DNA of 64,000 bases, from NCBI GenBank assembly GCA_020847855.1, contig JADLBH010000038.1, forward strand, positions 62,001-126,000, written 5' to 3'. Below, piece after piece: positions 1-64,000 of the stretch. Below the pieces are notes generated by a model. That model worked only from the letters and a program-made list of their open reading frames with translations, was not told the origin of the DNA and searched no databases. The stretch comes from Fimbriimonadaceae bacterium (GTDB lineage: Bacteria > Armatimonadota > Fimbriimonadia > Fimbriimonadales > Fimbriimonadaceae). The position numbers and the translations under genes were made by a program. Numbering within the stretch: the first letter of the stretch is position 1; each line of letters opens with the position of its first letter.

Positions 1-728
1 TCGGTCTGGGCCGAAAAGTTGTTGTCAGGGTGGTCCCGCCAGACCCCGACTTGATAGAGCCACCCGCCCTCGCGACTCCGCTGGCCGTCCAGCCTTACCG
101 TCCTTGCCGCATAGGAGACCATCTCGCGGAGCGTCGCATCCTCGGCGCCACGGATCCCCTTGCTTTGCCGGAACCGGAGCATGTCGGCAGCCTCGGCAAA
201 GAGGAAGAACTCCTCGTCGGTCACGGCGCGAAAGTACGACTTCTTTGGGCTCAGCAGCGACATCTTGTAGTCGAGTCGCGCCCGTACTCCGACGAAGGGG
301 GCGTGCTCCCACATGATCGCCTCGTCGCTCGTCCACTGGGAAACGAGCTCACGGGTGAGGAGCGGCTCCAGTTTATCGGCGATGGGGCTCTGATACTCGA
401 GCTCGGCGCACAGGGCGAGGTAGCGGGTGGCGAGGTAGAGGTACTGGGCCCGCGAGAGGGGGTTCTTGCACCAAGTGTCCGGGTTGGAGGCGACGAGCCG
501 CGTGAACTGGGCCTCGAACCGGTCGCGCCAATCCTTGTCCTTGCTGTACATGGCCGCGTGGAGCGGCACCATGAGGAAGTGTCCGTGCAAGTAGGCGAGG
601 GACTCTGTCCAACTGTCCCTCTGAAGGTAGAGGCCCGCGGTCTTTTCAAAGAGCCCGCGCTCGTGCGGCGATATTTCGCGGCTGTTCGCCGCCAAGATTG
701 CCAAACCGATGAGGACCGCGCTTGTCAT
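1..728 (-). CDS. Hypothetical exported protein, C-terminus cut by the window edge
   Basis: An open frame runs on the minus strand from an ATG at 728 to the left edge without a stop (at least 242 residues). It begins with a short hydrophobic segment (MTSAVLIGLAILAANS) that could be a signal peptide. The rest is helical and rich in aromatic and charged residues, with a Tyr/Leu-rich stretch (QYLYLATRYLALC near residue 100) that resembles alpha-alpha barrel or TPR-like packing. I do not recognise the family. The start is supported by a TACAAT box 6 nt upstream. Plus-strand and other minus-frame ORFs here are shadows, because this frame alone has natural protein composition. Confidence 0.7.
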   Translation of the reverse strand, partial: MTSAVLIGLAILAANSREISPHERGLFEKTAGLYLQRDSWTESLAYLHGHFLMVPLHAAMYSKDKDWRDRFEAQFTRLVASNPDTWCKNPLSRAQYLYLATRYLALCAELEYQSPIADKLEPLLTRELVSQWTSDEAIMWEHAPFVGVRARLDYKMSLLSPKKSYFRAVTDEEFFLFAEAADMLRFRQSKGIRGAEDATLREMVSYAARTVRLDGQRSREGGWLYQVGVWRDHPDNNFSAQT

Positions 729-734
729 CGCACT

Positions 735-740
735 ATTGTA
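735..740 (-). promoter_or_regulatory. Predicted -10 box of a leaderless promoter
   Basis: TACAAT on the minus strand, 6 nt before the ATG at 728, with no Shine-Dalgarno sequence between. It belongs to the TANNNT set described in the findings. Confidence 0.5.
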
Positions 741-791
741 TTGGACGGGGCCAGTCTGGCTTCGTTCCTGCCAGATAGGGCACACGCAGTC

Positions 792-1187
792 TCACTCATC
801 ATGAACCGCCAGCCTCGCAGAGCCGATCACGTTGCCGGACTGGATCACATCGAAGCGGTAGAGACCTGGAGCGGGGATCGGTGCATCCAAGAATAGGGTC
901 TGGCAGACGAACGCATAGTTCGGGAGCCCGTCCGGACGTGCAGCGAAGTGGACGCTCACCTCGTCGTCCGTGATGATGGACCCGTCTGCATCAATGAGCA
1001 CGAACTGGAGGATCGTCTCGTGCCCGATGTCCCACGGCTCTGCCTCGAGTTCCAAGACCACTGTGAACGGCGGTAGGGGAGAAGGGAACCGCTCGAGCCG
1101 AGTCTCACGGAAGATCCCAAAGATCACGGGCGAACCGGTCGTCAACTGGCCCGCGGATTGGCAGAGCACGAACATGTTCACCGTCAC
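792..1187 (-). CDS. DUF6941-like small beta-rich protein
   Basis: This 131-residue protein has no signal peptide and alternates short hydrophobic strands. It starts with an N-terminal Cys-containing strand (NMFVLCQSAG), has a central segment ending FVLIDADGS, and closes with a PGLYRFDV strand and a final strand. That order (Cys strand, GxF strand, DxDG turn, PGxYxF strand) matches my memory of the DUF6941 family, which has no known function. Starts at GTG 1187, GTG 1181 or ATG 1175 are possible. A TAACCT box lies 9 nt before 1187. The gene stands alone, divergent from dapA. Confidence 0.6.
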   Translation of the reverse strand: MTVNMFVLCQSAGQLTTGSPVIFGIFRETRLERFPSPLPPFTVVLELEAEPWDIGHETILQFVLIDADGSIITDDEVSVHFAARPDGLPNYAFVCQTLFLDAPIPAPGLYRFDVIQSGNVIGSARLAVHDE

Positions 1188-1225
1188 AGTGGGGAGAGGT
1201 TAGCACCCTGGCCCAGCGACACCGG

Positions 1226-1231
1226 TAAGAT
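1226..1231 (+). promoter_or_regulatory. Predicted -10 box of a leaderless promoter for dapA
   Basis: TAAGAT, 6 nt before the dapA ATG at 1238. There is no Shine-Dalgarno sequence, so the transcript probably starts at or next to the ATG. Confidence 0.55.
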
Positions 1232-1237
1232 GCACCT

Positions 1238-2146
1238 ATGGGTTCATTCTCGGGGCCGAAGGACTGGGGCCGTCTCCTCACCGCCATGCTGACCCCGTTC
1301 GCGAGCGATGGGAGCGTAGACTTGAAAGGGGTCCGACAGGTCGCTCGACACCTGGTCGGCCCGATGCGGAACGATGGCATCGTGGTCTGCGGGACGACCG
1401 GCGAGTCTCCCACCCTCAGCCATGACGAGAAGCTGGCGATCTTGGACGCCACCCTGGACGAAGTGGGCGGGGAGGTCGCGATCGTATTCGGCGCAGGAAC
1501 ATACGACACCCGAGAATCCATCGAGTACGCCAAAGCAGCCGAACGAGCGGGCGCGCACGGCGTTATGGCGGTCAACCCTTACTACAACAAGCCGGGCCAG
1601 GAGGGGCTCTACGCGCACTTCTCCGCAATTGCCGAGTCCACGAGCCTCCCCGTGATGCTGTACAACATCCAGCCCCGTAGCTCGATCAACCTCGAGACCG
1701 CCACGCTGAAGCGTCTCGCCGAGGAGCATCCCAACGTTGCTGCGGTCAAAGAGGCGAGCGGAAACGCCGGGCAGATCGCGGAGGTGTGCGCCACCGTGCC
1801 AAAAGGCTTCCGGGTCTATAGCGGTGACGACGCATTGACCCTGCCGGTGCTGAGCCTGGGCGGGCACGGGCTCGTGAGCGTTGCCGCCCATATCATCGGC
1901 GACCGGCTCAAGGCGATGATCGAGACGTTTCCTTCGGATCCGGCCAGGGCCGCGGCCGCTGCCCGAGAGCTCAACCCAGTGATTCGCGCCGTCTTCTCCG
2001 CGCCAAGCCCGGTACCTGTGAAGTACGCGCTCGCCCGCCAGGGAATCGGGAGCCCCGCGGTGCGGTTGCCTCTCGTTGAATTGAGCCCAGAGCAACGACG
2101 GCACGTGGACGCGGTCCTCGCGAGCAAGGCAGCCGTCGAAGTATGA
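1238..2146 (+). CDS. dapA: 4-hydroxy-tetrahydrodipicolinate synthase
   Basis: Class I aldolase (TIM barrel) that condenses pyruvate with aspartate semialdehyde, the first committed step of lysine and diaminopimelate synthesis in the cytoplasm. The 302-residue length is usual for the family. Visible landmarks are the GTTGES substrate loop at residues 52-57, the catalytic tyrosine in LYNIQPR (Y142, with R147 as the carboxylate-binding arginine), and the Schiff-base lysine K171 in AAVKEASGN. The stop overlaps the start of the next gene as ATGA, so dapA, the esterase and the threonine aldolase form one coupled operon. Orthology with dapA is strong, although other members of the family (for example N-acetylneuraminate lyase) share the fold. 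Confidence 0.93.
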   Translation: MGSFSGPKDWGRLLTAMLTPFASDGSVDLKGVRQVARHLVGPMRNDGIVVCGTTGESPTLSHDEKLAILDATLDEVGGEVAIVFGAGTYDTRESIEYAKAAERAGAHGVMAVNPYYNKPGQEGLYAHFSAIAESTSLPVMLYNIQPRSSINLETATLKRLAEEHPNVAAVKEASGNAGQIAEVCATVPKGFRVYSGDDALTLPVLSLGGHGLVSVAAHIIGDRLKAMIETFPSDPARAAAAARELNPVIRAVFSAPSPVPVKYALARQGIGSPAVRLPLVELSPEQRRHVDAVLASKAAVEV

Positions 2147-2898
2147 CCGTGTCCCGCGGACTGAAGTACCCGAGCGGCACCGTCCAGCTCGGATTCGACC
2201 TCTATAGGCCGGGGGACGCACCCGCGCCCTTGATCGTGTTTCTCCACGGTGGGGGCTGGATCAGCGGGGATCGGGGAATGTACGACGAGGAGGCAGAGTG
2301 GTTCGCGGCGAACGGCTTCGCCTCTGCCACGATTGACTATCGTCTAGCGCCGCTCTACCCTTATCCGGCAGCGGTGAACGACGTGCAGGCTTTCATCGAG
2401 TTTGCACGCAGCAACGCAGAGGAGTTAGCCATCGAACCTTCTAAGATCGGTTCGTTCGGGAACAGTGCTGGAGGCCACTTGTCCCTGCTCCTCGGTCTGG
2501 CGCGGAGCACGCCAAAGGGTGGGTTCTGCAAGCCGGTGGATGCGTTTGTCGCCGTGTGTGGCATCAGCGATCTCAGGCCAGCGGAGGGAAGTGCAGAACT
2601 GGCGAGTACTTTTATCGAGCAGTTTATGGGTGGGCCCCATTCAGAACTCAAGGGCAATTACGTTGCCGCGAGCCCAATCTGCCATCCGCCGGTCTGTGGT
2701 CACGGACTGCTTTTCCACGGGGAAGCCGACGACATCGTACCGGTGGAGCAGAGCCGCGCACTGGCGGCTCGACTGAAGGATGCTGGCAACGACGTCAGCT
2801 ATTTCGAGCTGCCTGGCGAGCAACACAGCTTTTCCTACCATGCCTGGGGCTCGATCCGTGAAAGATCGCTCGAGTTCTTCCGGAGGTGCCTCGGGTGA
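2143..2898 (+). CDS. Alpha/beta hydrolase (HSL-type carboxylesterase)
   Basis: A 251-residue cytoplasmic esterase or lipase-like hydrolase of the alpha/beta fold. The oxyanion-hole motif HGGGW lies at residues 35-39. The nucleophile elbow is GNSAGG with S108, the acid is in HGEADD (D196/D197), and the catalytic histidine is H228 in GEQHSF. HGGGW-type enzymes (BD-FAE/HSL group) hydrolyse short acyl esters, but the substrate cannot be read from sequence. It overlaps dapA by 4 nt (ATGA) and the threonine aldolase by GTGA, so it is translated as part of that operon. The link to lysine or threonine metabolism is unclear. Confidence 0.87.
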   Translation: MTVSRGLKYPSGTVQLGFDLYRPGDAPAPLIVFLHGGGWISGDRGMYDEEAEWFAANGFASATIDYRLAPLYPYPAAVNDVQAFIEFARSNAEELAIEPSKIGSFGNSAGGHLSLLLGLARSTPKGGFCKPVDAFVAVCGISDLRPAEGSAELASTFIEQFMGGPHSELKGNYVAASPICHPPVCGHGLLFHGEADDIVPVEQSRALAARLKDAGNDVSYFELPGEQHSFSYHAWGSIRERSLEFFRRCLG

Positions 2899-3929
2899 GA
2901 CCGATTGACCTTCGTAGCGACACCGTTACCAGGCCGACCCCAGCGATGTACCGTGCTATGGCCGAGGCGGAGCTAGGCGACGACGTCCTGGGCGACGACC
3001 CGACGGTTCACCGCCTCCAGGAACTTGCCGCAGAGATGACGGGGAAAGAGGCGGGCCTCTTCTTGCCGAGCGGCTCGATGAGCAACCAGGCAGCGATCGC
3101 GACTTGGATCGGCGATGGCGAAACCCTCCTGGCCGACGAGGATTCGCATTGCTTATTCTATGAGGGAGGAGCTCCGGCAACGGTCGCCAGGGCCATGGTC
3201 CGCTCGGTTCCTGCAGAGAACGGAGTCATTGATCCATATAAGTTACAACAGCGAATCCTAGTACAATCCGAGCACACTCCCGCCACGACCCTGCTCGTCG
3301 TCGAAAACACGCACAACCGAGGCGGCGGCTCGGTCACACCCGTGCCCACCATGGCCGCCATACGATCCGAGGCGACTCGACTGGGATTGAACATCCACCT
3401 CGATGGGGCCAGGGTCTTCAATGCATCCGCAGCACTCGGCGTCTCGGTGGGGCAGATCACGGAGCACGTGGACAGTGTGAACTTTTGCTTGAGCAAGGGA
3501 CTCTGCGCGCCGGTCGGATCGATGCTCTGCGGACCGTCCGAGTTCATCCGCGAAGCTCGATACTGGCGAAAGCGGCTCGGCGGTGGTATGCGCCAAGCCG
3601 GAATCCTTGCCGCGTGCGGGATCGTAGCCCTCCAGGAAATGACGGACCGTCTTGCCGAGGACCACGTGAAGGCCCAACGCTTGGCCGCGGCGGTGCGAGG
3701 CGCCTCCGGGGTGAAGGTGAACGACCCCCAGAGCAACATCGTAGTCCTGCAAGTGGAGGCACCGGCAACCGATTGGATCGAGGCACTCGCCGGTCACGGG
3801 GTGCGTTGCCTACCGTTCGGGGCGCAATCGGTACGGCTCGTCACCCACCACGACGTGGACTCGGCGAGCATTGACGCCGCCTGCGCGGCCCTAGACGCCG
3901 TTGCCAGCCGGCACGGCCCCCGTCTCTAG
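2895..3929 (+). CDS. ltaE: Low-specificity L-threonine aldolase
   Basis: PLP enzyme of fold type I that cleaves L-threonine or L-allo-threonine to glycine and acetaldehyde. The N-terminal signature RPIDLRSDTVTRPT, the aspartate that holds the PLP ring (D170 in HLDGAR) and the PLP lysine K201 (CLSKGLCAPVG) are present. Length is 344 residues. I chose the GTG at 2895 because it overlaps the upstream stop as GTGA and has a GGAGG Shine-Dalgarno sequence (2882-2886) 8 nt away. A GTG at 2886 would sit inside that Shine-Dalgarno sequence. The 3' end overlaps the convergent exonuclease-like gene by 39 nt. Confidence 0.9.
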   Translation: MRPIDLRSDTVTRPTPAMYRAMAEAELGDDVLGDDPTVHRLQELAAEMTGKEAGLFLPSGSMSNQAAIATWIGDGETLLADEDSHCLFYEGGAPATVARAMVRSVPAENGVIDPYKLQQRILVQSEHTPATTLLVVENTHNRGGGSVTPVPTMAAIRSEATRLGLNIHLDGARVFNASAALGVSVGQITEHVDSVNFCLSKGLCAPVGSMLCGPSEFIREARYWRKRLGGGMRQAGILAACGIVALQEMTDRLAEDHVKAQRLAAAVRGASGVKVNDPQSNIVVLQVEAPATDWIEALAGHGVRCLPFGAQSVRLVTHHDVDSASIDAACAALDAVASRHGPRL

Positions 3930-4655
3930 GACAAGGGCCTTGTCATACGCGATCTGGGAAAGGCGCTCCAAGTTCACAACGTCTTGGCGATTGTAGGCGA
4001 CGAGAAGCTCGAGGGCAGAATCGTCGCCACGTTGATAGTTTCTCCAAAGCCGAATCGCGTCCCGCCCGTCCAAACCGTCTGTGAGGCCCCGGTCAATCCC
4101 GAACTCCCGCTCGATCTTCTTCAATCCGCCACGGTGCCCCAGCCGTTTGAGCAGCGGGCAAAGATCGAGGTGGATGTGGTCGAAGGGAAGGTAGGGGAAG
4201 GCCTTGCGCAGCATTGGGATGTCGAACCCAAGCCCGAAGAAGGTGACGACCATGCCATAGTGCGAGAGCACGTCGGGAAGTTGGCCGAGATCGTCGTCCT
4301 TGAGAAGGCACTGGAACTTCTCACCGTCGAAGAGCCCGACGCAGGTCACCGCATCCCCGCCAAACCCGCCGTCCGTCTCGATATCGAGGTAAACGCACGA
4401 TGGCCGGAACTCGGGCCAGGCCCTCCAGGCGAGCCGGGATCCGAGGGCGTCCCGGAAGAACTGATGCTCTTGGGCCTCGACCGCCATAACGCTCCGAGCC
4501 AGGGTCTCCTTCACGAGGCCCCGGTCGGCACCGCCGATCTTATAGGCGGTGGGCTCGGCGAGGTAGTGGTCCCACGTGAGGCAGCCTTGGTCCCAGAGGA
4601 GTCGCTCGGTGGTCTGCCCAAGCCCAGGGACGTGCAGGAAGGTTCGCCGGAGCAC
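3891..4655 (-). CDS. RNase H-like exonuclease (YprB-type)
   Basis: A 254-residue protein with an N-terminal helical stretch (HVPGLG...TERLLWDQG, typical of YprB-like proteins) and a C-terminal RNase H-fold 3'-5' exonuclease domain. Acidic motifs are visible in order: VYLDIETDGG (about residue 110), TFFGLGFDIPML (about 160) and YNRQDVVNLE (about 225). This is the DEDD pattern of the predicted-exonuclease family PF13482, whose substrate is undefined. The start is GTG 4655, overlapping the upstream stop as TAGTG, so it is cotranslated with the secreted protein before it. Its end is convergent with the threonine aldolase. Confidence 0.8.
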   Translation of the reverse strand: MLRRTFLHVPGLGQTTERLLWDQGCLTWDHYLAEPTAYKIGGADRGLVKETLARSVMAVEAQEHQFFRDALGSRLAWRAWPEFRPSCVYLDIETDGGFGGDAVTCVGLFDGEKFQCLLKDDDLGQLPDVLSHYGMVVTFFGLGFDIPMLRKAFPYLPFDHIHLDLCPLLKRLGHRGGLKKIEREFGIDRGLTDGLDGRDAIRLWRNYQRGDDSALELLVAYNRQDVVNLERLSQIAYDKALVLETGAVPAGNGV

Positions 4656-5200
4656 TAACCGCCCTTCTTCTTGGGCACTGCGTTCGGGTTCGTTCCCATC
4701 TTTCGGGTGGGCACCGTGACATCAATCACGTTGTTCGCTAGCCAGTACCGTACGTCCTTGGTGTCCTCGAACCAATAGGTGCCTGTGTTCAGGTTGCGGT
4801 CGAACTCGCCTTGCAGCCTCGCGGTGCCAAAGCCGTACCAGACGCCTTTCATGTTCGTACCGAACCACTGGATGGCCCGCCACTCTCCGGTCACTGTCAT
4901 CTTGCCCCGGCCATTGAGTACGAGGCGGTCGTGGCCCTCATACTCCTTCCTCGCGGCCCCATCGAGCTTCCAGGTTCCCTTGAGCTTGCTGATCAGGACG
5001 GTGCCCTCGAACGTGAACTCCACCCGGCCCCGGCCATCAATGAGCCGGAAGCTTCCGAGGTGGGTCTGCATATGGAGGACCCCAAAGTTGGGGTCGGGCG
5101 TGACACCGGCCATTTGGGCGGGAGTGGCCATCTGGCTGTGCCCGGTGAACGCGAGCAAAGGCAGGCAAGCGATCACGAAGGCTCGGATCGGACGTGTCAT
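4655..5200 (-). CDS. Secreted beta-rich protein of unknown function
   Basis: A 181-residue protein with a clear N-terminal signal peptide (RPIRAFVIACLPLLAFTGHSQ) and a mature region of beta strands rich in Gly and Trp (GTWKLDGAARKEYEGHD, GVWYGFGTARLQGEF). It ends in a basic tail (NAVPKKKGG). It is probably exported and could form a small beta barrel. I recognise no family or catalytic motif. It is the first gene of a two-gene unit with the exonuclease-like gene and is divergent from ccmE. Confidence 0.7.
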   Translation of the reverse strand: MTRPIRAFVIACLPLLAFTGHSQMATPAQMAGVTPDPNFGVLHMQTHLGSFRLIDGRGRVEFTFEGTVLISKLKGTWKLDGAARKEYEGHDRLVLNGRGKMTVTGEWRAIQWFGTNMKGVWYGFGTARLQGEFDRNLNTGTYWFEDTKDVRYWLANNVIDVTVPTRKMGTNPNAVPKKKGG

Positions 5201-5268
5201 GACTCACTGGACAGGATACTCCGTCGGGAGGTTCCCCGAGCGGCCCGTTGGTCCAGCGCGTTCGCCAG

Positions 5269-5274
5269 TACACT
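5269..5274 (+). promoter_or_regulatory. Predicted -10 box of a leaderless promoter for ccmE
   Basis: TACACT, 8 nt before the ccmE ATG at 5283, with no Shine-Dalgarno sequence in the gap. Confidence 0.5.
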
Positions 5275-5282
5275 AGAGACCG

Positions 5283-5660
5283 ATGAACATCCGTGTGGCG
5301 GGGGTGGCGCTGCTCGTCGCGGCGGGGCTTGGATTGGCGGTGATGGCGTTCGTCTGCAACGCGAGCCCATACGTCACCGTGAGCCAGGCGCGGGCCTCGA
5401 CCCGGGAGGGCGTCCACTTGGCGGGGGACATCATCCCCGGCACGCTGGCGACGGACCGCTCCACGATGCAAGTTCGGTTCCAATTGCGCGACGAGGCCGG
5501 GGACACGACGTGGGTTCGGTACGAGGGTCTGCCCCCTGCCAACATGGGCGAGGCCACAAAGGTGGTCGCGATCGGCAAGGTCGAGGGCGACGAGTTTGTC
5601 TGTCGAAAGATGCTCCTCAAGTGCCCCTCGAAGTACGAGAGCACCAAGAGCCCAGCCTAG
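5283..5660 (+). CDS. ccmE: Cytochrome c maturation haem chaperone CcmE, CxxxY variant
   Basis: Membrane-anchored periplasmic haem chaperone of the Ccm (System I) pathway, which passes haem to CcmF. The 125-residue protein has one N-terminal membrane anchor (GVALLVAAGLGLAVMAFV), a five-strand OB-fold (VHLAGDII, MQVRFQLRDEAG, TTWVRYEGLPPANM, ATKVVAIGKVEG) and a short C-terminus. Classical CcmE binds haem covalently through His in an HxxxY motif. Here the equivalent is C114-P-S-K-Y118, the CxxxY form known from archaea and sulfate reducers. It is directly followed by ccmF (1 nt gap). The other ccm genes are not in the window. Confidence 0.87.
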   Translation: MNIRVAGVALLVAAGLGLAVMAFVCNASPYVTVSQARASTREGVHLAGDIIPGTLATDRSTMQVRFQLRDEAGDTTWVRYEGLPPANMGEATKVVAIGKVEGDEFVCRKMLLKCPSKYESTKSPA

Positions 5661-5661
5661 G

Positions 5662-8019
5662 ATGCACGACCTCCATCTGCCGCTCGCTCCAGGCTGGTCC
5701 CTGGCCCTGGGAGGCTTTGGCCGTGGCGCCGTGGCCGTGGGCTTGGTCGCCGGTCTCCTTGCGGCGGTCTTGGCTTGGCGGGGCAGGGATCGCGCGGCGG
5801 GTTGGAGCTTCGCGGTCTCGGTCATCGCTTGTGCGGCAGCCTTCGTGACGCTGGGCGTCCTATTCGTTCAGGACCAGTTCCACTTCCGGTACGTCTTTTC
5901 GCACGGGGCGGCGGACCACGAGCTTCGATACAAGATCGCCGGAATCTGGAGCGGCCAAGAGGGATCGTTCCTCCTTTGGTCACTGACGAGCGGCCTGTTC
6001 GCCTTGGCCGCGTTGCGTGCAGTGGGCGAGTTGAGGCGTGGGTACCTCGTCGTGGTGGGGCTCGTTCAGGCGGCCCTCTGCGGGATCCTTGCGTATGAGT
6101 CCCCGTTTGCCCTGATGCCCCTGATGGAGGGGAAGCAGTTCCTCCCGCCCACGGGCCAGGGCCTCCCGCCGACGCTGATGAACTATTGGGTGACCATCCA
6201 TCCCCCGGTCATCTTCCTCGGGTTCGGCTCGCTCGGGGTGCTTTTTGCTTGGTCGGTCGCCGCGCTTGCCTCCGGACGGCTCGAGGAATGGGTCCGGCCC
6301 GTGCGCCCGTGGGCCCTTGTCTCCCTGAGCGTCCTGGGGGTCGGTCTTTGCATGGGAGGTTTCTGGGCTTATGAGACCCTGGGTTGGGGCGGGTTCTGGG
6401 CTTGGGACCCGGTGGAGAATGCGAGCCTGGTGCCTTGGTGCGTCGTCGCCGCGCTCGTTCATGGGGTCTACATCCAAGTCTCGCGCGGGAAGGGGCACCT
6501 CGCCACCGCGTACCTCGGGGGCCTCCCGTTCCTACTCTTCGGGTACGGCACATTCTTGACCCGTTCGGGGTTCCTCGGCGACACCAGTGTCCACTCGTTT
6601 GCCTCGATGGATCGCTCGGCGTTGTGGATCCTGGTCGGGCTGGTGTCGGTCTCGGCGGTCGTCTTTCATGGGTTCTTTGTGCGCGCGGCGCGGCGATGGC
6701 GGGCGGAGAACACTCAACCCACCGGCCCCAAGGAGAAGCTGGTCGGCACCGGCCAGTTGCTCCTCGCTTGTATCGGCGTGGTGACCGCGGTCGGCATGAG
6801 CGTGCCCTTGATCCAAACCCTTTCTGGCCAGGCGGCCAAGGTCGTGGAGGAGCGGCTCTACAATACAGTGCTCGCCTTCCTCTTTGTGCCGTTCCTGGTC
6901 GTGATGACGCTCGCGCCGTGGGTTCCTTGGCGCAAGCTTGCCTGGAAGGATCTCATGGGCAAGTTGGCGAACGTGTTCGCCGTGACCATCGGCCTCGTGG
7001 GCGTGACGTTGCTCTTTGTGAAGGGTTGGGGTGGGCTCGCCGCGGTGCCGGACGCAAAGTCCACGCTCCTGCTCCGCTATGAGGTTCCGCAGGTGCCCTT
7101 CGTCATCGCTCTACTTGCCGTGTGCTATTTCGCAGTGGTGGGGAACGCTTGGCGCCTCATCGAGGTCGCGATCAAGACGAAGACGACCGTCGGAGGCCTC
7201 CTGGCCCACGCGGGGGTCGCGATCGCGCTCACAGGCCTGGTCTTCAGCCGGGCCTTGGAACAGCGTCAGCTCATCGCCCTCACCCCCATCGCTCCCGCCC
7301 AAGCCCTCGGACGGCAATGGGTCGCCAAAGGCCCGACCAAGGACTTTGCCGACCGGAACAACGCCGTCCGGGTCGAGGCGGTCTCGCACGAAGGGGTCGA
7401 GGAGTTTCGCCCTGGCTTCTACTACCTTTCTCCCGGCGAGGACGGCCAACCCCGCCCCGTCTCCTGGCCCGCGGTGAACGGCAGGCCGTTCTATGACCTC
7501 TACCTCGTGGTCGTCGAGATGTACTTCGAGGCCACCGACCCGACCCAGATGGCGGTCGGGGACGAACGGGCCCTTCAGAGCGCAGGGATGCTCGTCAAGT
7601 ACAACGGGCTCGAGGTGGAAGGCACGCCCGGCACGCCCGGCGCCGTGTTCGGTGCGAAGCTCACCGTCAGCTTCCTCGATGGTCGTAGACTCGATGTCAA
7701 GCCGACGTTCGGGGTCGCTTCGGGCCGAAAGGAGGTGGTCGTGGACGAGGATTTCTCCGTTCGGCTCGACCGGATAGACGCCGCAGACAGGTCTGCGGCA
7801 ATCACCCTGCTCTTCCGGAGGCCGGCCTATGCCGCGGAGATCTTCTACAAGCCCATGACGATCCTGGTCTGGTGGGGCATCGGTATCATGGGCCTAGGAG
7901 GACTCATTGCGGCCTACCAACGCCGATTCCGTCCGTCGTCTAACGTAGTTGGGCATGTTCCCATCGGTACAGAAAATGAGACTGAGCCAGCTCCTGAAAG
8001 CGAAGTTGCACCACGCTAG
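5662..8019 (+). CDS. ccmF: Haem lyase subunit CcmF
   Basis: Large inner-membrane protein that attaches haem to apocytochrome c, acting with CcmE and CcmH. The tryptophan-rich WWD signature, which binds haem at the periplasmic face, runs from W242 to W259 (GWGGFWAWDPVENASL). A conserved histidine lies in TIHPPV (H180). There are about 14 membrane segments, with a large periplasmic domain from about residue 550 to 730 and a last helix near 750. I start at ATG 5662, giving 785 residues. A longer frame from 5596 would run through ccmE out of frame and adds a non-natural peptide. The 3' end overlaps panD by 44 nt. Confidence 0.92.
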   Translation: MHDLHLPLAPGWSLALGGFGRGAVAVGLVAGLLAAVLAWRGRDRAAGWSFAVSVIACAAAFVTLGVLFVQDQFHFRYVFSHGAADHELRYKIAGIWSGQEGSFLLWSLTSGLFALAALRAVGELRRGYLVVVGLVQAALCGILAYESPFALMPLMEGKQFLPPTGQGLPPTLMNYWVTIHPPVIFLGFGSLGVLFAWSVAALASGRLEEWVRPVRPWALVSLSVLGVGLCMGGFWAYETLGWGGFWAWDPVENASLVPWCVVAALVHGVYIQVSRGKGHLATAYLGGLPFLLFGYGTFLTRSGFLGDTSVHSFASMDRSALWILVGLVSVSAVVFHGFFVRAARRWRAENTQPTGPKEKLVGTGQLLLACIGVVTAVGMSVPLIQTLSGQAAKVVEERLYNTVLAFLFVPFLVVMTLAPWVPWRKLAWKDLMGKLANVFAVTIGLVGVTLLFVKGWGGLAAVPDAKSTLLLRYEVPQVPFVIALLAVCYFAVVGNAWRLIEVAIKTKTTVGGLLAHAGVAIALTGLVFSRALEQRQLIALTPIAPAQALGRQWVAKGPTKDFADRNNAVRVEAVSHEGVEEFRPGFYYLSPGEDGQPRPVSWPAVNGRPFYDLYLVVVEMYFEATDPTQMAVGDERALQSAGMLVKYNGLEVEGTPGTPGAVFGAKLTVSFLDGRRLDVKPTFGVASGRKEVVVDEDFSVRLDRIDAADRSAAITLLFRRPAYAAEIFYKPMTILVWWGIGIMGLGGLIAAYQRRFRPSSNVVGHVPIGTENETEPAPESEVAPR

Positions 8020-8338
8020 GGTCACCTATGCCAACCCGGACTACGTAGGGAGCATCGAGCTCGGCCGGGAGCTCATGGAGGCGGTCGGACTCGAGGACGG
8101 GGAACTCGTCCACGTTTGGGCGGTGGACCACGGGGCCCGCATCCAGACGTACGTCTTTGCCGGGCCCGAGGGGACGGTCGGGCTCAACGGTGGGGCAGCC
8201 CACCACTTCCAGGCAGGGGATCGGGTCGTGATCGCTGCCTTCGACCTCGCCGACGAGCCCATCGTGCCCAAGCTCAAACTCCTGGACGAACAGAACCGCA
8301 TCGTCCGCGACCTCTCGCCCTTCAGCGTCGTTGGATAG
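7976..8338 (+). CDS. panD: Aspartate 1-decarboxylase
   Basis: Pyruvoyl enzyme that makes beta-alanine from aspartate for pantothenate and coenzyme A synthesis. The self-cleavage site is DYVGSIEL with the bond G25-S26, one residue later than in Escherichia coli. The N-terminal KAKLHHARVT and the GLNGGAAHHFQAGDRVVI stretch are typical. The 120-residue length is normal. ATG 7976 fits the family start, and the upstream TTG 7949 and ATG 7955 are less likely. The gene lies across the end of ccmF and overlaps pyrE by 8 nt, so its translation is coupled on both sides. Confidence 0.9.
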   Translation: MRLSQLLKAKLHHARVTYANPDYVGSIELGRELMEAVGLEDGELVHVWAVDHGARIQTYVFAGPEGTVGLNGGAAHHFQAGDRVVIAAFDLADEPIVPKLKLLDEQNRIVRDLSPFSVVG

Positions 8339-8900
8339 CCTCGAAAGGCTGCTGGAGGAGAGTGGGGCGTTGCTACGAGGCCACTTCGTCCTGAGTTCGG
8401 GCAGGCACTCCGATGTCTACCTCGAGAAGTTCCGCGTTCTCGAGCGGCCCGACGTTCTTAGCTTGCTTTGCTCGCGGATTACCGATTGGGCGAGGCCGTT
8501 CTCACCGGAGCTGGTCGCAGGGCCCACGACGGGCGGGGTGATCATCGCCTTCGAGGTGGCACGCCAATTGGGCGTCCCCGCGGTCTATGTCGAAAGCGAG
8601 AACGGGAGAAAGTGCCTTCGGCGCGGGGCTCGGATCGCAACGGGAGCCAGGGTCTTGGTCGTGGACGATGTGCTCACGACCGGACTGAGCGTGCAAGAAA
8701 CCTGCGCCGTGATTGAGGAGAGCGGCGGCATCAAGGTCGGCGTGGCCGTGCTCATTGACCGGGCCGAATCCAGCATGAACTTGGGGGTGCCTCTGTTTGC
8801 GGCCCACCGTATCGAGGCACACAGCTTTGCCCCTGACGATTTGCCGGAGTCGCTTGCCGCAATTCCGGCCACGAAGCCGGGCACTCGGACTAGCGCATGA
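8331..8900 (+). CDS. pyrE: Orotate phosphoribosyltransferase
   Basis: Transfers the phosphoribosyl group of PRPP to orotate, the fifth step of de novo pyrimidine synthesis, in the cytoplasm. The PRPP-binding loop VLVVDDVLTTGLS is at residues 108-120, and the upstream GHFVLSSGRHSDVYLEK and AGPTTGGVIIAFEVA segments are characteristic of the family. It has 189 residues with a TTG start (8331) overlapping the panD stop. The last 11 nt overlap a convergent small membrane protein. Confidence 0.92.
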   Translation: MDSLERLLEESGALLRGHFVLSSGRHSDVYLEKFRVLERPDVLSLLCSRITDWARPFSPELVAGPTTGGVIIAFEVARQLGVPAVYVESENGRKCLRRGARIATGARVLVVDDVLTTGLSVQETCAVIEESGGIKVGVAVLIDRAESSMNLGVPLFAAHRIEAHSFAPDDLPESLAAIPATKPGTRTSA

Positions 8901-9138
8901 CCGAGGCGGCGGCCCCCATCGTGGTCGCGCCCGCTCCCAGTACCCAGAGAACGATCGTCCCGATGACGATGGGCCACTTTTTCTCGTGCTGGAACTCGGC
9001 AAATGCGTAATAGAGCCAGTACAAGCCACAAATCAGGGAAAGGATCCCTTTCCATACTTCCGCCTTGAAAGCATGGATGATGACAACGAGAGAGCCAGCG
9101 AACGCGGCTAGATAGAACAGCATACCGAGGATTTGCAT
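8890..9138 (-). CDS. Small membrane protein, three predicted helices
   Basis: An 82-residue protein almost entirely hydrophobic. Membrane segments are near residues 4-24, 30-47 and 57-80, separated by a KAEVWK loop and a QHEKKW loop. A Shine-Dalgarno-like GAGGG lies before the ATG at 9138. No family is recognised and no catalytic residues stand out. It sits alone between pyrE, which is convergent, and the lipid kinase. Confidence 0.7.
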   Translation of the reverse strand: MQILGMLFYLAAFAGSLVVIIHAFKAEVWKGILSLICGLYWLYYAFAEFQHEKKWPIVIGTIVLWVLGAGATTMGAAASVMR

Positions 9139-9186
9139 TGGTTTCCCTCGAAAAGAGGACGTAGCTGACGCGAAAATCGGTGCGCG

Positions 9187-10062
9187 CTAGCGAACCAAGT
9201 TCAACGCTCCAGGAAGGCACTCCGCCGTAAAGGGAGTAGACGCGACCGGTTCGCCCTCCATGTGGCATGGCACGGAATGGTCGCACTCAATCTCGAAACA
9301 GCGGCACCGGGCAGCGTGAACTTTCGGGTGCTGGAGGTGAGCGCCCGAAGGCATCGAGCCCATGAGGGCGACGATCTCTCCGAGGCGGAGGCCCTCCCCC
9401 CACACCACGTCGAAGAGCCCGTCCGCAGGGTCGGCATCGGGGCAGACCGCAAGGCCGCCCCCGTAGTACCGGCACACCCCCACCGCAGCAAGGAGCAACC
9501 TTCCGCTTGTCACCGTCTCGCCGTCCAACGAGAGCTGGGCGGAAGGATACGGGTATCTCCCGAAGGCCTGGATGACCGCGCAGTAGTAACGAGTACGCAC
9601 CCCCAGTCTCCGTAGCCAGAGGGGGCTACGGTTGAAGCGGTCCGCGACAAACGCGTCGAAGCCGATGCCTGCGACGTTGAAGAACCACGTCCCGTCTGCC
9701 CTGCGGCCCGCATCCACGGGTTGGGCTGTACCGTGGAGCGCGAGCCGTGTTGCCGCCTCGAGGTCGAGCGGGATTCCAAAGGTCCGGACATAGTCGTTGC
9801 CCGATCCCATGGGGACGACAGCAAATTCTGTACTTGTGCCCGCGATCGCGGAAGCCACCTCGTTCACAGTACCGTCGCCCCCGACAGCGACGATCCGTAT
9901 GGATCCATGTCCCGCCGCCCTCGCCGCGAGCTCGCAGGCGTGGCCCTTGTGCGCGGTCACGAGGACCTCGCAGCCAGGGAAGAGGCGTGAGAGGCTCTCG
10001 ATACGTGCCTGTGTCCTTCCGCTGCTCGCGGCCGGGTTGACCACCACGCAAGTCTCTGTCAC
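9187..10062 (-). CDS. Diacylglycerol kinase-family lipid kinase
   Basis: A 291-residue kinase of the DAGK_cat/YegS group, which phosphorylates diacylglycerol or a related lipid at the membrane. The nucleotide-binding signature GGDGTVNE is at residues 61-68 and the second motif MGSGND at 85-90, where many homologues have GTGND. The C-terminal beta-sandwich domain follows. The GTG start at 10062 has a GGAG Shine-Dalgarno sequence 6 nt upstream. The real substrate (diacylglycerol, sphingolipid-like base or polyprenol) is not readable from sequence. Confidence 0.87.
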   Translation of the reverse strand: MTETCVVVNPAASSGRTQARIESLSRLFPGCEVLVTAHKGHACELAARAAGHGSIRIVAVGGDGTVNEVASAIAGTSTEFAVVPMGSGNDYVRTFGIPLDLEAATRLALHGTAQPVDAGRRADGTWFFNVAGIGFDAFVADRFNRSPLWLRRLGVRTRYYCAVIQAFGRYPYPSAQLSLDGETVTSGRLLLAAVGVCRYYGGGLAVCPDADPADGLFDVVWGEGLRLGEIVALMGSMPSGAHLQHPKVHAARCRCFEIECDHSVPCHMEGEPVASTPFTAECLPGALNLVR

Positions 10063-10084
10063 GATCGCTCCAGCATGCCACAGG

Positions 10085-10090
10085 TATCCT
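10085..10090 (+). promoter_or_regulatory. Predicted -10 box of a leaderless promoter
   Basis: TATCCT, 7 nt before the GTG at 10098 of a 73-codon gene. It supports that small ORF being real. Confidence 0.45.
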
Positions 10091-10097
10091 CGGGATC

Positions 10098-10319
10098 GTG
10101 AGAACCCCAGTGGTGGCGGATCGATACTATGTGACGTGGGCCGAGCTCGGCAAGCCGACGGTCAGGGGCGACTACGAGGCCCCAGGGATCGGGGTCGTGG
10201 TACTGGACGACGCCGACATCCATCATATTGCGAAGTATGAGAACGCGGGCTTCTTCGTCCGCCAGTCCAAAGCGCTGGGGGGAAGGTTCGTCGTCGTGTC
10301 CCGAGAGCAGTCGGCTTAG
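10098..10319 (+). CDS. Small hypothetical protein (73 aa)
   Basis: A short soluble protein with two regular beta-like stretches (GIGVVVLDDADIHHIAKY and GRFVVVSREQ). Its composition is natural and its codon use matches the neighbours. It lies between the lipid kinase and aroA, overlapping the aroA end by 4 nt on the opposite strand. The TATCCT box 7 nt before the GTG argues that it is expressed. No family is recognised. Confidence 0.55.
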   Translation: MRTPVVADRYYVTWAELGKPTVRGDYEAPGIGVVVLDDADIHHIAKYENAGFFVRQSKALGGRFVVVSREQSA

Positions 10320-11641
10320 CGGACCACGATGGAGCGCAGGTCGTCCTCGAATCCAGGGTAGCTCGAAGCCACGGTCTCGGCGCCAGTGACCTTCGTCTCG
10401 CCCGAGGCGACGAGCCCGGCGATCGTAGTGGCCATCGCGGTCCTGTGGTCGAGGCCCGCGTCCACCGTGCCGCCGGTGAGCTTTGTCGGTCCGTATACTC
10501 GGAACCCGTCCTCCAAGCTCTCCGCGAGGCCCCCCATCGCCAGGATGAGCGACACCGTGCTCTCGATCCGGTCCGACTCCTTCACGCGCAACTCTCCCAC
10601 GTCCCGAAAATTGGTTACACCCTCGCACTGGGTTGCCAAGACGGCGAAGATGGGGATCTCGTCCAGTAGGGTCGGAACTTCGGCCCCCCCAACCTCGAAC
10701 GCCTGGAGTGGAGCCCCCCCCTCTATGAAGATGTCACCGACCGGTTCTCCCCCGTCTTCCTCACGCTCCTCGATCCGTAGCTTTGCCCCGGCGCGCTCCA
10801 GGGCGTGGATGACGCCGCTGCGGGTGGGATTCAACCCGACGTCCTTCAAGACAAGGTCAGACTCGGGAAGGATCGCGGCCCCGACCATCCAGAAGGCCGC
10901 GCTGGAGATATCGCCCGGAACGTCGAAGTGGAACCCGGACCATCGTTGACCGCCAAGGACACCGACGCAGAGGTCGCCTTCGCGCAGGAGTTGGAGCCCG
11001 AGCAGCCCCTCGATCATGCGCTCGGTGTGGTCTCGACTGAGCGACGGCTCGGAGACGAAGGTCGTGCCGTCCGCTTGGAGCCCGGCCAGCAAGATCGCGG
11101 ACTTGACCTGGGCGCTCGCGATGGGCGACTCGTACCGGATCGAGTTCAAATGCCGACCTCGCAGCCGGAGAGGGGCCGTCTCGCCCTCGATGGAGGCCCC
11201 CATCTGACGCAGAGGATCCACGACGCGGCGCATGGGCCGCCGGGTCAAGGAGGGGTCGCCCGTGAGCACCGCTTCGAGGCCATCGTGCCCGGCGAGCCAC
11301 CCTGCAAGAAGGCGCATCGCCGTGCCGCTGTTTCCACAGTCGAGCGGCAGGTCGGGCGAGACTGGTCGGCCATAGGACTGGACGATCGCCATAGCAGGTT
11401 GCTCGCCCGTGGCAGCGAAGAACTCGATCTCGGCACCGAGCGCCCCTAGGATTTCTGCGGTGGCGAGGCAGTCTTCACCCTGGAGCGGATGGAAGATCAC
11501 CGAGGTCTCGGTGCCGCGGCGGGCACCTAGGCCCGCACCCGCCGCGAGGATCAGGGCGCGGTGAGTGAGCGACTTGTCGCTAGGAGGCCGAAGCACCCCG
11601 CGCAAGCCTCGTGCCCGCGTCACATGCACTTCGCTTCCCAT
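10316..11641 (-). CDS. aroA: 3-phosphoshikimate 1-carboxyvinyltransferase (EPSP synthase)
   Basis: Transfers enolpyruvyl from PEP to shikimate-3-phosphate, the penultimate step before chorismate in aromatic amino acid synthesis. The N-terminal PPSDKSLTHR motif carries K23, S24 and R28. Also seen are LDCGNSGTAMRLLAG with its phosphate loop, SAQVKSAILLAGL, the catalytic LLDEIPIFAVLA, and RVKESDR near the C-terminus. Length from ATG 11641 is 441 residues. The frame stays open far upstream to 12328, but that part is antisense to the propeller gene and is not protein-like. A short gap separates this start from the divergent gene at 11684. Confidence 0.9.
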   Translation of the reverse strand: MGSEVHVTRARGLRGVLRPPSDKSLTHRALILAAGAGLGARRGTETSVIFHPLQGEDCLATAEILGALGAEIEFFAATGEQPAMAIVQSYGRPVSPDLPLDCGNSGTAMRLLAGWLAGHDGLEAVLTGDPSLTRRPMRRVVDPLRQMGASIEGETAPLRLRGRHLNSIRYESPIASAQVKSAILLAGLQADGTTFVSEPSLSRDHTERMIEGLLGLQLLREGDLCVGVLGGQRWSGFHFDVPGDISSAAFWMVGAAILPESDLVLKDVGLNPTRSGVIHALERAGAKLRIEEREEDGGEPVGDIFIEGGAPLQAFEVGGAEVPTLLDEIPIFAVLATQCEGVTNFRDVGELRVKESDRIESTVSLILAMGGLAESLEDGFRVYGPTKLTGGTVDAGLDHRTAMATTIAGLVASGETKVTGAETVASSYPGFEDDLRSIVVR

Positions 11642-11671
11642 CCCTGTGCGGATTATGGTCGGTTGCGGGCA

Positions 11672-11677
11672 TACTGT
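11672..11677 (+). promoter_or_regulatory. Predicted -10 box of a leaderless promoter
   Basis: TACTGT, 6 nt before the GTG at 11684. It supports that start over the upstream in-frame GTG at 11561. Confidence 0.5.
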
Positions 11678-11683
11678 CTTGCC

Positions 11684-14555
<2,872 letters not shown>

Positions 14556-14566
<11 letters not shown>

Positions 14567-15596
14567 AGGGCACGCCAGGGAGCACGTCGTGGAGGAAAGC
14601 GGCCACCGTCGCCTCCGCGTGCTCCCGCCCATGGCCCCGCGAGAACCCTGGTTGCTCGTCGTGGAACCTGGCCGCGTCGCGACCCAGGAGCCGAAGCGTA
14701 GCCGCTGCCCACATCCGATGGACGTTGGCGAGCTCGTACCCTCCACCGCCGAGCACGACCAGGGGCAACCCTGTCGAGCCTACGGCCTCGACCGCTCCCA
14801 GCCAATCTTGCACCGAGCATTCGAGGTGGCCGAGAGGGTCGTCCCGGTGGGCGTCGCAGCCCGCCTGCAACACGATGGCCCCCGGACAGTACCGTTCGAG
14901 CACGGGTACGAAGCATTCCAAGAAGGCGTGGAGCCAAACGTCGCCACTGGTGCCCGCTGCTAGCGGAACGTTGACGCTCGTGCCTGCGGGCCCAACCTCG
15001 TCCACGAACCCTGAGCCAGGGAAGAGCGTCGCGCCACTCTCGTGAATCGAAAAGGTGAGGACGCGGGGATCATCCCAGAAGAGCGCCTGGACACCGTCCC
15101 CGTGGTGCAGGTCAATGTCCACGTACATCACGCGATTGTGAGCCTCGCGGAGGAGGGAACACGCTACCGCTGCATCGTTGAAGATACAAAAACCCGCCGC
15201 CCTGGATCTCATGGCGTGGTGGAGTCCGCCGGTCCAGTTGAATGCCAACCCTTGGCCCTCGCGCACGCTTTGGGCCGCTGCCCATGAGCCTGCGAGATAG
15301 GCAAGGGCCGCCTCGTACATCCCGCGGAAGACCGGGTTGTCCGCGCTTGCGAACCCGAAGCGGGCTCGGTCCGCCTCGAACCCCGAGGAGAGTCGGGCCA
15401 CCGCCTCGACATATTCACGAGAGTGCACGGTATGAGCCTCGCCTGGGCCGACTGGCTCCGGCTCGAGGAGGTCGAGGTCGGGGGCCACCTCGCCGAGGGT
15501 CGAACGGAGCATGGCCAAGCGCTCGGGCCGGAGCGGGTGAGTCGAACCAAACGAGTAGTCCGAGGCACCCGACGGGAAGTAGAAGAGTGGTTCCAC
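14556..15596 (-). CDS. Histone deacetylase-family protein (AcuC-like)
   Basis: A 346-residue zinc hydrolase of the HDAC/acetoin utilization AcuC/acetylpolyamine amidohydrolase family, which removes acetyl groups from lysine side chains or polyamines. Landmarks are the tandem histidines in GGLHHAM (H126, H127), GFCIFNDAA, and the zinc-binding YVDIDLHHGDG (D162, H164). The DxH pair is followed by an aspartate in ILQAGCDAHRDD and a Gly-rich VLGGGGYEL segment. GTG 15596 is the family-like start. It is divergent from the UbiA gene with 38 nt between. Substrate choice within the family cannot be settled from sequence. Confidence 0.87.
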
Positions 15597-15622
15597 CCAG
15601 GCCCATTGTGGTGCATGAAGGA

Positions 15623-15628
15623 TAGAAT
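15623..15628 (+). promoter_or_regulatory. Predicted -10 box of a leaderless promoter for the UbiA operon
   Basis: TAGAAT, 6 nt before the GTG at 15635, without a Shine-Dalgarno sequence. Confidence 0.55.
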
Positions 15629-15634
15629 CGCAAA

Positions 15635-16528
15635 GTGGCGGAGGCGACTGGGCTCAGGAGCTTGCTGGTCTTCCTGGATACGGTGAAGATCGAGCACAGT
15701 GTCTTTGCCCTCCCCTTCGCGATGGTTGGGATGGTGCTGGCCTCGCTTTCGTCAGGGAACGGGCCCTGGCCCGGGTGGCAGACCGCCGGATGGATCCTTG
15801 TCGCGATGGTCGCGGCGCGAACCGCCGCGATGGCGTTCAATCGGATCGTGGATCGGGAGACCGATGCCGCCAACCCCCGTACTAGGATGCGAGCGATTCC
15901 AGCCGGAATACTCAGTCTACGAAAGGCTAACTTATACTTAGCGTTCTCGCTCGTCCTGTTCGCCCTCAGTGCATGGCAACTGAATCCTCTGGCTCTCGCG
16001 CTGTCGCCGCTCGCGTTACTCGTGATCCTGGGCTACTCGTTCGCGAAGCGCTTCACATGGCTGTGCCACTGGGTCTTGGGTTTGGGGTTGGGAATCGCTC
16101 CCGCGGCGGCTTGGATCGGAGTCACCGGTAGTCTCGATCCGCGCATTCTTTGGGCGACACTTGCCGTAACGTTCTGGACGGCTGGGTTTGACCTGATCTA
16201 CAGTCTTCAGGACGAAGGCTTCGACCGGGCCCACGGTCTCTTTTCCGTGCCAAGTCGGTTCGGGCCGAGCGCGGCCCTGGCCGCTTCACGCGCCTGTCAC
16301 GCTGGCGCCGTCGCGTGCTTGGGCGGGATGGTGCTGTCGTTCGACTTGGGAACGGTGGCGTGGGTGGGCGTCACGCTCGCTGCGATCCTGCTCGCCTATG
16401 AACAATCCTTGGTTCGACCGGACGATTTGAGCCGGGTCAATGCCGCGTTCTTCACTGTGAACGGTTTCGTCTCCATCGGTTTCTTCCTCTCTCTGCTGGC
16501 CGATGTGCTGGTCGGGCCAGCGCTGTGA
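15635..16528 (+). CDS. UbiA-family prenyltransferase (MqnP-like)
   Basis: Integral membrane enzyme of 297 residues that attaches a polyprenyl chain to an aromatic acid. The two aspartate-rich motifs that bind the Mg-diphosphate are NRIVDRETDAANPRT (NxxxDxxxD) and YSLQDEGFDRAHGL. Eight to nine membrane helices are visible. The wording of the first motif plus RAIPAG resembles the group annotated as 4-hydroxybenzoate polyprenyltransferase-like or MqnP of the futalosine menaquinone route. That sub-assignment is my inference, and no other menaquinone gene lies in the window. The GTG start follows a TAGAAT box. The stop overlaps the next start as GTGA. An AT-rich run of rare codons (15906-15943) is odd for this gene. 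Confidence 0.87.
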   Translation: MAEATGLRSLLVFLDTVKIEHSVFALPFAMVGMVLASLSSGNGPWPGWQTAGWILVAMVAARTAAMAFNRIVDRETDAANPRTRMRAIPAGILSLRKANLYLAFSLVLFALSAWQLNPLALALSPLALLVILGYSFAKRFTWLCHWVLGLGLGIAPAAAWIGVTGSLDPRILWATLAVTFWTAGFDLIYSLQDEGFDRAHGLFSVPSRFGPSAALAASRACHAGAVACLGGMVLSFDLGTVAWVGVTLAAILLAYEQSLVRPDDLSRVNAAFFTVNGFVSIGFFLSLLADVLVGPAL

Positions 16529-17097
16529 TCTCGCTGGTTCGCCTCGGACGGACAGGTTTGGACGTGCCCCGTGACTGGGAGGGCCATCGCGGACCGACGG
16601 ACGCTTGGACGCCAGGGCGTCCGCTCTGGGTGGAAGGCTCTCCGGTCCCGTGGCAGGGCAAGCTCCGGGATAGCTGGATCGCAGCCAGGATCGGGCCTTG
16701 GCTCGAGCTCTGTGGGGACGAGGCTTCTGCCCATCGCACCGTGACGGCAGACCTCGTCGCACTCTTGAGCGGGTTTGGCAAAGGCAAGATTGACCTGGCC
16801 GTCCTCTCACCGGGCCGCGCCCTGGAATCGTTTCAGCTCGACGGTGCGGTTCGCGCCTTGGAGGACGCACGCTCGGAGGGCCTTCTGGGAGCCACGGGCC
16901 TTGCCTCGCGCGGGGGTGCCATGGCTGTGCTCGCGAACTGGCGGTTCACGGACGCCTTCGATGCGGTCGCCTTCGAAGGAGAAGTGCCAAGGGAAGCGAG
17001 GGTGATGGCGGCCGAGCGCAGGATTTCGATCGTCGCCCTAGCGCCGTCTTCCGAGCCCGCCGATTTCGTGGTCCGGTTCCAGGGAGGTTCGGATTGA
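16525..17097 (+). CDS. Shortened aldo/keto reductase-like protein
   Basis: A 190-residue protein with two traces of the aldo/keto reductase barrel. It starts with LVRLGRTGLDV, the usual first strand of that family, and later has KIDLAVLSPG, VRALEDARSEGLLGATGLAS and FDAVAFEGE, matching the strand-helix order in which a reductase sets its C-terminal half. It is about 100-130 residues shorter than a working enzyme. The catalytic Tyr-Lys-His region expected near residues 50-110 is replaced by an unrelated stretch. It may be a non-catalytic partner of its neighbours. Starts and stops overlap as GTGA and TTGA, so it is translated with UbiA and the amine oxidase. Confidence 0.6.
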   Translation: MISLVRLGRTGLDVPRDWEGHRGPTDAWTPGRPLWVEGSPVPWQGKLRDSWIAARIGPWLELCGDEASAHRTVTADLVALLSGFGKGKIDLAVLSPGRALESFQLDGAVRALEDARSEGLLGATGLASRGGAMAVLANWRFTDAFDAVAFEGEVPREARVMAAERRISIVALAPSSEPADFVVRFQGGSD

Positions 17098-18266
17098 CCG
17101 TCGCCGTGGTCGGGGCTGGCCTCTCCGGGCTGGCTGCAGCGAGGATTCTGGCTCGTGCCGGCGCGAAGGTCACCGTGTTCGAGGCACGAGATCGGATCGG
17201 GGGACGGGTGCGCACCCAAGCCCTGGCAGGCCATCGGTTCGAGGCGGGGGCCGAATGGGTGGACTCGGACCACCACCGCGTGATCCGATTGGCCGAGGAA
17301 GCGGGCGCGGGCCTCGTACCCCAGCTCGGGCGTGTGGACTGGTTCGTCACGCGGGACGGGCGGAGCGAAGGCACGCCGCCGGGGACCGACGAGGCAAAGT
17401 TGAGGGAGTACTGTCGCGCCCACTCGGGAGGGACACTGCTGGACGCGATCCGGGCCGTTGCCCCTAGCCCACTGTCCGCGTTCGCCATGGCGGCGCGGGT
17501 GCGGTCGGACGAGGGTCTGGATGCTGAGGACATTTCCACCGAGGGGTTCCTCGCGGGCCAAGGCGTTTATGATGGCCGCGAGGCCGGGGAGATGAGCGCG
17601 TTCCGTCTCGGGGCGGGCTCGTCTTCGCTCTGCGACCACTTGGCCGAGGGCTTGTCCGATGTTCGACTCCAGACGCACGTAAGCTCTCTTACGTATAATC
17701 TTAGAAAAATAAACCTAACGATATCGAGTGGACTGGAGACGTTTGATCATTGCATCGTCGCGGTCCCGCCCGAGCATGCCGTCCGCCTGGCCGCGTCCGT
17801 CGGGATGGCTTTGTCAAGGCCGCGAGTGGCTCCCGTGGTCAAAGCCGCCCTTCGTTTCCGCGATCCGTTCTGGGAAGGGCACGGTTGGAACGGTTCCATG
17901 CTCTCCGACGGACCGGCCCAGCAAACCTGGTTCACCCAGGACGGGGGGTTGCTCATGGCGTATGTCTGCGGGAGGGAGGCGGTGCGGTTGTCGGGCACGA
18001 GTTCGGCGATCGAGGAGATTGTGCGCGGGCTCGACGCACTGTGGCCTGGTGCGGCCGCCGCCTTTGCGGAAGGGACGTTTGTGAACTGGGCGAGCGACCC
18101 TTGGTCCATGTGCGGGTTTTCCGCCCGGAGGTCCGATCCATCGCAAGATCCCGAAGGGAGACTCGCTTTCGCTGGCGAGCAGTTCTCGGAGTGGTACGGT
18201 TTCCTAGAGGGTGCGCTGGAGAGCGCCGAGCGCGCCACGGATGAGGTCATCCATGCCGCGAACTGA
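17094..18266 (+). CDS. FAD-dependent amine oxidase-like protein
   Basis: A 390-residue flavoprotein of the amine oxidase/phytoene desaturase superfamily. The Rossmann dinucleotide motif is VVGAGLSG (residues 5-12) with the ribose-binding E30. IGGRVR (35-40) and the C-terminal FAGEQFSEWYGFLEGALESA complete the FAD site. The substrate cannot be told: monoamines, polyamines, protoporphyrinogen and carotenoid-like molecules are all used by this family. The TTG start overlaps the preceding stop as TTGA. A 48 nt AT-rich block (17681-17728) with TAT, AAT, CTT, AGA, AAA and ATA codons contrasts with the GC-rich codons around it. It overlaps the next gene by 14 nt. Confidence 0.85.
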   Translation: MTVAVVGAGLSGLAAARILARAGAKVTVFEARDRIGGRVRTQALAGHRFEAGAEWVDSDHHRVIRLAEEAGAGLVPQLGRVDWFVTRDGRSEGTPPGTDEAKLREYCRAHSGGTLLDAIRAVAPSPLSAFAMAARVRSDEGLDAEDISTEGFLAGQGVYDGREAGEMSAFRLGAGSSSLCDHLAEGLSDVRLQTHVSSLTYNLRKINLTISSGLETFDHCIVAVPPEHAVRLAASVGMALSRPRVAPVVKAALRFRDPFWEGHGWNGSMLSDGPAQQTWFTQDGGLLMAYVCGREAVRLSGTSSAIEEIVRGLDALWPGAAAAFAEGTFVNWASDPWSMCGFSARRSDPSQDPEGRLAFAGEQFSEWYGFLEGALESAERATDEVIHAAN

Positions 18267-19755
18267 GATCAAGGGAAGGGACTTGAAGGGGGATCCTCTC
18301 CACCTTTTGGTGGAGGACGGACTCATCCTTGCCGTGGAGCGCTCCGGCGACCCAGGCCCGTGCGTACTGCTCCCGGCGATGGTGGATGCGCACTGCCACA
18401 TCCTCCCGACTGGGCTCGACATGGCCAAGCCTTGCCTCGCCGAGTGCCGCTCCCATGCGGACGTGCTCGAAACCGTAAGCGCCGCGGCGAAGTTGGGAGA
18501 GGGGTGGCTCCACGTGACCCAGTACGATCAGAACCGCTACGCGGGCCAAGGCCACCTCGACCGCTGGCAGTTGGACTCTGTCAGCGAAGGAAGGCCAGTG
18601 CTCCTGAGGCACGCGAACGGCCATGCAGGGGTCGCAAACTCCGCCGCCCTCGAGGCTGCGGGCATCACCGAGCACTCCCTCGATCCTGCCGGCGGAGAGT
18701 ACGTGCGAGGGCCGGACGGCAAGCTCACCGGGGTGCTTCTGGAGCGGGCCAACGAGGCTGTCACGTCCTCCATGCCCCGGCCTAGTCTCGACCAAATGGT
18801 GGAGGCAGTGGCCCGAGCCCAGGAGAGCATGGCGAGCCTCGGGATCGCGAGTGCGACCGACATGATGACCGGAAGGTGGGACCTCGAGCAGGAGGTCGCT
18901 GCGTACAGCAAGGCCGCCTCGCGCCCCGGTTCGACCCGTATCCGGCTCTATGCTCAGTGGTCCCAGGTCTTCGGCCCGCGAGGCATTGGGGCAGCCCGTT
19001 TCGCCGAGCTCGCCCAAAGCTTGGACGAGGACCGCTGCAAGATCTGCGGGATCAAGATCTTCGCCGATGGCGCGATCGCCTCCGCGACCGCCGCGATCCA
19101 CGGCGAGTACCTCACGCGGCCATCGTCCGGCACCTTGATGTACCCCCGGGATCGGCTACAAAGCATGGTGGTCACTGCGCACGATGCGGGATGGCCGGTC
19201 GCGATCCACGCCATCGGCGATCGCGCTGTGGACATCGTGCTTGATGCCTTCGAGGCCACCGGCGAACCGGGCCGGCACCGCCTCGAACATGCGATGATCC
19301 TGAGCGATGCCCAGATAGCCCGAATCCAGGCGGACGGGTGCCATGTGACCATGCAGCCGGAGTTCTTGCTTCGTTTCGGGGAGGCGTACGCGGCACAGCT
19401 CGGCCCTGAGCGCTCCCGGCGCCTCAAGCGCGTCCGCTCCGTCCTGCGGGCGGGAATCCCTTTGAGCCTGAGCAGTGACCGACCCATTGTGCCGGGCGAC
19501 CCGTGGGACGGGATCGAAGCTGCGACAAACCGTCCTGTCGGCTTTGACCCTGAGGAGAACATCAGCCTTGAGGAAGCCCTAGGGCTCTACTCGGCAGGCG
19601 GAGCCCAGGCCAACGGCGACCGGGGAGGGAAGTTCGAGCCAGGTACTTGGGCCGACGTCCTGGCGAATCCCGACGGACCTGGCAAGGGTGCGCCGTCCCA
19701 GCTCTGGATCGGGGGCGTCAGCGTGGCAGGTGGCTCAGGGGCTCCGAGAGTCTGA
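18253..19755 (+). CDS. YtcJ-like metal-dependent amidohydrolase
   Basis: A 500-residue member of the amidohydrolase superfamily (Amidohydro_3). The metal-binding HxH is H47-C-H49 in VDAHCHILP. Further ligands are seen in GIKIFADGAIASATA, HAIGDRAVD, RHRLEHAMILSD and SLSSDRPIVPGDPW. YtcJ-type enzymes hydrolyse N-substituted or cyclic amides such as N-acyl amino acids, and the substrate here is unknown. I start at ATG 18253, within the end of the amine oxidase gene. The frame from 18211 merely extends through that gene. It is the last gene of the UbiA operon and ends in a 38 nt overlap with the convergent PilZ-like gene. Confidence 0.85.
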   Translation: MPRTEIKGRDLKGDPLHLLVEDGLILAVERSGDPGPCVLLPAMVDAHCHILPTGLDMAKPCLAECRSHADVLETVSAAAKLGEGWLHVTQYDQNRYAGQGHLDRWQLDSVSEGRPVLLRHANGHAGVANSAALEAAGITEHSLDPAGGEYVRGPDGKLTGVLLERANEAVTSSMPRPSLDQMVEAVARAQESMASLGIASATDMMTGRWDLEQEVAAYSKAASRPGSTRIRLYAQWSQVFGPRGIGAARFAELAQSLDEDRCKICGIKIFADGAIASATAAIHGEYLTRPSSGTLMYPRDRLQSMVVTAHDAGWPVAIHAIGDRAVDIVLDAFEATGEPGRHRLEHAMILSDAQIARIQADGCHVTMQPEFLLRFGEAYAAQLGPERSRRLKRVRSVLRAGIPLSLSSDRPIVPGDPWDGIEAATNRPVGFDPEENISLEEALGLYSAGGAQANGDRGGKFEPGTWADVLANPDGPGKGAPSQLWIGGVSVAGGSGAPRV

Positions 19756-20356
19756 CCCTCGTACGGAAAGCGGGTCTGGCGTTCCAAGTGTCGGGCTCGC
19801 TGTCCAACACCCATCCCATGAGGGGCTTGCCCGTCTGGGGGAATCCAAGGACCACCAAATCGCCGGGTGCGGGCCGGGTTCGGCACAAGAGGCAAACGCC
19901 CATCACAGCCGTGTCTAGGATCAGCGCCTCCTCGCCGTCCATCGAGCCAATCTCTCCCGTGGCCGCTTGGAACCGGCGCGATTCTCGCCGCTCTATCACC
20001 CGTAGCTTGGTCGGGGCACGGAGCACGAGGGAGGCCGGGCCCGAGTGCCGCTCACAGACGGTGCTGGCAAAGCTGAGCACGCCCGAGACCGTGGGTGCCT
20101 GGACGACGACATGGGTACCGGGCCGCAAGGGAACGTGGGCGTTCCCTGAGAGCGGGGCCGAGACCGAGAGCCCGGCCGCAGTGCCTCCCAGGACACGGCA
20201 GTGGTAGGTGCCGTTCGGGGTGAGCAATCGGATTCTCTGGCCCTCGGGCAGGGTGAGCGGCTTACCGCGAGGTCGCTGGGTCGCGCTCGCCCAGTAGCCC
20301 AGTCCTGCGACCGCCCCCGCCGCCGCCATTGCCGTGATCCAGTCCATTCGATGCAC
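19718..20356 (-). CDS. PilZ-domain-like membrane-anchored protein
   Basis: A 212-residue protein with an N-terminal membrane segment (MDWITAMAAAGAVAGLGYWAS). A YcgR-N-like beta domain follows (about 37-110), then a probable PilZ domain from about 115. The c-di-GMP pattern RxxxR may be RRESRRF (about 128-134), and the second motif appears as DTAVMGV where D/NxSxxG is expected. The loss of Ser weakens the case for binding c-di-GMP. It overlaps the upstream TPR gene by 95 nt on the same strand, a long overlap that indicates cotranslation. Association with type IV pili or gliding is a guess from the MinD-like genes nearby. Confidence 0.7.
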   Translation of the reverse strand: MHRMDWITAMAAAGAVAGLGYWASATQRPRGKPLTLPEGQRIRLLTPNGTYHCRVLGGTAAGLSVSAPLSGNAHVPLRPGTHVVVQAPTVSGVLSFASTVCERHSGPASLVLRAPTKLRVIERRESRRFQAATGEIGSMDGEEALILDTAVMGVCLLCRTRPAPGDLVVLGFPQTGKPLMGWVLDSEPDTWNARPAFRTRVRLSEPLSHLPR

Positions 20357-21908
20357 CTGAGCCGCCCACCCTTCGCTCGGCCACGTACATAGCCCGAGCG
20401 GCTTCGAGGTTCCGCACGGCCTCCGATAGGCTCACGCCCGCGTTCAGCCGGTCGTCCTCGTCGCCCCCGATCGCAAAGGCGAGGGTCTCTCTCGCTGATT
20501 GAAAGAGCAAGGATTGGGCCAATCGACGGCCATCATGGGATCGCCTGTGCGCCTCGGGCGGCTCGAGCTTCATGACCAGCGCGAGGAGGGACTCACAGTG
20601 CTGGGAAACGCGGCGGGCCTCCGCTTCGAGCGAGCCAGGATCGGCGGAGCGAATCCGTGGCACCAGGAGGCGGAGCTGCTCCGGCAAGGTCGAGAGGCTA
20701 CGATCCAGGACGAGCACGAAGATGTTGTAGTCCCGTGGGCTGATCTCGGTCTCGTTGGGAGCGAGCAGGCCCAGGTTGGCGTCCACGTCCTCGAGCGCTC
20801 CCTGGCTTGCGCCCGCGACCGCGCGCCAGATCGCGGCCCGAGGCGTAGAGAGGCCCTTGAGGAGGTCCATCGAGGCGGCGGGGCCAGACTTCAGCAGAGC
20901 CAGGATCCCCAACGCTTCACCGCCGCTCGCCTCATTGCCGAGCATCTGGTTCATCAACTGAGCCGCTCCCTCAAGGTTGCCCAGTGCCATACGGGCCTCG
21001 ACGCCGATCTGCCAGAAAGGTACGGGATCGTTCGCCAATGGTGCCGCCTCGGCGGCACATGCGTCCGCCTCGGCGAGCAGACCCGTGGCGAGCAGAACGG
21101 TGGCGAGGCGAAGTCGCAACGAGGAGTCGAACGGGCCGGCGTCCACGGCCCGCCGCAGTGCCGCCAGCTCTTGCAGGGTGTTGCCCTGGGCGGCGGCATC
21201 GTCGGCGGCACGGACCAGCTCGGCCACTGCCTGCGGCTGGCCGAGCCTGGCACCGCCCGCTAAATGGGCCGGCGGGGGCTCGGGAGCTGCGGGAAATCGC
21301 TGGAGGACGGTCTGGCCCAACTGGTTCGCCCAGGTTCTTGCGACCGAAGTCGAGGTGAGCTCCCAGTCCGGGTTGCCGTCTACGACCACGAGGAGCATGC
21401 CAGAGGTCGCCAGCAGCGCCTCGGCCTCCCTCTGCCACTTGTCGCGGTCCTCCTTGGTTGCCTTGATGCCCGTGGGGAGGCGGGGCCGCTCGTTCTTGGG
21501 CTCGAAGGACCACACCTTGCGCCCGCGTTCATAGAGCACCGCCGAGGGTCGGATTCCCTCCGGGTGCTTTGTCGCGCGCACCCAGAGGACAAAGTCGGCC
21601 CCGTTCGCCTTGGCAAGGTCGAGGGCCGTCCGAATCTCGGGCTTGGTGGGGTCAACCTTGACGGTGTCGGGTTTGAGCCATTCCGCGAACCGAGGGTCGG
21701 CGACCGACCAGAGGACCGTGCTCACGCGACGCAGGTTGTCGAGCTCTTCTGCCACAAAGGGCGAGAGGAGCACGTTGACGTCGCCCTCCTCACTCAGCGG
21801 GACGCGCTCTTGGACGACGAGGACCACGGGTTGTGCAAAAGCACACGCCGCGAGCCCGACGAGGCACAGGAACGCTATCCGCCGAGCAGTTTTGCAGCTT
21901 GTTTGCAA
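20262..21908 (-). CDS. Exported helical (TPR-like) repeat protein
   Basis: A 548-residue protein with a signal peptide (RRIAFLCLVGLAACAFAQ). It could be a lipoprotein through LAAC22 or be cut by signal peptidase I after AFA. Residues 25-190 form an alpha/beta domain (VVLVVQERVPLSEEGDVNVL to GMLLVVVDGNPDWELTST) similar to anticodon-like or TolB-N folds. Residues 220-530 are Ala/Leu-rich helices compatible with TPR units. The last 30 residues are glycine-rich and lie in the overlap with the PilZ-like gene, so they may be poorly constrained. No family is recognised. It is the third gene of the minus-strand cluster. Confidence 0.75.
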   Translation of the reverse strand: MQTSCKTARRIAFLCLVGLAACAFAQPVVLVVQERVPLSEEGDVNVLLSPFVAEELDNLRRVSTVLWSVADPRFAEWLKPDTVKVDPTKPEIRTALDLAKANGADFVLWVRATKHPEGIRPSAVLYERGRKVWSFEPKNERPRLPTGIKATKEDRDKWQREAEALLATSGMLLVVVDGNPDWELTSTSVARTWANQLGQTVLQRFPAAPEPPPAHLAGGARLGQPQAVAELVRAADDAAAQGNTLQELAALRRAVDAGPFDSSLRLRLATVLLATGLLAEADACAAEAAPLANDPVPFWQIGVEARMALGNLEGAAQLMNQMLGNEASGGEALGILALLKSGPAASMDLLKGLSTPRAAIWRAVAGASQGALEDVDANLGLLAPNETEISPRDYNIFVLVLDRSLSTLPEQLRLLVPRIRSADPGSLEAEARRVSQHCESLLALVMKLEPPEAHRRSHDGRRLAQSLLFQSARETLAFAIGGDEDDRLNAGVSLSEAVRNLEAARAMYVAERRVGGSGASNGLDHGNGGGGGGRRTGLLGERDPATSR

Positions 21909-23143
21909 CTCTCCGCCTGAGCCTCTAGGAGCTTCCGGTCGCCCTTCCCTTCCTGGAGCTTGCGCTCGAATGCTTCCCCGGCCTTGCGATAGGCCGCGGC
22001 AGCCTCGCCCTTCCGACCTTGCTTTTCGTAGACCTGGGCCAGCCGTTGGTTCGTCGTTGCCGGGTCGGCGCCTGCCTTGAGCGCCTTCTCGTAGGCGCTC
22101 GATGCTTGGCCGTTGTCACCACCCATTTGATGCTGCCTTCCCACTCGCAGGAGGGTCTCGGCCTCGTTCGCACGGTCGCGATCCATCGTCGTGGATCCAC
22201 CGACGTTGGTTCCGCCCGAACCACTGGGCCGGACGTCAACGACCGCCCTTCTCGCGCTGCTCGAGTTCGAAGCCTTGGTACCGGAGTTCACCGGCTTGGG
22301 TTCGTTGGGGTCCGTGGGGGCTTCCGGTGTCGGGTTGGTTCGGGAGAGACTCTCTGGCGTCACGGTGAACGGGTCCACAGGCCGAAAGCTCCCGGCGATG
22401 GAGCCTCGGGCGAGCGAAGACGGATTCTGGATCACGGGCCCGCCGATGGCCCGCGAGTCCCTGCGGACGATCGTGCCCGAGTTCGCGCTCTCCACGTTCC
22501 CTGAACTGGAGCCTGCGAGAGCCGTCACTGGACCATCGTTGTTGGCGTTCTCCGTCTGGGGCGGAGAGAGTTGGCCGTTGCCCTGGGGAATCGGGCTCGG
22601 GCCGGTAAAGGGAAGCCGTTGGCCGCTGCTCGAGTTCGTCGCACCAGCGGTCGTGGCCGCAGCTTTGGGACGGGTGGCAAGTACGATCGCGGTCCCGGCG
22701 GAAACGAGCAGCACGGCGGCGGCGACCCCGGAGATTACGCTCAGCGTGCGAGCCTTGTCCCCGGCAGTCCCGTGCTTCTCGGGCCGATCCAGCTTCTTGC
22801 GGATCTGTGAAAGGCGGATTCGGTCGAGCGCGGAGTCGGGGCTCAAGCCAACGACCGTCTCGTAGTGGCGGAGTGCTTCGCTCAATTGCCCTTCCCGCTC
22901 CATGCAGTCGCCGAGCAGGGCGTGCGCGGCCACGTCGTTCGGGTCGGAGTCTACGACCTGCTTGGCCAGGGCTCTCGCTTCCGCAATCTGGCCGCTCCCA
23001 AAGCACCGTTGGCCCAGGGTCACGGTCTCGGCGTTCTCGGCGCGTGCGGCCGAGCGTGCCTCTTGGGAAAGCTCGGTGCCACACCCTCGACAAAACTTGC
23101 CGTCGAGCGAGTTCTTCTCCTTGCAAGCGTCACAAATCACCAT
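21875..23143 (-). CDS. Zinc-ribbon, TPR and transmembrane protein
   Basis: A 422-residue protein. A zinc ribbon opens the sequence (CDACKEKNSLDGKFCRGCG, four cysteines at residues 4, 7, 18 and 21). TPR helices follow (about 40-110), then a basic linker, a single membrane helix (about 133-155), and a long low-complexity Ser/Pro/Asn region (155-320). A second TPR block ends the protein (about 330-420). The N-terminus is predicted to be in the cytoplasm and the C-terminal TPRs outside. It overlaps the next gene by 34 nt. A role as a membrane scaffold is plausible but unproven. Confidence 0.75.
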   Translation of the reverse strand: MVICDACKEKNSLDGKFCRGCGTELSQEARSAARAENAETVTLGQRCFGSGQIAEARALAKQVVDSDPNDVAAHALLGDCMEREGQLSEALRHYETVVGLSPDSALDRIRLSQIRKKLDRPEKHGTAGDKARTLSVISGVAAAVLLVSAGTAIVLATRPKAAATTAGATNSSSGQRLPFTGPSPIPQGNGQLSPPQTENANNDGPVTALAGSSSGNVESANSGTIVRRDSRAIGGPVIQNPSSLARGSIAGSFRPVDPFTVTPESLSRTNPTPEAPTDPNEPKPVNSGTKASNSSSARRAVVDVRPSGSGGTNVGGSTTMDRDRANEAETLLRVGRQHQMGGDNGQASSAYEKALKAGADPATTNQRLAQVYEKQGRKGEAAAAYRKAGEAFERKLQEGKGDRKLLEAQAESCKQAAKLLGG

Positions 23144-23194
23144 GGGCGGCTCTCTGGGAACGTTGAAGTTCCAACCAACAGACGTTGGGAAAGC

Positions 23195-23656
23195 CTAACG
23201 AGTTCGGGTCCCGGTCTCGACATTGTTGGCAGGGAGTCCTCTCTGAACCTCGTCCTTGTACACTTGGTCGAGTCCGCGGTAAGGATACTCCATCCAGGCC
23301 TTCACGAGCTTCTTGGCGGCCTGGAAGAAGACGTTTTGCGCTCCCTGCTTGCTCGCGCCCTTGAGGGCCCCGATCTGCTCGAAAGTGTGGCCTTCGAGTC
23401 GGAGGCGGACCACCTCGAGTTGACGTTCGGTGAGGTTTGCGGACTCGGTGACCTCGGCCCATTGGTGCCGGAGCAGTTCCCTGGCCTCGAGACCGACCTC
23501 GGCCATGGGGAGCCGGATCTCCCTGTCGTGGGCGGTCCGAAGCTTCTTGCGGAACCGGTCTTCACGGTAGTGCGGCGCGTCGGAATCACGCTCGATACAG
23601 GACAATAGTGCGTCTGCGAGGATCGCTATGGGGGGCTTATCCATAGTTGCCGGCAT
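23195..23656 (-). CDS. Helix-turn-helix regulator with sigma-70 region 4/LuxR-like C-terminus
   Basis: A 153-residue protein. The N-terminal half is helical and charged. The C-terminal half has LTERQLEVVRLRLEGHTFEQI followed by GASKQGAQNVFFQAAKKL, a helix-turn-helix of the sigma-70 region 4 or LuxR type. It lacks the region 2 of a complete sigma factor and a receiver domain. It could be a DNA-binding regulator of the downstream TPR/PilZ cluster, which starts 52 nt after its stop. Two start ATGs (23656 and 23644) are possible. Confidence 0.75.
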   Translation of the reverse strand: MPATMDKPPIAILADALLSCIERDSDAPHYREDRFRKKLRTAHDREIRLPMAEVGLEARELLRHQWAEVTESANLTERQLEVVRLRLEGHTFEQIGALKGASKQGAQNVFFQAAKKLVKAWMEYPYRGLDQVYKDEVQRGLPANNVETGTRTR

Positions 23657-23747
23657 GATTCTTAGGAATAGTAGTCTAATGTATACGTTTCTCGTTTGGC
23701 AAGCAAGTCAACCGGGCCCGGAGAAATCCCGGTGTTGTTACTGGGCG

Positions 23748-23753
23748 TATACT
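23748..23753 (+). promoter_or_regulatory. Predicted -10 box of a leaderless promoter for gcvT
   Basis: TATACT, 8 nt before the gcvT GTG at 23762. It supports this start over the frame opening at 23696. Confidence 0.5.
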
Positions 23754-23761
23754 GGCGTGCA

Positions 23762-24838
23762 GTGACCACGGCGCCCCGCACCCCGCTTTACGACGAACAC
23801 GTGGCCCTCGGGGGCCGGATGGTCGAGTTTGCCGGCCACGACCTGCCAGTCCAATACAAGGGCGTCATCGCCGAATCCACGGCGGTGAGGCAGGGTGCAG
23901 GGATGTTCGACGTTTCCCACATGGCCCGGATCCGCGTTATGGGCGAGGGAACGCTCGACTTTCTCCAGTGGGTGACGACCAACGACCTCGGCAAGCTGTC
24001 CGACGGTCAAGGTCAATACTCGATCCTTCCCAATGCAAACGGAGGTGCGGTGGACGACATCATCCTCTACCGGCTCGGCGAGAGAGAGTTCAAGGTCGTG
24101 CTGAACGCGGCGAACCACGCCAAGGACCTTAGCCACCTGCGAGAGCACGACCGGTGGCAGGTGAAGATCGAGGACTACACCGACTCGACGGCGATGATCG
24201 CGGTCCAGGGACCGGCGGCGGTGGATCGTCTTGCTGACCTGTGCCCTGAACCGGCCCTCGTGCGTGAAGCGCCGTTCTTCTCCACGTTCGACTCCGAGTT
24301 TGCGGGAGTTGGGTGCTTTGCCGCTCGGAGCGGCTACACCGGTGAAGATGGATATGAGCTTCAGTGTGCGGCAGGGGACGCCTCGCGTCTTTGGCGGGCG
24401 CTCCTCGATGCCGGTGTGGAGGCGTGCGGGCTGGGAGCGCGGGACACCCTCCGCGTCGAGGCCGGACTCCCGCTCTACGGCCATGAGCTGACGGACGAGA
24501 TGTCTCCCCTGTGCGCCGGGCTCGGCTGGGTCGTCAGCAAGGACAAGGAGTTCCTCGGCTGTAGCGCGTTTGCTAGGGTTAGGCAAGAGGGCGTGACACA
24601 AAAGTTGCAGGGCTTGCGTTTGGAGGGCAAGAGGTTGCCGATGCCGGGGATGCAAGTCCACGTGGACGGCAGGCAGGTCGGCACCGTCTCCAGTGGTGTG
24701 TTCTCCCCGCTCCTGGGTTGCGGGATCGCCTTTGCCTTCCTCGATCCATCGGTCGCCCATGAAACCCCATGCGCGCTAGAGTTTCGCGGCGCAATGGTCG
24801 CGGGAACCGTAGTGAACAAGAGGTTCTACAAGCGGTAG
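23762..24838 (+). CDS. gcvT: Glycine cleavage system T protein (aminomethyltransferase)
   Basis: Moves the methylene group from aminomethylated GcvH to tetrahydrofolate in the glycine cleavage system. Family signatures in order: TPLYDEHVALGGRMVEFAGHDLPVQY, GMFDVSHM, SGYTGEDGYEL, ARDTLRVEAGLPLYGHEL and the C-terminal YKR. Length is 358 residues from GTG 23762, close to the 360-residue norm. The earlier in-frame start at 23696 would add a non-conserved tail. gcvH and gcvP are not in the window. Confidence 0.93.
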   Translation: MTTAPRTPLYDEHVALGGRMVEFAGHDLPVQYKGVIAESTAVRQGAGMFDVSHMARIRVMGEGTLDFLQWVTTNDLGKLSDGQGQYSILPNANGGAVDDIILYRLGEREFKVVLNAANHAKDLSHLREHDRWQVKIEDYTDSTAMIAVQGPAAVDRLADLCPEPALVREAPFFSTFDSEFAGVGCFAARSGYTGEDGYELQCAAGDASRLWRALLDAGVEACGLGARDTLRVEAGLPLYGHELTDEMSPLCAGLGWVVSKDKEFLGCSAFARVRQEGVTQKLQGLRLEGKRLPMPGMQVHVDGRQVGTVSSGVFSPLLGCGIAFAFLDPSVAHETPCALEFRGAMVAGTVVNKRFYKR

Positions 24839-24863
24839 CGGTTCAAGTTTACGGTGAGTTTGC

Positions 24864-24888
24864 GCACCCCCGACTAGGCTCGGGGTGC
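24864..24888 (+). terminator. Weak hairpin between gcvT and the next gene
   Basis: GCACCCCCGA and TCGGGGTGC pair with one bulged base around a 6 nt loop. There is no T tract and the hairpin ends 1 nt before the ATG at 24890. It could end gcvT transcription or shape the next gene's start. Confidence 0.3.
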
Positions 24889-24889
24889 C

Positions 24890-26356
24890 ATGAGGACACT
24901 TCTCACACTCACCTCGATCCTTGCCGCCGCGACCTACGCTGCCGCCTTTCCCCGATACGTGGTCACCGACCTGGGTGACTTGCCCGGCGGGGCCGATCTC
25001 AGCAGGGCGATGGACTCGAACGAGGCCGGATACGTCGTTGTGACCGGTACCTCAGCCGTCGGCGAGTCGGCGTTCGTCTGGAGCCGGGCCGGAGGGCGGG
25101 TACCTCTACCTGGGCTTCCTGGCCGACCTCAAACCATCGTGTTCTCGATCAACGAGCACGGGGTCATCTCCGGAGCGGCCCATGATGGCACGTGGCCCAC
25201 GGGCTATCGGCCCGTGCTCTGGACGACCTCTGGCCAAGTGACCGAGCTCACGCTGCCGTCGGGCGTGGACTGGGCGTTCCAGGGCCATCTCTCCGACCAG
25301 GGCATGCTTGTCACGTGGGGTGGCACCCCGAGCGGCCGCCGGGGCCTCATCTGGCGTGCAGGGAGCGGCTGGGAGGTCGTGGCTCCACCTGCCGGCTATT
25401 CCGAGTGCGGCCTCTCTTCAGTCAACAACAAGGGCGAGGTGTGCGGCTGGGCCGACAACGACCCGTTTCTTTACATCAACGGTGCCTGGATCCCGCTTGA
25501 CGTGCCGGCGGGAGGATTGGACGCCTACCCGAACTTCATCACCGACGAGGGGAGGTCCGGCGGATATGTTCGGGTTGGGTCCAGCCTTTGGATCGCCGGG
25601 CAGTGGAACCGGGACGGGGACTTCATCCAGTCGCCGCAGTATCCGGGAAGCAACTCGATGGACTGCTTCACGGCGAGTGCGGAGGGCGGCTTGGTTTCCG
25701 GTTCGACCTTCGACGGAGGGTTCGGTACAGCGACGCTATGGAGCCCAGTGGACGGCGTTGTTTCCGTGAACTCGCTCCTCGATCCCTCGACGCTTGGATG
25801 GCACTTGAACGCTATGTTCATCGAGCCTGACCGTACGATGATCGGCTGGGGGCAAACCAACGGGGTCGAGCATGCGTGCGCCGCCGTCCCGGTCGGGAAT
25901 CCCATCTCGATGAACGTCCTCTTCGGAAGGCACTCGGCGGGGAACCTCGAGAACATGGCAGAGGCGGACGGATACTCCTTGGACGTCTGCAAGTTCATCG
26001 TCCCGAACCAGACCGTCGCACCCGTGACGGTCGAGTTCGACGGGAGTTGCGCCCTGACCAAGCCGTTCGCCTACCTCCTCCGCGCGACCTCGAGCACTTC
26101 GGTCGCGGGATCCTTCGAGCAGACGACGGACCTCTTCGACTGGCAGTCTGGCGACTATGGTTCCGGCGACAGCCGAACCGACGCGCTGGGAACCGCGTGG
26201 AAGACTGTCGAGCTCGCCGGTTCCGGAAACTTGGCTCGCTATGTCGGCCCCGGCCAGTCCATGCGAGCCCGATTCCGGATCAAGCCGAACGGACCCGTGA
26301 GCGGGAGCGCATGGTGCGTCCGTTTCGACCGGGTCGAGTTCGTGGCCCAGCTCTAG
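24890..26356 (+). CDS. Secreted HAF-repeat beta-propeller protein with C-terminal beta module
   Basis: A 488-residue protein with a signal peptide (RTLLTLTSILAAATYAAA). Repeats such as VVTDLGDLPGG, SINEHGVISGAA, SVNNKGEVCGWA, ASAEGGLVSGS and EPDRTMIGWG are the HAF-type propeller unit (xxNxxGxVxG). The last 160 residues form a separate beta module with VTVEFDGSCAL, TTDLFDWQSGDYGSGDSRTD and the closing RFRIKPNGPVSGSAWCVRFD. That module recurs in the protein at 52653. The protein lacks PEP-CTERM and any transmembrane helix, so it is probably released or surface-held. Confidence 0.75.
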   Translation: MRTLLTLTSILAAATYAAAFPRYVVTDLGDLPGGADLSRAMDSNEAGYVVVTGTSAVGESAFVWSRAGGRVPLPGLPGRPQTIVFSINEHGVISGAAHDGTWPTGYRPVLWTTSGQVTELTLPSGVDWAFQGHLSDQGMLVTWGGTPSGRRGLIWRAGSGWEVVAPPAGYSECGLSSVNNKGEVCGWADNDPFLYINGAWIPLDVPAGGLDAYPNFITDEGRSGGYVRVGSSLWIAGQWNRDGDFIQSPQYPGSNSMDCFTASAEGGLVSGSTFDGGFGTATLWSPVDGVVSVNSLLDPSTLGWHLNAMFIEPDRTMIGWGQTNGVEHACAAVPVGNPISMNVLFGRHSAGNLENMAEADGYSLDVCKFIVPNQTVAPVTVEFDGSCALTKPFAYLLRATSSTSVAGSFEQTTDLFDWQSGDYGSGDSRTDALGTAWKTVELAGSGNLARYVGPGQSMRARFRIKPNGPVSGSAWCVRFDRVEFVAQL

Positions 26357-26431
26357 GGGAGAGCGAGGGGAGGCGGCTCCACCGCCTTCCCTCCAGTATC
26401 GGTCCTCACTGGCCAATGATCGGCCTTGGCG

Positions 26432-26740
26432 ATGCACGAATCCATGATCCAGCCGATCCTCGAATTGGATCGCTCGATACCGGACAGATTGTACGTCCTT
26501 GCCGAACCGGAAACCGGACGGTACGGATGCTTTTGCTTCGAGGGCATCCACGGCCTTGCGGTGTTCTCGGACGAGTTTCCCGCATGGGAGTTCTCCGAGC
26601 TCCTGCCCGTGGACGTTGTGGTCTGCCGGACCGTCACCTTCGACGAGGCACGGGAGATCGCGAAGACGCGGCCCATGCCGGTCGTCAGTCTGATGCTGCT
26701 CGACGACGTGGACGACCCCGTGATCCACTACGTCCGCTAG
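26432..26740 (+). CDS. Small hypothetical protein (about 102 aa)
   Basis: Soluble protein with alternating strands and helices (DRLYVLAEPETGRYGCFCFEG, AVFSDEF, DVVVCRTVTFDEAREIA, VVSLMLLDDVDD). It may form a small SseB-like alpha/beta domain, but I cannot assign it. Start ATG 26432; a TTG at 26426 and ATG 26444 are alternatives. It ends with a 4 nt overlap with the convergent MinD-like gene. Confidence 0.55.
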   Translation: MHESMIQPILELDRSIPDRLYVLAEPETGRYGCFCFEGIHGLAVFSDEFPAWEFSELLPVDVVVCRTVTFDEAREIAKTRPMPVVSLMLLDDVDDPVIHYVR

Positions 26741-27885
26741 CTGAGGAACCGCTCCAAGATTCGCTTGGCGCCCCTCTCGGGGCCGATCCCCGCGAAGTTT
26801 TGCGCGACTTGGGAGATCTGTCGGGCCGCCTTGCACGAGGGGGTCACTTGCAGCAAGGCCGTCCTTGATCGGGTCGCCGCAGGCACCGCTCGGTCGAAGG
26901 GCACAAAGCCGAGATACTTGGGCTGGCAGTCCAGGTGCAGTTGGGCAAAGGTCTGGAACTTCGTGGCGACGTCGCTCGCCTGCGCCGCATCGCGAGGGTT
27001 GTTCACGATGAACCCGACCCTTGCGTTCGGCTTCCGCTCGACCAAGACCCTCAGGGTGACATAGGCGTCCTGGACACTGGAAGGATCGGGGGTCACGACG
27101 AGGATGCACTCGTCCGCGTGGGTCAGCATGGAGACGACCGATCGCTGGATTCCGGCTCCGGTATCGAGCAGGGTGATGTCGAACGACCGCCGGATCGTGT
27201 CAAAGGTGATCCCGCCCTTGTGCAACTGCCAGTAGCTCAGTTCCGCAAGTTCGGTGGAGCCCGTCGCGCCAGCGAGGACGCGGAGCCCGTCTGGGCCGTC
27301 GGTGAAGGCGTCAATCAGGCTGACCCGGCCCTGAAGCACGTCCGGCATCTTGTGCGCGGGACGGAGACCGAGGATCACGTGAAGGTTGGACAGGCCAAAG
27401 TCGCAGTCAATCACCCCGACGTTGATCCCAAGGCGCGAGAGCGCGATGCCCAAGTTGGCTGTGAGCGTGGTCTTGCCGACCCCGCCTTTGCCGCTCGTGA
27501 CCGCGACCACGCGCGACGCAGCGTTCCACGGCCTGAAGTTCTGTTTCGTAGTCTTGCGGGCCATCATCGAGGGGCCGCTCACGGCTGAGACGAGGTCCTC
27601 GGCCTCGGGGCACGGATCACCGCCGTAGGCTTCGCGCATCGCGTCGGCGAACCCTTCCCGGGCGGGCACCAACCGAACCTCTCGCTGAAGCTGAAAACGG
27701 AGTCTGGACTGGAGAAACGGGTCGTCGGGGTCGCTCGCCATGAGGACGAGCGCCGTACCGCTGAACCCGACCGGCAGGACGTTGTTGCTGATCGCGACCT
27801 TCGCAGGCACGAGGTCCAGCAATTGGGGGTCGAACAATGACCCGCTCTCGAAGTCGTATCCGAGTCCGGTGGACGAATGGTTCAT
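26737..27885 (-). CDS. MinD/FlhG-like ATPase with GspE-type N-terminal domain (paralogue 1)
   Basis: A 382-residue protein with two parts. Residues 18-88 (LLDLVPAKVAISNNVLPVG, then GTALVLMASDPDDP) match the second half of the GspE/MshE N-terminal domain found on type II secretion and type IV pilus ATPases. Residues 125-380 are a MinD/ParA-type ATPase with the deviant Walker A SGKGGVGKTT (131-140), DCDFGLSN, LLDTGAG and a FlhG-like TPDPSSVQDAYVTLR. Such ATPases position flagella, pili or chromosomes. The fusion suggests a link to a pilus or secretion machine. A Shine-Dalgarno-like AGGTG precedes the ATG at 27885. It lies next to its paralogue at 27994-29181. Confidence 0.82.
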   Translation of the reverse strand: MNHSSTGLGYDFESGSLFDPQLLDLVPAKVAISNNVLPVGFSGTALVLMASDPDDPFLQSRLRFQLQREVRLVPAREGFADAMREAYGGDPCPEAEDLVSAVSGPSMMARKTTKQNFRPWNAASRVVAVTSGKGGVGKTTLTANLGIALSRLGINVGVIDCDFGLSNLHVILGLRPAHKMPDVLQGRVSLIDAFTDGPDGLRVLAGATGSTELAELSYWQLHKGGITFDTIRRSFDITLLDTGAGIQRSVVSMLTHADECILVVTPDPSSVQDAYVTLRVLVERKPNARVGFIVNNPRDAAQASDVATKFQTFAQLHLDCQPKYLGFVPFDRAVPAATRSRTALLQVTPSCKAARQISQVAQNFAGIGPERGAKRILERFLS

Positions 27886-27940
27886 AGGGACACCTCAAAA
27901 GGAAGGGTGCTCAGACACCCCATGTCCCTTTATACGACAA

Positions 27941-27964
27941 AGCCCGTGCCAAATGGCACGGGCT
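27941..27964 (-). terminator. Hairpin after the second MinD-like gene
   Basis: A perfect 10 bp stem (AGCCCGTGCC and GGCACGGGCT) with a 4 nt loop lies 30 nt beyond the stop of the gene at 27994-29181. It is followed by a short T-rich stretch (TTTGT) on the minus strand. It probably ends that transcript before the next MinD-like gene. Confidence 0.6.
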
Positions 27965-27993
27965 CCGCACTTTTGCAGGAAATTCCGCTTGTG

Positions 27994-29181
27994 TTAGGCG
28001 GCTCGGATCTTGTCCAAGAGCCGTTCGAGCAGGCCCGCTCCGAGCCCCGGCGCGGCAGACGCCCCGCAAAGGGTCTTCGCGATCGCTTGCACGTCCTGGC
28101 TCGCCCGGCCGCGCTGACTGTGGAGGACGAACGGCGTCCTCGACTTGGAGGCGGCCTCGACGCTCCGATCCTGCGTGACGTGCCCCAGATAGTTCGCCCT
28201 GGAGGTCAGATAGAGCCCGAGGAACGTCTGGAACTTAGCCGCGACGTTGCGGGCGGCCTTGGCGTCCTTGGCTTGGTTCACGATGACGCTCACCTTTGCG
28301 CCCGGCTTGTTCTCAAAAAGCAGACGCACGGTCGCATAGGCGTCCTGCACGCTGGAGGGCTCCGGCGTCATCACGAGGAGCGTCTGGTCTGCCGCCTCGA
28401 GCAGGGAGAGCATGCCTCGCTGGATTCCGGCTGCCGTGTCGAGCAGGATATAGTCATAGGAGGAGCGAAGCTCGTCCAAGTTGACTCCGTTGGTCACCAG
28501 GTGCCAATAGGTGAGCTCGGAGATCTCGGTGGAGCCCGCGACCCCGGCCAAGACTTTAATCCCATCGGGGCCCGTGCAGAGGGCGTCGTTGAACGAGATC
28601 TGTCCCGAAAGGACGTGGGGAAGCCTGTAGGACGGCTTGAGACCCATCAGAACATGGACGTTCGAGAGGCCAAAGTCACAGTCAATGACAAGCACCCGGA
28701 AGCCGAGTCTGGTGAGGGCGATCCCCAAGTTCACCGCGACGCTGCTCTTGCCGACCCCGCCCTTGCCGCTCGTGACGGCGACGACCTTGCCCTGCGTCGC
28801 ACTTCGGATCGGCTGCTCGTTAGGCCGTTGTTCCTCGACCATCGGCTTGACCGTCTTCTGCGCTGGCCCGGCGATGGACTCTACAACGTCCATGGCCTCC
28901 GGGGTCGGATCCTCGGGATAGGCCTTCATGAGGAGCGGCTTCAGCTCCTTCATATAGACCATCTGCACCCGCACGGGTCGCCCGAGTTCCATGGTCAGCC
29001 GGGTTCCCAAGTCTGGGTCGGCCGATTTCGGCACCGCACAGACCAGAACCTCGCCTTCGAGCCCGATGGGGAGCGCACGGTTGGCGTGCGCCACCTTGGC
29101 CGGCACATACCCGAGCAACGATGCGTTGATCTCGAGAGGGTGTCCGCCCTCAAACACGTCCTTTGGATTCGAATTACTCAT
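27994..29181 (-). CDS. MinD/FlhG-like ATPase with GspE-type N-terminal domain (paralogue 2)
   Basis: A 395-residue paralogue of the protein at 26737. Residues 18-90 (SLLGYVPAKVAHANRALPIG, VLVCAVPKSADPD) form the GspE-type N-terminal domain. Residues 132-395 are the ATPase, with Walker A SGKGGVGKSS (138-147), DCDFGLSNVH, YDYILLDTAAG and TPEPSSVQDAYATVR, as in FlhG/YlxH. I start at ATG 29181 because the longer frame (to 29376) begins in the groES promoter region and has an atypical composition. The two copies share the whole layout, so a tandem duplication is likely. Here VPK replaces the xDP found in the other copy. Confidence 0.82.
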   Translation of the reverse strand: MSNSNPKDVFEGGHPLEINASLLGYVPAKVAHANRALPIGLEGEVLVCAVPKSADPDLGTRLTMELGRPVRVQMVYMKELKPLLMKAYPEDPTPEAMDVVESIAGPAQKTVKPMVEEQRPNEQPIRSATQGKVVAVTSGKGGVGKSSVAVNLGIALTRLGFRVLVIDCDFGLSNVHVLMGLKPSYRLPHVLSGQISFNDALCTGPDGIKVLAGVAGSTEISELTYWHLVTNGVNLDELRSSYDYILLDTAAGIQRGMLSLLEAADQTLLVMTPEPSSVQDAYATVRLLFENKPGAKVSVIVNQAKDAKAARNVAAKFQTFLGLYLTSRANYLGHVTQDRSVEAASKSRTPFVLHSQRGRASQDVQAIAKTLCGASAAPGLGAGLLERLLDKIRAA

Positions 29182-29322
29182 TGACCAGCACCCGACGGTA
29201 GATTTGCCCTTTCTCCCAGTCCCCTGTTCCACATTCTTGACAGGAAGTTGATGAAGACCACGAAACTTCCTCGCGGCGGGGTCCCGGAACCTCCCAGGCC
29301 GATGCCCAGGAATCCGACAGAA

Positions 29323-29349
29323 TTGGCAGTAGGCGGCGGTGAGTGCCAA
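29323..29349 (+). promoter_or_regulatory. CIRCE-like operator upstream of groES
   Basis: TTGGCAGTA, a 9 nt spacer, then GAGTGCCAA. The outer 6 bp arms TTGGCA and TGCCAA are perfectly complementary with 15 nt between them, the geometry of the HrcA-binding CIRCE element (consensus TTAGCACTC-N9-GAGTGCTAA). The right half differs from the consensus by one base. The same palindrome occurs before groEL. It ends 27 nt before the groES ATG. Confidence 0.7.
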
Positions 29350-29376
29350 GAGCCTCCCGCCCTGAAAGGAAATCAC

Positions 29377-29670
29377 ATGGCAGACATCAAACCTATCGGC
29401 GACAAGGTGGTCGTGAAGACCCTCGAGGCGGAGTCCAAGACCGCTTCCGGCATCCTCCTGCCTGATTCGGCCCAGAAGAAGCCGACCGAGGGCAAGGTTC
29501 TCGCGGTCGGCGAAGGACGTTGGCTCGAGAACGGCAAGCGGAACTCGCTCACCGTGAAGGCGGGCGACCGAGTGCTCTTCAGCAAGTACGGTGGGAGCGA
29601 GGTCACGGTCGGAGCCGAGGAGTTCACCATCCTAGATGAGGACCAGATCTACGCGATCCTGAAGAAGTAA
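29377..29670 (+). CDS. groES: Co-chaperonin GroES
   Basis: A 97-residue 10 kDa subunit that caps the GroEL cage. Recognisable segments are IKPIGDKVVVKTLE, the mobile loop TASGILLPDSAQKK, GKVLAVGEG, VKAGDRVLFSKYGGSEV and the C-terminal DEDQIYAILK. ATG 29377 has a Shine-Dalgarno AAAGGA 6 nt upstream. groEL is 4.4 kb away, unusual because the two are normally adjacent. A CIRCE-like operator upstream points to shared heat-shock control. Confidence 0.95.
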   Translation: MADIKPIGDKVVVKTLEAESKTASGILLPDSAQKKPTEGKVLAVGEGRWLENGKRNSLTVKAGDRVLFSKYGGSEVTVGAEEFTILDEDQIYAILKK

Positions 29671-29682
29671 CCCTCGCTCGGG

Positions 29683-29688
29683 TAGATT
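29683..29688 (+). promoter_or_regulatory. Predicted -10 box of a leaderless promoter
   Basis: TAGATT, 6 nt before the ATG at 29695 of the VOC-family gene, in the 24 nt gap after groES. Confidence 0.5.
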
Positions 29689-29694
29689 CGCGCC

Positions 29695-30165
29695 ATGCAG
29701 GCGCTTGTACCCTTCGTTTGGATGGACGGCACGGTCGAAGAGGCTCTGGAGCACTACTCCAGGGCCTTCTCGCGGTTCGAGGTGCTCCAAACGATGCGAC
29801 ACCTGGACGAGACAGTCGGAAACCCGGGCGACGTCCTCTTGGTCACGGCCCGCGTGGCGGGCCAAGAGGTGATGTTCCTGAACGGGGGTCCCGACTACGC
29901 TATGCCGGGCAATGTCTCGCTCTATTACAAGTGTGCCGACCAGGCCGAGATTGACCGCTGCTGGGACGTTCTGGGCGAGGGGGGCGAGCACCTGCCCTGC
30001 GGTTGGCTCAAAGACCGCTTCGGGGTGCTCTGGCAGATCCAGCCCGCCGAGCTGGACGGTATGTTGTCCGACCCCGACCAGGCCCGCGTCTTGCGCGTTC
30101 TCCACGCGGTGTGGGGCATGAGCAAGATGGACGTTGCAACGCTCCGCGCCGCCTACTCTGGGTGA
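29695..30165 (+). CDS. PhnB-like VOC-family protein
   Basis: A 156-residue protein of the vicinal oxygen chelate superfamily, of the group often annotated PhnB or 3-demethylubiquinone-9 3-methyltransferase. Typical features are the opening LVPFVWMDGTVEEALEHYS, EVMFLNGGPDY in the middle, and KDRFGVLWQIQP toward the end. These proteins form metal-containing dimers with varied, mostly unknown functions. It has a leaderless-type start 24 nt after groES. A damaged copy lies at 30999-31371, with a DinB gene in between. Confidence 0.85.
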   Translation: MQALVPFVWMDGTVEEALEHYSRAFSRFEVLQTMRHLDETVGNPGDVLLVTARVAGQEVMFLNGGPDYAMPGNVSLYYKCADQAEIDRCWDVLGEGGEHLPCGWLKDRFGVLWQIQPAELDGMLSDPDQARVLRVLHAVWGMSKMDVATLRAAYSG

Positions 30166-30490
30166 GGCTCGACCGGGGAAAGTCGGACCACGGCGACGCC
30201 ATGAGGGCGAGGATCGCCCTCGCCGTGCCCGCGAGGTTGGTTTCGGCTCCTTGGGCGGACGGACGCTCTGAGCGTAGCGCGGGTTCCCTCCGCTATCGGC
30301 CTACCCGAATTCACGGACAGGTCGAGGTTTGCGGCGAGTCATGGATCCGCTTGCAATACAAGGGGCCTGCTGCGATGCACTCATCGCGGTTGCACGGGAA
30401 CTACCCGATAGGTGCTCTTCCGTTTTCGCTCCGCTCCTGGCGTTCGCGGAGAGTGGATCTGGACTAGCGGATTGAGTTCCGTTTGCAGGG
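30166..30490 (+). other. Gene-poor gap with a short hairpin
   Basis: I see no protein-like frame between the VOC gene and the convergent DinB gene. An 8 bp hairpin GAGGGCGA/TCGCCCTC with a 3 nt loop at 30203-30221 could end the VOC transcript. The other ORFs here overlap the genes out of frame. Confidence 0.4.
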
Positions 30491-30955
30491 TTAATTATCG
30501 GTCGTCGTGTGGCCCATGAGATGGCGGACGGAATACGCCTGACCACAGTGGTAGGCGACGTGGAACGGGCGATAGGCGAGGTTCTCCATCCAGGTGCCGT
30601 CGCCCCAGGGCGACTTCGCACCCCAGTCGGTGACGACTGCGAAACCGGACTTGGCGGCCTCGTGTACCTTCTTGAGTTCTGCCAGCGTCTGTTGCACCGT
30701 AAGATCGAGGCGTACCGGGTTGTCAGCGTGACCGTCATAGTAGCGAAAGCGTTGGTCTACGAGTGGGCTCTCCACGGTGCCGCCCGGTGCAGAGACAGAT
30801 TCCCAGAGCGCGACGTGGCCAGCGATCTCCCCTACACTCAGGAGCTTGGGGTGGGGGCGGGTCCAGAGGTCCTCGTCGGCGAGCCCCTCGAAAGCGAGGC
30901 TGAACTCCCAGTGCGCGGTGTCCCAGGCTTCGATCAGAACGGCGACTTTGTCCAT
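30491..30955 (-). CDS. DinB-family protein
   Basis: A 154-residue four-helix protein of the DinB/YfiT superfamily, usually a metal-binding dimer with thiol- or damage-related roles that are mostly unproven. The metal-ligand histidines appear as GHVALW (about residue 47) and FHVAYHCGQ (about 131-139). It is one of five DinB-like genes in the window. It lies between the intact and the broken VOC copies, which suggests it moved with them. Confidence 0.82.
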   Translation of the reverse strand: MDKVAVLIEAWDTAHWEFSLAFEGLADEDLWTRPHPKLLSVGEIAGHVALWESVSAPGGTVESPLVDQRFRYYDGHADNPVRLDLTVQQTLAELKKVHEAAKSGFAVVTDWGAKSPWGDGTWMENLAYRPFHVAYHCGQAYSVRHLMGHTTTDN

Positions 30956-30998
30956 CCATGCACTCTAGCACGGCGTCGTGACAACTTGCGGGGGAGGG

Positions 30999-31371
30999 AG
31001 CGACTCTTCCCCTTCGCCTGGCAGAACGGCAACGCCGAGCAGGCTGCGCTCTACGGTTCCGTGTTCTCCGGCTGAGGATTGGGGGCGGACGGCGTTCCTG
31101 CTGAACGGCGGCCCGCAGTACGCGCAGTCGGGCAAGTTCTCGGTCTAATGCCAGATCGCCGACCATGAGAGGATTGATCGGTGCTGGAAGGCAAGTGCCC
31201 TGCTTCTCGCTCCAACACCGCTTCGGTGTGCTTTGGCAGATCCATCCGGGCGAGCTCGACGGCATGCGGACCGATTCGGACGAGGGGTGGTCCCTCCGTG
31301 TGCTCCATGCCATATGTTGGATGGAGAAGGCGGACGCCTTGGCCGTGCGCGATGACTTCGTTGGCGGCTAG
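30999..31371 (+). pseudogene. Decayed copy of the PhnB-like VOC gene
   Basis: Three stretches in different frames line up with the intact VOC protein at 29695: LFPFAWQNGNAEQAALYGSVF (then a stop at 31073), TAFLLNGGPQYAQSGKFSV (then a TAA near 31147) and RFGVLWQIHPGELDGM through to the end at 31371. So a relative of the neighbouring gene has been broken by at least one frameshift and two stops. The last part ends where the minus-strand secreted protein begins its end. Confidence 0.75.
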
Positions 31372-33173
31372 GGCAGCTCCGAGAGCGAGACCTTATAGTC
31401 CCCCCCCGTATTAATACCAGAAACTACGACGAGAAGTGAGAGTTTTTCGGGCGAGTAGAGAAGGGCATATTGCCTCTCCGGCGACTTTCGCCGCATCACC
31501 ACGTTGCGTGCAAAGCCTTGTAGATCCGCGAACGTGAAGTACAGCCCCGAAATGGGCCCATCGAACTGAGCGAGATACGGCACGCCGGCTTCCAGCTCCA
31601 TGCGGACCACGCGCGTCTCGCCCGACTCGGCCCTGCCTTCAGCGGGCTTGACCAGCGAGCAGTCTTGCGACGGTGCAACGGCGCAAGAAAGCTGGTAGCC
31701 GCCCTTGCCCCCGTCCCCGAGGCACGAGACGCGAACGATCTGGCGGCCGGGAGCCGTGACCAAGAACTGCCTCGAGACACTCTCACTGTCGAGCAACGGG
31801 GAAACCTTGTTCGACTCCTGTCCGTTCTCAGAAATCTGGGTCATCTGTGCGGCAAACTCTTGGCTGGAGAGCTCGAGCCGTATGTATTGACCCGGCTCGG
31901 CGACGAAAGACCAGTAATGAGACTCGCCGATCTTGAGCGCGCCGGACGATCGGAGTTCCCTATTCATAGGTCGGAGCGGCGCGGAGAGCTGGGCCCGGAA
32001 CTGGGCCTGCGGGACCCGGAAGTTGGAGATGCTCACAAGATACTTGCCGCCTTCGTGGAAAAGGGCAGTGGACTTGGACGAGTCACCCACTCGCGTAATC
32101 AGGGGTGTGAATTCAGGGGTTTGCTCGTCCTGGGTTTCCTGCTTGCGCGGATCCATCCAGTTTTGGTCACCGGGCACTGGAAGCTCCGGCATCCTGACTA
32201 TTTCGCTCAAGTAGGCGCCCGGCTGCCCGATGCTGGCGACCTCCAGTATCTCGCCCTTCTCCGCTTCAAACTCGTAGAGTTGGACGCCGGAATCCTGCAC
32301 GAGAGCCGTGGGCTTGTCCCTGCTCATATGCTGGGGAACGACCGTACGGATCGAGAGTTCGGAACCACCGTCTTGGCCAAAATTGGCGACGAGATCGTAG
32401 TCGCCGTCCACCGGTGCGAACAGAAGCCTACGTGCGGACAAGTCCGCGAAGAGCGACATCCGATCCCGGTTCGGCAGGCCTCCGGGAGTGAGGAGGTATC
32501 TAAAGTTCACCTGCGCCGGAGAAACTGCGAACTTCTCCTCGTTCGATACCGGCTGGACGAACATGCCTCGCTTGAGCGGGAGTCGCAGCAGGACGGAGCC
32601 GTGCTTCCGCTCCACGGTGCGTCGCCCACCAGGTTCGATGAGGAGGCTCGGCAAGACGCGGAAGTGGATCTCGTACTGGCCACCCGCGCGGTCGCGGAAG
32701 CTGCGGCCACGGAGTGTGAACGTCCCTGCTTCGGGCGCGCGCCAAAGCAGGAGGGGCCGTTGGTCGCCGAGGTAGCGGTCGTCGTTTGCGGCGAGAGACG
32801 TGCCCGCCGCGTCCACGACCTCGAGCCCGGCGTCGAAGGCGGTGCTGCGCGCTTCGGCGATCAGCACCTCGTCCGCCTTCATCTCCACGGTCCACTCGGT
32901 GAACTCGCCGGGCGTGAGGATATGGGTCTGGAACTCGTCGCCGAGCAGGTCGTAGAGAGCTGCTTCGACATGTTGGACGGCTTCGGCTGTACGACGGTCG
33001 CCGGCCGTGCCGCTACCGCCTCGAGTCCGTCCACCGGCCCCGCCCGCCTGGCCTCCCGCTGCACCACCACTACCAAAGCCTCCTTCGCCAACCCCGAACG
33101 AGCCACCGCGCTCTTGTGTTGCTGAGCTCATGGCGCAAAGAAGCACAAAGATCGGGAGAGCGAGGGTCGGCAT
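31368..33173 (-). CDS. Secreted glycine-rich protein with PPC-like beta domains
   Basis: A 601-residue exported protein with a signal peptide (PTLALPIFVLLCAMSSATQ), a glycine-rich linker (residues 22-57), and then repeated beta-sandwich domains. Segments like FTEWTVEMKADEVLIAEARS, GTFTLRGRSFRDRAGGQYEI, ADLSARRLLFAPVDGDYDLV and HYWSFVAEPGQYIRLEL follow the pre-peptidase C-terminal (PPC) pattern, which binds to or stabilises cell-surface partners. There is no catalytic domain. The C-terminus is not cut off. The protein probably sits outside the cell. Its partner is not readable. Confidence 0.72.
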   Translation of the reverse strand: MPTLALPIFVLLCAMSSATQERGGSFGVGEGGFGSGGAAGGQAGGAGGRTRGGSGTAGDRRTAEAVQHVEAALYDLLGDEFQTHILTPGEFTEWTVEMKADEVLIAEARSTAFDAGLEVVDAAGTSLAANDDRYLGDQRPLLLWRAPEAGTFTLRGRSFRDRAGGQYEIHFRVLPSLLIEPGGRRTVERKHGSVLLRLPLKRGMFVQPVSNEEKFAVSPAQVNFRYLLTPGGLPNRDRMSLFADLSARRLLFAPVDGDYDLVANFGQDGGSELSIRTVVPQHMSRDKPTALVQDSGVQLYEFEAEKGEILEVASIGQPGAYLSEIVRMPELPVPGDQNWMDPRKQETQDEQTPEFTPLITRVGDSSKSTALFHEGGKYLVSISNFRVPQAQFRAQLSAPLRPMNRELRSSGALKIGESHYWSFVAEPGQYIRLELSSQEFAAQMTQISENGQESNKVSPLLDSESVSRQFLVTAPGRQIVRVSCLGDGGKGGYQLSCAVAPSQDCSLVKPAEGRAESGETRVVRMELEAGVPYLAQFDGPISGLYFTFADLQGFARNVVMRRKSPERQYALLYSPEKLSLLVVVSGINTGGDYKVSLSELP

Positions 33174-33420
33174 GTTGCTACGACGCTTGGGCGTGGGCCG
33201 GAGTTACGCTCGAACGACCGAATCACGCGACCCTGGGAACGCGACGACGTTATCCACCGCCGCGCGGGGGATCAGTGCGAGAAGAGCGACCGGGTCGGTT
33301 TCTGAGATCTCTGTGCTCCGAGTGCCGCGAGCCCGGTTTCGCACTATTGCCCAGCGTGCCCAGACCGCAGGAGTCGGTTGCACTCGCATACAGGGGAGTA
33401 GTGTTGTATGATCTCGTTAG

Positions 33421-35664
<2,244 letters not shown>

Positions 35665-35672
35665 AGTCCGCT

Positions 35673-35704
35673 GCCCCCCTCTCTCTTCCGTGGGAGAGGG
35701 GGGC
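35673..35704 (+). terminator. Hairpin after groEL
   Basis: An 11 bp stem (GCCCCCCTCTC and GAGAGGGGGGC) with a 10 nt loop, 9 nt after the groEL stop. There is no long T tract afterwards. Confidence 0.6.
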
Positions 35705-35758
35705 TCCGTACAATCAAGAGAGCCAACCGGGCCCGCTGGATACCAATCCACCCAGGCG

Positions 35759-36415
35759 ATGTCAGAGACTACTAGGCAGTGCGCGTACTGCGGGAACTCC
35801 GCGTCCCAAAGAGACCACGTCGTCCCCAAGGCCCTACTGCCTAACGGGACTCGCGGAATTCTCGTGCCGTCTTGCGAACCGTGCAACAGCGCGAAGTCAA
35901 AGTCCGACGAGTTTCTACGCAATTTCTTCGCGGTTGACTACAGGACCTGTAAGCTAGAGGTAACTCACCACCTCCGCAAAAAGGCGGAGAAGCAGGCGGA
36001 GCACCGTGTCGCTCGTAACCCGACTCGAACTCATCGCGAGCCGGAGTACGTGCCGGTGATCCTCCCGACCGGAGATCTCGTCAAGTACCCAACACTTACG
36101 ATTGACGGATCGGTGTTGAAGGTGGCCCTAGAATGGATTGCCAGGGGGCTCAACTACCACCATCGCAAGTTCGTCGTGCCTGAGGACGCTGAAATCGAGG
36201 TCTGGACCTACGACGAGAGCGGTCGCACGTCCTTCCAAGACGTGAGCCGAATGAGCGGCTTCAACGGCCCATTCCAGATAGGCCACTGCTTCAAGTATGC
36301 GGTTCTCATCGTAGACGACAGGCCGACGTTTTCGAACTGGCTGTTCCTCTTTTACGACCTCGTGCACTTTGCGGTCGCAATCGAGGATCGGGCGCTTCAC
36401 GATGTGCACAAATGA
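35759..36415 (+). CDS. HNH endonuclease-like protein
   Basis: A 218-residue protein. Its N-terminal part is an HNH-type zinc finger nuclease: CAYCGNSASQRDHVVPKALL then CEPCNSAKSKSD, giving CxxC, DH, CxxCN. The remaining 150 residues do not resemble a known nuclease appendage. Its codons use more AT than the chaperonin next to it, suggesting an accessory gene. I start at ATG 35759; the frame reaches upstream to 35690 but that part overlaps the groEL hairpin. The function could be restriction, a toxin or homing, and nothing nearby decides it. Confidence 0.8.
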   Translation: MSETTRQCAYCGNSASQRDHVVPKALLPNGTRGILVPSCEPCNSAKSKSDEFLRNFFAVDYRTCKLEVTHHLRKKAEKQAEHRVARNPTRTHREPEYVPVILPTGDLVKYPTLTIDGSVLKVALEWIARGLNYHHRKFVVPEDAEIEVWTYDESGRTSFQDVSRMSGFNGPFQIGHCFKYAVLIVDDRPTFSNWLFLFYDLVHFAVAIEDRALHDVHK

Positions 36416-36609
36416 TCTACCTAGCAGACACCTTCCGGAGCTACGAGGTTTGCTCCGAAGCAGTGACGCCTAGACTCGCGTCCTCATTCCGGGGGCCCGT
36501 TAGCCCGTTTCCAAGTATGTTGCACCCAATAAGCGGCGGTATGGACGACACGAATATCTAGTATCCGTGTGTCCCTCTCCTCCCTTTGTAGCCAAGCGGG
36601 GGGAGACGT

Positions 36610-36900
36610 TCAAAGGCTGAGTTCAAGCTCCGTTAGCTTTTTCGCAGCGAGCATTCTCGGCTCGTCAGGGCTACGGATCCCCATGTAGACCGTCTCGATC
36701 TCCAAAAGGTGGGCGTAGATTTTGTGCGCGTCTGCGCCGTCCAGGATCAGGCGGATGATCTGCGACGCATACGGCGCGTACTCCCCCGTTGCTCCTGGAT
36801 CGTCGTTGACCCCGATCGGGTCCCAATCCATCCACAGGATGCGGTCTACCTTTTGCACCGCGTCCTTGTATCTTCTGCCTGCGCTAGCGCTTCTCGGCAC
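36610..36900 (-). CDS. Small hypothetical protein (96 aa)
   Basis: A 96-residue soluble protein. The central WDPIGVNDDPGA, EYAPYASQIIRLILDGAD and HLLEIETVYMGI segments recur in a widespread uncharacterised family of small bacterial proteins that I know only by pattern. The GTG start at 36900 is set by a shared palindromic -10 box 7 nt upstream. Confidence 0.65.
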   Translation of the reverse strand: MPRSASAGRRYKDAVQKVDRILWMDWDPIGVNDDPGATGEYAPYASQIIRLILDGADAHKIYAHLLEIETVYMGIRSPDEPRMLAAKKLTELELSL

Positions 36901-36907
36901 TGGCGAC

Positions 36908-36915
36908 AGTATACT
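36908..36915. promoter_or_regulatory. Symmetric bidirectional leaderless promoter
   Basis: AGTATACT is a perfect palindrome, so a TATACT -10 box reads on each strand. The gap to the GTG at 36900 (minus) and to the GTG at 36923 (plus) is 7 nt in both directions. This one element appears to drive both genes. Confidence 0.55.
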
Positions 36916-36922
36916 TCCGGGC

Positions 36923-37441
36923 GTGAGGTGGCGAGACTGGCTCGTTTCTCAACCCTGGAAGAAGCTCATCGCTACGCTCGCCGAAGTCGCGGCAGCGTCC
37001 ACCATGCTTTGCGCTATCGCCGGAGGCACCTCGCACGCAATCTCCCTCAATTTCGCGATGGACGGGTACGACATGGTGTTCGGCTGCGGGACGATGCCCG
37101 ACCCGCCGCTGGGCAACCACACGGTCTGCGCCTTTCTGGTCGGTATGATCCGAACGTGGTGGATTGGCCTCGCTTGGGCGCCCCTAGTCTTCGCAATTGC
37201 AGGATACGCGGATGCGGACATGCGGCCCTCGAGGCTCGCGCGAGCGATGGGCCTCGGTATAGGCGCGATGTGCCTCGCCGTAATCGCGAGTCTCGCGACC
37301 CAGCTCGACAATTCGTATGGCTTGGGCTGGGTGTTCTTCGAGACGATACTGAACTTCGGGTACCCCATTCTCAACCTTGGTCTAACCATTATGGGCCTTG
37401 CGCTACGACCGAAGACAGCGCTCTCGGCCACTACAGCTTAA
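36923..37441 (+). CDS. Multi-pass membrane protein of unknown function
   Basis: A 172-residue protein with an N-terminal WKKLIA tail and four or five hydrophobic segments (near residues 16-35, 62-80, 100-118 and 127-160). A cysteine pair lies in the FGCGTMPDPP loop and HTVCAFL segment. GTG 36923 is chosen from the shared -10 box; the longer frame from 36722 lies under the divergent gene. No family is recognised. Confidence 0.65.
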   Translation: MRWRDWLVSQPWKKLIATLAEVAAASTMLCAIAGGTSHAISLNFAMDGYDMVFGCGTMPDPPLGNHTVCAFLVGMIRTWWIGLAWAPLVFAIAGYADADMRPSRLARAMGLGIGAMCLAVIASLATQLDNSYGLGWVFFETILNFGYPILNLGLTIMGLALRPKTALSATTA

Positions 37442-37751
37442 CGCGCTTGCGATCCTGCTCGAAAGCTTACAACCAAGCATACTGGGGCGAAGATGAGTGA
37501 GCCCTTTCCTTTGCTCCACCACCCACCGCGGCCGGAAATGAGCGGCAAGGGGCACGACCGCACCCCCGGGGGTAACCGACGTTATACACTCTGCAGGCCA
37601 GTACGCGCACGAGGACACGCTTACTCAGCGAGCCGTGGCTCGGGGCCGTGTGCGGGAACCCGCTAGGGAGTTGTAAGGGGTCGAGATCCTGATTGCCGCG
37701 TAGGTAGCCCGATAAGACCTATCTGACCGATATGGCCTATAGGGTCCATGC
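37442..37751 (+). other. Gap with no clear gene
   Basis: No natural-looking frame seen. The last 70 bases carry a loose repeat of a GACCTAT/CGATAT/CCTATAGG type just before the four-helix-bundle gene, echoing the tyrosine-coding repeats inside that gene. Confidence 0.35.
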
Positions 37752-37757
37752 TAGAGT
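37752..37757 (+). promoter_or_regulatory. Predicted -10 box of a leaderless promoter
   Basis: TAGAGT, 7 nt before the ATG at 37765. Confidence 0.45.
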
Positions 37758-37764
37758 CGGTGCC

Positions 37765-38319
37765 ATGGACGAGCTCCTGATCCCTCCGCACGGCGGGTAT
37801 CAGCGGCTCCGTGCTTATCAGATGGCCGTCGTTGTGCACGACGCTACTGTCGCCTTTTGCGACCTCTACATCGAAAGGAAGAGCCGGACGAACGACCAGA
37901 TGGTCCAAGCGACAAGGAGCAGGAAGCAGAACATCGTCGAAGGGAGCATGGCGAGCGGAGCGTCGAAGAAGATGGAGCTTAAGCTCGCCGGAACGGACAG
38001 GGCGAGCCTCGAGGAGCTGCTCACCGACTGCACGGACTTCTTGCGCCAGAGCGGGTACGCACTCTGATCCCGCGGCCACGTGAAGGCGTTGTTCATCAGG
38101 AGGCTTTGCTTTAGGACGGATAGGACTTTTAAGACCTGTAATTCATATATTGAAGACAGGGGCCCAGAGAACGCCGCCAACACCATGATCTGCCTGGTCA
38201 ACCAGACCAACTAACTTCTGGACCGGCTCCTCCGCCGATTGGAGAACGACTTCCTCGAAGAAGGCGGGTTCACCGAGCGCCTGTACCGAACCCGCTCGCA
38301 CGCACGGGATCGGCGATAG
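37765..38319 (+). pseudogene. Four-helix-bundle suffix protein gene with two in-frame stops
   Basis: The 5' part encodes MDELLIPPHGGYQRLRAYQ, SRTNDQMVQATRSRKQNIVEG and RASLEELLTDCTDFLRQSGY, the signature of the four-helix-bundle (S23 intervening-sequence-like) suffix family. The frame stops at TGA 38065-38067, then continues in the same frame with a FRTDRTFKTCNSYIED tyrosine-repeat remnant and ENAANTMICLVNQTN. It stops again at TAA 38212-38214 and ends LLDRLLRRLENDFLEEGGF up to TAG 38317. In intact relatives a Trp and a Tyr probably stand at the two stops (from memory). So it is most likely a recently inactivated gene; the first 100 residues could still be made. Confidence 0.72.
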
Positions 38320-38397
38320 CCGCCGGAGTCGGCCCGGAGCGACAGTGACTTGAGCCTCGCGAAGCACCCGCAGCTCCCATCAACGCCCCACTGCGTG

Positions 38398-38403
38398 TAC
38401 ACT
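38398..38403 (+). promoter_or_regulatory. Predicted -10 box of a leaderless promoter
   Basis: TACACT, 6 nt before the ATG at 38410 of the ankyrin-repeat protein. Confidence 0.5.
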
Positions 38404-38409
38404 CCCATT

Positions 38410-38985
38410 ATGGATCGTCACCTCTCGCGTCGCTCCCTGTTGGCAGCCTCGGCTGGTGCGCTCATCGCGCCAGTTGCCCTCGCCCAAGAAAAGAAGCCCG
38501 AAGAAGCCGCGTTCGAGCGCGACTATCCTGCGCCTGCTTTCAAGCCGTCTTGGAAGTCCGCGCAGACCAACCGGACGCTCGTCCAAGACTTCGTCATCTA
38601 CGCCCATTCCGATCTCGAAATGACGCGCAAGTTCCTCGATCGGGACGCAACGCTCGTCAACGCATTCATGGATTGGGGCGCCGGCGATTGGGAGTCGGCG
38701 CTGGGTGGGGCGTCGCACATGGGTCGCCACGATATTGTCCGGCTCCTGCTGGAGCGCGGGGCACGGATGGATATCTTTTGTGCGACCATGATGGGGCAGT
38801 TGGACGTGGTCAAGGCGATGCTGACGCTCGAGCCGAGGCTCGTTGACTCCCGCGGCCCCCACGGGTTCTCGCTGCACTTCCATGGTCAGCTGGCAGGCGA
38901 GCAGGCGGGCCCGATGGTCGAATACTTGCAAAGCGTTAAGAAGGTCGAGCTGAAACCGAACCCGTTCGTGAAGAAGGACGGTTAG
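38410..38985 (+). CDS. Exported ankyrin-repeat protein
   Basis: A 191-residue protein with an N-terminal RRSLLAASAGALIAPVALA that fits a Tat or Sec leader (twin arginine, hydrophobic core). The mature part has ankyrin-type repeats: TRKFLDRDATLVNAFMDWGA, SALGGASHMGRHDIVRLLLE and FCATMMGQLDVVKAMLTLEP. Ankyrin repeats bind partners, which are unknown here. Start ATG 38410 fits the leader. It ends with a 4 nt overlap with the convergent TPR-thioredoxin gene. Confidence 0.78.
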   Translation: MDRHLSRRSLLAASAGALIAPVALAQEKKPEEAAFERDYPAPAFKPSWKSAQTNRTLVQDFVIYAHSDLEMTRKFLDRDATLVNAFMDWGAGDWESALGGASHMGRHDIVRLLLERGARMDIFCATMMGQLDVVKAMLTLEPRLVDSRGPHGFSLHFHGQLAGEQAGPMVEYLQSVKKVELKPNPFVKKDG

Positions 38986-41177
38986 CGCGGGGCTTCGCTA
39001 CCTATTCGAGTGGAGTTCCTAGCTGCAACGTCTCCGTTGACTCGACGCAGTTCCCGCAGCAAGTAATCCACATTCGAGAAGGGGTCTCCTCCCGTGCGTT
39101 TCCAACGGACCCGACCCTGCGCGTCAATCAAGATCGTCGAATGTAGCTCCATACCCTCGAAGTCGTCATAAGAGGAGTACCGACGAGCGTTCTCATGGTC
39201 ACGGTCCGAGAGACGCTGGATGCCAAAAGTCCCCAGTTTCAAAGACTCCTTATTGGCCTCAGGCGTTGCGCTGCTGACGGCAAGCACCACCGTGTCCGCC
39301 TTCTCAAAGTCGGCAATCTGTCCGTTGATCTTGGACAATTGTTCCACGCAGTGGATGCACTCTTCGTTCAAGAAGAAGACCAAGAGCACGTTCTTGCCCT
39401 TGAACTGGTCCAGCGTGACCATGCTCCCATCCTTATCACGGCATTCTAGTTTAGGGGCGGCAAACGGCTCCCAGTTGCTGGGGCCGTAGGAAGCGAGTTC
39501 GGCCTGGCTGTAGGGCCTCTCCTTTGCCGGAACGTCGGCGACCGGTTTTGCACCCAGTTTCAATCCTTGTACTTCCGCTACCCATCGGAGCCCGGGGTCG
39601 GCGCCAGACCAGACATACAAGAACTTTCCGGCATATTCCGTGGCCCGTGCAGTCTCACCCAAGGCGGTATGAGCACGGGCCAATCCAGCGAGCGAAAAGC
39701 CATCGTTCTTCTCCGCCTCGAGCGCCTTGCCATAGGCTTCGATCGCTAAACGATAGTCACCACGCTTCATGAAAAGATCGCCTACGAGCCGAATGGCCGG
39801 CCAAGGGCTGAAGGGGGGGTCACCGCCATAGAGATGCTTCGTCGAAGCTTCGAGCAGTCCTTGGAGGCCTTCGAGCGGCTTGCCTTCGGCGGCCAACACA
39901 AGACCTTCTACGGTTTTGAACTGCGGCGTGATGTAAGGCTCGAACTCCTTGTTCTTGGCGAGGACTCTAGCCGTCGCCTCTTTCAGCTCGTCCAATCTCG
40001 CGCGAGCCTCTGCGACCTGGTCCTTGCCGACATGGGCAATGACCTCGGCCGCTAAGCGCTCGAACTGGGAATCCTCGCCAGAACCCCAGGGGACGGACCC
40101 CGGCCTCAGGATGTCGTCCCACCGCTCGAACTTGATGTAGGCGCGAACCAAGGCTGCTCGCCCCTCTGCATAGCCGCCCTGCTCCAGGTTGTCCGCTGCA
40201 GGGTCGGTCGGCGAAGCTAGCAAGTCCTTCGCACCTTGGATGCTGGCTTCGGCCATCCCCAGTTGCTCTTGAATGTAACAGAGATAGTTTCGGTTGTGCG
40301 GAAAGTTCCAGGTTTCGTAGGGCAGCGCCAAGCGCTGGTTCATGTACCGCAGTTCGGTCCGCGTTGCCGAGTCCATGCTCCTGGCCGCTTCGTGCCACAT
40401 CCCCATCTTGCTATAGGCGTGACCGGGCATATGGAGCGCGTGGCCGACGGCCGGGGCCGACTTGCCATACATTTCACAACTGTGGAGCGCTTGAGTCGGG
40501 TTCGAGTAGTCCCAGTTGTGGATGCTCGCGTGGTGTGCTCCAGGGTGCAAAGGGTTTTTGGCAAGCACCTCGTCAATCAAGCCCTGCGTTGCATAGGAAG
40601 TCCCCGGGCCCTCGATACTGTGGAAGGCGAGCAGCGCCTTGGCCTCGACATCGTCCGGGAACTTCAGTACGATGCGTTCGAGAGCAGGCCTCAGCACGTC
40701 GTTCGGCTTTGGGGTTCCAGGGGCGAAAGCCGCAGCCCAGGCCTCGATGTAAAGACGCTCGCGTTCCGTCACCTTGCCCTTTCGCTTGATGGCTTCGGCC
40801 AGGAAGAGTCGGTAGCGGTCCTTGGGATCGTCGCCTACTTTGCCTCCTGATGCGAACCAGTTGTAGCCACAACGGGCGAGTCCCCAGTACGCCATCGCGC
40901 ACTCAGGGTCGAGCTTGAGGCACCAGCGGAAAGAACGCTCGGCCTCTTCGAACCAAAAGCTATGCAGCAACGCGTTTCCTTGGTCGAACCACTCCTGCAC
41001 CTGTGCCGAGGAACTTGTGATGGGAAACGGCGTGTCGCCGATCCCTTCCATCTTCCATGGCTTGGTTCGCATTCCAGAGTCGAAAGCGGTCCCCTTCTTC
41101 GAGTGGCCGGCCTCGTCTGCTCGAGCAAGGGTCGGGGCTGCACACAGAAGTATCGCGAGAGTAAGAGCAGTTCGCAT
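38982..41177 (-). CDS. TPR protein fused to a thioredoxin-like domain
   Basis: A 731-residue protein with a signal peptide (RTALTLAILLCAAPTLARA). TPR helices fill most of the first 560 residues (WFDQGNALLHSFWFEEAERS, WCLKLDPECAMAYWGLARCG, then later units). The C-terminal 160 residues are an AhpC/TSA-type thioredoxin fold (LECRDKDGSMVTLDQFKGK, VLLVFFLNEECIHCVEQLSK). The pair CIHC is a CxxC active site. The fusion suggests a periplasmic redox enzyme carried on a TPR scaffold. Start ATG 41177 fits the leader; the longer frame to 41216 is not needed. Confidence 0.8.
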   Translation of the reverse strand: MRTALTLAILLCAAPTLARADEAGHSKKGTAFDSGMRTKPWKMEGIGDTPFPITSSSAQVQEWFDQGNALLHSFWFEEAERSFRWCLKLDPECAMAYWGLARCGYNWFASGGKVGDDPKDRYRLFLAEAIKRKGKVTERERLYIEAWAAAFAPGTPKPNDVLRPALERIVLKFPDDVEAKALLAFHSIEGPGTSYATQGLIDEVLAKNPLHPGAHHASIHNWDYSNPTQALHSCEMYGKSAPAVGHALHMPGHAYSKMGMWHEAARSMDSATRTELRYMNQRLALPYETWNFPHNRNYLCYIQEQLGMAEASIQGAKDLLASPTDPAADNLEQGGYAEGRAALVRAYIKFERWDDILRPGSVPWGSGEDSQFERLAAEVIAHVGKDQVAEARARLDELKEATARVLAKNKEFEPYITPQFKTVEGLVLAAEGKPLEGLQGLLEASTKHLYGGDPPFSPWPAIRLVGDLFMKRGDYRLAIEAYGKALEAEKNDGFSLAGLARAHTALGETARATEYAGKFLYVWSGADPGLRWVAEVQGLKLGAKPVADVPAKERPYSQAELASYGPSNWEPFAAPKLECRDKDGSMVTLDQFKGKNVLLVFFLNEECIHCVEQLSKINGQIADFEKADTVVLAVSSATPEANKESLKLGTFGIQRLSDRDHENARRYSSYDDFEGMELHSTILIDAQGRVRWKRTGGDPFSNVDYLLRELRRVNGDVAARNSTRIGSEAPR

Positions 41178-41867
41178 CCGTTGGGCTCCAATCGGGCGCG
41201 TCAACCATACCCGCATGAAGCTGGGAACAGGTCCGCTTTTCGATGATGCTCTCCTAACAGACCCTTGGCAGGGCCCTCAACTGCCGTCCGGATGCGACGC
41301 TGTGCCGAAGCGTCGTCCTTCTACGTGAACCCGATTTCCCGCGCCGTCCTATGGCTCTTCGGCCACGTAGGTATTCGAGCATGCACGGAACCTAGCCGCT
41401 TCACGTCCACAGCGACAACTACCTCCCCGTGAACGTGAACTCGATGATCGAGGATGCGGATGGCTGAGCGAGATTGGCCCTAGCCACAATTTGCATACCC
41501 AGCACCGTAAACGTACGAGAGGACGTACGCATTGTCCGAATCGCAAATGAAGGTGAAGAGGCAAAACTGAGGGGCGCGACGGCGGCATCACCCTGCCGTG
41601 CCCCCCCGAATCGTCACACGATTGGTGGTGCCGACATCGTTCGTGCGTGGGTCCGAGGGACGGAGGGACGAAGAGCGCTCAGGCGCAACCACGAGAGTCA
41701 TCCCATGGAACCTCGAGGCAATGCGAAGAAGACGCTGCGGAGCAGGAGTCCGCCACTGTAGCGCAAAGCCAGGGCCCGGAGCTGCCTGGGGTCTGGTTCG
41801 GGGCACGGCATTAGCACGGCTACAAGCGTGGAATAGAACCTGAATGGCCGGCGAACCGCGCCTTGCC
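41178..41867 (+). other. Long gap with no convincing gene
   Basis: About 690 bases without a natural-looking full ORF. A short plus-strand stretch near 41398-41467 (LHVHSDNYLPVNVNSMIED, then a stop) reads like a protein fragment and may be the end of a lost gene. Short plus-strand ORFs rich in Arg and Ala around 41598-41843 look like shadows. Confidence 0.35.
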
Positions 41868-42383
41868 CTACCGTCCCATCTGGCTGAAGATGTTGGTCAG
41901 TGCGATCACGCTAATGCCGAGGAAGACCACCATAAATCCGATCAAGATTACAAGCGTGGTCACGCTCTCAGCCGTTGTGACCTTCATTGCGTCCTTCTTC
42001 CGCTGAACACGGAACGCCTCGCGCAACTGCTTTAGCTTTGCTTTGTCGCTCTCGGCCTCTACGGGGTACTTCTGCCGGAAATGCCGGTCAAGCGGATCCG
42101 CCTGCGAATGGCCGGGCCGCTCTACTCGATAAAGCGGCTCCTCGAGTTCCTTGACTGCGCGGGAGAGTCTCGTCACGGAATCCGATTCCCGAAGCCGGTC
42201 CAGCGCGGCCTGGACATATGCCACGGGTAGCCCGGTGGCATCGGCAACGGCAGCGACCGTCACCTCGTCGTCGGCGCCTTCGGGTTCGAGCTGACTGATC
42301 CACGAGCCCTGCTCATGCAGCTCGTGGAGCAATGGCCGGAGCTCTTGTGCGCTGACCTCGTCGTGCTTGAACTCGTGATCCAT
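41868..42383 (-). CDS. Hypothetical protein with C-terminal membrane helix
   Basis: About 171 residues from ATG 42383. The first half contains a winged-helix-like pattern (EVTVAAVADATGLPVAYVQAALDRLRES). A charged linker (SDKAKLKQLREAFRVQRKK) follows, then a single membrane helix (TTLVILIGFMVVFLGISVIALT) at the end. The fold suggests a membrane-tethered DNA-binding-like protein, which I cannot name. The upstream ATGs at 42431 and 42405 are equally possible starts. Confidence 0.6.
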   Translation of the reverse strand: MDHEFKHDEVSAQELRPLLHELHEQGSWISQLEPEGADDEVTVAAVADATGLPVAYVQAALDRLRESDSVTRLSRAVKELEEPLYRVERPGHSQADPLDRHFRQKYPVEAESDKAKLKQLREAFRVQRKKDAMKVTTAESVTTLVILIGFMVVFLGISVIALTNIFSQMGR

Positions 42384-42616
42384 GTAGGTCGCTGGAAGGC
42401 AGAACATACCGTTCCACGGCGCCCGATTCATGAGGCCCTGGCGGTATGCATCGCAGTAGTTGGACGGTAAAGATACCCAAACGTCCGCCGGTTGTGGCAG
42501 CCGTCCGCGGGCTTGTCCGCCAGGGCAAAGTCGCGGCGCGCTTGGGCCCTCTTCGCAAGGTCTGGGTGGTAGCATCAGGCCTGCCCGGCATTCGGGCCCA
42601 TGAGAGGTAGAGAAAC

Positions 42617-43696
42617 ATGAGAACACCGATTCGACTTAGTCTGGTTGCCCTTGCCTTCGCTTCCGTGAGCGCGCACGCTCAATTCTACAAGACCGATGCC
42701 TTTCTTTTTAGCGTTAACAATGGCGGTATGGCAGCCGGTTCCGGTGGTAATGGCCATGTGGTATGGACCGCCGCAGGAGGTGCCGTGGACATCGGCGGCT
42801 CGACCGACGCGGGAACTGCGACGATCTCGGCCGACGGTCGCTACGTCGGTGCCACGGCAGTGAACAGCGCGACCGGGCTGAGCGAGGCGGCCCGCTACGA
42901 TTCGGTCAGCGGGACGTGGACCACGCTCGGCGGGTTCGGGTCGTCGTCCGGTAGCAACTCGAGCTCCGGTTGGGGGATGAGCGCGGACGGAAGCACGATC
43001 GTCGGCCTCGGCTGGGTGGACGCGGGCCATGCCCACGCGATGTCCATCACAGGGACCACCGTTACCGACTTGGGCACGAACGTGCCGGGGAACAACAGCC
43101 GGGCCCAGGCGGTCAGCGCGGACGGTTCGGTCGTTGGCGGTTGGGACGACAGTGACGGCGGCTTTTGGCAAGGTTCGATCTGGAAGAACGGGGTGCAAAC
43201 CCTTCTGACCGACTCGTCCGGGGTCGCGGTCGGTGAGGTCGGCGTGATCTCAGGCGACGGCAACTGGGCATTCGGCGGCTCGACCATAGACGATAAGGCG
43301 TACCGCTGGAGCGAAGCTACCGGGGTGGAGACCTTCGACAACCCGTTCGGCACACCGATGATCGCATTGGGTTCGAGCTACGACGGTAGCGTCGTGGTCG
43401 GTGCTGCGGGCAGCTTCTTCTCCGGATACGAGACTTGGATCTGGACCTCGGCGACGGGTGTCCGCAACCTCGAAGACATCGCAGCCGTGCTGCCGGGCTA
43501 CGATGGGACCCAGCTGCGGTCTGCCCTCGGCGTTTCGCCGGACGGGCGCTATGTGGTCGGGATCTACTCGAACTTCATCGGGTTCCCAGGCGGTGGGTTC
43601 GCAATGGATCTCCAGGCGGTGCCGGAGCCCTGCACAATGCTCGCCCTTGGTGGACTGGCAGTTCTGGCCCTGCGACGCAAGCGGGCCGTGAAGTAG
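42617..43696 (+). CDS. PEP-CTERM secreted HAF-repeat protein
   Basis: A 359-residue protein with a signal peptide (RLSLVALAFASVSAHAQ). Propeller repeats of the HAF type (ATISADGRYVGATA, WGMSADGSTIVGLG, AVSADGSVVGGWD, GVISGDGNWAFGG, GVSPDGRYVVGIY) run through it, and the end is VPEPCTMLALGGLAVLALRR, the PEP-CTERM sorting signal. PEP-CTERM proteins are sorted to the cell envelope by an exosortase, which is not in this window. The ATG has GAGAGG-like bases upstream. Confidence 0.87.
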   Translation: MRTPIRLSLVALAFASVSAHAQFYKTDAFLFSVNNGGMAAGSGGNGHVVWTAAGGAVDIGGSTDAGTATISADGRYVGATAVNSATGLSEAARYDSVSGTWTTLGGFGSSSGSNSSSGWGMSADGSTIVGLGWVDAGHAHAMSITGTTVTDLGTNVPGNNSRAQAVSADGSVVGGWDDSDGGFWQGSIWKNGVQTLLTDSSGVAVGEVGVISGDGNWAFGGSTIDDKAYRWSEATGVETFDNPFGTPMIALGSSYDGSVVVGAAGSFFSGYETWIWTSATGVRNLEDIAAVLPGYDGTQLRSALGVSPDGRYVVGIYSNFIGFPGGGFAMDLQAVPEPCTMLALGGLAVLALRRKRAVK

Positions 43697-43719
43697 CCGG
43701 AGCCCATACCGCGCTCACT

Positions 43720-43749
43720 GAGCCTCAACCCGAGCCGGGGTTGAGGCTC
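43720..43749 (+). terminator. Strong hairpin after the PEP-CTERM gene
   Basis: A perfect 12 bp stem (GAGCCTCAACCC and GGGTTGAGGCTC) with a 6 nt loop, 24 nt after the stop. GTTCCTT follows, a weak T-rich tail. Confidence 0.72.
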
Positions 43750-44049
43750 GTTCCTTATGGCGTGGCCATCTCCCAAGTCCTGCATCGAGGAGAGGGCTCA
43801 GAGTGGAGCGAGATCGCGAGCAATATTGATCACTGTGGCCATGAATTGCAAGGGTGGAGATAGGTCACGTTGGCGTTTGTGGCGACCTTGGACAAAGCGC
43901 TCCCTCGTTGTGCCAGGGGGAATTCGAAACGACTTCGTTCGCCTCCTGCGATGCGCGAAGGACCCCTCCCGAGGCATGCGGCGCAATGCCTACCAAGGTA
44001 CCGCAGGCTCTGCGGGCAAGCACCTCGAGCCCCAAAGCCTGGCCCTCGC
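43750..44049 (+). other. Gap with no clear gene
   Basis: Overlapping short ORFs here are Arg-, Ser- and Pro-rich shadows. I see no protein-like frame, promoter or repeat. Confidence 0.35.
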
Positions 44050-44406
44050 CTAGACCGCTCCCACAGACTGACCCACGAAGAGCAGGCAGTCGGTGTGCGG
44101 GATGTCTACGTGGAACTCGCGCATTCCGTAGGGCTGGACAAAGGGCTCCCGGAAACGTGTGCCGTCCAAGCGAGGCCGGGCCTGCTCCCATGCGGCATCT
44201 AGGTCGTCCACCTCCAAGTACACGGCACAACCCGTTGCCCCCTCCCCGGCACGTTGCAAGTGGAGAGTGAGTCCGTCCTTCTCGCAGATCCTGTACGTCG
44301 CACTGGAAAAGACCAAGCGGAAGCCCAGAGCCGCTTCGAGAAAGGCTACAGAAGCCTCGAGGTCCTGGCTCGCCACCATAGGGCTGAGGAACATCGCCCG
44401 CGCCAT
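44050..44406 (-). CDS. Glyoxalase/VOC-family protein
   Basis: A 118-residue VOC-superfamily protein (glyoxalase/bleomycin-resistance fold). MFLSPMVASQDLEASVAFLE, ALGFRLVF, LTLHLQR and VYLEVDDLDAAWE give the usual beta-alpha-beta-beta-beta module. The likely metal-ligand positions are not distinctive. ATG 44406 is chosen from the TACACT box 7 nt upstream; the frame continues to 44499 under the divergent gene. Confidence 0.8.
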   Translation of the reverse strand: MARAMFLSPMVASQDLEASVAFLEAALGFRLVFSSATYRICEKDGLTLHLQRAGEGATGCAVYLEVDDLDAAWEQARPRLDGTRFREPFVQPYGMREFHVDIPHTDCLLFVGQSVGAV

Positions 44407-44413
44407 CGAGTCG

Positions 44414-44419
44414 AGTGTA
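44414..44419 (-). promoter_or_regulatory. Predicted -10 box of a leaderless promoter
   Basis: TACACT on the minus strand, 7 nt before the ATG at 44406. Confidence 0.5.
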
Positions 44420-44428
44420 TCCGGCTCG

Positions 44429-45550
44429 TTGCCCGCCGATGCGACCACGTCACTGGGGCTCACGTTCAGGTATCCCAAGGGTGGAGTGCCACCGAACAAT
44501 CTAGCCCAGGCGCGAGCGCTCGTCCTACGTTACGGGTGGAACGCCACCGCCTTCCAGATCGTGAACCCTGGAATCGAGCACTGGGGCTCGGGAGCAGGAG
44601 ACGCGCTGATCGGGTTTGTGCGTCACGGCCGCCATCGCGTGGTGGCCGGGGCACCGATTTGCGACGAGGGCCGCCTTGCGGACGTCGTGGAAGAGTGGGA
44701 GCAAGAGGGCGAAAGCCTCGGCGAGAGGACCTGCTACTTCGGGGCAGCTGGACGCCTCGTGGACCTGTTGCGATCTCGGCACGGCTATAGCATCGCGGTC
44801 CTCGGGTCACAGCCTGTATGGAACCCCTCGCTCTGGCCGGACATCTTGGCCGCGAACGCCTCGTTGCGCGCACAGTTGAACCGGTCAAGGAACAAGGGGG
44901 TCTGGGTCGAGGAGTGGAACCACGAGAGGGCCACTGACCACCCCGACTTGCGCCGGGTCCTCGGTGAGTGGTTGCAGACACGGGGTCTCCCCCCCCTTCA
45001 TTTCTTGGTGGAACCGCAGACGCTTGGTCTGCTCGAAGGTCGGCGCATCTTCGTTGCCCAACGTGGCACTGAGACGGTCGGCTTCCTGGTGGCCTCCCCG
45101 GTGCCGCTGCGCAACGGGTGGTTGACCGAACAGTTCGTGCGAGGCAGGCGGGCCGTGAACGGCACCGTGGAGCTCATGGTGGACCATGCCATGACGACCT
45201 TCGGTGCCGAGCGAGCGGAGTACGTGACCATGGGGCTGGTGCCACTCTCCTTGATCGGTGTCGCCGATACGGACGAGAACCCGCTTTGGCTGCGTCTCCT
45301 CACCCGCTGGGTGCGGGCCCACGGTCGCCGCTTCTACAATTTCGTCGGACTAGAGACCTTCAAGGCGAAGCTCAAGCCGCACGACTGGGAGCCGATCTTC
45401 GTGATCTCTAAGGAGCCCAAGTTCTCCGTGGGGACGCTGTATGCGATCACGGGAGCCTTCACCAAGTCGCCGCCGATTGTCGCGGTGTTTCGGGGCCTCG
45501 CCAAGGCGCTTCGACAAGAGTGGCGCTGGATTCTGCGCAAGGGCCAGTAG
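44429..45550 (+). CDS. Lysylphosphatidylglycerol synthase C-terminal-like (DUF2156) protein
   Basis: About 373 residues with tandem GNAT folds, as in the cytoplasmic catalytic half of MprF and the DUF2156 family. Features are YGWNATAFQIVNPGIEHW, GDALIGFV, LRAQLNRSRNKGV, AVNGTVELMVDHAM and YNFVGLETFKAKLKPHDWEP. In MprF this half moves an amino acid (usually Lys) from tRNA to phosphatidylglycerol, but the membrane flippase half is missing here, so the acceptor is unknown. The start is uncertain: TTG 44429 and GTG 44486 are candidates. It is divergent from the VOC gene. Confidence 0.78.
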   Translation: MPADATTSLGLTFRYPKGGVPPNNLAQARALVLRYGWNATAFQIVNPGIEHWGSGAGDALIGFVRHGRHRVVAGAPICDEGRLADVVEEWEQEGESLGERTCYFGAAGRLVDLLRSRHGYSIAVLGSQPVWNPSLWPDILAANASLRAQLNRSRNKGVWVEEWNHERATDHPDLRRVLGEWLQTRGLPPLHFLVEPQTLGLLEGRRIFVAQRGTETVGFLVASPVPLRNGWLTEQFVRGRRAVNGTVELMVDHAMTTFGAERAEYVTMGLVPLSLIGVADTDENPLWLRLLTRWVRAHGRRFYNFVGLETFKAKLKPHDWEPIFVISKEPKFSVGTLYAITGAFTKSPPIVAVFRGLAKALRQEWRWILRKGQ

Positions 45551-45573
45551 CCACTCCACTATGGCCGAGACTG

Positions 45574-46626
45574 CTACCGAACCAGCCTCGGGAGCGGCTT
45601 GGCAGCCTTGGGTTGTGCGGCACAATAATCAAAGCCAAGAAGGGCGGCGATGCTGGACGCGACCTGGCCATTGCTCACGCCCGCCTCGCCGCGCACGGTC
45701 CCGAGAGGAGGCGAGTCCGGCCCCAGGATCATGATCCAGGTGTGCTCCGCGTTCGTGATCTTCTCCCCGTGAGACGTCCATTCGCTTCCATCACCTCTGC
45801 CGTGGTCCGTGGTGATCACTAGCGTTGTCTTGTCCTTATACTTGGGGAGGGACTGAAGCATGCCCCAATACCCCTTCAGCCAACGATCGAAACGGTGGGC
45901 CGCGTTGAGATACTTCGCATAGTTGCCACTATGGGCATAGGAGTCAGTCTCACCGAACAAAACGCCCATGAGTCGCGGCTGCTTGGTTCTCAGATAGAGC
46001 ATGGAGGCCTCGTAGGTAAAGGCGTCTGCCGGGTCGGGCGGAAACGGGTGGTCGGTCTGAGCTTGCAGCCGATTCAGCATCCGAGCCTCTGCCGAGCCCG
46101 TGAACGTGATAGGCTCCATGCCGCTCTGTACATAAAAACCGCACCTTTCCTTATTGAATATACTAGACACGACGTACCAGTTTCCAAATGCAGCCACCTT
46201 GCCTTCCATCCCTTTCTGCTTGTTCAACCATTCGAAGACCGTAACGTTCGGGTTCGGAACCGCATCGTTGCTACGAATCTCCGGATCCACGAAGCCTTGC
46301 AGGGTCTCCGAGTAGCCTGGGTAGCTAAACTTGAGACCGTTGAGCACCTGGCACGGTGTGCCGGACCTCCTGTCGCCATAGAGCTGGCCCTTGGCGGCGA
46401 TGGTGGACCACGTGAAGGGCATCAGGGCCTGCCGCCGTGCCTCGACAGTCTCTCTCCAATACGCTTTATAGTGAGCGTCCTCTGGTTTGGCGGCTTTCAT
46501 CAGGTCCGGCTCCGCTCCCTCGAACAGTTCCTGCCACCGCAAGCCGTCGGTGAAGAGGAAGAGAACGTTTTTCGTCTTTGTTGCGGGTTGGAAAAGAATC
46601 ACTGTGGCAAGGGCGGTGGCGAACAC
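45574..46626 (-). CDS. Exported alkaline phosphatase-superfamily protein
   Basis: A 350-residue protein with a hydrophobic start (FATALATVILFQPA). The metal-site motifs of the alkaline phosphatase superfamily are KNVLFLFTDGLRWQELF (D27) and VITTDHGRG (about residues 286-294). The nucleophile residue cannot be confidently placed by eye, so whether it is a phosphatase, phosphodiesterase or phosphopentomutase-like enzyme is open. The GTG start has a TAGACT box 6 nt upstream. It is convergent with the lysyltransferase-like gene. Confidence 0.78.
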   Translation of the reverse strand: MFATALATVILFQPATKTKNVLFLFTDGLRWQELFEGAEPDLMKAAKPEDAHYKAYWRETVEARRQALMPFTWSTIAAKGQLYGDRRSGTPCQVLNGLKFSYPGYSETLQGFVDPEIRSNDAVPNPNVTVFEWLNKQKGMEGKVAAFGNWYVVSSIFNKERCGFYVQSGMEPITFTGSAEARMLNRLQAQTDHPFPPDPADAFTYEASMLYLRTKQPRLMGVLFGETDSYAHSGNYAKYLNAAHRFDRWLKGYWGMLQSLPKYKDKTTLVITTDHGRGDGSEWTSHGEKITNAEHTWIMILGPDSPPLGTVRGEAGVSNGQVASSIAALLGFDYCAAQPKAAKPLPRLVR

Positions 46627-46632
46627 GACTCC

Positions 46633-46638
46633 AGTCTA
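46633..46638 (-). promoter_or_regulatory. Predicted -10 box of a leaderless promoter
   Basis: TAGACT on the minus strand, 6 nt before the GTG at 46626. Confidence 0.5.
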
Positions 46639-46713
46639 GCCTAAGACCGAAGCGGCTAGCACGCCACCTATACACGCCTGCGTGAAGGTCCCCAGCGGAG
46701 AAGAGGCCGTTGG

Positions 46714-46719
46714 TATGCT
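46714..46719 (+). promoter_or_regulatory. Predicted -10 box of a leaderless promoter
   Basis: TATGCT, 6 nt before the GTG at 46726. Confidence 0.5.
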
Positions 46720-46725
46720 CCTTCC

Positions 46726-48393
46726 GTGACCTCCATTTTGCTCGCCCTGACAGGGATCCTTCTGGCCCCGCCAGTCCAACCACAACCCGCGACGCAGGAC
46801 GTTCCGAGGTTAGTCGTCATGATCTCGATCGATCAGTTCAGGGGAGATTACGTAGACCGTTTCGCCCGGTACTACCTCCCGCCCACATCGGGATCAAGCC
46901 TGGGTGGGTTCCGGTACCTCACCGCGACCGGAGCGTTTTTCGCAAACGCGATGCACAATCATATTCCGACCGAGACAGGGGTGGGCCACGCGACCTTGCT
47001 CACCGGCAGCGCCCCTGCCTATCACGGAATCATTGCGAACAATTGGTACGATCGCGAGACGGGCAAGTCGGTCTATTGCGTGGAAGACCCAAAGGTCGAG
47101 ACGGTGGGTGGGCCGAGCAAACCGATGAGCCCAAGGAACCTCCTCACGACGACCGTGGGAGATGAGCTCAAATTGGCCACGAACGGCAATGCCAAGGTGG
47201 TCGGGATCGCCCTCAAAGACCGCGCCTCGATCCTCATGGCGGGCCATGCAGCGGACGATGTCGTATGGTTCGACAACGAGAGCGGCGGGTTTGTTACGAG
47301 CACCTGGTATGCCCCGAACAAGGAGCTGCCTGCATGGGTTCGCGCAATCAACGCGGAGCGCAGCTTTGATGCCCATGCCGGCGACACGTGGGAGCCGCTC
47401 CTGTCGAAGGAATCGTATCGAAATGCCCGGTCGGCACCCGGCTCGCCCATCGGGGCGTACGGCGTACCGTTCTCGCACACCATGCCCAAAGACCTGGGCA
47501 AGAAGCTCAACGAAGCGGTTTGGAGGAGCCCGTGGGGCAACGAGGTCACTCTCCACGCCGCGGAGAAGATGATCGAGGCCCATCAGCTCGGCAAGGACGA
47601 AACTCCAGACCTGATCGCTATAGGATTCTCGGGTAACGATTACGTAGGGCACGCCTATGGCCCGAACAGTCCAGAAGTCATGGACATGGCCGTTCGGACG
47701 GATCGCCTGCTGAGCGCGCTTTTCAACTTTCTTGAAGCCTACGTGCCTGGGGGGATCGCCAACGTGGCGATCGTGGTCTCTGCCGACCACGGCGTCACCC
47801 CCATCGCTCTGCAGTCGTTGCAGGATTTCAAGATCCCGGTCACTTCCGGCGTCGAGAGCCGATATCGCAAGGCGATCAATACTGAACTCGCTAAAAAGTA
47901 TGGGGAAGGGGAGTATGTAGCTGGGGATGGGGGGCAGAACGTCTATCTGGACCACGCCTTGCTGAGCTCTAAAGGGGTTCCGTTCCAGGAGGCCGCTGAA
48001 GCCGCGGCGGAGGTTGCTCGCTCGATCGAAGGCGTCTTCGATGCCTTCACGCGCGACCAACTTATGAAGGGTGCGGTTCCGAACTACCCGTTCGGTGAAG
48101 CGATCGCGAATGGCTACAACGCGAAGATGGGCGGCGACCTCATCGTCCTCGAGGCTCCAGGACACTACGGTGGGGGATTCATCGGCACCGGCCACGGATC
48201 AATTTGGGATTACGATGCACACGTCCCCATCCTGGTCCACGCACGGGGGATCAAGCCTGGGAAGTACCTGCGCCGTGTCTACACGACGGGCATCGCCCCG
48301 ACGCTCTCGAAGCTGCTTGGCATCGAATCGCCTTCCGGGAACGTGGGCGTCCCGCTGGTGGACGAATTGGAGAAGGGACCTACCACTCCGTAA
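46726..48393 (+). CDS. PafA-like alkaline phosphatase
   Basis: A 555-residue exported phosphatase of the PafA/type I phosphodiesterase group. The leader is MTSILLALTGILLAPPV. The metal and nucleophile motifs read VVMISIDQFRGDYVDR (D36), NHIPTETGVGHATLLTG (probable nucleophile T84), IAIGFSGNDYVGHAYGP and VSADHGVTP. Related PafA enzymes release phosphate from many monoesters and are phosphate-insensitive. It is divergent from the neighbouring phosphatase-like gene and close to a sulfatase, forming a small hydrolase cluster. Confidence 0.87.
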   Translation: MTSILLALTGILLAPPVQPQPATQDVPRLVVMISIDQFRGDYVDRFARYYLPPTSGSSLGGFRYLTATGAFFANAMHNHIPTETGVGHATLLTGSAPAYHGIIANNWYDRETGKSVYCVEDPKVETVGGPSKPMSPRNLLTTTVGDELKLATNGNAKVVGIALKDRASILMAGHAADDVVWFDNESGGFVTSTWYAPNKELPAWVRAINAERSFDAHAGDTWEPLLSKESYRNARSAPGSPIGAYGVPFSHTMPKDLGKKLNEAVWRSPWGNEVTLHAAEKMIEAHQLGKDETPDLIAIGFSGNDYVGHAYGPNSPEVMDMAVRTDRLLSALFNFLEAYVPGGIANVAIVVSADHGVTPIALQSLQDFKIPVTSGVESRYRKAINTELAKKYGEGEYVAGDGGQNVYLDHALLSSKGVPFQEAAEAAAEVARSIEGVFDAFTRDQLMKGAVPNYPFGEAIANGYNAKMGGDLIVLEAPGHYGGGFIGTGHGSIWDYDAHVPILVHARGIKPGKYLRRVYTTGIAPTLSKLLGIESPSGNVGVPLVDELEKGPTTP

Positions 48394-48414
48394 GGAAATC
48401 ACGGCACCGAGCGG

Positions 48415-49404
48415 TTACTCCACGAGCGACCAGTTCTCGCGGCGTGAGCGATCCCAATCCGTCACGAACGACCACCAGTTCCTTAGCTTGCGGCCTCGAT
48501 AGCTGAGGCCGTTGTCCAGACCGGGGATCGCCTGCATCCAGTACACCCGCCAGCGGATGGGGTCTCGGCCCCAGCGGTCTGCGTTCATTCTGGTCGTTTG
48601 ACCGGTGCCGTCCGGCCGCCAGTCCTCGATGTCCGTCTCCACGAAACGCGGGTTTCCCCAGTCGTAGTCGCTCTCGCTGTTCGGGGCATAGTGCGTCCAG
48701 CCGCACCGGGCCGGGTTCGTCACCATCTTGTGCGAGGCGTCGCTGCCGACGAACTTCCCCCAGAAGAGCAGTTCGTTCCACTTCTCGGGTGGAGTCCGGT
48801 CGCGACCGTCGGCCCAATTCAGCAATTGTTCGAGCTGGTGCATATGGTTCTCCATCATTTCTCCCACGCCGCGACCGTAGTTGAAGTGGTACACCGTGTA
48901 TGTGCGAGCAAAGACCGGTAAGTCCTTGGGGTCTCGATCCGAGTTGCTCACATCGCCGGTCGGGCTCGACATGTTCGACTCCCAGAGTCCGATCTTTCCG
49001 TGATAGCCCCAAAGCCATATCTGGTGTACTCCGCCTTCCTCCACAAGCGATTTGGCACCGATACGTTTCATGATCGCGTTATAGTCGGGAAGCGGGACGC
49101 TTTCCCCCACCTTGGGCCGCAGAGGAATTGCTTCTTTGATCTCTAAGCTTCCCACGACCTCATAGCGGAGGGCGGGCTTTGCGTCAGGCGTTTTATAGCC
49201 CCGAAATCGAGAACCTTCCTCCAGCTTGGCGCAACACTCTTGGGTGAGGGACTCCGTTCGCTGCTTGACATCGTCATAGGTACCCAGATCGTCCCCCGTG
49301 ATCTCGACGTTGATCCTTCCATCCTTCACAGGGAAATAGGAAACGACATAGACCTTGACAGTCTGGGTCTGCAAGGTGGCGGCGAGGAGGTAGGTGGTCA
49401 GCAT
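48415..49404 (-). CDS. Exported protein of unknown function
   Basis: A 329-residue protein. It begins with a short leader (LTTYLLAATLQTQ). The mature part has beta strands and aromatic motifs (YVVSYFPVKDGRINVEI, VHQIWLWGYHGKIGLWESN, YHFNYGRGVGEMMENHMHQL, WRVYWMQAIPG). The repeated Trp, His and Tyr suggest carbohydrate or metal binding, but I recognise no family. ATG 49404 gives the leader; the longer frame to 49482 overlaps the upstream sulfatase. It starts 35 nt after the sulfatase stop, so the two are likely cotranscribed. Confidence 0.65.
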   Translation of the reverse strand: MLTTYLLAATLQTQTVKVYVVSYFPVKDGRINVEITGDDLGTYDDVKQRTESLTQECCAKLEEGSRFRGYKTPDAKPALRYEVVGSLEIKEAIPLRPKVGESVPLPDYNAIMKRIGAKSLVEEGGVHQIWLWGYHGKIGLWESNMSSPTGDVSNSDRDPKDLPVFARTYTVYHFNYGRGVGEMMENHMHQLEQLLNWADGRDRTPPEKWNELLFWGKFVGSDASHKMVTNPARCGWTHYAPNSESDYDWGNPRFVETDIEDWRPDGTGQTTRMNADRWGRDPIRWRVYWMQAIPGLDNGLSYRGRKLRNWWSFVTDWDRSRRENWSLVE

Positions 49405-49438
49405 TCTCGAACCATTGTGCAACAAAGTCTGAGAGTAA

Positions 49439-50869
49439 CTACTTGTCGAGCGCGGGAATCGGGAAGACTGGGCTCGGGACATGGGCTGCCTTCATCGCCC
49501 GTTCGAGCCTTCGGACGACATCCGGATGGGCCTTGGCAAGATCCGCTGTTTCGTCCGGGTCGGCCACAAGGTCATACAGCTCGGTCTTGACCCCTTGGCT
49601 CAGGTCGCGCCGAAGCGCCTTCCAGCGCCCGTCAATCATGGCCTGCTGTTGGCCCCCCTCGGGAAACTCGAAGTACAACGGTTGGGAGCGCGGTAGTGCC
49701 GAGCTCGTCAGCAGGTCGGTGGCGAAGGACTCGCCGTCCAGCCCTTTGCGCGCCGGTCCCGAAGCGAGCTCGAGCAAGGTGGGGAAGAGATCGTAGAGCG
49801 CAGCTAGGCGATGAGATTGCCGACCGGGTGCTATCCTACCGGTCCAACGTGCGATCGTTGGCACTCGGATCCCTCCCTGAAAGAGGGTCGCCTTCCATCC
49901 TCGAAGGCCCGCGAAGGAGTCGAAGAAGGCAGTGTCCGCCCCCCCTGCTGGCGATGCTCCATTGTCGCTCGTCACAAGGATGAACGTTTTCTTCCCAAGT
50001 CCAAGGCGGTCCACCGCATTTACGATGGCCCCGACGCTATGGTCGAAGTAGGAGATCATCGCCGCGTAGGTCGCGCGCGGCCGTTCGCAGGGTAGATAGG
50101 AGTCCGTTCCGAGGTAGGGCTCCTTGTCCCACTCTCGTGGGTAGCGATCCACCCATTCCTGCGGCGCCTGAAGGGCGACGTGGGGAAGCGTCGAAGGGAA
50201 ATAGAGGAAGAAGGGATCCCTTTGGTGCTTCTCTAAGAACGCAAGGGACTCGCTCAAGATGAGGGTTGGCGAATAGGTGCCCCCCCGGAACGCATCGTAG
50301 CTCTTAGGCGGTGCGGTGAGCTTCTGGTGCGCGGGAAAGTAGGGGTTGTCCGTGAGGAGGTGGAGTTGGTGCCCGCGCCACAGGTGGGTCGGGTAATAGT
50401 TGTGCGCCTGGCGCTGACAGAGGTACCCAAAGAACTCGTCGAAGCCCTGCCGCAGCGGATGGCCCTCTGACCCTGGCCCCCCGTTCGCCCATTTGCCGAA
50501 AACGCCCGAGACGTAGCCGAAGGGCTTGAGCGCCTCCGCGACCGTAACGTCGGAGTCGGGCATCGGCCACTGGCCCTCGCCCTCGTTCAGCCCCCAGCCT
50601 CCGACTTCCTTGTTGCCTCGGATCGAGGCGTGACCCTGGTGCAACCCCGTCAAAAGGGAGCACCGAGTGGGGGCGCACACCGGGCTCGGTGAGTAGAAGT
50701 CGGTCAAGACGAGGCCCTCCTTCGCCAGCTTGTCAAGGTTGGGCGTCTTGATCTTCTCTTGACCAAAGGCACCGATCTCACCATAGCCAAGGTCGTCGGC
50801 CATGATGACAATGAAGTTGGGCAGTCCGGCTTGGGTGAGGAACAACCCGCAGAGCAGCGAGCTCGTCAT
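49439..50869 (-). CDS. Secreted sulfatase
   Basis: A 476-residue arylsulfatase-type enzyme with a signal peptide (MTSSLLCGLFLTQAG). The calcium-binding aspartates are in VIMADDLGYG (D25, D26), and the formylglycine motif CxPxR appears as CAPTR with C65, inside SPVCAPTRCSLLTG. The cysteine must be oxidised by a formylglycine-generating enzyme or an anSME, neither of which is in the window. The sulfated substrate is not predictable. ATG 50869 is set by a TATTCT box 7 nt upstream; the GTG at 50875 lies inside that gap. Confidence 0.9.
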   Translation of the reverse strand: MTSSLLCGLFLTQAGLPNFIVIMADDLGYGEIGAFGQEKIKTPNLDKLAKEGLVLTDFYSPSPVCAPTRCSLLTGLHQGHASIRGNKEVGGWGLNEGEGQWPMPDSDVTVAEALKPFGYVSGVFGKWANGGPGSEGHPLRQGFDEFFGYLCQRQAHNYYPTHLWRGHQLHLLTDNPYFPAHQKLTAPPKSYDAFRGGTYSPTLILSESLAFLEKHQRDPFFLYFPSTLPHVALQAPQEWVDRYPREWDKEPYLGTDSYLPCERPRATYAAMISYFDHSVGAIVNAVDRLGLGKKTFILVTSDNGASPAGGADTAFFDSFAGLRGWKATLFQGGIRVPTIARWTGRIAPGRQSHRLAALYDLFPTLLELASGPARKGLDGESFATDLLTSSALPRSQPLYFEFPEGGQQQAMIDGRWKALRRDLSQGVKTELYDLVADPDETADLAKAHPDVVRRLERAMKAAHVPSPVFPIPALDK

Positions 50870-50876
50870 CCACACC

Positions 50877-50882
50877 AGAATA
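50877..50882 (-). promoter_or_regulatory. Predicted -10 box of a leaderless promoter
   Basis: TATTCT on the minus strand, 7 nt before the sulfatase ATG at 50869. Confidence 0.5.
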
Positions 50883-50972
50883 CTCGGACACCAGTGTGTA
50901 TGGCGCGGCCCACTTGTTCCGCGTCCTCCATGGGCGTGTGTATGTGTCGGACAGGGCTGCCGCCCGTGGCAC

Positions 50973-51401
50973 CTAGGCAGGGGAAGCCTGTTCCGGCGAC
51001 GTTTGGAGCGCCACGATGAACAAGGTCACAACCTTCACCGCTTCCAAGGCAATATAGACGACGTGCCACGGCGGTCCGCTCCGCACCCCGCCCTGGACCA
51101 CGGTGTCGGTCTGTGCATTGAGCAAGGGCATGACGACAATCCATTGAACGATCAGCAGACCAATCGCGAGCCAGAACCAAGAGCGTCTTGGACCCAACCT
51201 CAGCAGCAACGCGCAACCGACCACCGCGAGAGCGACCTCGGCAACGGCCAGCGATCGAAACGTGACCCTCCCCACCTCGAGAGCAGTAGGCAGACTGAGC
51301 GAGGGTGCCCGAAACTTGGCAGGGGTCGCGATGAAGGAACAACCGAGCAAGACCCCAGCCCAGAGGAGCGCGACCCTTGACACCCAGCCGTCTCGGCTCA
51401 C
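50973..51401 (-). CDS. Four-helix membrane protein
   Basis: A 142-residue integral membrane protein with four helices (near residues 8-26, 48-66, 74-94 and 115-132). The topology is like DUF4149, but I cannot confirm the family. The GTG start overlaps the stop of the truncated haemoglobin gene as GTGA, so it is the third gene of the NsrR operon and may serve in the same response. Confidence 0.7.
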   Translation of the reverse strand: MSRDGWVSRVALLWAGVLLGCSFIATPAKFRAPSLSLPTALEVGRVTFRSLAVAEVALAVVGCALLLRLGPRRSWFWLAIGLLIVQWIVVMPLLNAQTDTVVQGGVRSGPPWHVVYIALEAVKVVTLFIVALQTSPEQASPA

Positions 51402-51823
51402 GAAAACATCGCCTGGGAGAGCCGCTCGCCCATGACGTTCGCAAAGCCCATGAAGTATTCGACCACCTCGAGGTTGGGCGCGGTCTCACGGAGCGTCTCC
51501 TCGAAGAGCGAAAGCCAGATCCCGAAGTGCTCAGGCTTTGCGTTCTGCAAGGCCTTGTGTAATGGCATAGGGTTTCCGTGATAGTTGGCCGTCCGCAGTG
51601 CTATGGACTCCCAGAACCGTTTCATCGTCTCGAGATGGGCCGGCCAATTGTCCAGGATCACTTCGTCGAACACGGGACCGAGCCCCGGATGGGCCCTCAC
51701 CTTGGTGTAGAAGTCCTCCACGAGGGAGGAGATATACGCCTCGGAAACGCCTATCTCCCTCGCCTCCTCTTGAAGCCGCCGCCGAGTCTCCATCGCCATC
51801 TGGCTCGCCACCTCGATTCTCAT
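51398..51823 (-). CDS. Group III truncated haemoglobin
   Basis: A 141-residue globin of the group III truncated type. Typical segments are AYISSLVEDFYTKVRAHPGL, DNWPAHLETMKRFWES and YHGNPMPLHKAL, with a probable proximal histidine at H89. These proteins bind oxygen or nitric oxide and detoxify NO. It is translationally coupled to the NsrR-like gene (ATGA) and to the membrane protein (GTGA), which supports a nitric-oxide role. Confidence 0.87.
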   Translation of the reverse strand: MRIEVASQMAMETRRRLQEEAREIGVSEAYISSLVEDFYTKVRAHPGLGPVFDEVILDNWPAHLETMKRFWESIALRTANYHGNPMPLHKALQNAKPEHFGIWLSLFEETLRETAPNLEVVEYFMGFANVMGERLSQAMFS

Positions 51824-52254
51824 TCGGCCACCGTGAGTCGGACAAGTTGCGAGTTGCCCGCCACCAGATCCTGCAAGTTACAGCTGTCCAGTGTCTCGAA
51901 GAACGCTCGCGAGGCTTCTCGAAGGAGCGAGGGCAGGCGACAGCCCTGCACCAGCGGGCATCCGGGCTCGCTGCTCCGCATGCATTCCACGAGCGCAATA
52001 CCAGGTTCGAGCGTACGGATCGCGTCCCCGATCCGAATGTCCTGAGGTTGCTTGGCGAGCCGAAAGCCGCCCAGCGGACCTCGAACAGATTCGAGCAACC
52101 CGGCCCTGGCAAGGCACTGTGCGACTTTCATCAAATGGTTTCGAGAGACGTTGAGCCGCGATGCGACGCCAGGGATCGAGATTGGACTAGGGCCGGCGGT
52201 AGCGCCGAGCATCAGGAGCCTGAGCCCGTAGTCGGTGTGGTTGGTCAGCCTCAT
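51820..52254 (-). CDS. Rrf2-family regulator, NsrR-like
   Basis: A 144-residue transcription regulator with an N-terminal winged helix (YGLRLLMLGA, ISIPGVASRLNVSRNHLMKV, GLLESVRGPLGGF). Cysteines 91, 99 and 105, spaced C-x7-C-x5-C as in Bacillus NsrR, should hold an Fe-S cluster that senses nitric oxide. The start is ATG 52254, which gives the usual MRLTxHTDY beginning; a TTG at 52269 is an alternative. It heads the operon with the globin. Confidence 0.87.
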   Translation of the reverse strand: MRLTNHTDYGLRLLMLGATAGPSPISIPGVASRLNVSRNHLMKVAQCLARAGLLESVRGPLGGFRLAKQPQDIRIGDAIRTLEPGIALVECMRSSEPGCPLVQGCRLPSLLREASRAFFETLDSCNLQDLVAGNSQLVRLTVAE

Positions 52255-52269
52255 CGTACTGGTATTCAA

Positions 52270-52652
52270 TGTACCTTTATGCGCGGCTCGGTGCTGGTAC
52301 TGATGTCTTGCGCTCTTCGCTCCGTGCTAGCTCTGGCAGGCGACCGGAGGAGGCATGGAATCACGGTCGTGACCCGCGAGTGACCATGCCAGAGGAAATG
52401 AGGCTATCCGAAGCGCGTGCAGGGGTGTCTCTTCACTCTGTGGGGGGCTAGGAGTCCAATCACAACCTCGTGCCTGCCCCTGGTGGCTCAAGGCCAAGCT
52501 CTTCGAGCGGACAAGGATGAAGTCGAGATCGATCGAGGTACTGAAGTAGGCATTGCTCGACACCGGTAAGACCGATGCCTTGTCCGCAAAGGGATCCTAC
52601 CAGCAACCGGGCCCCCATCGCCAACGAACTTTCGAAGTTCCTATCACCATCT
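52270..52652 (+). other. Gap with no clear gene
   Basis: No protein-like frame is seen. The stretch next to 52254 carries the control region of the NsrR operon (TACATT at 52270-52275 on the minus strand could be a -10 box), but I see no inverted repeat that I would call an operator. Confidence 0.35.
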
Positions 52653-54008
52653 TCAGCGCCGGGTCTGCCAATGGATCTGATCCATCCGAACCGACCAAGC
52701 GGACTGCGCAGTCGGGCCGGTCGGCTTGAAGCTGACGAGCAGTTCCACTCGGCCGTCATTGGCAACGAACCGTTCCGGGTTGGAAACTTCCAGTCGGGTG
52801 TGCCCATCGGTGGTGCGAAGAATCCGCTGATCCACGATCTCGAGCTGGCCGTTCTGATGGTTACGGGCGGAGATGGTTTGCCGAATCCCTGGGCCAGAAG
52901 CAGACGCCTCTACCGACACCCGCATCGCGCTCGGTTGTAGCACATAGGACGTGCCTGCAAGAGCGACCTGGATCGGCTCCTCTTGGGCATTGACGACAAA
53001 GAACTTCTGAACCGTGAGGCGCTCCTCGTCCGAGTGGACCGTCTCGGCAAGGCCGCCGCCCGTAACGAGTCCGCGAAGGACTTGGAACTGATGCGGCTGG
53101 ATGCCAGTATAGGTTCGATTGACTTGGCCCCGCGTCGCGCAGATCGGGAACTCGTTCGTAGCGATGTTCAAGTAAACCTGACCGTTCAGGAATGCTGCCG
53201 TGTGCTGCTGGGGAACCTGGAAGTTCGCAACTCGCTTCAGACCGATACCGGGTAACTCCGTCCAATCCGCGGGGCCGCCCAGGTCAATAATGGCGGGCCC
53301 CGTCTCTTGCGGCCCGCCGAGATTGAGCGATGCGCGAAGGAGGTCGGAGCCTGCGAGGCCATTAATCGAAAGCATGCAACGGGTCATGCCGGTACCAGGG
53401 TCGGTGTACCCGACCAGGCTGCCGACACTATCCTCGTCCGTAATGCCAAGAACGTTCTCGCGCAAGGATTCAGAATCTATGGTGACACTGCTGTTCGGAT
53501 TGTCCGTGTGCACACCGAACTGCATGAGGTTCCAGGCCGAGATATCGGCTTTTCCTAGGAAATAAGCGAGTCGGACAAAACCCAGCGTAGAATGGATGTC
53601 GGAGTGCGACTCGTGCGAAACCACGACGTTCTCGTTTACCATGCGTATCAGGCGGGGATCCTCAGGATACTCGTCTGGGATGATGATGTTGACGAAGGTC
53701 AGGATTCCCGTTGGCCCCTCGGTATGTGGGGCCACTAAGTGTTGGCGAGAGATCGTATTCGCGAGCTTATCGTCTACGAGCATCTCGCCAATGCAAAAGT
53801 GTCCACCCCAGATCTTCCACTCTTCCTCGTGATCAACCAAGTGACTGTCCACAAAGGTGAGGCTGTCGTGCATCCAAAAGGCGGTGTAGTCGCCAGCCGA
53901 GTCGAAAATCTCCTCGTGGAGGTTGTTCTGACCAGCGGCCAGCGGGGAGAGTAAGGCCGCAAGCACGAAGGCGGCTCCGTGACGTTGGAGTCCGTGTAGT
54001 GTAGCCAT
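52653..54008 (-). CDS. Exported protein with C-terminal beta module
   Basis: A 451-residue protein. The leader is HGAAFVLAALLSPLAAG. The body is beta-rich with conserved Trp and His (AFWMHDSLTFVDSH, EEWKIWGGHFCIGEM), and ends in a module with RVELLVSFKPTGPTAQSAWS followed by VRMDQIHW. That ending matches the ending of the secreted propeller protein at 24890 (RIKPNGPVSGSAWCVRFD), so the two carry a shared C-terminal domain. Function unknown. ATG 54008 has a TACATT box 6 nt upstream. Confidence 0.72.
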   Translation of the reverse strand: MATLHGLQRHGAAFVLAALLSPLAAGQNNLHEEIFDSAGDYTAFWMHDSLTFVDSHLVDHEEEWKIWGGHFCIGEMLVDDKLANTISRQHLVAPHTEGPTGILTFVNIIIPDEYPEDPRLIRMVNENVVVSHESHSDIHSTLGFVRLAYFLGKADISAWNLMQFGVHTDNPNSSVTIDSESLRENVLGITDEDSVGSLVGYTDPGTGMTRCMLSINGLAGSDLLRASLNLGGPQETGPAIIDLGGPADWTELPGIGLKRVANFQVPQQHTAAFLNGQVYLNIATNEFPICATRGQVNRTYTGIQPHQFQVLRGLVTGGGLAETVHSDEERLTVQKFFVVNAQEEPIQVALAGTSYVLQPSAMRVSVEASASGPGIRQTISARNHQNGQLEIVDQRILRTTDGHTRLEVSNPERFVANDGRVELLVSFKPTGPTAQSAWSVRMDQIHWQTRR

Positions 54009-54014
54009 CTTATG

Positions 54015-54020
54015 AATGTA
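54015..54020 (-). promoter_or_regulatory. Predicted -10 box of a leaderless promoter
   Basis: TACATT on the minus strand, 6 nt before the ATG at 54008. Confidence 0.5.
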
Positions 54021-54088
54021 ACACAGATTCCATGATGTTGAGCGATTGTTCTTCCCGCCGGAACCAAGTCTCGAACGGAGTACGAGGT

Positions 54089-54571
54089 CTAGAAGTAGAT
54101 CTCTTGGTCGCCCCAGCAGGTCTGGAGATAGTCAATCTGACCGGTGTGCAACACAAGGTGGACCGAGGGGATCGTCATGAAGAACACGAATGGCGTCACG
54201 CCGATGGGTGTCTCGATCGAGCTCTCGATCAGTTCCGGTCGAACCATGTCCAAGGCGGCGAGCGTCTCGGCGATTCCCTGCCGGAGCATGGCCTCCGCTT
54301 GTTCCACCGTCTCGATCCCTTCCATCGCCTCGACGATGGGGGCGAGGAACTCCTCGGCGGTCGGGGGAAATGCACCGGCACGAAGGATCGAGGCAAAAGC
54401 GCCGCTAAATGCGGCAACGTGGGCCGCGATCTGGAGTGCGCACTTGGCAGTCGGCGAAGGGCTCCACCGAAGCTTCCCCTCGGGCACGTGGCCGAGGTTG
54501 CGGAGGAACATCTCCATCGCGTTGCTCGCGCGATCCTTGCACTGGGTGACGAAGTCGTTCATAGGGCTCAA
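54089..54571 (-). CDS. DinB-like protein
   Basis: A 160-residue four-helix protein of the DinB_2 superfamily. ALQIAAHVAAFSGAF carries a possible metal histidine, and the C-terminal helix has SVHLVLHTGQIDYLQTCWG, the usual second histidine pair. The start may be TTG 54571 (a TAAGCT box lies 5 nt upstream) or ATG 54562. It stands beside a membrane protein and within a neighbourhood with three more DinB genes. Confidence 0.8.
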   Translation of the reverse strand: MSPMNDFVTQCKDRASNAMEMFLRNLGHVPEGKLRWSPSPTAKCALQIAAHVAAFSGAFASILRAGAFPPTAEEFLAPIVEAMEGIETVEQAEAMLRQGIAETLAALDMVRPELIESSIETPIGVTPFVFFMTIPSVHLVLHTGQIDYLQTCWGDQEIYF

Positions 54572-54594
54572 GGTCTAGCTTAGCCGCGAATGGC

Positions 54595-55407
54595 TCACAG
54601 CGGGGGAAGCTCGGAACCCACCACGAGGCGCAGGATGATCGGCGCGTTCGCGATTGCGATCATGAGCCAGGTGCGGCGCTTGCCAATATCGTCCGCAAGG
54701 TAAAACATTCTCGGAGGGAAGTAGAGGAGCAACGCAAGAAACAGAAGAACAAGGACACGGAAGAGCAAGTCGACAGGGCCGGTGGGTCGGGGCATGCCGA
54801 TCGCGCCGAGCAGGTTCCAGACCAACTGGAACAGGAGCATGTTCGCGAAGAGGCACAGGTCGCCGATCATCGCTGAGGCCCTGGTCCGTAAGAACGACCA
54901 TCGAGGGGGGCATTCTGGCCGGGAGAAGTACCGGTAGACGAGCCAAGTGTGCATGAGCATGAGAGCGATTCCGCCGAAGACGGATAGAACGAACACGTCG
55001 CCGTTGGGCTCTCGCTTCCCGTATATGGTCTGGAGGAGGAACGCATCCACCGTGGCAAAGATCAAGGCGGTAAGGCAGAAGTAGAACACGGGGCTGAACA
55101 GGCAGCCATCCAGCTCATCCCCCCCTGCGCCTCGTTCTTGCCAAAAGTGCCATCGCTTCAGTGTCGCACCGAGCGGCGCAAGCACCATGAGAAGCGCGGC
55201 GCAACTGAACAATGCCCACTGAGCGCCCTGATCCTCGGCAGCCGCCTCTTGCACAAGCCGGAGGAACACCCCTGAGAGCACGGCCATCGCACCCAGGTTG
55301 AGCACCAAGACCACGATGTCCAGCAACAGCCCGCGGTTCGCCGCCGCGCTGAGTGACCCCAGGAACTGGCGAACGATGGGTACGAACTGCTTAGTGGCTC
55401 GGGACAC
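54595..55407 (-). CDS. Multi-pass membrane protein
   Basis: About 270 residues from GTG 55407 with six hydrophobic segments (LLLDIVVLVLNLGAMAVLSG, CAALLMVLAPLGAT, FYFCLTALIFATVDAF, VFGGIALMLMHTW, LCLFANMLLFQLVWNLLG, VLVLLFLALLLYFPP). There is no recognised family or catalytic motif. The start is uncertain: the frame continues upstream to 55527, but that part lies under the divergent SIMPL gene. Confidence 0.65.
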   Translation of the reverse strand: MSRATKQFVPIVRQFLGSLSAAANRGLLLDIVVLVLNLGAMAVLSGVFLRLVQEAAAEDQGAQWALFSCAALLMVLAPLGATLKRWHFWQERGAGGDELDGCLFSPVFYFCLTALIFATVDAFLLQTIYGKREPNGDVFVLSVFGGIALMLMHTWLVYRYFSRPECPPRWSFLRTRASAMIGDLCLFANMLLFQLVWNLLGAIGMPRPTGPVDLLFRVLVLLFLALLLYFPPRMFYLADDIGKRRTWLMIAIANAPIILRLVVGSELPPL

Positions 55408-55513
55408 GAGGGACAAAGTGATACCAGATGTTCTTGGCCTCGTCCGCGACGTACTGTGCGAGCTCGATGTAACCCCCGCCATGCGCGGATACGTCCTACC
55501 CCCCGAGGCAACG

Positions 55514-56392
55514 ATGCACCTGCTCACTCCGATCCTTCTCGTCGCAGCGGCTGCCGGGAGCCCGCTCGTTCAAATTGGGGGCGGGAGCGCCGCTTACCAG
55601 AGTCGGCCCTCGGGCTATCAGCAAGCCCGCGAGGCCGAGCTCGCAAAGCGGCTCCTTTGGAAGCAGGAGAACGGCCGCTATCTGGAAGCGAGCATCCTCA
55701 TGAATGTGCCGGCAGACGAGTATGTCGCGGTTTTTGGGATCAGTGTCGAGGGGAAGACGCTTCATGAGGCGCGGACGGCAATGGAGGCCACGGTGAAGGC
55801 TTTCCTGCAAGGGATGGGTGCCCTCAAACTATCAGGCAAGGACACTTACGTTGACTTTGTCGCACAAAACAGGGTCTACGGCTATGAGGATGCGGGAAAC
55901 TCTGTCGTACGCGAGGTTGTCGCGGGTTTCGAGGTGAAGAAGAACATCGCGGTCCGATATGCAAAGAAGGAGAGCCTGGACACGATCATCGAGGCGGCGG
56001 CAAAGGCGGGGGTTTTCGACTTGGTGAAGGTGGATTACGTCGTAACCGACCAAGCTAAGATCCAGGCAAAGCTGATGGAGGAGGCGAGCCGTGTGATTCA
56101 GCGTCGTTCCTCCGAGATCGAGCAACTCTTCCAACTGGGCACGATTCGGTACACTCAAGTGATGTCCCCCCAGTTTAGTGTCTACTATCCTTCAGAGATG
56201 TACGACACCTATGTCGCGCAAGAGTCCGAAACGGTATACGGTTATCGGCAAAACCAGGTCGTCCAAGCGGCGCGCAAGCCACGCACTTTCTACTACCACG
56301 GCTTGGACGGTAAGGACTTCGACACAGTCATCGGGCCCGCCCTCGTGGAGCCGATGGTGCAGTTCACCGTCTATGTCCGCGTGCAATACTAG
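55514..56392 (+). CDS. SIMPL-domain (DUF541) exported protein
   Basis: A 292-residue protein with a signal peptide (LLTPILLVAAAAGSPLVQ) and a SIMPL-type body: ASILMNVPADEYVAVFGISV, EARTAMEATVKAFLQGM, GFEVKKNIAVRY and FDLVKVDYVVTDQAKIQAKL. SIMPL proteins are oligomeric envelope proteins of unclear role. ATG 55514 gives the leader; the longer frame starts inside the neighbouring gene. Confidence 0.7.
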   Translation: MHLLTPILLVAAAAGSPLVQIGGGSAAYQSRPSGYQQAREAELAKRLLWKQENGRYLEASILMNVPADEYVAVFGISVEGKTLHEARTAMEATVKAFLQGMGALKLSGKDTYVDFVAQNRVYGYEDAGNSVVREVVAGFEVKKNIAVRYAKKESLDTIIEAAAKAGVFDLVKVDYVVTDQAKIQAKLMEEASRVIQRRSSEIEQLFQLGTIRYTQVMSPQFSVYYPSEMYDTYVAQESETVYGYRQNQVVQAARKPRTFYYHGLDGKDFDTVIGPALVEPMVQFTVYVRVQY

Positions 56393-56407
56393 GCAGAACC
56401 AGGATAC

Positions 56408-56908
56408 CTAGTCCGGCTCTCGCCACAGATCCCAGACGTTCGCGCATTCCCACTCCTCGGTCGGCTCGGCACCGGCTCGGCGCATGGCTAAGACAATAAG
56501 GCCAGCGTGCCAGCCTTCGTGCCACACCATGTGCTGAAGATAAAGTACGGGGTGGTCATAGTTGCCAGTCTTTTGGGAGCCGTCGGCGATCCGGCCCGAG
56601 ACCCATGCTCGCACGAGTTCCGCGCTTTCGGCCAAGCGCTCCCGGATGAGGGCCACGTCGCTGGAAGGGATCCATTCTTCGTCGCTTACTACGGTGAAAA
56701 GGCTCGGCCCGACCGGCTCCTCCAAGCCCGAAGCCATCATGTGCCAAAAGCGCCGGGTCGAGTGAAGGTGGCACAAATGGTATGCGACCGTCCACCCGTC
56801 CGGGTCAGGCTTGGACTCCAAGAGCTCGGGGGTAAGCGCCCCAGCCAAATTGTCCAGGATTCGGCATTGCCGAACCCACGATTCCAGGAGGGCTTCCGTA
56901 ACGTTCAT
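56408..56908 (-). CDS. DinB-like protein
   Basis: A 166-residue DinB_2-type protein. VAYHLCHLHSTRRFWHMMAS carries the first histidine and QHMVWHEGWHAGLIVLAMR the second pair. ATG 56908 has a TAAGTT box 7 nt upstream. Function unknown, as for most of the family. Confidence 0.82.
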   Translation of the reverse strand: MNVTEALLESWVRQCRILDNLAGALTPELLESKPDPDGWTVAYHLCHLHSTRRFWHMMASGLEEPVGPSLFTVVSDEEWIPSSDVALIRERLAESAELVRAWVSGRIADGSQKTGNYDHPVLYLQHMVWHEGWHAGLIVLAMRRAGAEPTEEWECANVWDLWREPD

Positions 56909-56915
56909 CCCGGCG

Positions 56916-56921
56916 AACTTA
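56916..56921 (-). promoter_or_regulatory. Predicted -10 box of a leaderless promoter
   Basis: TAAGTT on the minus strand, 7 nt before the ATG at 56908. Confidence 0.45.
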
Positions 56922-56937
56922 CCTGATCGAGTGCGAA

Positions 56938-57621
56938 GTGTCCGCTCTGTGCCATCCTTTGGCGATGGTAGTTTGCACGCTCGCGGTACTCGCCGTATCC
57001 CTCGCAGGCCCGCCCAAGGTTAGCTTTCGGCAAGAGTCGCTCAACCGGAAAGGATGGTACGAGGTCTCAGCCACGATCCCGCGCTTCTTGGGGAACGACC
57101 TGGCCAAACTCGCCAGCGACACGGCGGAAAGAGTCGCCCGCTCGCGCACCGGCATGTTCCGGAAGGAGTATGATGCCAATCCCAAGCCCGAGCGGATGGG
57201 CTACCTAGACTGGAGCACGGTGGTCAGTTTGGCTACGGACCACCTGATTTCGCTCTACGGCCAGTGCGACTACTATGCGGGGGGCGCACACGGCAACTAT
57301 GATTTTGCCGGGCTCAATTTTGGCGACGTGAAGGGCAAGCCGAAGCGCCTTGTGCTCGCAGACTTGGTGGTTCCAGGATTGGACCCGGTTCAAGTCGCGA
57401 GCGAACTGGTCATCCCCAAACTCCGAACCATGGGGGCCAGCTCGGTTACTGAGGGGGAGGTTGAGCGACTCTCGAAGGAGCAAGCGGACAACTTCGTCGT
57501 CACCCAAGCCGGAATCACATGGCTTTTCGCTCCCTATGAAGTAGCGTCCTACGCAGAGGGCAGTTTCATGGTCAAGGTGAAGTGGGAGGAGATGCAAGGA
57601 AAGGTGACCCGCGTCCCGTGA
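56938..57621 (+). CDS. Exported DUF3298/RsiV-like protein
   Basis: A 227-residue protein with a hydrophobic leader (AMVVCTLAVLAVSLA). The mature part has DHLISLYGQCDYYAGGAHGN then LADLV and a C-terminal AGITWLFAPYEVASYAEG, the order of the DUF4163/DUF3298 pair known from RsiV-type exported proteins. In RsiV the domain senses lysozyme. Here no sigma factor is next to it, so the role is open. Confidence 0.75.
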   Translation: MSALCHPLAMVVCTLAVLAVSLAGPPKVSFRQESLNRKGWYEVSATIPRFLGNDLAKLASDTAERVARSRTGMFRKEYDANPKPERMGYLDWSTVVSLATDHLISLYGQCDYYAGGAHGNYDFAGLNFGDVKGKPKRLVLADLVVPGLDPVQVASELVIPKLRTMGASSVTEGEVERLSKEQADNFVVTQAGITWLFAPYEVASYAEGSFMVKVKWEEMQGKVTRVP

Positions 57622-57649
57622 GCGGGTCGAAATCAGGCAAACTCCACCG

Positions 57650-58201
57650 ATGGACGCCCTGAGAGCGGCCCTGGCGGGCCAGTACCGAGCGGGCCTTGCG
57701 ATGCTACGTCAGTGCGTCGAGACGTGCCCCGAGGACCTTTGGTCGGCAGGAGAACACCCGCGCACGTTCTGGCGCATCGCCTACCACGCCCTCTTCTTTA
57801 CGCACTACTATCTCTCGCCGAGCAAGGAGGAGTTCGAGGCCTGGGAGCACCATCAGGATCAGGCCACGGTGCTGTGGGACGACGACGAGGCCGGGCTCCC
57901 TCCCCGCGAGGTGACCTTGTCCCCGGTCCAGCTCCTTTCCTACTTGGACGAGATCTATTCGAGCGTGGACTCCCTGCTCGATGCCCTCGACCTGGCCTCG
58001 CAAGAGTCCGGGTTCCCTTGGTACAAGATCTCCAAGCTCGACCACCAATTGTTGAACGTCCGCCACCTGGGGGTCCATGTCGGGCAGCTGCAAGAGCGAT
58101 GTTTTGCCCGCGGGATCGAACTGGACTGGGTCTCCAAGAAGGAGGGCCAAGGCTTCATGTTAGAATGGGGACGCCATGAGCGCAACCATTCAAGGAATTG
58201 A
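57650..58201 (+). CDS. DinB-like protein
   Basis: A 183-residue protein of the DinB_2 superfamily. FWRIAYHALFFTHYYL and NVRHLGVHVGQLQERCFARG hold the two histidine pairs. It overlaps the next DinB gene by 26 nt, so the two are cotranslated. Confidence 0.8.
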   Translation: MDALRAALAGQYRAGLAMLRQCVETCPEDLWSAGEHPRTFWRIAYHALFFTHYYLSPSKEEFEAWEHHQDQATVLWDDDEAGLPPREVTLSPVQLLSYLDEIYSSVDSLLDALDLASQESGFPWYKISKLDHQLLNVRHLGVHVGQLQERCFARGIELDWVSKKEGQGFMLEWGRHERNHSRN

Positions 58202-58667
58202 CGCACGCGGATACCTGGCCGGATGGCTGGGAGGCCTCGTGGACATGTATTCGAAGGACATCAAGGCCCTTCCCGCGGACAAGTGGGACGCCACGCACGG
58301 TGGGAGCACCCGATCTGCCGCGGAACTGACCGCCGATGCGATCGCCTTGCTCGACTGGACGACCGACGCCCTGAAGGGCAACGTTCGCGAGTACGGGATG
58401 GACGATATCGCCTCCATGAAGGAGAAGATCAACAGCCCTCAAGCGGCCATTTCTCAGCTCAGCACTTCCGCTGACGCTTTCAATGCCGCCCTCGCGGGAG
58501 CCAGCGACGACGCATTGAACTCGATCGTGACCCCGCCTTGGAAGATGGACGCCCCGCTCTACATCCTCGCGCAGGTCGCGGTGAGTCACATCTGGTACCA
58601 CGACGGTCAACTGAACTACATCCAGGCCCTCCTCGGCGACGGGGAAGTGCACTGGATGGACGCCTAG
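58176..58667 (+). CDS. DinB-like protein
   Basis: A 163-residue protein of the same superfamily as the preceding gene. The C-terminal SHIWYHDGQLNYIQALLGDG holds the second histidine pair; the N-terminal histidine of the metal site is replaced in the TADAIALLDW region. A strong terminator hairpin follows. Confidence 0.78.
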   Translation: MSATIQGIDARGYLAGWLGGLVDMYSKDIKALPADKWDATHGGSTRSAAELTADAIALLDWTTDALKGNVREYGMDDIASMKEKINSPQAAISQLSTSADAFNAALAGASDDALNSIVTPPWKMDAPLYILAQVAVSHIWYHDGQLNYIQALLGDGEVHWMDA

Positions 58668-58683
58668 GCAGGACTCCCTAGCC

Positions 58684-58720
58684 GCACGCCCCGCCCGATC
58701 TATATCCGGGCGGGGCGTGC
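58684..58720 (+). terminator. Strong hairpin after the DinB pair
   Basis: A 14 bp perfect stem (GCACGCCCCGCCCG and CGGGCGGGGCGTGC) with a 9 nt loop. TTTCTT follows 4 nt later. Confidence 0.75.
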
Positions 58721-58749
58721 CACGTTTCTTACTTCCGCAGTTTTAGCTC

Positions 58750-59043
58750 GTGACCTTCGCGTTTGAGGGAAAGATCTGGTACTGGAAAGGCCCTGCGCCT
58801 TTTTACTTCGTAACCGTCCCGGATACGATTGCGAAGGAGATCAAAGAGATGGAGGCGCACCTCACCTATGGTTGGGGGATGATACCGGTTACTGTAACGA
58901 TTGGGAATACGGACTGGGTGACTTCATTATGGCCCAAGGACGGGCTCTACATCGCCCCGATCAAAGCTGCCGTGAGGAGGGCAGAGGGCCTCGAAGAAGG
59001 CGACCTGGTCACCTTGAGAATCGCCCTTGGGGTCGACGCATAG
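58750..59043 (+). CDS. DUF1905 protein
   Basis: A 97-residue protein of the DUF1905 family. FEGKIWYWKGPAPFYFVTVP, MIPVTVTIGNTDWVTSLWP and KDGLYIAPIKAAVRRAEGLE followed by GDLVTLRIAL are the family pattern. Some members are fused to YdeI-type domains; this is the stand-alone form. GTG start 58750, with no clear Shine-Dalgarno sequence. Confidence 0.85.
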   Translation: MTFAFEGKIWYWKGPAPFYFVTVPDTIAKEIKEMEAHLTYGWGMIPVTVTIGNTDWVTSLWPKDGLYIAPIKAAVRRAEGLEEGDLVTLRIALGVDA

Positions 59044-59083
59044 GAGACCGTGTTGGTCAAGGTGTTCCGAGGGATCGTCCGGG

Positions 59084-59089
59084 TAGCCT
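59084..59089 (+). promoter_or_regulatory. Predicted -10 box of a leaderless promoter
   Basis: TAGCCT, 6 nt before the GTG at 59096 of the GH76 gene. Confidence 0.4.
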
Positions 59090-59095
59090 GAGCCC

Positions 59096-60088
59096 GTGAC
59101 CCTCTCTTTTGCGGCATTGTACTTGAGCCAGGCTGGACCAGCGATGTGGGCCACCGAAGTTCTTGAGGCGATCCGGCGGGACTACTTTTTGCCTGAAAGC
59201 CGCCTCTACAGCGAAGCGGCAGGTGCGGACCAGCCATCTTTCAATTGGGGTGCGGGCGTGATGCTCTCCGCCCTGAACGCCGCCGCGAGCTTCGACGACA
59301 GGCACAAGGTCCGGCTCCGTGAGTATGCCGACGCAACCCGCGCCTATTGGAACGGGCATGGCTACGACGTGCTGCCCGGCCCCAAACCAAGCGATCTCTA
59401 CTACGATGACAACGCTTGGATGGCCCTCGCACTCGTGGAGACCTTCGAGGTGCTGGGCGAACAGAAATACCTGGATTGGGCAAAGGAGGCGCTCGCGTTC
59501 TCGCTCAAGGGAGAGGCCACTTCGGGGGGGATCTTCTGGCGCGAGAGCGACAAGGCGAGCCGGAACGCTTGTAGCTGTGGTCCGACGGCCGCGGCTTGTC
59601 TGGCGGTCTCGCGCCACACAGGCTCCGACATGCTTCCGGCCAAAGCCCGAGAGATCGTTGAATGGACACGGCGCCACTTAGAGGACCCGGCGGACGGCCT
59701 ATATTGGGACTCTGTCACGAACGAGGGAAATCTCGATGCCACGAAGTGGAGCTACAACAGCGGCCTAATGATCCGGGCGAGGAGGGGGCTTGGCGACGAG
59801 GGATGGAGGCGAACCTTCGACTCCTCCAAAACTCGGTGGATGAGAGAAGGAAGGATCCAAGATCTCGGCCGCTTCGCCCACCTTCTCCTAGAGAGCTGGA
59901 TCGAGGCAGAAGGCCCCCGACCCGAGTTCGTCGAGGCGCTTGCCAACGTCTGGGCGGCACGCTCGTCTCAGGGTTTTGTACCGCCCCACTGGGGCAAGGA
60001 CGAGGTTCCCATGAATCCCGAGCTACTCGACCAAGCCGGGTTCGTCCGTGCGTGCTTTGTCTTGGCAATCCAGCAGCGAAAGCACTGA
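59096..60088 (+). CDS. Glycoside hydrolase family 76-like protein
   Basis: A 330-residue alpha-alpha barrel enzyme of the GH76 family (endo-alpha-1,6-mannanases). The catalytic aspartate pair is LYYDDNAWMALALV (D104, D105). Other recurring stretches are FNWGAGVMLSALNAAA, GIFWRE, CSCGPTAAACLAVSR and WSYNSGLMIRARRGL. There is no obvious export leader beyond a weakly hydrophobic start, so it may act in the cytoplasm or be exported by another route. GTG start with a TAGCCT box. Confidence 0.85.
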   Translation: MTLSFAALYLSQAGPAMWATEVLEAIRRDYFLPESRLYSEAAGADQPSFNWGAGVMLSALNAAASFDDRHKVRLREYADATRAYWNGHGYDVLPGPKPSDLYYDDNAWMALALVETFEVLGEQKYLDWAKEALAFSLKGEATSGGIFWRESDKASRNACSCGPTAAACLAVSRHTGSDMLPAKAREIVEWTRRHLEDPADGLYWDSVTNEGNLDATKWSYNSGLMIRARRGLGDEGWRRTFDSSKTRWMREGRIQDLGRFAHLLLESWIEAEGPRPEFVEALANVWAARSSQGFVPPHWGKDEVPMNPELLDQAGFVRACFVLAIQQRKH

Positions 60089-60115
60089 CCGCTTCGAGAG
60101 CCACGCTTGGAGAAG

Positions 60116-60832
60116 CTAACGGGACTCGAAGGGGTCCTGAGCGTTCAAGACCACCCAAGGCCCTAGCTCGATGTTCCGAGGCGTCGCAAGCATCCCCGCC
60201 GCCAGTTCGCCGATTTGGTGCGGCGTCATCATTCTCGACCGTTCGTCGGTGCTCGCAAGCTCGCCCCAGATGTCGGTGTCTATGGCTCCGGGGCAGAGTG
60301 CGAGGGCTCGGATCCCAGCCTCTGCCCCTTCGAGCCGGAGCACTTCGGTCAGTCCGTTCACGCCGTGTTTCGATGCGCAATAGGCACTGGCCCCGTGGAA
60401 GCCGCGGGTGCCGGCGACGCTGCTCACGTTGAGCACCTGGCCCTTCGCCGTTGCAAGGTGGGACCAAGCCGCCCGTGTCACAAGGAACGTGCCTGTCAGA
60501 TTGGTCGCGATCACCTCGTGCCAGGATGAGGCATCGGTCTCCGTGAGAGGCGTGGAAAGCAGGCCGATCCCAGCGTTGTTCACGAGCAGGTCGAGGGAGC
60601 CACCCCAGGAAACTACGGCAGCCACCGCCTCGCGAACCGCACCTTCGTCCCGAACATCGAGTTCGACGGCGAGCCCTTCGAGCAAGCTTGCGACCGGTTG
60701 CAGGGTCTCCAGGTTCCGTCCGGCGACCGCAACGCGAACCCCGCGACGCGCGAGGCTCTCCGCAATCGCTCGCCCGATCCCCTTGCCCCCACCCGTAACG
60801 AGGGCAACCTTTCCTTTCAGTGCTTCCTCCAT
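60116..60832 (-). CDS. Short-chain dehydrogenase/reductase
   Basis: A 238-residue SDR with the NAD(P)-binding TGGGKGIG (13-20), NNAG (85-88), the catalytic serine near S137/S138 and YxxxK (Y151, K155) in GASAYCASK. Classical SDRs oxidise or reduce alcohols, sugars or acyl groups; the substrate is not deducible. A TAGACT box lies 9 nt before the ATG. It is convergent with the GH76 gene. Confidence 0.88.
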   Translation of the reverse strand: MEEALKGKVALVTGGGKGIGRAIAESLARRGVRVAVAGRNLETLQPVASLLEGLAVELDVRDEGAVREAVAAVVSWGGSLDLLVNNAGIGLLSTPLTETDASSWHEVIATNLTGTFLVTRAAWSHLATAKGQVLNVSSVAGTRGFHGASAYCASKHGVNGLTEVLRLEGAEAGIRALALCPGAIDTDIWGELASTDERSRMMTPHQIGELAAGMLATPRNIELGPWVVLNAQDPFESR

Positions 60833-60894
60833 CCCAGGCAGAGTCTACTGGTTGCCCTGAGCACCCAGACGGGCACCTGCACCAGGGTCGAGAT

Positions 60895-60923
60895 TTGGAA
60901 GATTTCTAGGAATGATGTAGAGT
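60895..60923 (+). promoter_or_regulatory. Predicted sigma-70-type promoter
   Basis: TTGGAA at 60895-60900, a 17 nt spacer and TAGAGT at 60918-60923. It precedes the gene at 60956, whose ATG has AGAGG close upstream, so this gene appears to have a normal leader. Confidence 0.5.
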
Positions 60924-60955
60924 GTGTCTAGCGCAATCGCGCAAAGAGGACAATT

Positions 60956-62743
60956 ATGAGCATCACCACCCGTGTGGCAGCGGTCGTTGCCACCCTTTGT
61001 GCAGGCATCGGAGCGATCGCCTTTGCCTTGCCGTCCAAGGTCTATGTCTTTAACGACAACCGAGACCGCACCAACCAGTTTTCCAAGAACTACATCTGGC
61101 AAGAGCTAGGCCTAAGCAACGCCAACGGCGAAATGGGCAAGGTCCAAGCCAATGGAGACATCACGCTCGGCGGCAACAAGGTCGGCGAGGTTATCAAGGA
61201 CGGCGGCGGCAACGTCATTGGCTACAAGAACGCCGATGGCACGAAGGAGGCCTACGATGTGGACAAGACCACGACGAACACGGCTTGGATGAGGGTCGAA
61301 GACAATGGCGAGCTCGTCATCATGAAGCACGGTGGCGGCACGAACGGAACCACAGGGGGCGGAATCCACCTCGATGGGAGCCAGAGCTTCGACGGTTTCA
61401 AGCAACAAGGCAGCAACAGCCAAGGAACCGGCGCAGGCTTTCGCAACAACCGGACCAAGCAACCGAGCGGGGCCTACCCCCTGACCCCGAGACCAGGCGC
61501 GAACATCAAGATCACGCTCTATGTGTGCAACGGTGGTACCGATCCCGATGGAGGCGGGCCCAAGAAATCTGTCGGGGCGACAGCGGGAGACGTGCCCGGC
61601 GTCGGGAGCGTCGCCGCGTTCCCCAAGAAGCTCGCGGGGAAGATCGTGCTTTCATTCCCTTCGGGCACGCCCGCTCAGCAACAAGCGGCCCTGCGCAAGC
61701 TGAAGAAGGCGGCCAAGGATGCAGGCTTCGGCAATGCCAAGACCGATGTTGACGACCCAGGAATCCTCTCGTGGATCATGTCGCTACCTGCCGACACCCG
61801 GTACGAGACGGTGAACAACGCCATAGCAGGGACTGGGGCAACGGCGGGACTGCGTTACTCAACCGACCCACCGGTGGATCTAGACGACATAGACGCCTTC
61901 GAACCCGTGCAGATGCTCTTGCCCGGCTTCAGTGGGGTCTATACCATGAGCCCGCCGATCCCGCAGCTCTCCATGTCGCTCGTGGTCTCGCCCGGCGACC
62001 TCGGCGCACCCGAGCTCTTCCAGATTGACAAGCTGAGCGCGGACGTCCCGTCGCCCATCGGACAATGGGCAACGGCGGCGTGGGACCTCAGGGAGATGGG
62101 CTACGAGGCACCGACCGCTGGTCCCCTCGAATACCGCATCGAGTACGTAGGGAACCCGGCCTTGGCTCGACCGATGCAGTACGACTTTGGTACTGGGGTC
62201 TGGGTGCCGGTCGGCCCGCACACCGTGGTCGGCAACGAGGTCGTGCTCGACCTGCCCGGAGCCCACATGGTCGCGGTGGCCGAGGACGCGCGTCAGGCGC
62301 GGGTGCTCTCCGTGTCGGCAGCCCAGGGGTTCTTGGTCGAAGCGTTCGTCTGGGATGCGACGACGAGCTACGTTGACGCGATCGTCAAGTCGGGGGGGAT
62401 CGTTCTCTTCTCGAACCAGAAGGTGAGCAAGCTACAAGTGGACTACGACTGTGCGGCGCCAGGCACGATGTTCGATGTTCGACTCGCTGCCTTCGTGGGT
62501 GCCTCCACTGGGACGCTAACGATCGAGGCCCTGAACCGAGGGACGGGGCTCTACGAGCCGCTCGGCACGTTTGCGATGGGGTCTTCGCTCGACGGCTATC
62601 GGGTCGAGAACGTCCCCGTTGCCGCGTACTTGAATGCTTCGCGAGAGCTCTCGCTCCGGTACAAGTCGGTCGTGACCGTCCCGACGGTGACGTCAACCGT
62701 GAACACCTCGTACGCCATCACTGAGGTGATCCTGCACGACTGA
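60956..62743 (+). CDS. Exported protein with repeats and a C-terminal beta module
   Basis: A 595-residue protein with a leader (VAAVVATLCAGIGAIAFAL). The first 160 residues are Gly/Asn-rich and repetitive (LGLSNANGEMGKVQANGDIT, LGGNKVGEVIKDGGGNVIG). A middle domain of strands and helices follows, then a beta-sandwich ending LNASRELSLRYKSV and TSYAITEVILHD. The C-terminal sandwich is loosely similar to the closing modules of the proteins at 24890 and 52653. No known catalytic motif. AGAGG precedes the ATG. Confidence 0.7.
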   Translation: MSITTRVAAVVATLCAGIGAIAFALPSKVYVFNDNRDRTNQFSKNYIWQELGLSNANGEMGKVQANGDITLGGNKVGEVIKDGGGNVIGYKNADGTKEAYDVDKTTTNTAWMRVEDNGELVIMKHGGGTNGTTGGGIHLDGSQSFDGFKQQGSNSQGTGAGFRNNRTKQPSGAYPLTPRPGANIKITLYVCNGGTDPDGGGPKKSVGATAGDVPGVGSVAAFPKKLAGKIVLSFPSGTPAQQQAALRKLKKAAKDAGFGNAKTDVDDPGILSWIMSLPADTRYETVNNAIAGTGATAGLRYSTDPPVDLDDIDAFEPVQMLLPGFSGVYTMSPPIPQLSMSLVVSPGDLGAPELFQIDKLSADVPSPIGQWATAAWDLREMGYEAPTAGPLEYRIEYVGNPALARPMQYDFGTGVWVPVGPHTVVGNEVVLDLPGAHMVAVAEDARQARVLSVSAAQGFLVEAFVWDATTSYVDAIVKSGGIVLFSNQKVSKLQVDYDCAAPGTMFDVRLAAFVGASTGTLTIEALNRGTGLYEPLGTFAMGSSLDGYRVENVPVAAYLNASRELSLRYKSVVTVPTVTSTVNTSYAITEVILHD

Positions 62744-62750
62744 CCTGGCA

Positions 62751-62783
62751 TCGCCGCGACCCCGCAATGCGGGGCCGCGGCGA
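62751..62783. terminator. Hairpin between convergent genes
   Basis: TCGCCGCGACCCCGC and GCGGGGCCGCGGCGA pair over 15 positions with one mismatch and a 3 nt loop. It lies between two stops and can end transcription from both sides. T-tails are weak. Confidence 0.65.
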
Positions 62784-62785
62784 CC

Positions 62786-63523
62786 CTACTTCGGCGTACC
62801 GTCCAACTCGAAGGAGAGCCTGATCTTGGTGCCTGTGATCGAGAAACGGTAGCCGTCCTTGTCGTACTCGATCGTGGCGACAGCATCCGACGGGGCACCG
62901 GACGCGATGGCCAGTTCCCAAAGTCTCTTCGTGCTCATCTGGGGCGGAGCCAGTCCTTCCGGGAGAGAACCGGGGCGCTTCGAGCCCGTGTCCACGACCA
63001 TTCCCTCGTTCCGAAACGTGTACTCCGTGCGTGATGTCGCCGTGGTACGCTGAACCCTGGAAACCCGACCGGGCCGATACCCCCGGACGGTCACGTCCTG
63101 GACCCAAGCAGCACCGTGCGCACCGCCCGCTCCCACGGGCGGGAGAGGCGCGCCCTCGCTCTCTGCTGGCGCCACAAAACGGTACTCGACCTCCGGCGAG
63201 GGCGTGTAGTCGGCGTGGAGGTCCATCGTTCCGTCGGAACGCACGAAACGGGCCTCGATCGCAGCCAGGCGCGCCCCCTTGCCCGCATGAAGACGGGCCG
63301 CTTCGAGTGCAGTGAACGGGTCGAGATTGTGCGTATCGCTCGGGAATGCGAACGTCCGCTCGCCCATCGCCTTGGGGATCGCGTTCGTGAACAGGGTCAC
63401 ATAGAGAAACCCTCCGAGGGCGAGCACGCACCCGAGGCAGCCGACCCCGGCGCACGCCACCGGTCTCGTACACGAACGACGCCGCACAGGAGCGGCACTT
63501 CCGTCTTCAAGAGCCCACCGCAC
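62786..63523 (-). CDS. Membrane-anchored hypothetical protein
   Basis: About 245 residues from GTG 63523, which has AGGA 7 nt upstream; ATG 63568 is an alternative. After a basic start there is one membrane helix (VACAGVGCLGCVLALGGFLYVTLF). The rest is extracytoplasmic with strands (GYRFSITGTKIRLSFELDGT at the end). No family is recognised. Confidence 0.6.
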   Translation of the reverse strand: MRWALEDGSAAPVRRRSCTRPVACAGVGCLGCVLALGGFLYVTLFTNAIPKAMGERTFAFPSDTHNLDPFTALEAARLHAGKGARLAAIEARFVRSDGTMDLHADYTPSPEVEYRFVAPAESEGAPLPPVGAGGAHGAAWVQDVTVRGYRPGRVSRVQRTTATSRTEYTFRNEGMVVDTGSKRPGSLPEGLAPPQMSTKRLWELAIASGAPSDAVATIEYDKDGYRFSITGTKIRLSFELDGTPK

Positions 63524-63598
63524 CCGAACGATCCTACCAGGGCAGCCAGATCCAATGGCGTGTATCATGAGGGGGGCCCCCGGGCCGCAGAGGATCGA

Positions 63599-64000
63599 AT
63601 GAGTACAGACGCACAAGAAATGGAAATGGGGAGCAAGCCCGTGCAAGAGCACGAGTGGCTCCAGAACCTCGTCGGGGAGTGGAAGACGGAGTGTACGATG
63701 AGCATGGGGCCGGACGCCCCGCCCGTCACCTGTCAGGGGACCGAGACCGTCCGCAGCCTGGAAGGTATGTGGGCCCTCACCCAGGGAATGGGCCAGATGC
63801 CCAATGGAGAGCCCATGGAGTATTTCGCGACCCTAGGCTACGACCTTACGTTTCACGAGTATCGCGGGTGCTGGTTCTCAGGCGTCTCCTCGCACTTGTG
63901 GAAGTACGTGGGCGAGCTGAGCGCAGACGGCAAGACCATGACCCTAACGTGCGAGGGCCCGCACATGGAAAAGGACGGTGAGACGGCGATGTATCGAGAC
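63599..64000 (+). CDS. DUF1579-like protein, cut by the window edge
   Basis: The frame opens at ATG 63599 and stays open to the right edge (134 codons). EHEWLQNLVGEWKTECTM and SLEGMWALTQGMGQM then FATLGYDL, YRGCWFSGVSSHLWKYVGEL and TMTLTCEGPHM are the pattern of the DUF1579 family of lipocalin-like small proteins. Function is unknown. AGAGGA upstream is a likely Shine-Dalgarno sequence. Confidence 0.75.
   Translation, partial: MSTDAQEMEMGSKPVQEHEWLQNLVGEWKTECTMSMGPDAPPVTCQGTETVRSLEGMWALTQGMGQMPNGEPMEYFATLGYDLTFHEYRGCWFSGVSSHLWKYVGELSADGKTMTLTCEGPHMEKDGETAMYRD

Follow-up and report, generated by a model that had tools for sequence, protein, structure and literature searches.

A candidate shared -10 element for two divergent, putatively leaderless genes in a Fimbriimonadaceae genome

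Bidirectional promoters and leaderless genes in other bacteria

Prokaryotic bidirectional promoters, in which a near-symmetrical -10 element is shared and divergent RNA starts have been mapped 7-25 bp apart, were described by Warman, Grainger and colleagues (PMC12825309; PMC10268837). Of the RNAs detected in E. coli, 19% come from such promoters, and the commonest spacing between the two transcription start sites is 18 bp, with 10 and 23 bp also being common (PMC12825309). The basal level of all five E. coli bidirectional promoters tested was too weak for polymerase competition, and the partner was repressed only once one direction had been strongly activated (PMC12825309).

A locus in the window analyzed here (the window being the whole stretch of DNA, 64,000 nucleotides in length) resembles these promoters in that its putative -10 element is near-symmetrical and shared, and the spacing that it implies between the two RNA starts is 21-23 bp, compared with the described 23 bp. 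However, there are also differences. The E. coli promoters are defined by mapped RNA starts, whereas the site in the window is known from sequence alone, and both of its products are predicted to be leaderless mRNAs, so that the promoter would fill the whole gap between the two genes. The site is probably a further, compact example of an already known promoter type.

The locus also has features of described leaderless genes. As in the genes analyzed by Zheng et al. 2011, there is a TANNNT motif with its first T about 12 nt from the start (PMC3160421), and as in Deinococcus-Thermus, the -10 element is adjacent to the open reading frame, 6-7 bp upstream (PMC12340547). A high-G+C genome and the lack of a -35 signal are common to the genome studied here and to both of these leaderless systems (PMC3160421; PMC12340547). 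The two papers treat one gene at a time, whereas the case in the window is a divergent pair; the terms divergent and bidirectional are absent from the Deinococcus paper (PMC12340547), Armatimonadetes are not named in Zheng et al. 2011 (PMC3160421), and our literature search found no earlier report of leaderless genes in Armatimonadota/Armatimonadetes. The lysG and lysE genes of Mycobacterium tuberculosis are likewise divergent, with overlapping promoters, and one of them also has a leaderless transcript, but they do not share one box, and their 108-bp intergenic region contains an inverted repeat to which a regulator binds (PMC5648196).

The leaderless signal and the box between the two starts

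The genome is a MAG of the Fimbriimonadaceae (Armatimonadota) with 2.53 Mb in 41 contigs and 97% completeness, and the window lies on a contig of 178.9 kb. Statistics were taken from a sample of 1.16 of the 2.53 Mb (46% of the genome), consisting of the window and L015-L074, with a G+C content of 63.6%. A simple home-made codon-based caller gave 1021 usable genes. A TANNNT motif has its first T 12 nt ahead of the start codon in 74 of these 1021 genes and 13 nt ahead in 26 (100 in total), compared with background values of about 7 at each position from 20 to 40 nt, and of about 0.2% before internal in-frame ATG/GTG codons. Aligned on the start, these sites have G at the two positions preceding TA and A or C in the middle, and no -35 signal was seen upstream of them in the genome sample. 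This strong enrichment of TANNNT at 12-13 nt without a -35 signal is, at the level of sequence, the signature of leaderless genes; 200-kb samples of two relatives have a weaker excess at the same distances. A Shine-Dalgarno-like peak at 10-12 nt coexists with the TANNNT signal, and therefore both modes of initiation seem to be in use. This clear leaderless -10 signal, coming from an Armatimonadota genome, would aid the annotation of gene starts in a little-studied group.

A scoring matrix for the leaderless -10 element was built from the 100 TANNNT starts of this genome. Boxes of at least 8.71 bits at 12 or 13 nt precede 52 of 1016 called genes (5%), versus 7 of 14862 internal ATG/GTG codons (0.05%); by this measure, a start combined with a box as strong as that at the locus clearly exceeds chance on either strand. 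Elsewhere in the window, a divergent pair with starts at 46626 (minus strand) and 46726 (plus strand), 99 nt apart, also has a TANNNT 12 nt from both starts, here as separate boxes.

The region between the two GTG starts under study is 22 nt long (36901-36922) and is a putative bidirectional promoter with neither a -35 element nor a Shine-Dalgarno-like sequence. The base order is CAC (36898-36900), TGGCGAC, AGTATACT (36908-36915), TCCGGGC and GTG (36923-36925). The 8-bp palindrome AGTATACT, a putative shared -10 element on both strands, holds one copy of TATACT on the plus strand (36910-36915) and one on the minus strand (36913-36908), which overlap at the TATA of 36910-36913. In keeping with a bidirectional promoter, the -10 elements of the opposite strands thus overlap, and each scores 8.71 bits with the genome's own leaderless matrix; in keeping with leaderless starts, the spacers TCCGGGC and GTCGCCA contain no GGAG, AGGA or GAGG. 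The first T of TANNNT lies 13 nt before the start codon on either strand. As this is the second-best distance in the genome, a 1-nt leader and no leader at all are equally possible, and the position of both boxes counts against a shared promoter. The minus strand also offers an alternative box, TACTGT at 11 nt, which is weak (3.53 bits).

The initial annotation had placed the palindrome, the GTG codons at 36900 (minus) and 36923 (plus), the 7-nt gaps and the start-to-start distance of 22 nt correctly to the base, and its proposal of a -10-like box at leaderless distance on both strands is borne out, such boxes being general in this genome (the 100 of 1021 genes above). Its term "perfectly symmetric" applies to the 8-bp box and to the equal length of the gaps, but not beyond: the symmetry is exactly 8 bp, and the flanking C 36907 and T 36916, like the two 7-nt spacers, are non-complementary.

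Taken together, it is rather probable that two leaderless genes are served by a bidirectional promoter with a shared box in the 22-nt gap, for which we infer transcription in both directions and leaderless translation. Counted in favor of this reading are both open frames, the genome-wide leaderless -10 signal and the further 22-nt pairs described below, all shown at the sequence level, together with the conservation of the minus gene and a minus start that fits the relatives. Without requiring a -35 element, RNA polymerase with the primary sigma factor would bind the symmetrical AGTATACT as a -10 element facing either way, and RNA would start at each GTG or 1 nt before it. The output would be two divergent leaderless mRNAs with starts about 21-23 bp from each other; one would encode a small WDPIGV-family protein and the other an orphan membrane protein. 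Two leaderless genes would each need a -10 element about 6-7 nt upstream, and between starts 22 nt apart only overlapping boxes would fit. This would be a near-smallest possible intergenic region for divergent protein genes, with one box and no -35 element, leader or ribosome-binding site. As the box would, by its position, fix the RNA and protein starts on both strands, the locus would be a clean natural setting in which to test whether the symmetry of a -10 element is by itself enough to produce two mRNAs.

On steric grounds, two polymerases would not be expected to occupy the one box simultaneously. The initial annotation went further and held that polymerases must compete for it, a conclusion that the weak basal activity of the five tested E. 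coli bidirectional promoters does not support (PMC12825309). It also suggested a switch, which gains no support from the surroundings of the site: no sigma-70-type -35/-10 pair, longer inverted repeat or regulator gene was found around it, and a scan of 36400-37600 for sigma-70-type promoters and terminators gave no match.

The palindrome might instead be an operator for a regulator that represses both genes, with the real promoters overlapping it, since operators are often found as symmetrical sites midway between divergent genes. However, the palindrome comprises just 8 bp, a search for a longer inverted repeat around it found none, and neither product is regulator-like in Pfam, NCBIfam or PHROGs. 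In addition, AGTATACT is found once in the 1.16 Mb of genome (the copy in the window, where 0.07 would be expected); ANTATANT has 13 copies in the same 1.16 Mb. We consider an operator very improbable.

The two genes and their start codons

The minus gene (36610-36900, minus strand, GTG start) encodes a conserved small protein of the WDPIGV type with 96 amino acids, as indicated by its relatives, their alignment and a coding-like codon usage (+0.23 bits/codon, GC3 0.74). Relatives of the protein occur in 7 of 150 related genomes, and are also carried by plasmids of rhizobia, Paraburkholderia and others. Seven aligned members of the family have L22, W26 D27 P28, E40 Y41 and Y44 in common. A scan of genome contigs for the minus protein gave no match, and neither the minus nor the plus protein has a match in Pfam, NCBIfam, PHROGs, PADLOC or PDB. 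In one relative (L004:876-1746, a minus-strand frame of G150), we read the WDPIGV-type domain as fused to the C-terminus of an apparent JAMM/Mov34 metalloprotease domain, and this fusion gives a hint about the function of the family.

The start of the minus gene bears on a further explanation, namely that translation begins elsewhere (at GTG 36858 for the minus gene and at another codon for the plus gene), with ordinary leaders or promoters, and that the palindrome is a chance match. Our simple gene caller picked 36858 and 36839 for the two genes, which counts against the shared promoter, and AAGGA stands 4 nt upstream of GTG 36858. However, the relatives have 10-17 residues before the core "VD"; GTG 36900 gives 17, whereas GTG 36858 leaves 3. 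GTG 36900 is therefore the better minus start, because the length of the N-terminus before VD fits the relatives. Boxes this strong are, moreover, about 100 times rarer before internal codons than before gene starts. Other starts combined with a chance palindrome are thus quite unlikely, and the shared promoter remains the preferred reading of the two GTG positions.

The plus gene (36923-37441, plus strand, GTG start) would encode an orphan protein of 172 amino acids, in which hydropathy indicates about four hydrophobic segments, and the product looks like a membrane protein. The composition of the frame is coding-like (+0.18 bits/codon, GC3 0.75), and over the same DNA this frame is clearly more coding-like than those of the opposite strand. 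Searches of related genomes and protein-family databases found no credible homologue. Two weak matches in G014 and G039 were dropped, as one aligned stretch falls within the frame of an unrelated protein and the other within a frame containing a stop. The plus frame is likely a real gene on compositional grounds, and is less certain than the minus gene. Thus, of the two protein-coding genes assumed by the initial annotation, the minus gene stands as a member of a conserved family, and the plus gene, despite its coding-like composition, is an orphan and is held with less certainty.

This lesser certainty leaves some room for the explanation that the minus gene is the sole real leaderless gene served by this -10 element, the plus frame being untranslated or starting elsewhere and any plus-strand RNA being a by-product. 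A palindromic -10 element automatically gives a mirror-image TATACT on the plus strand, one of the RNAs from published bidirectional promoters is in some cases non-coding (PMC10268837), and the lack of a credible homologue for the plus protein fits the same explanation. That the plus gene is an orphan, and that its frame is equalled in score by some shadow ORFs of comparable length (9 of 571), also counts against the shared promoter. Yet those 9 of 571 are few, the 172-codon frame is coding-like and beats the opposite-strand frames, its product resembles a membrane protein, and the plus-side GTG is likewise exactly at leaderless distance. A functional minus gene on its own is therefore somewhat unlikely, and we retain the reading with two leaderless genes.

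Other divergent pairs and the surroundings of the locus

The search of the genome for similar palindromes that the initial annotation proposed shows that the arrangement is not unique, even though AGTATACT itself is single in the sample. Two more divergent pairs in this genome are separated by exactly 22 nt. Every gene in them has its TANNNT at 12 nt, and within a pair the boxes share one TA. In the first (L067, 7414/7437), the genes encode a receiver-like protein (our reading of the N-terminus, with no Pfam match) and an MtnA-like protein (IF-2B domain, E 8e-78). In the second (L226, 1503/1526), one product is RmuC-like and has an N-terminal membrane segment, and the other is PrpB/isocitrate-lyase-like, both names being our reading of the sequence. 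A scan of the whole genome for the geometry of these two pairs gave 3 matches, 2 of which are the pairs themselves, compared with 1 in the reversed control. Relatives provide two further cases with a ANTATANT core: a 22-nt pair of a PALP enzyme and a small membrane-anchored protein (L162), and a 20-nt pair of two 3-keto-disaccharide hydrolases, each apparently with a signal peptide at its start (L188).

For 432 candidate starts, a rough estimate puts the number of chance pairs at gaps of 16-26 nt in the sample at 0.4-2, and the observed number of distinct pairs was 2; two strong leaderless starts back to back are in themselves unexceptional. In relatives, the exact symmetrical pattern is found 28 v 18 and 27 v 12 times against the reversed control (our own counts; combined p=0.004), and another comparison across related genomes gives 220 v 182 controls (p=0.03). 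An off-register geometry has no excess across related genomes (185 v 215), and the 18-bp geometry, the commonest in E. coli, shows no enrichment between the starts of this family (142 v 199 in related genomes). The symmetrical pattern was rejected as a conserved element, because in 151 genomes it exceeds the reversed control only slightly, and the majority of its matches do not have two open frames. Searches of related genomes found no orthologous copy of the window gene pair; this and the weak enrichment in relatives count against the shared promoter. The excess over controls being small, such pairs seem to arise now and then where leaderless genes abut, and do not form a conserved cassette. 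It is doubtful that the Fimbriimonadaceae repeatedly use an arrangement in which a single shared -10 element takes up the entire 22-nt gap between divergent leaderless genes, dictates where transcription and translation begin for both, and couples their expression.

The pair lies in the part of the window with the lowest G+C content (36001-40000, 0.594), which is like a small accessory island. An HNH-endonuclease-like gene beside the pair (35690-36415) has weak similarity to PtuB-type defense nucleases, and a 23S-rRNA-IVP-like four-helix protein is encoded at 37732-38067. GroEL, which is encoded slightly to the left of the pair, is 88% identical to the GroEL of a Fimbriimonadaceae MAG, which makes it most likely that the organism belongs to this family. 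The GroEL open reading frame as listed (33508-35664) begins about 175 codons ahead of what is likely the true start, and relatives align only from residue 145-180 on.
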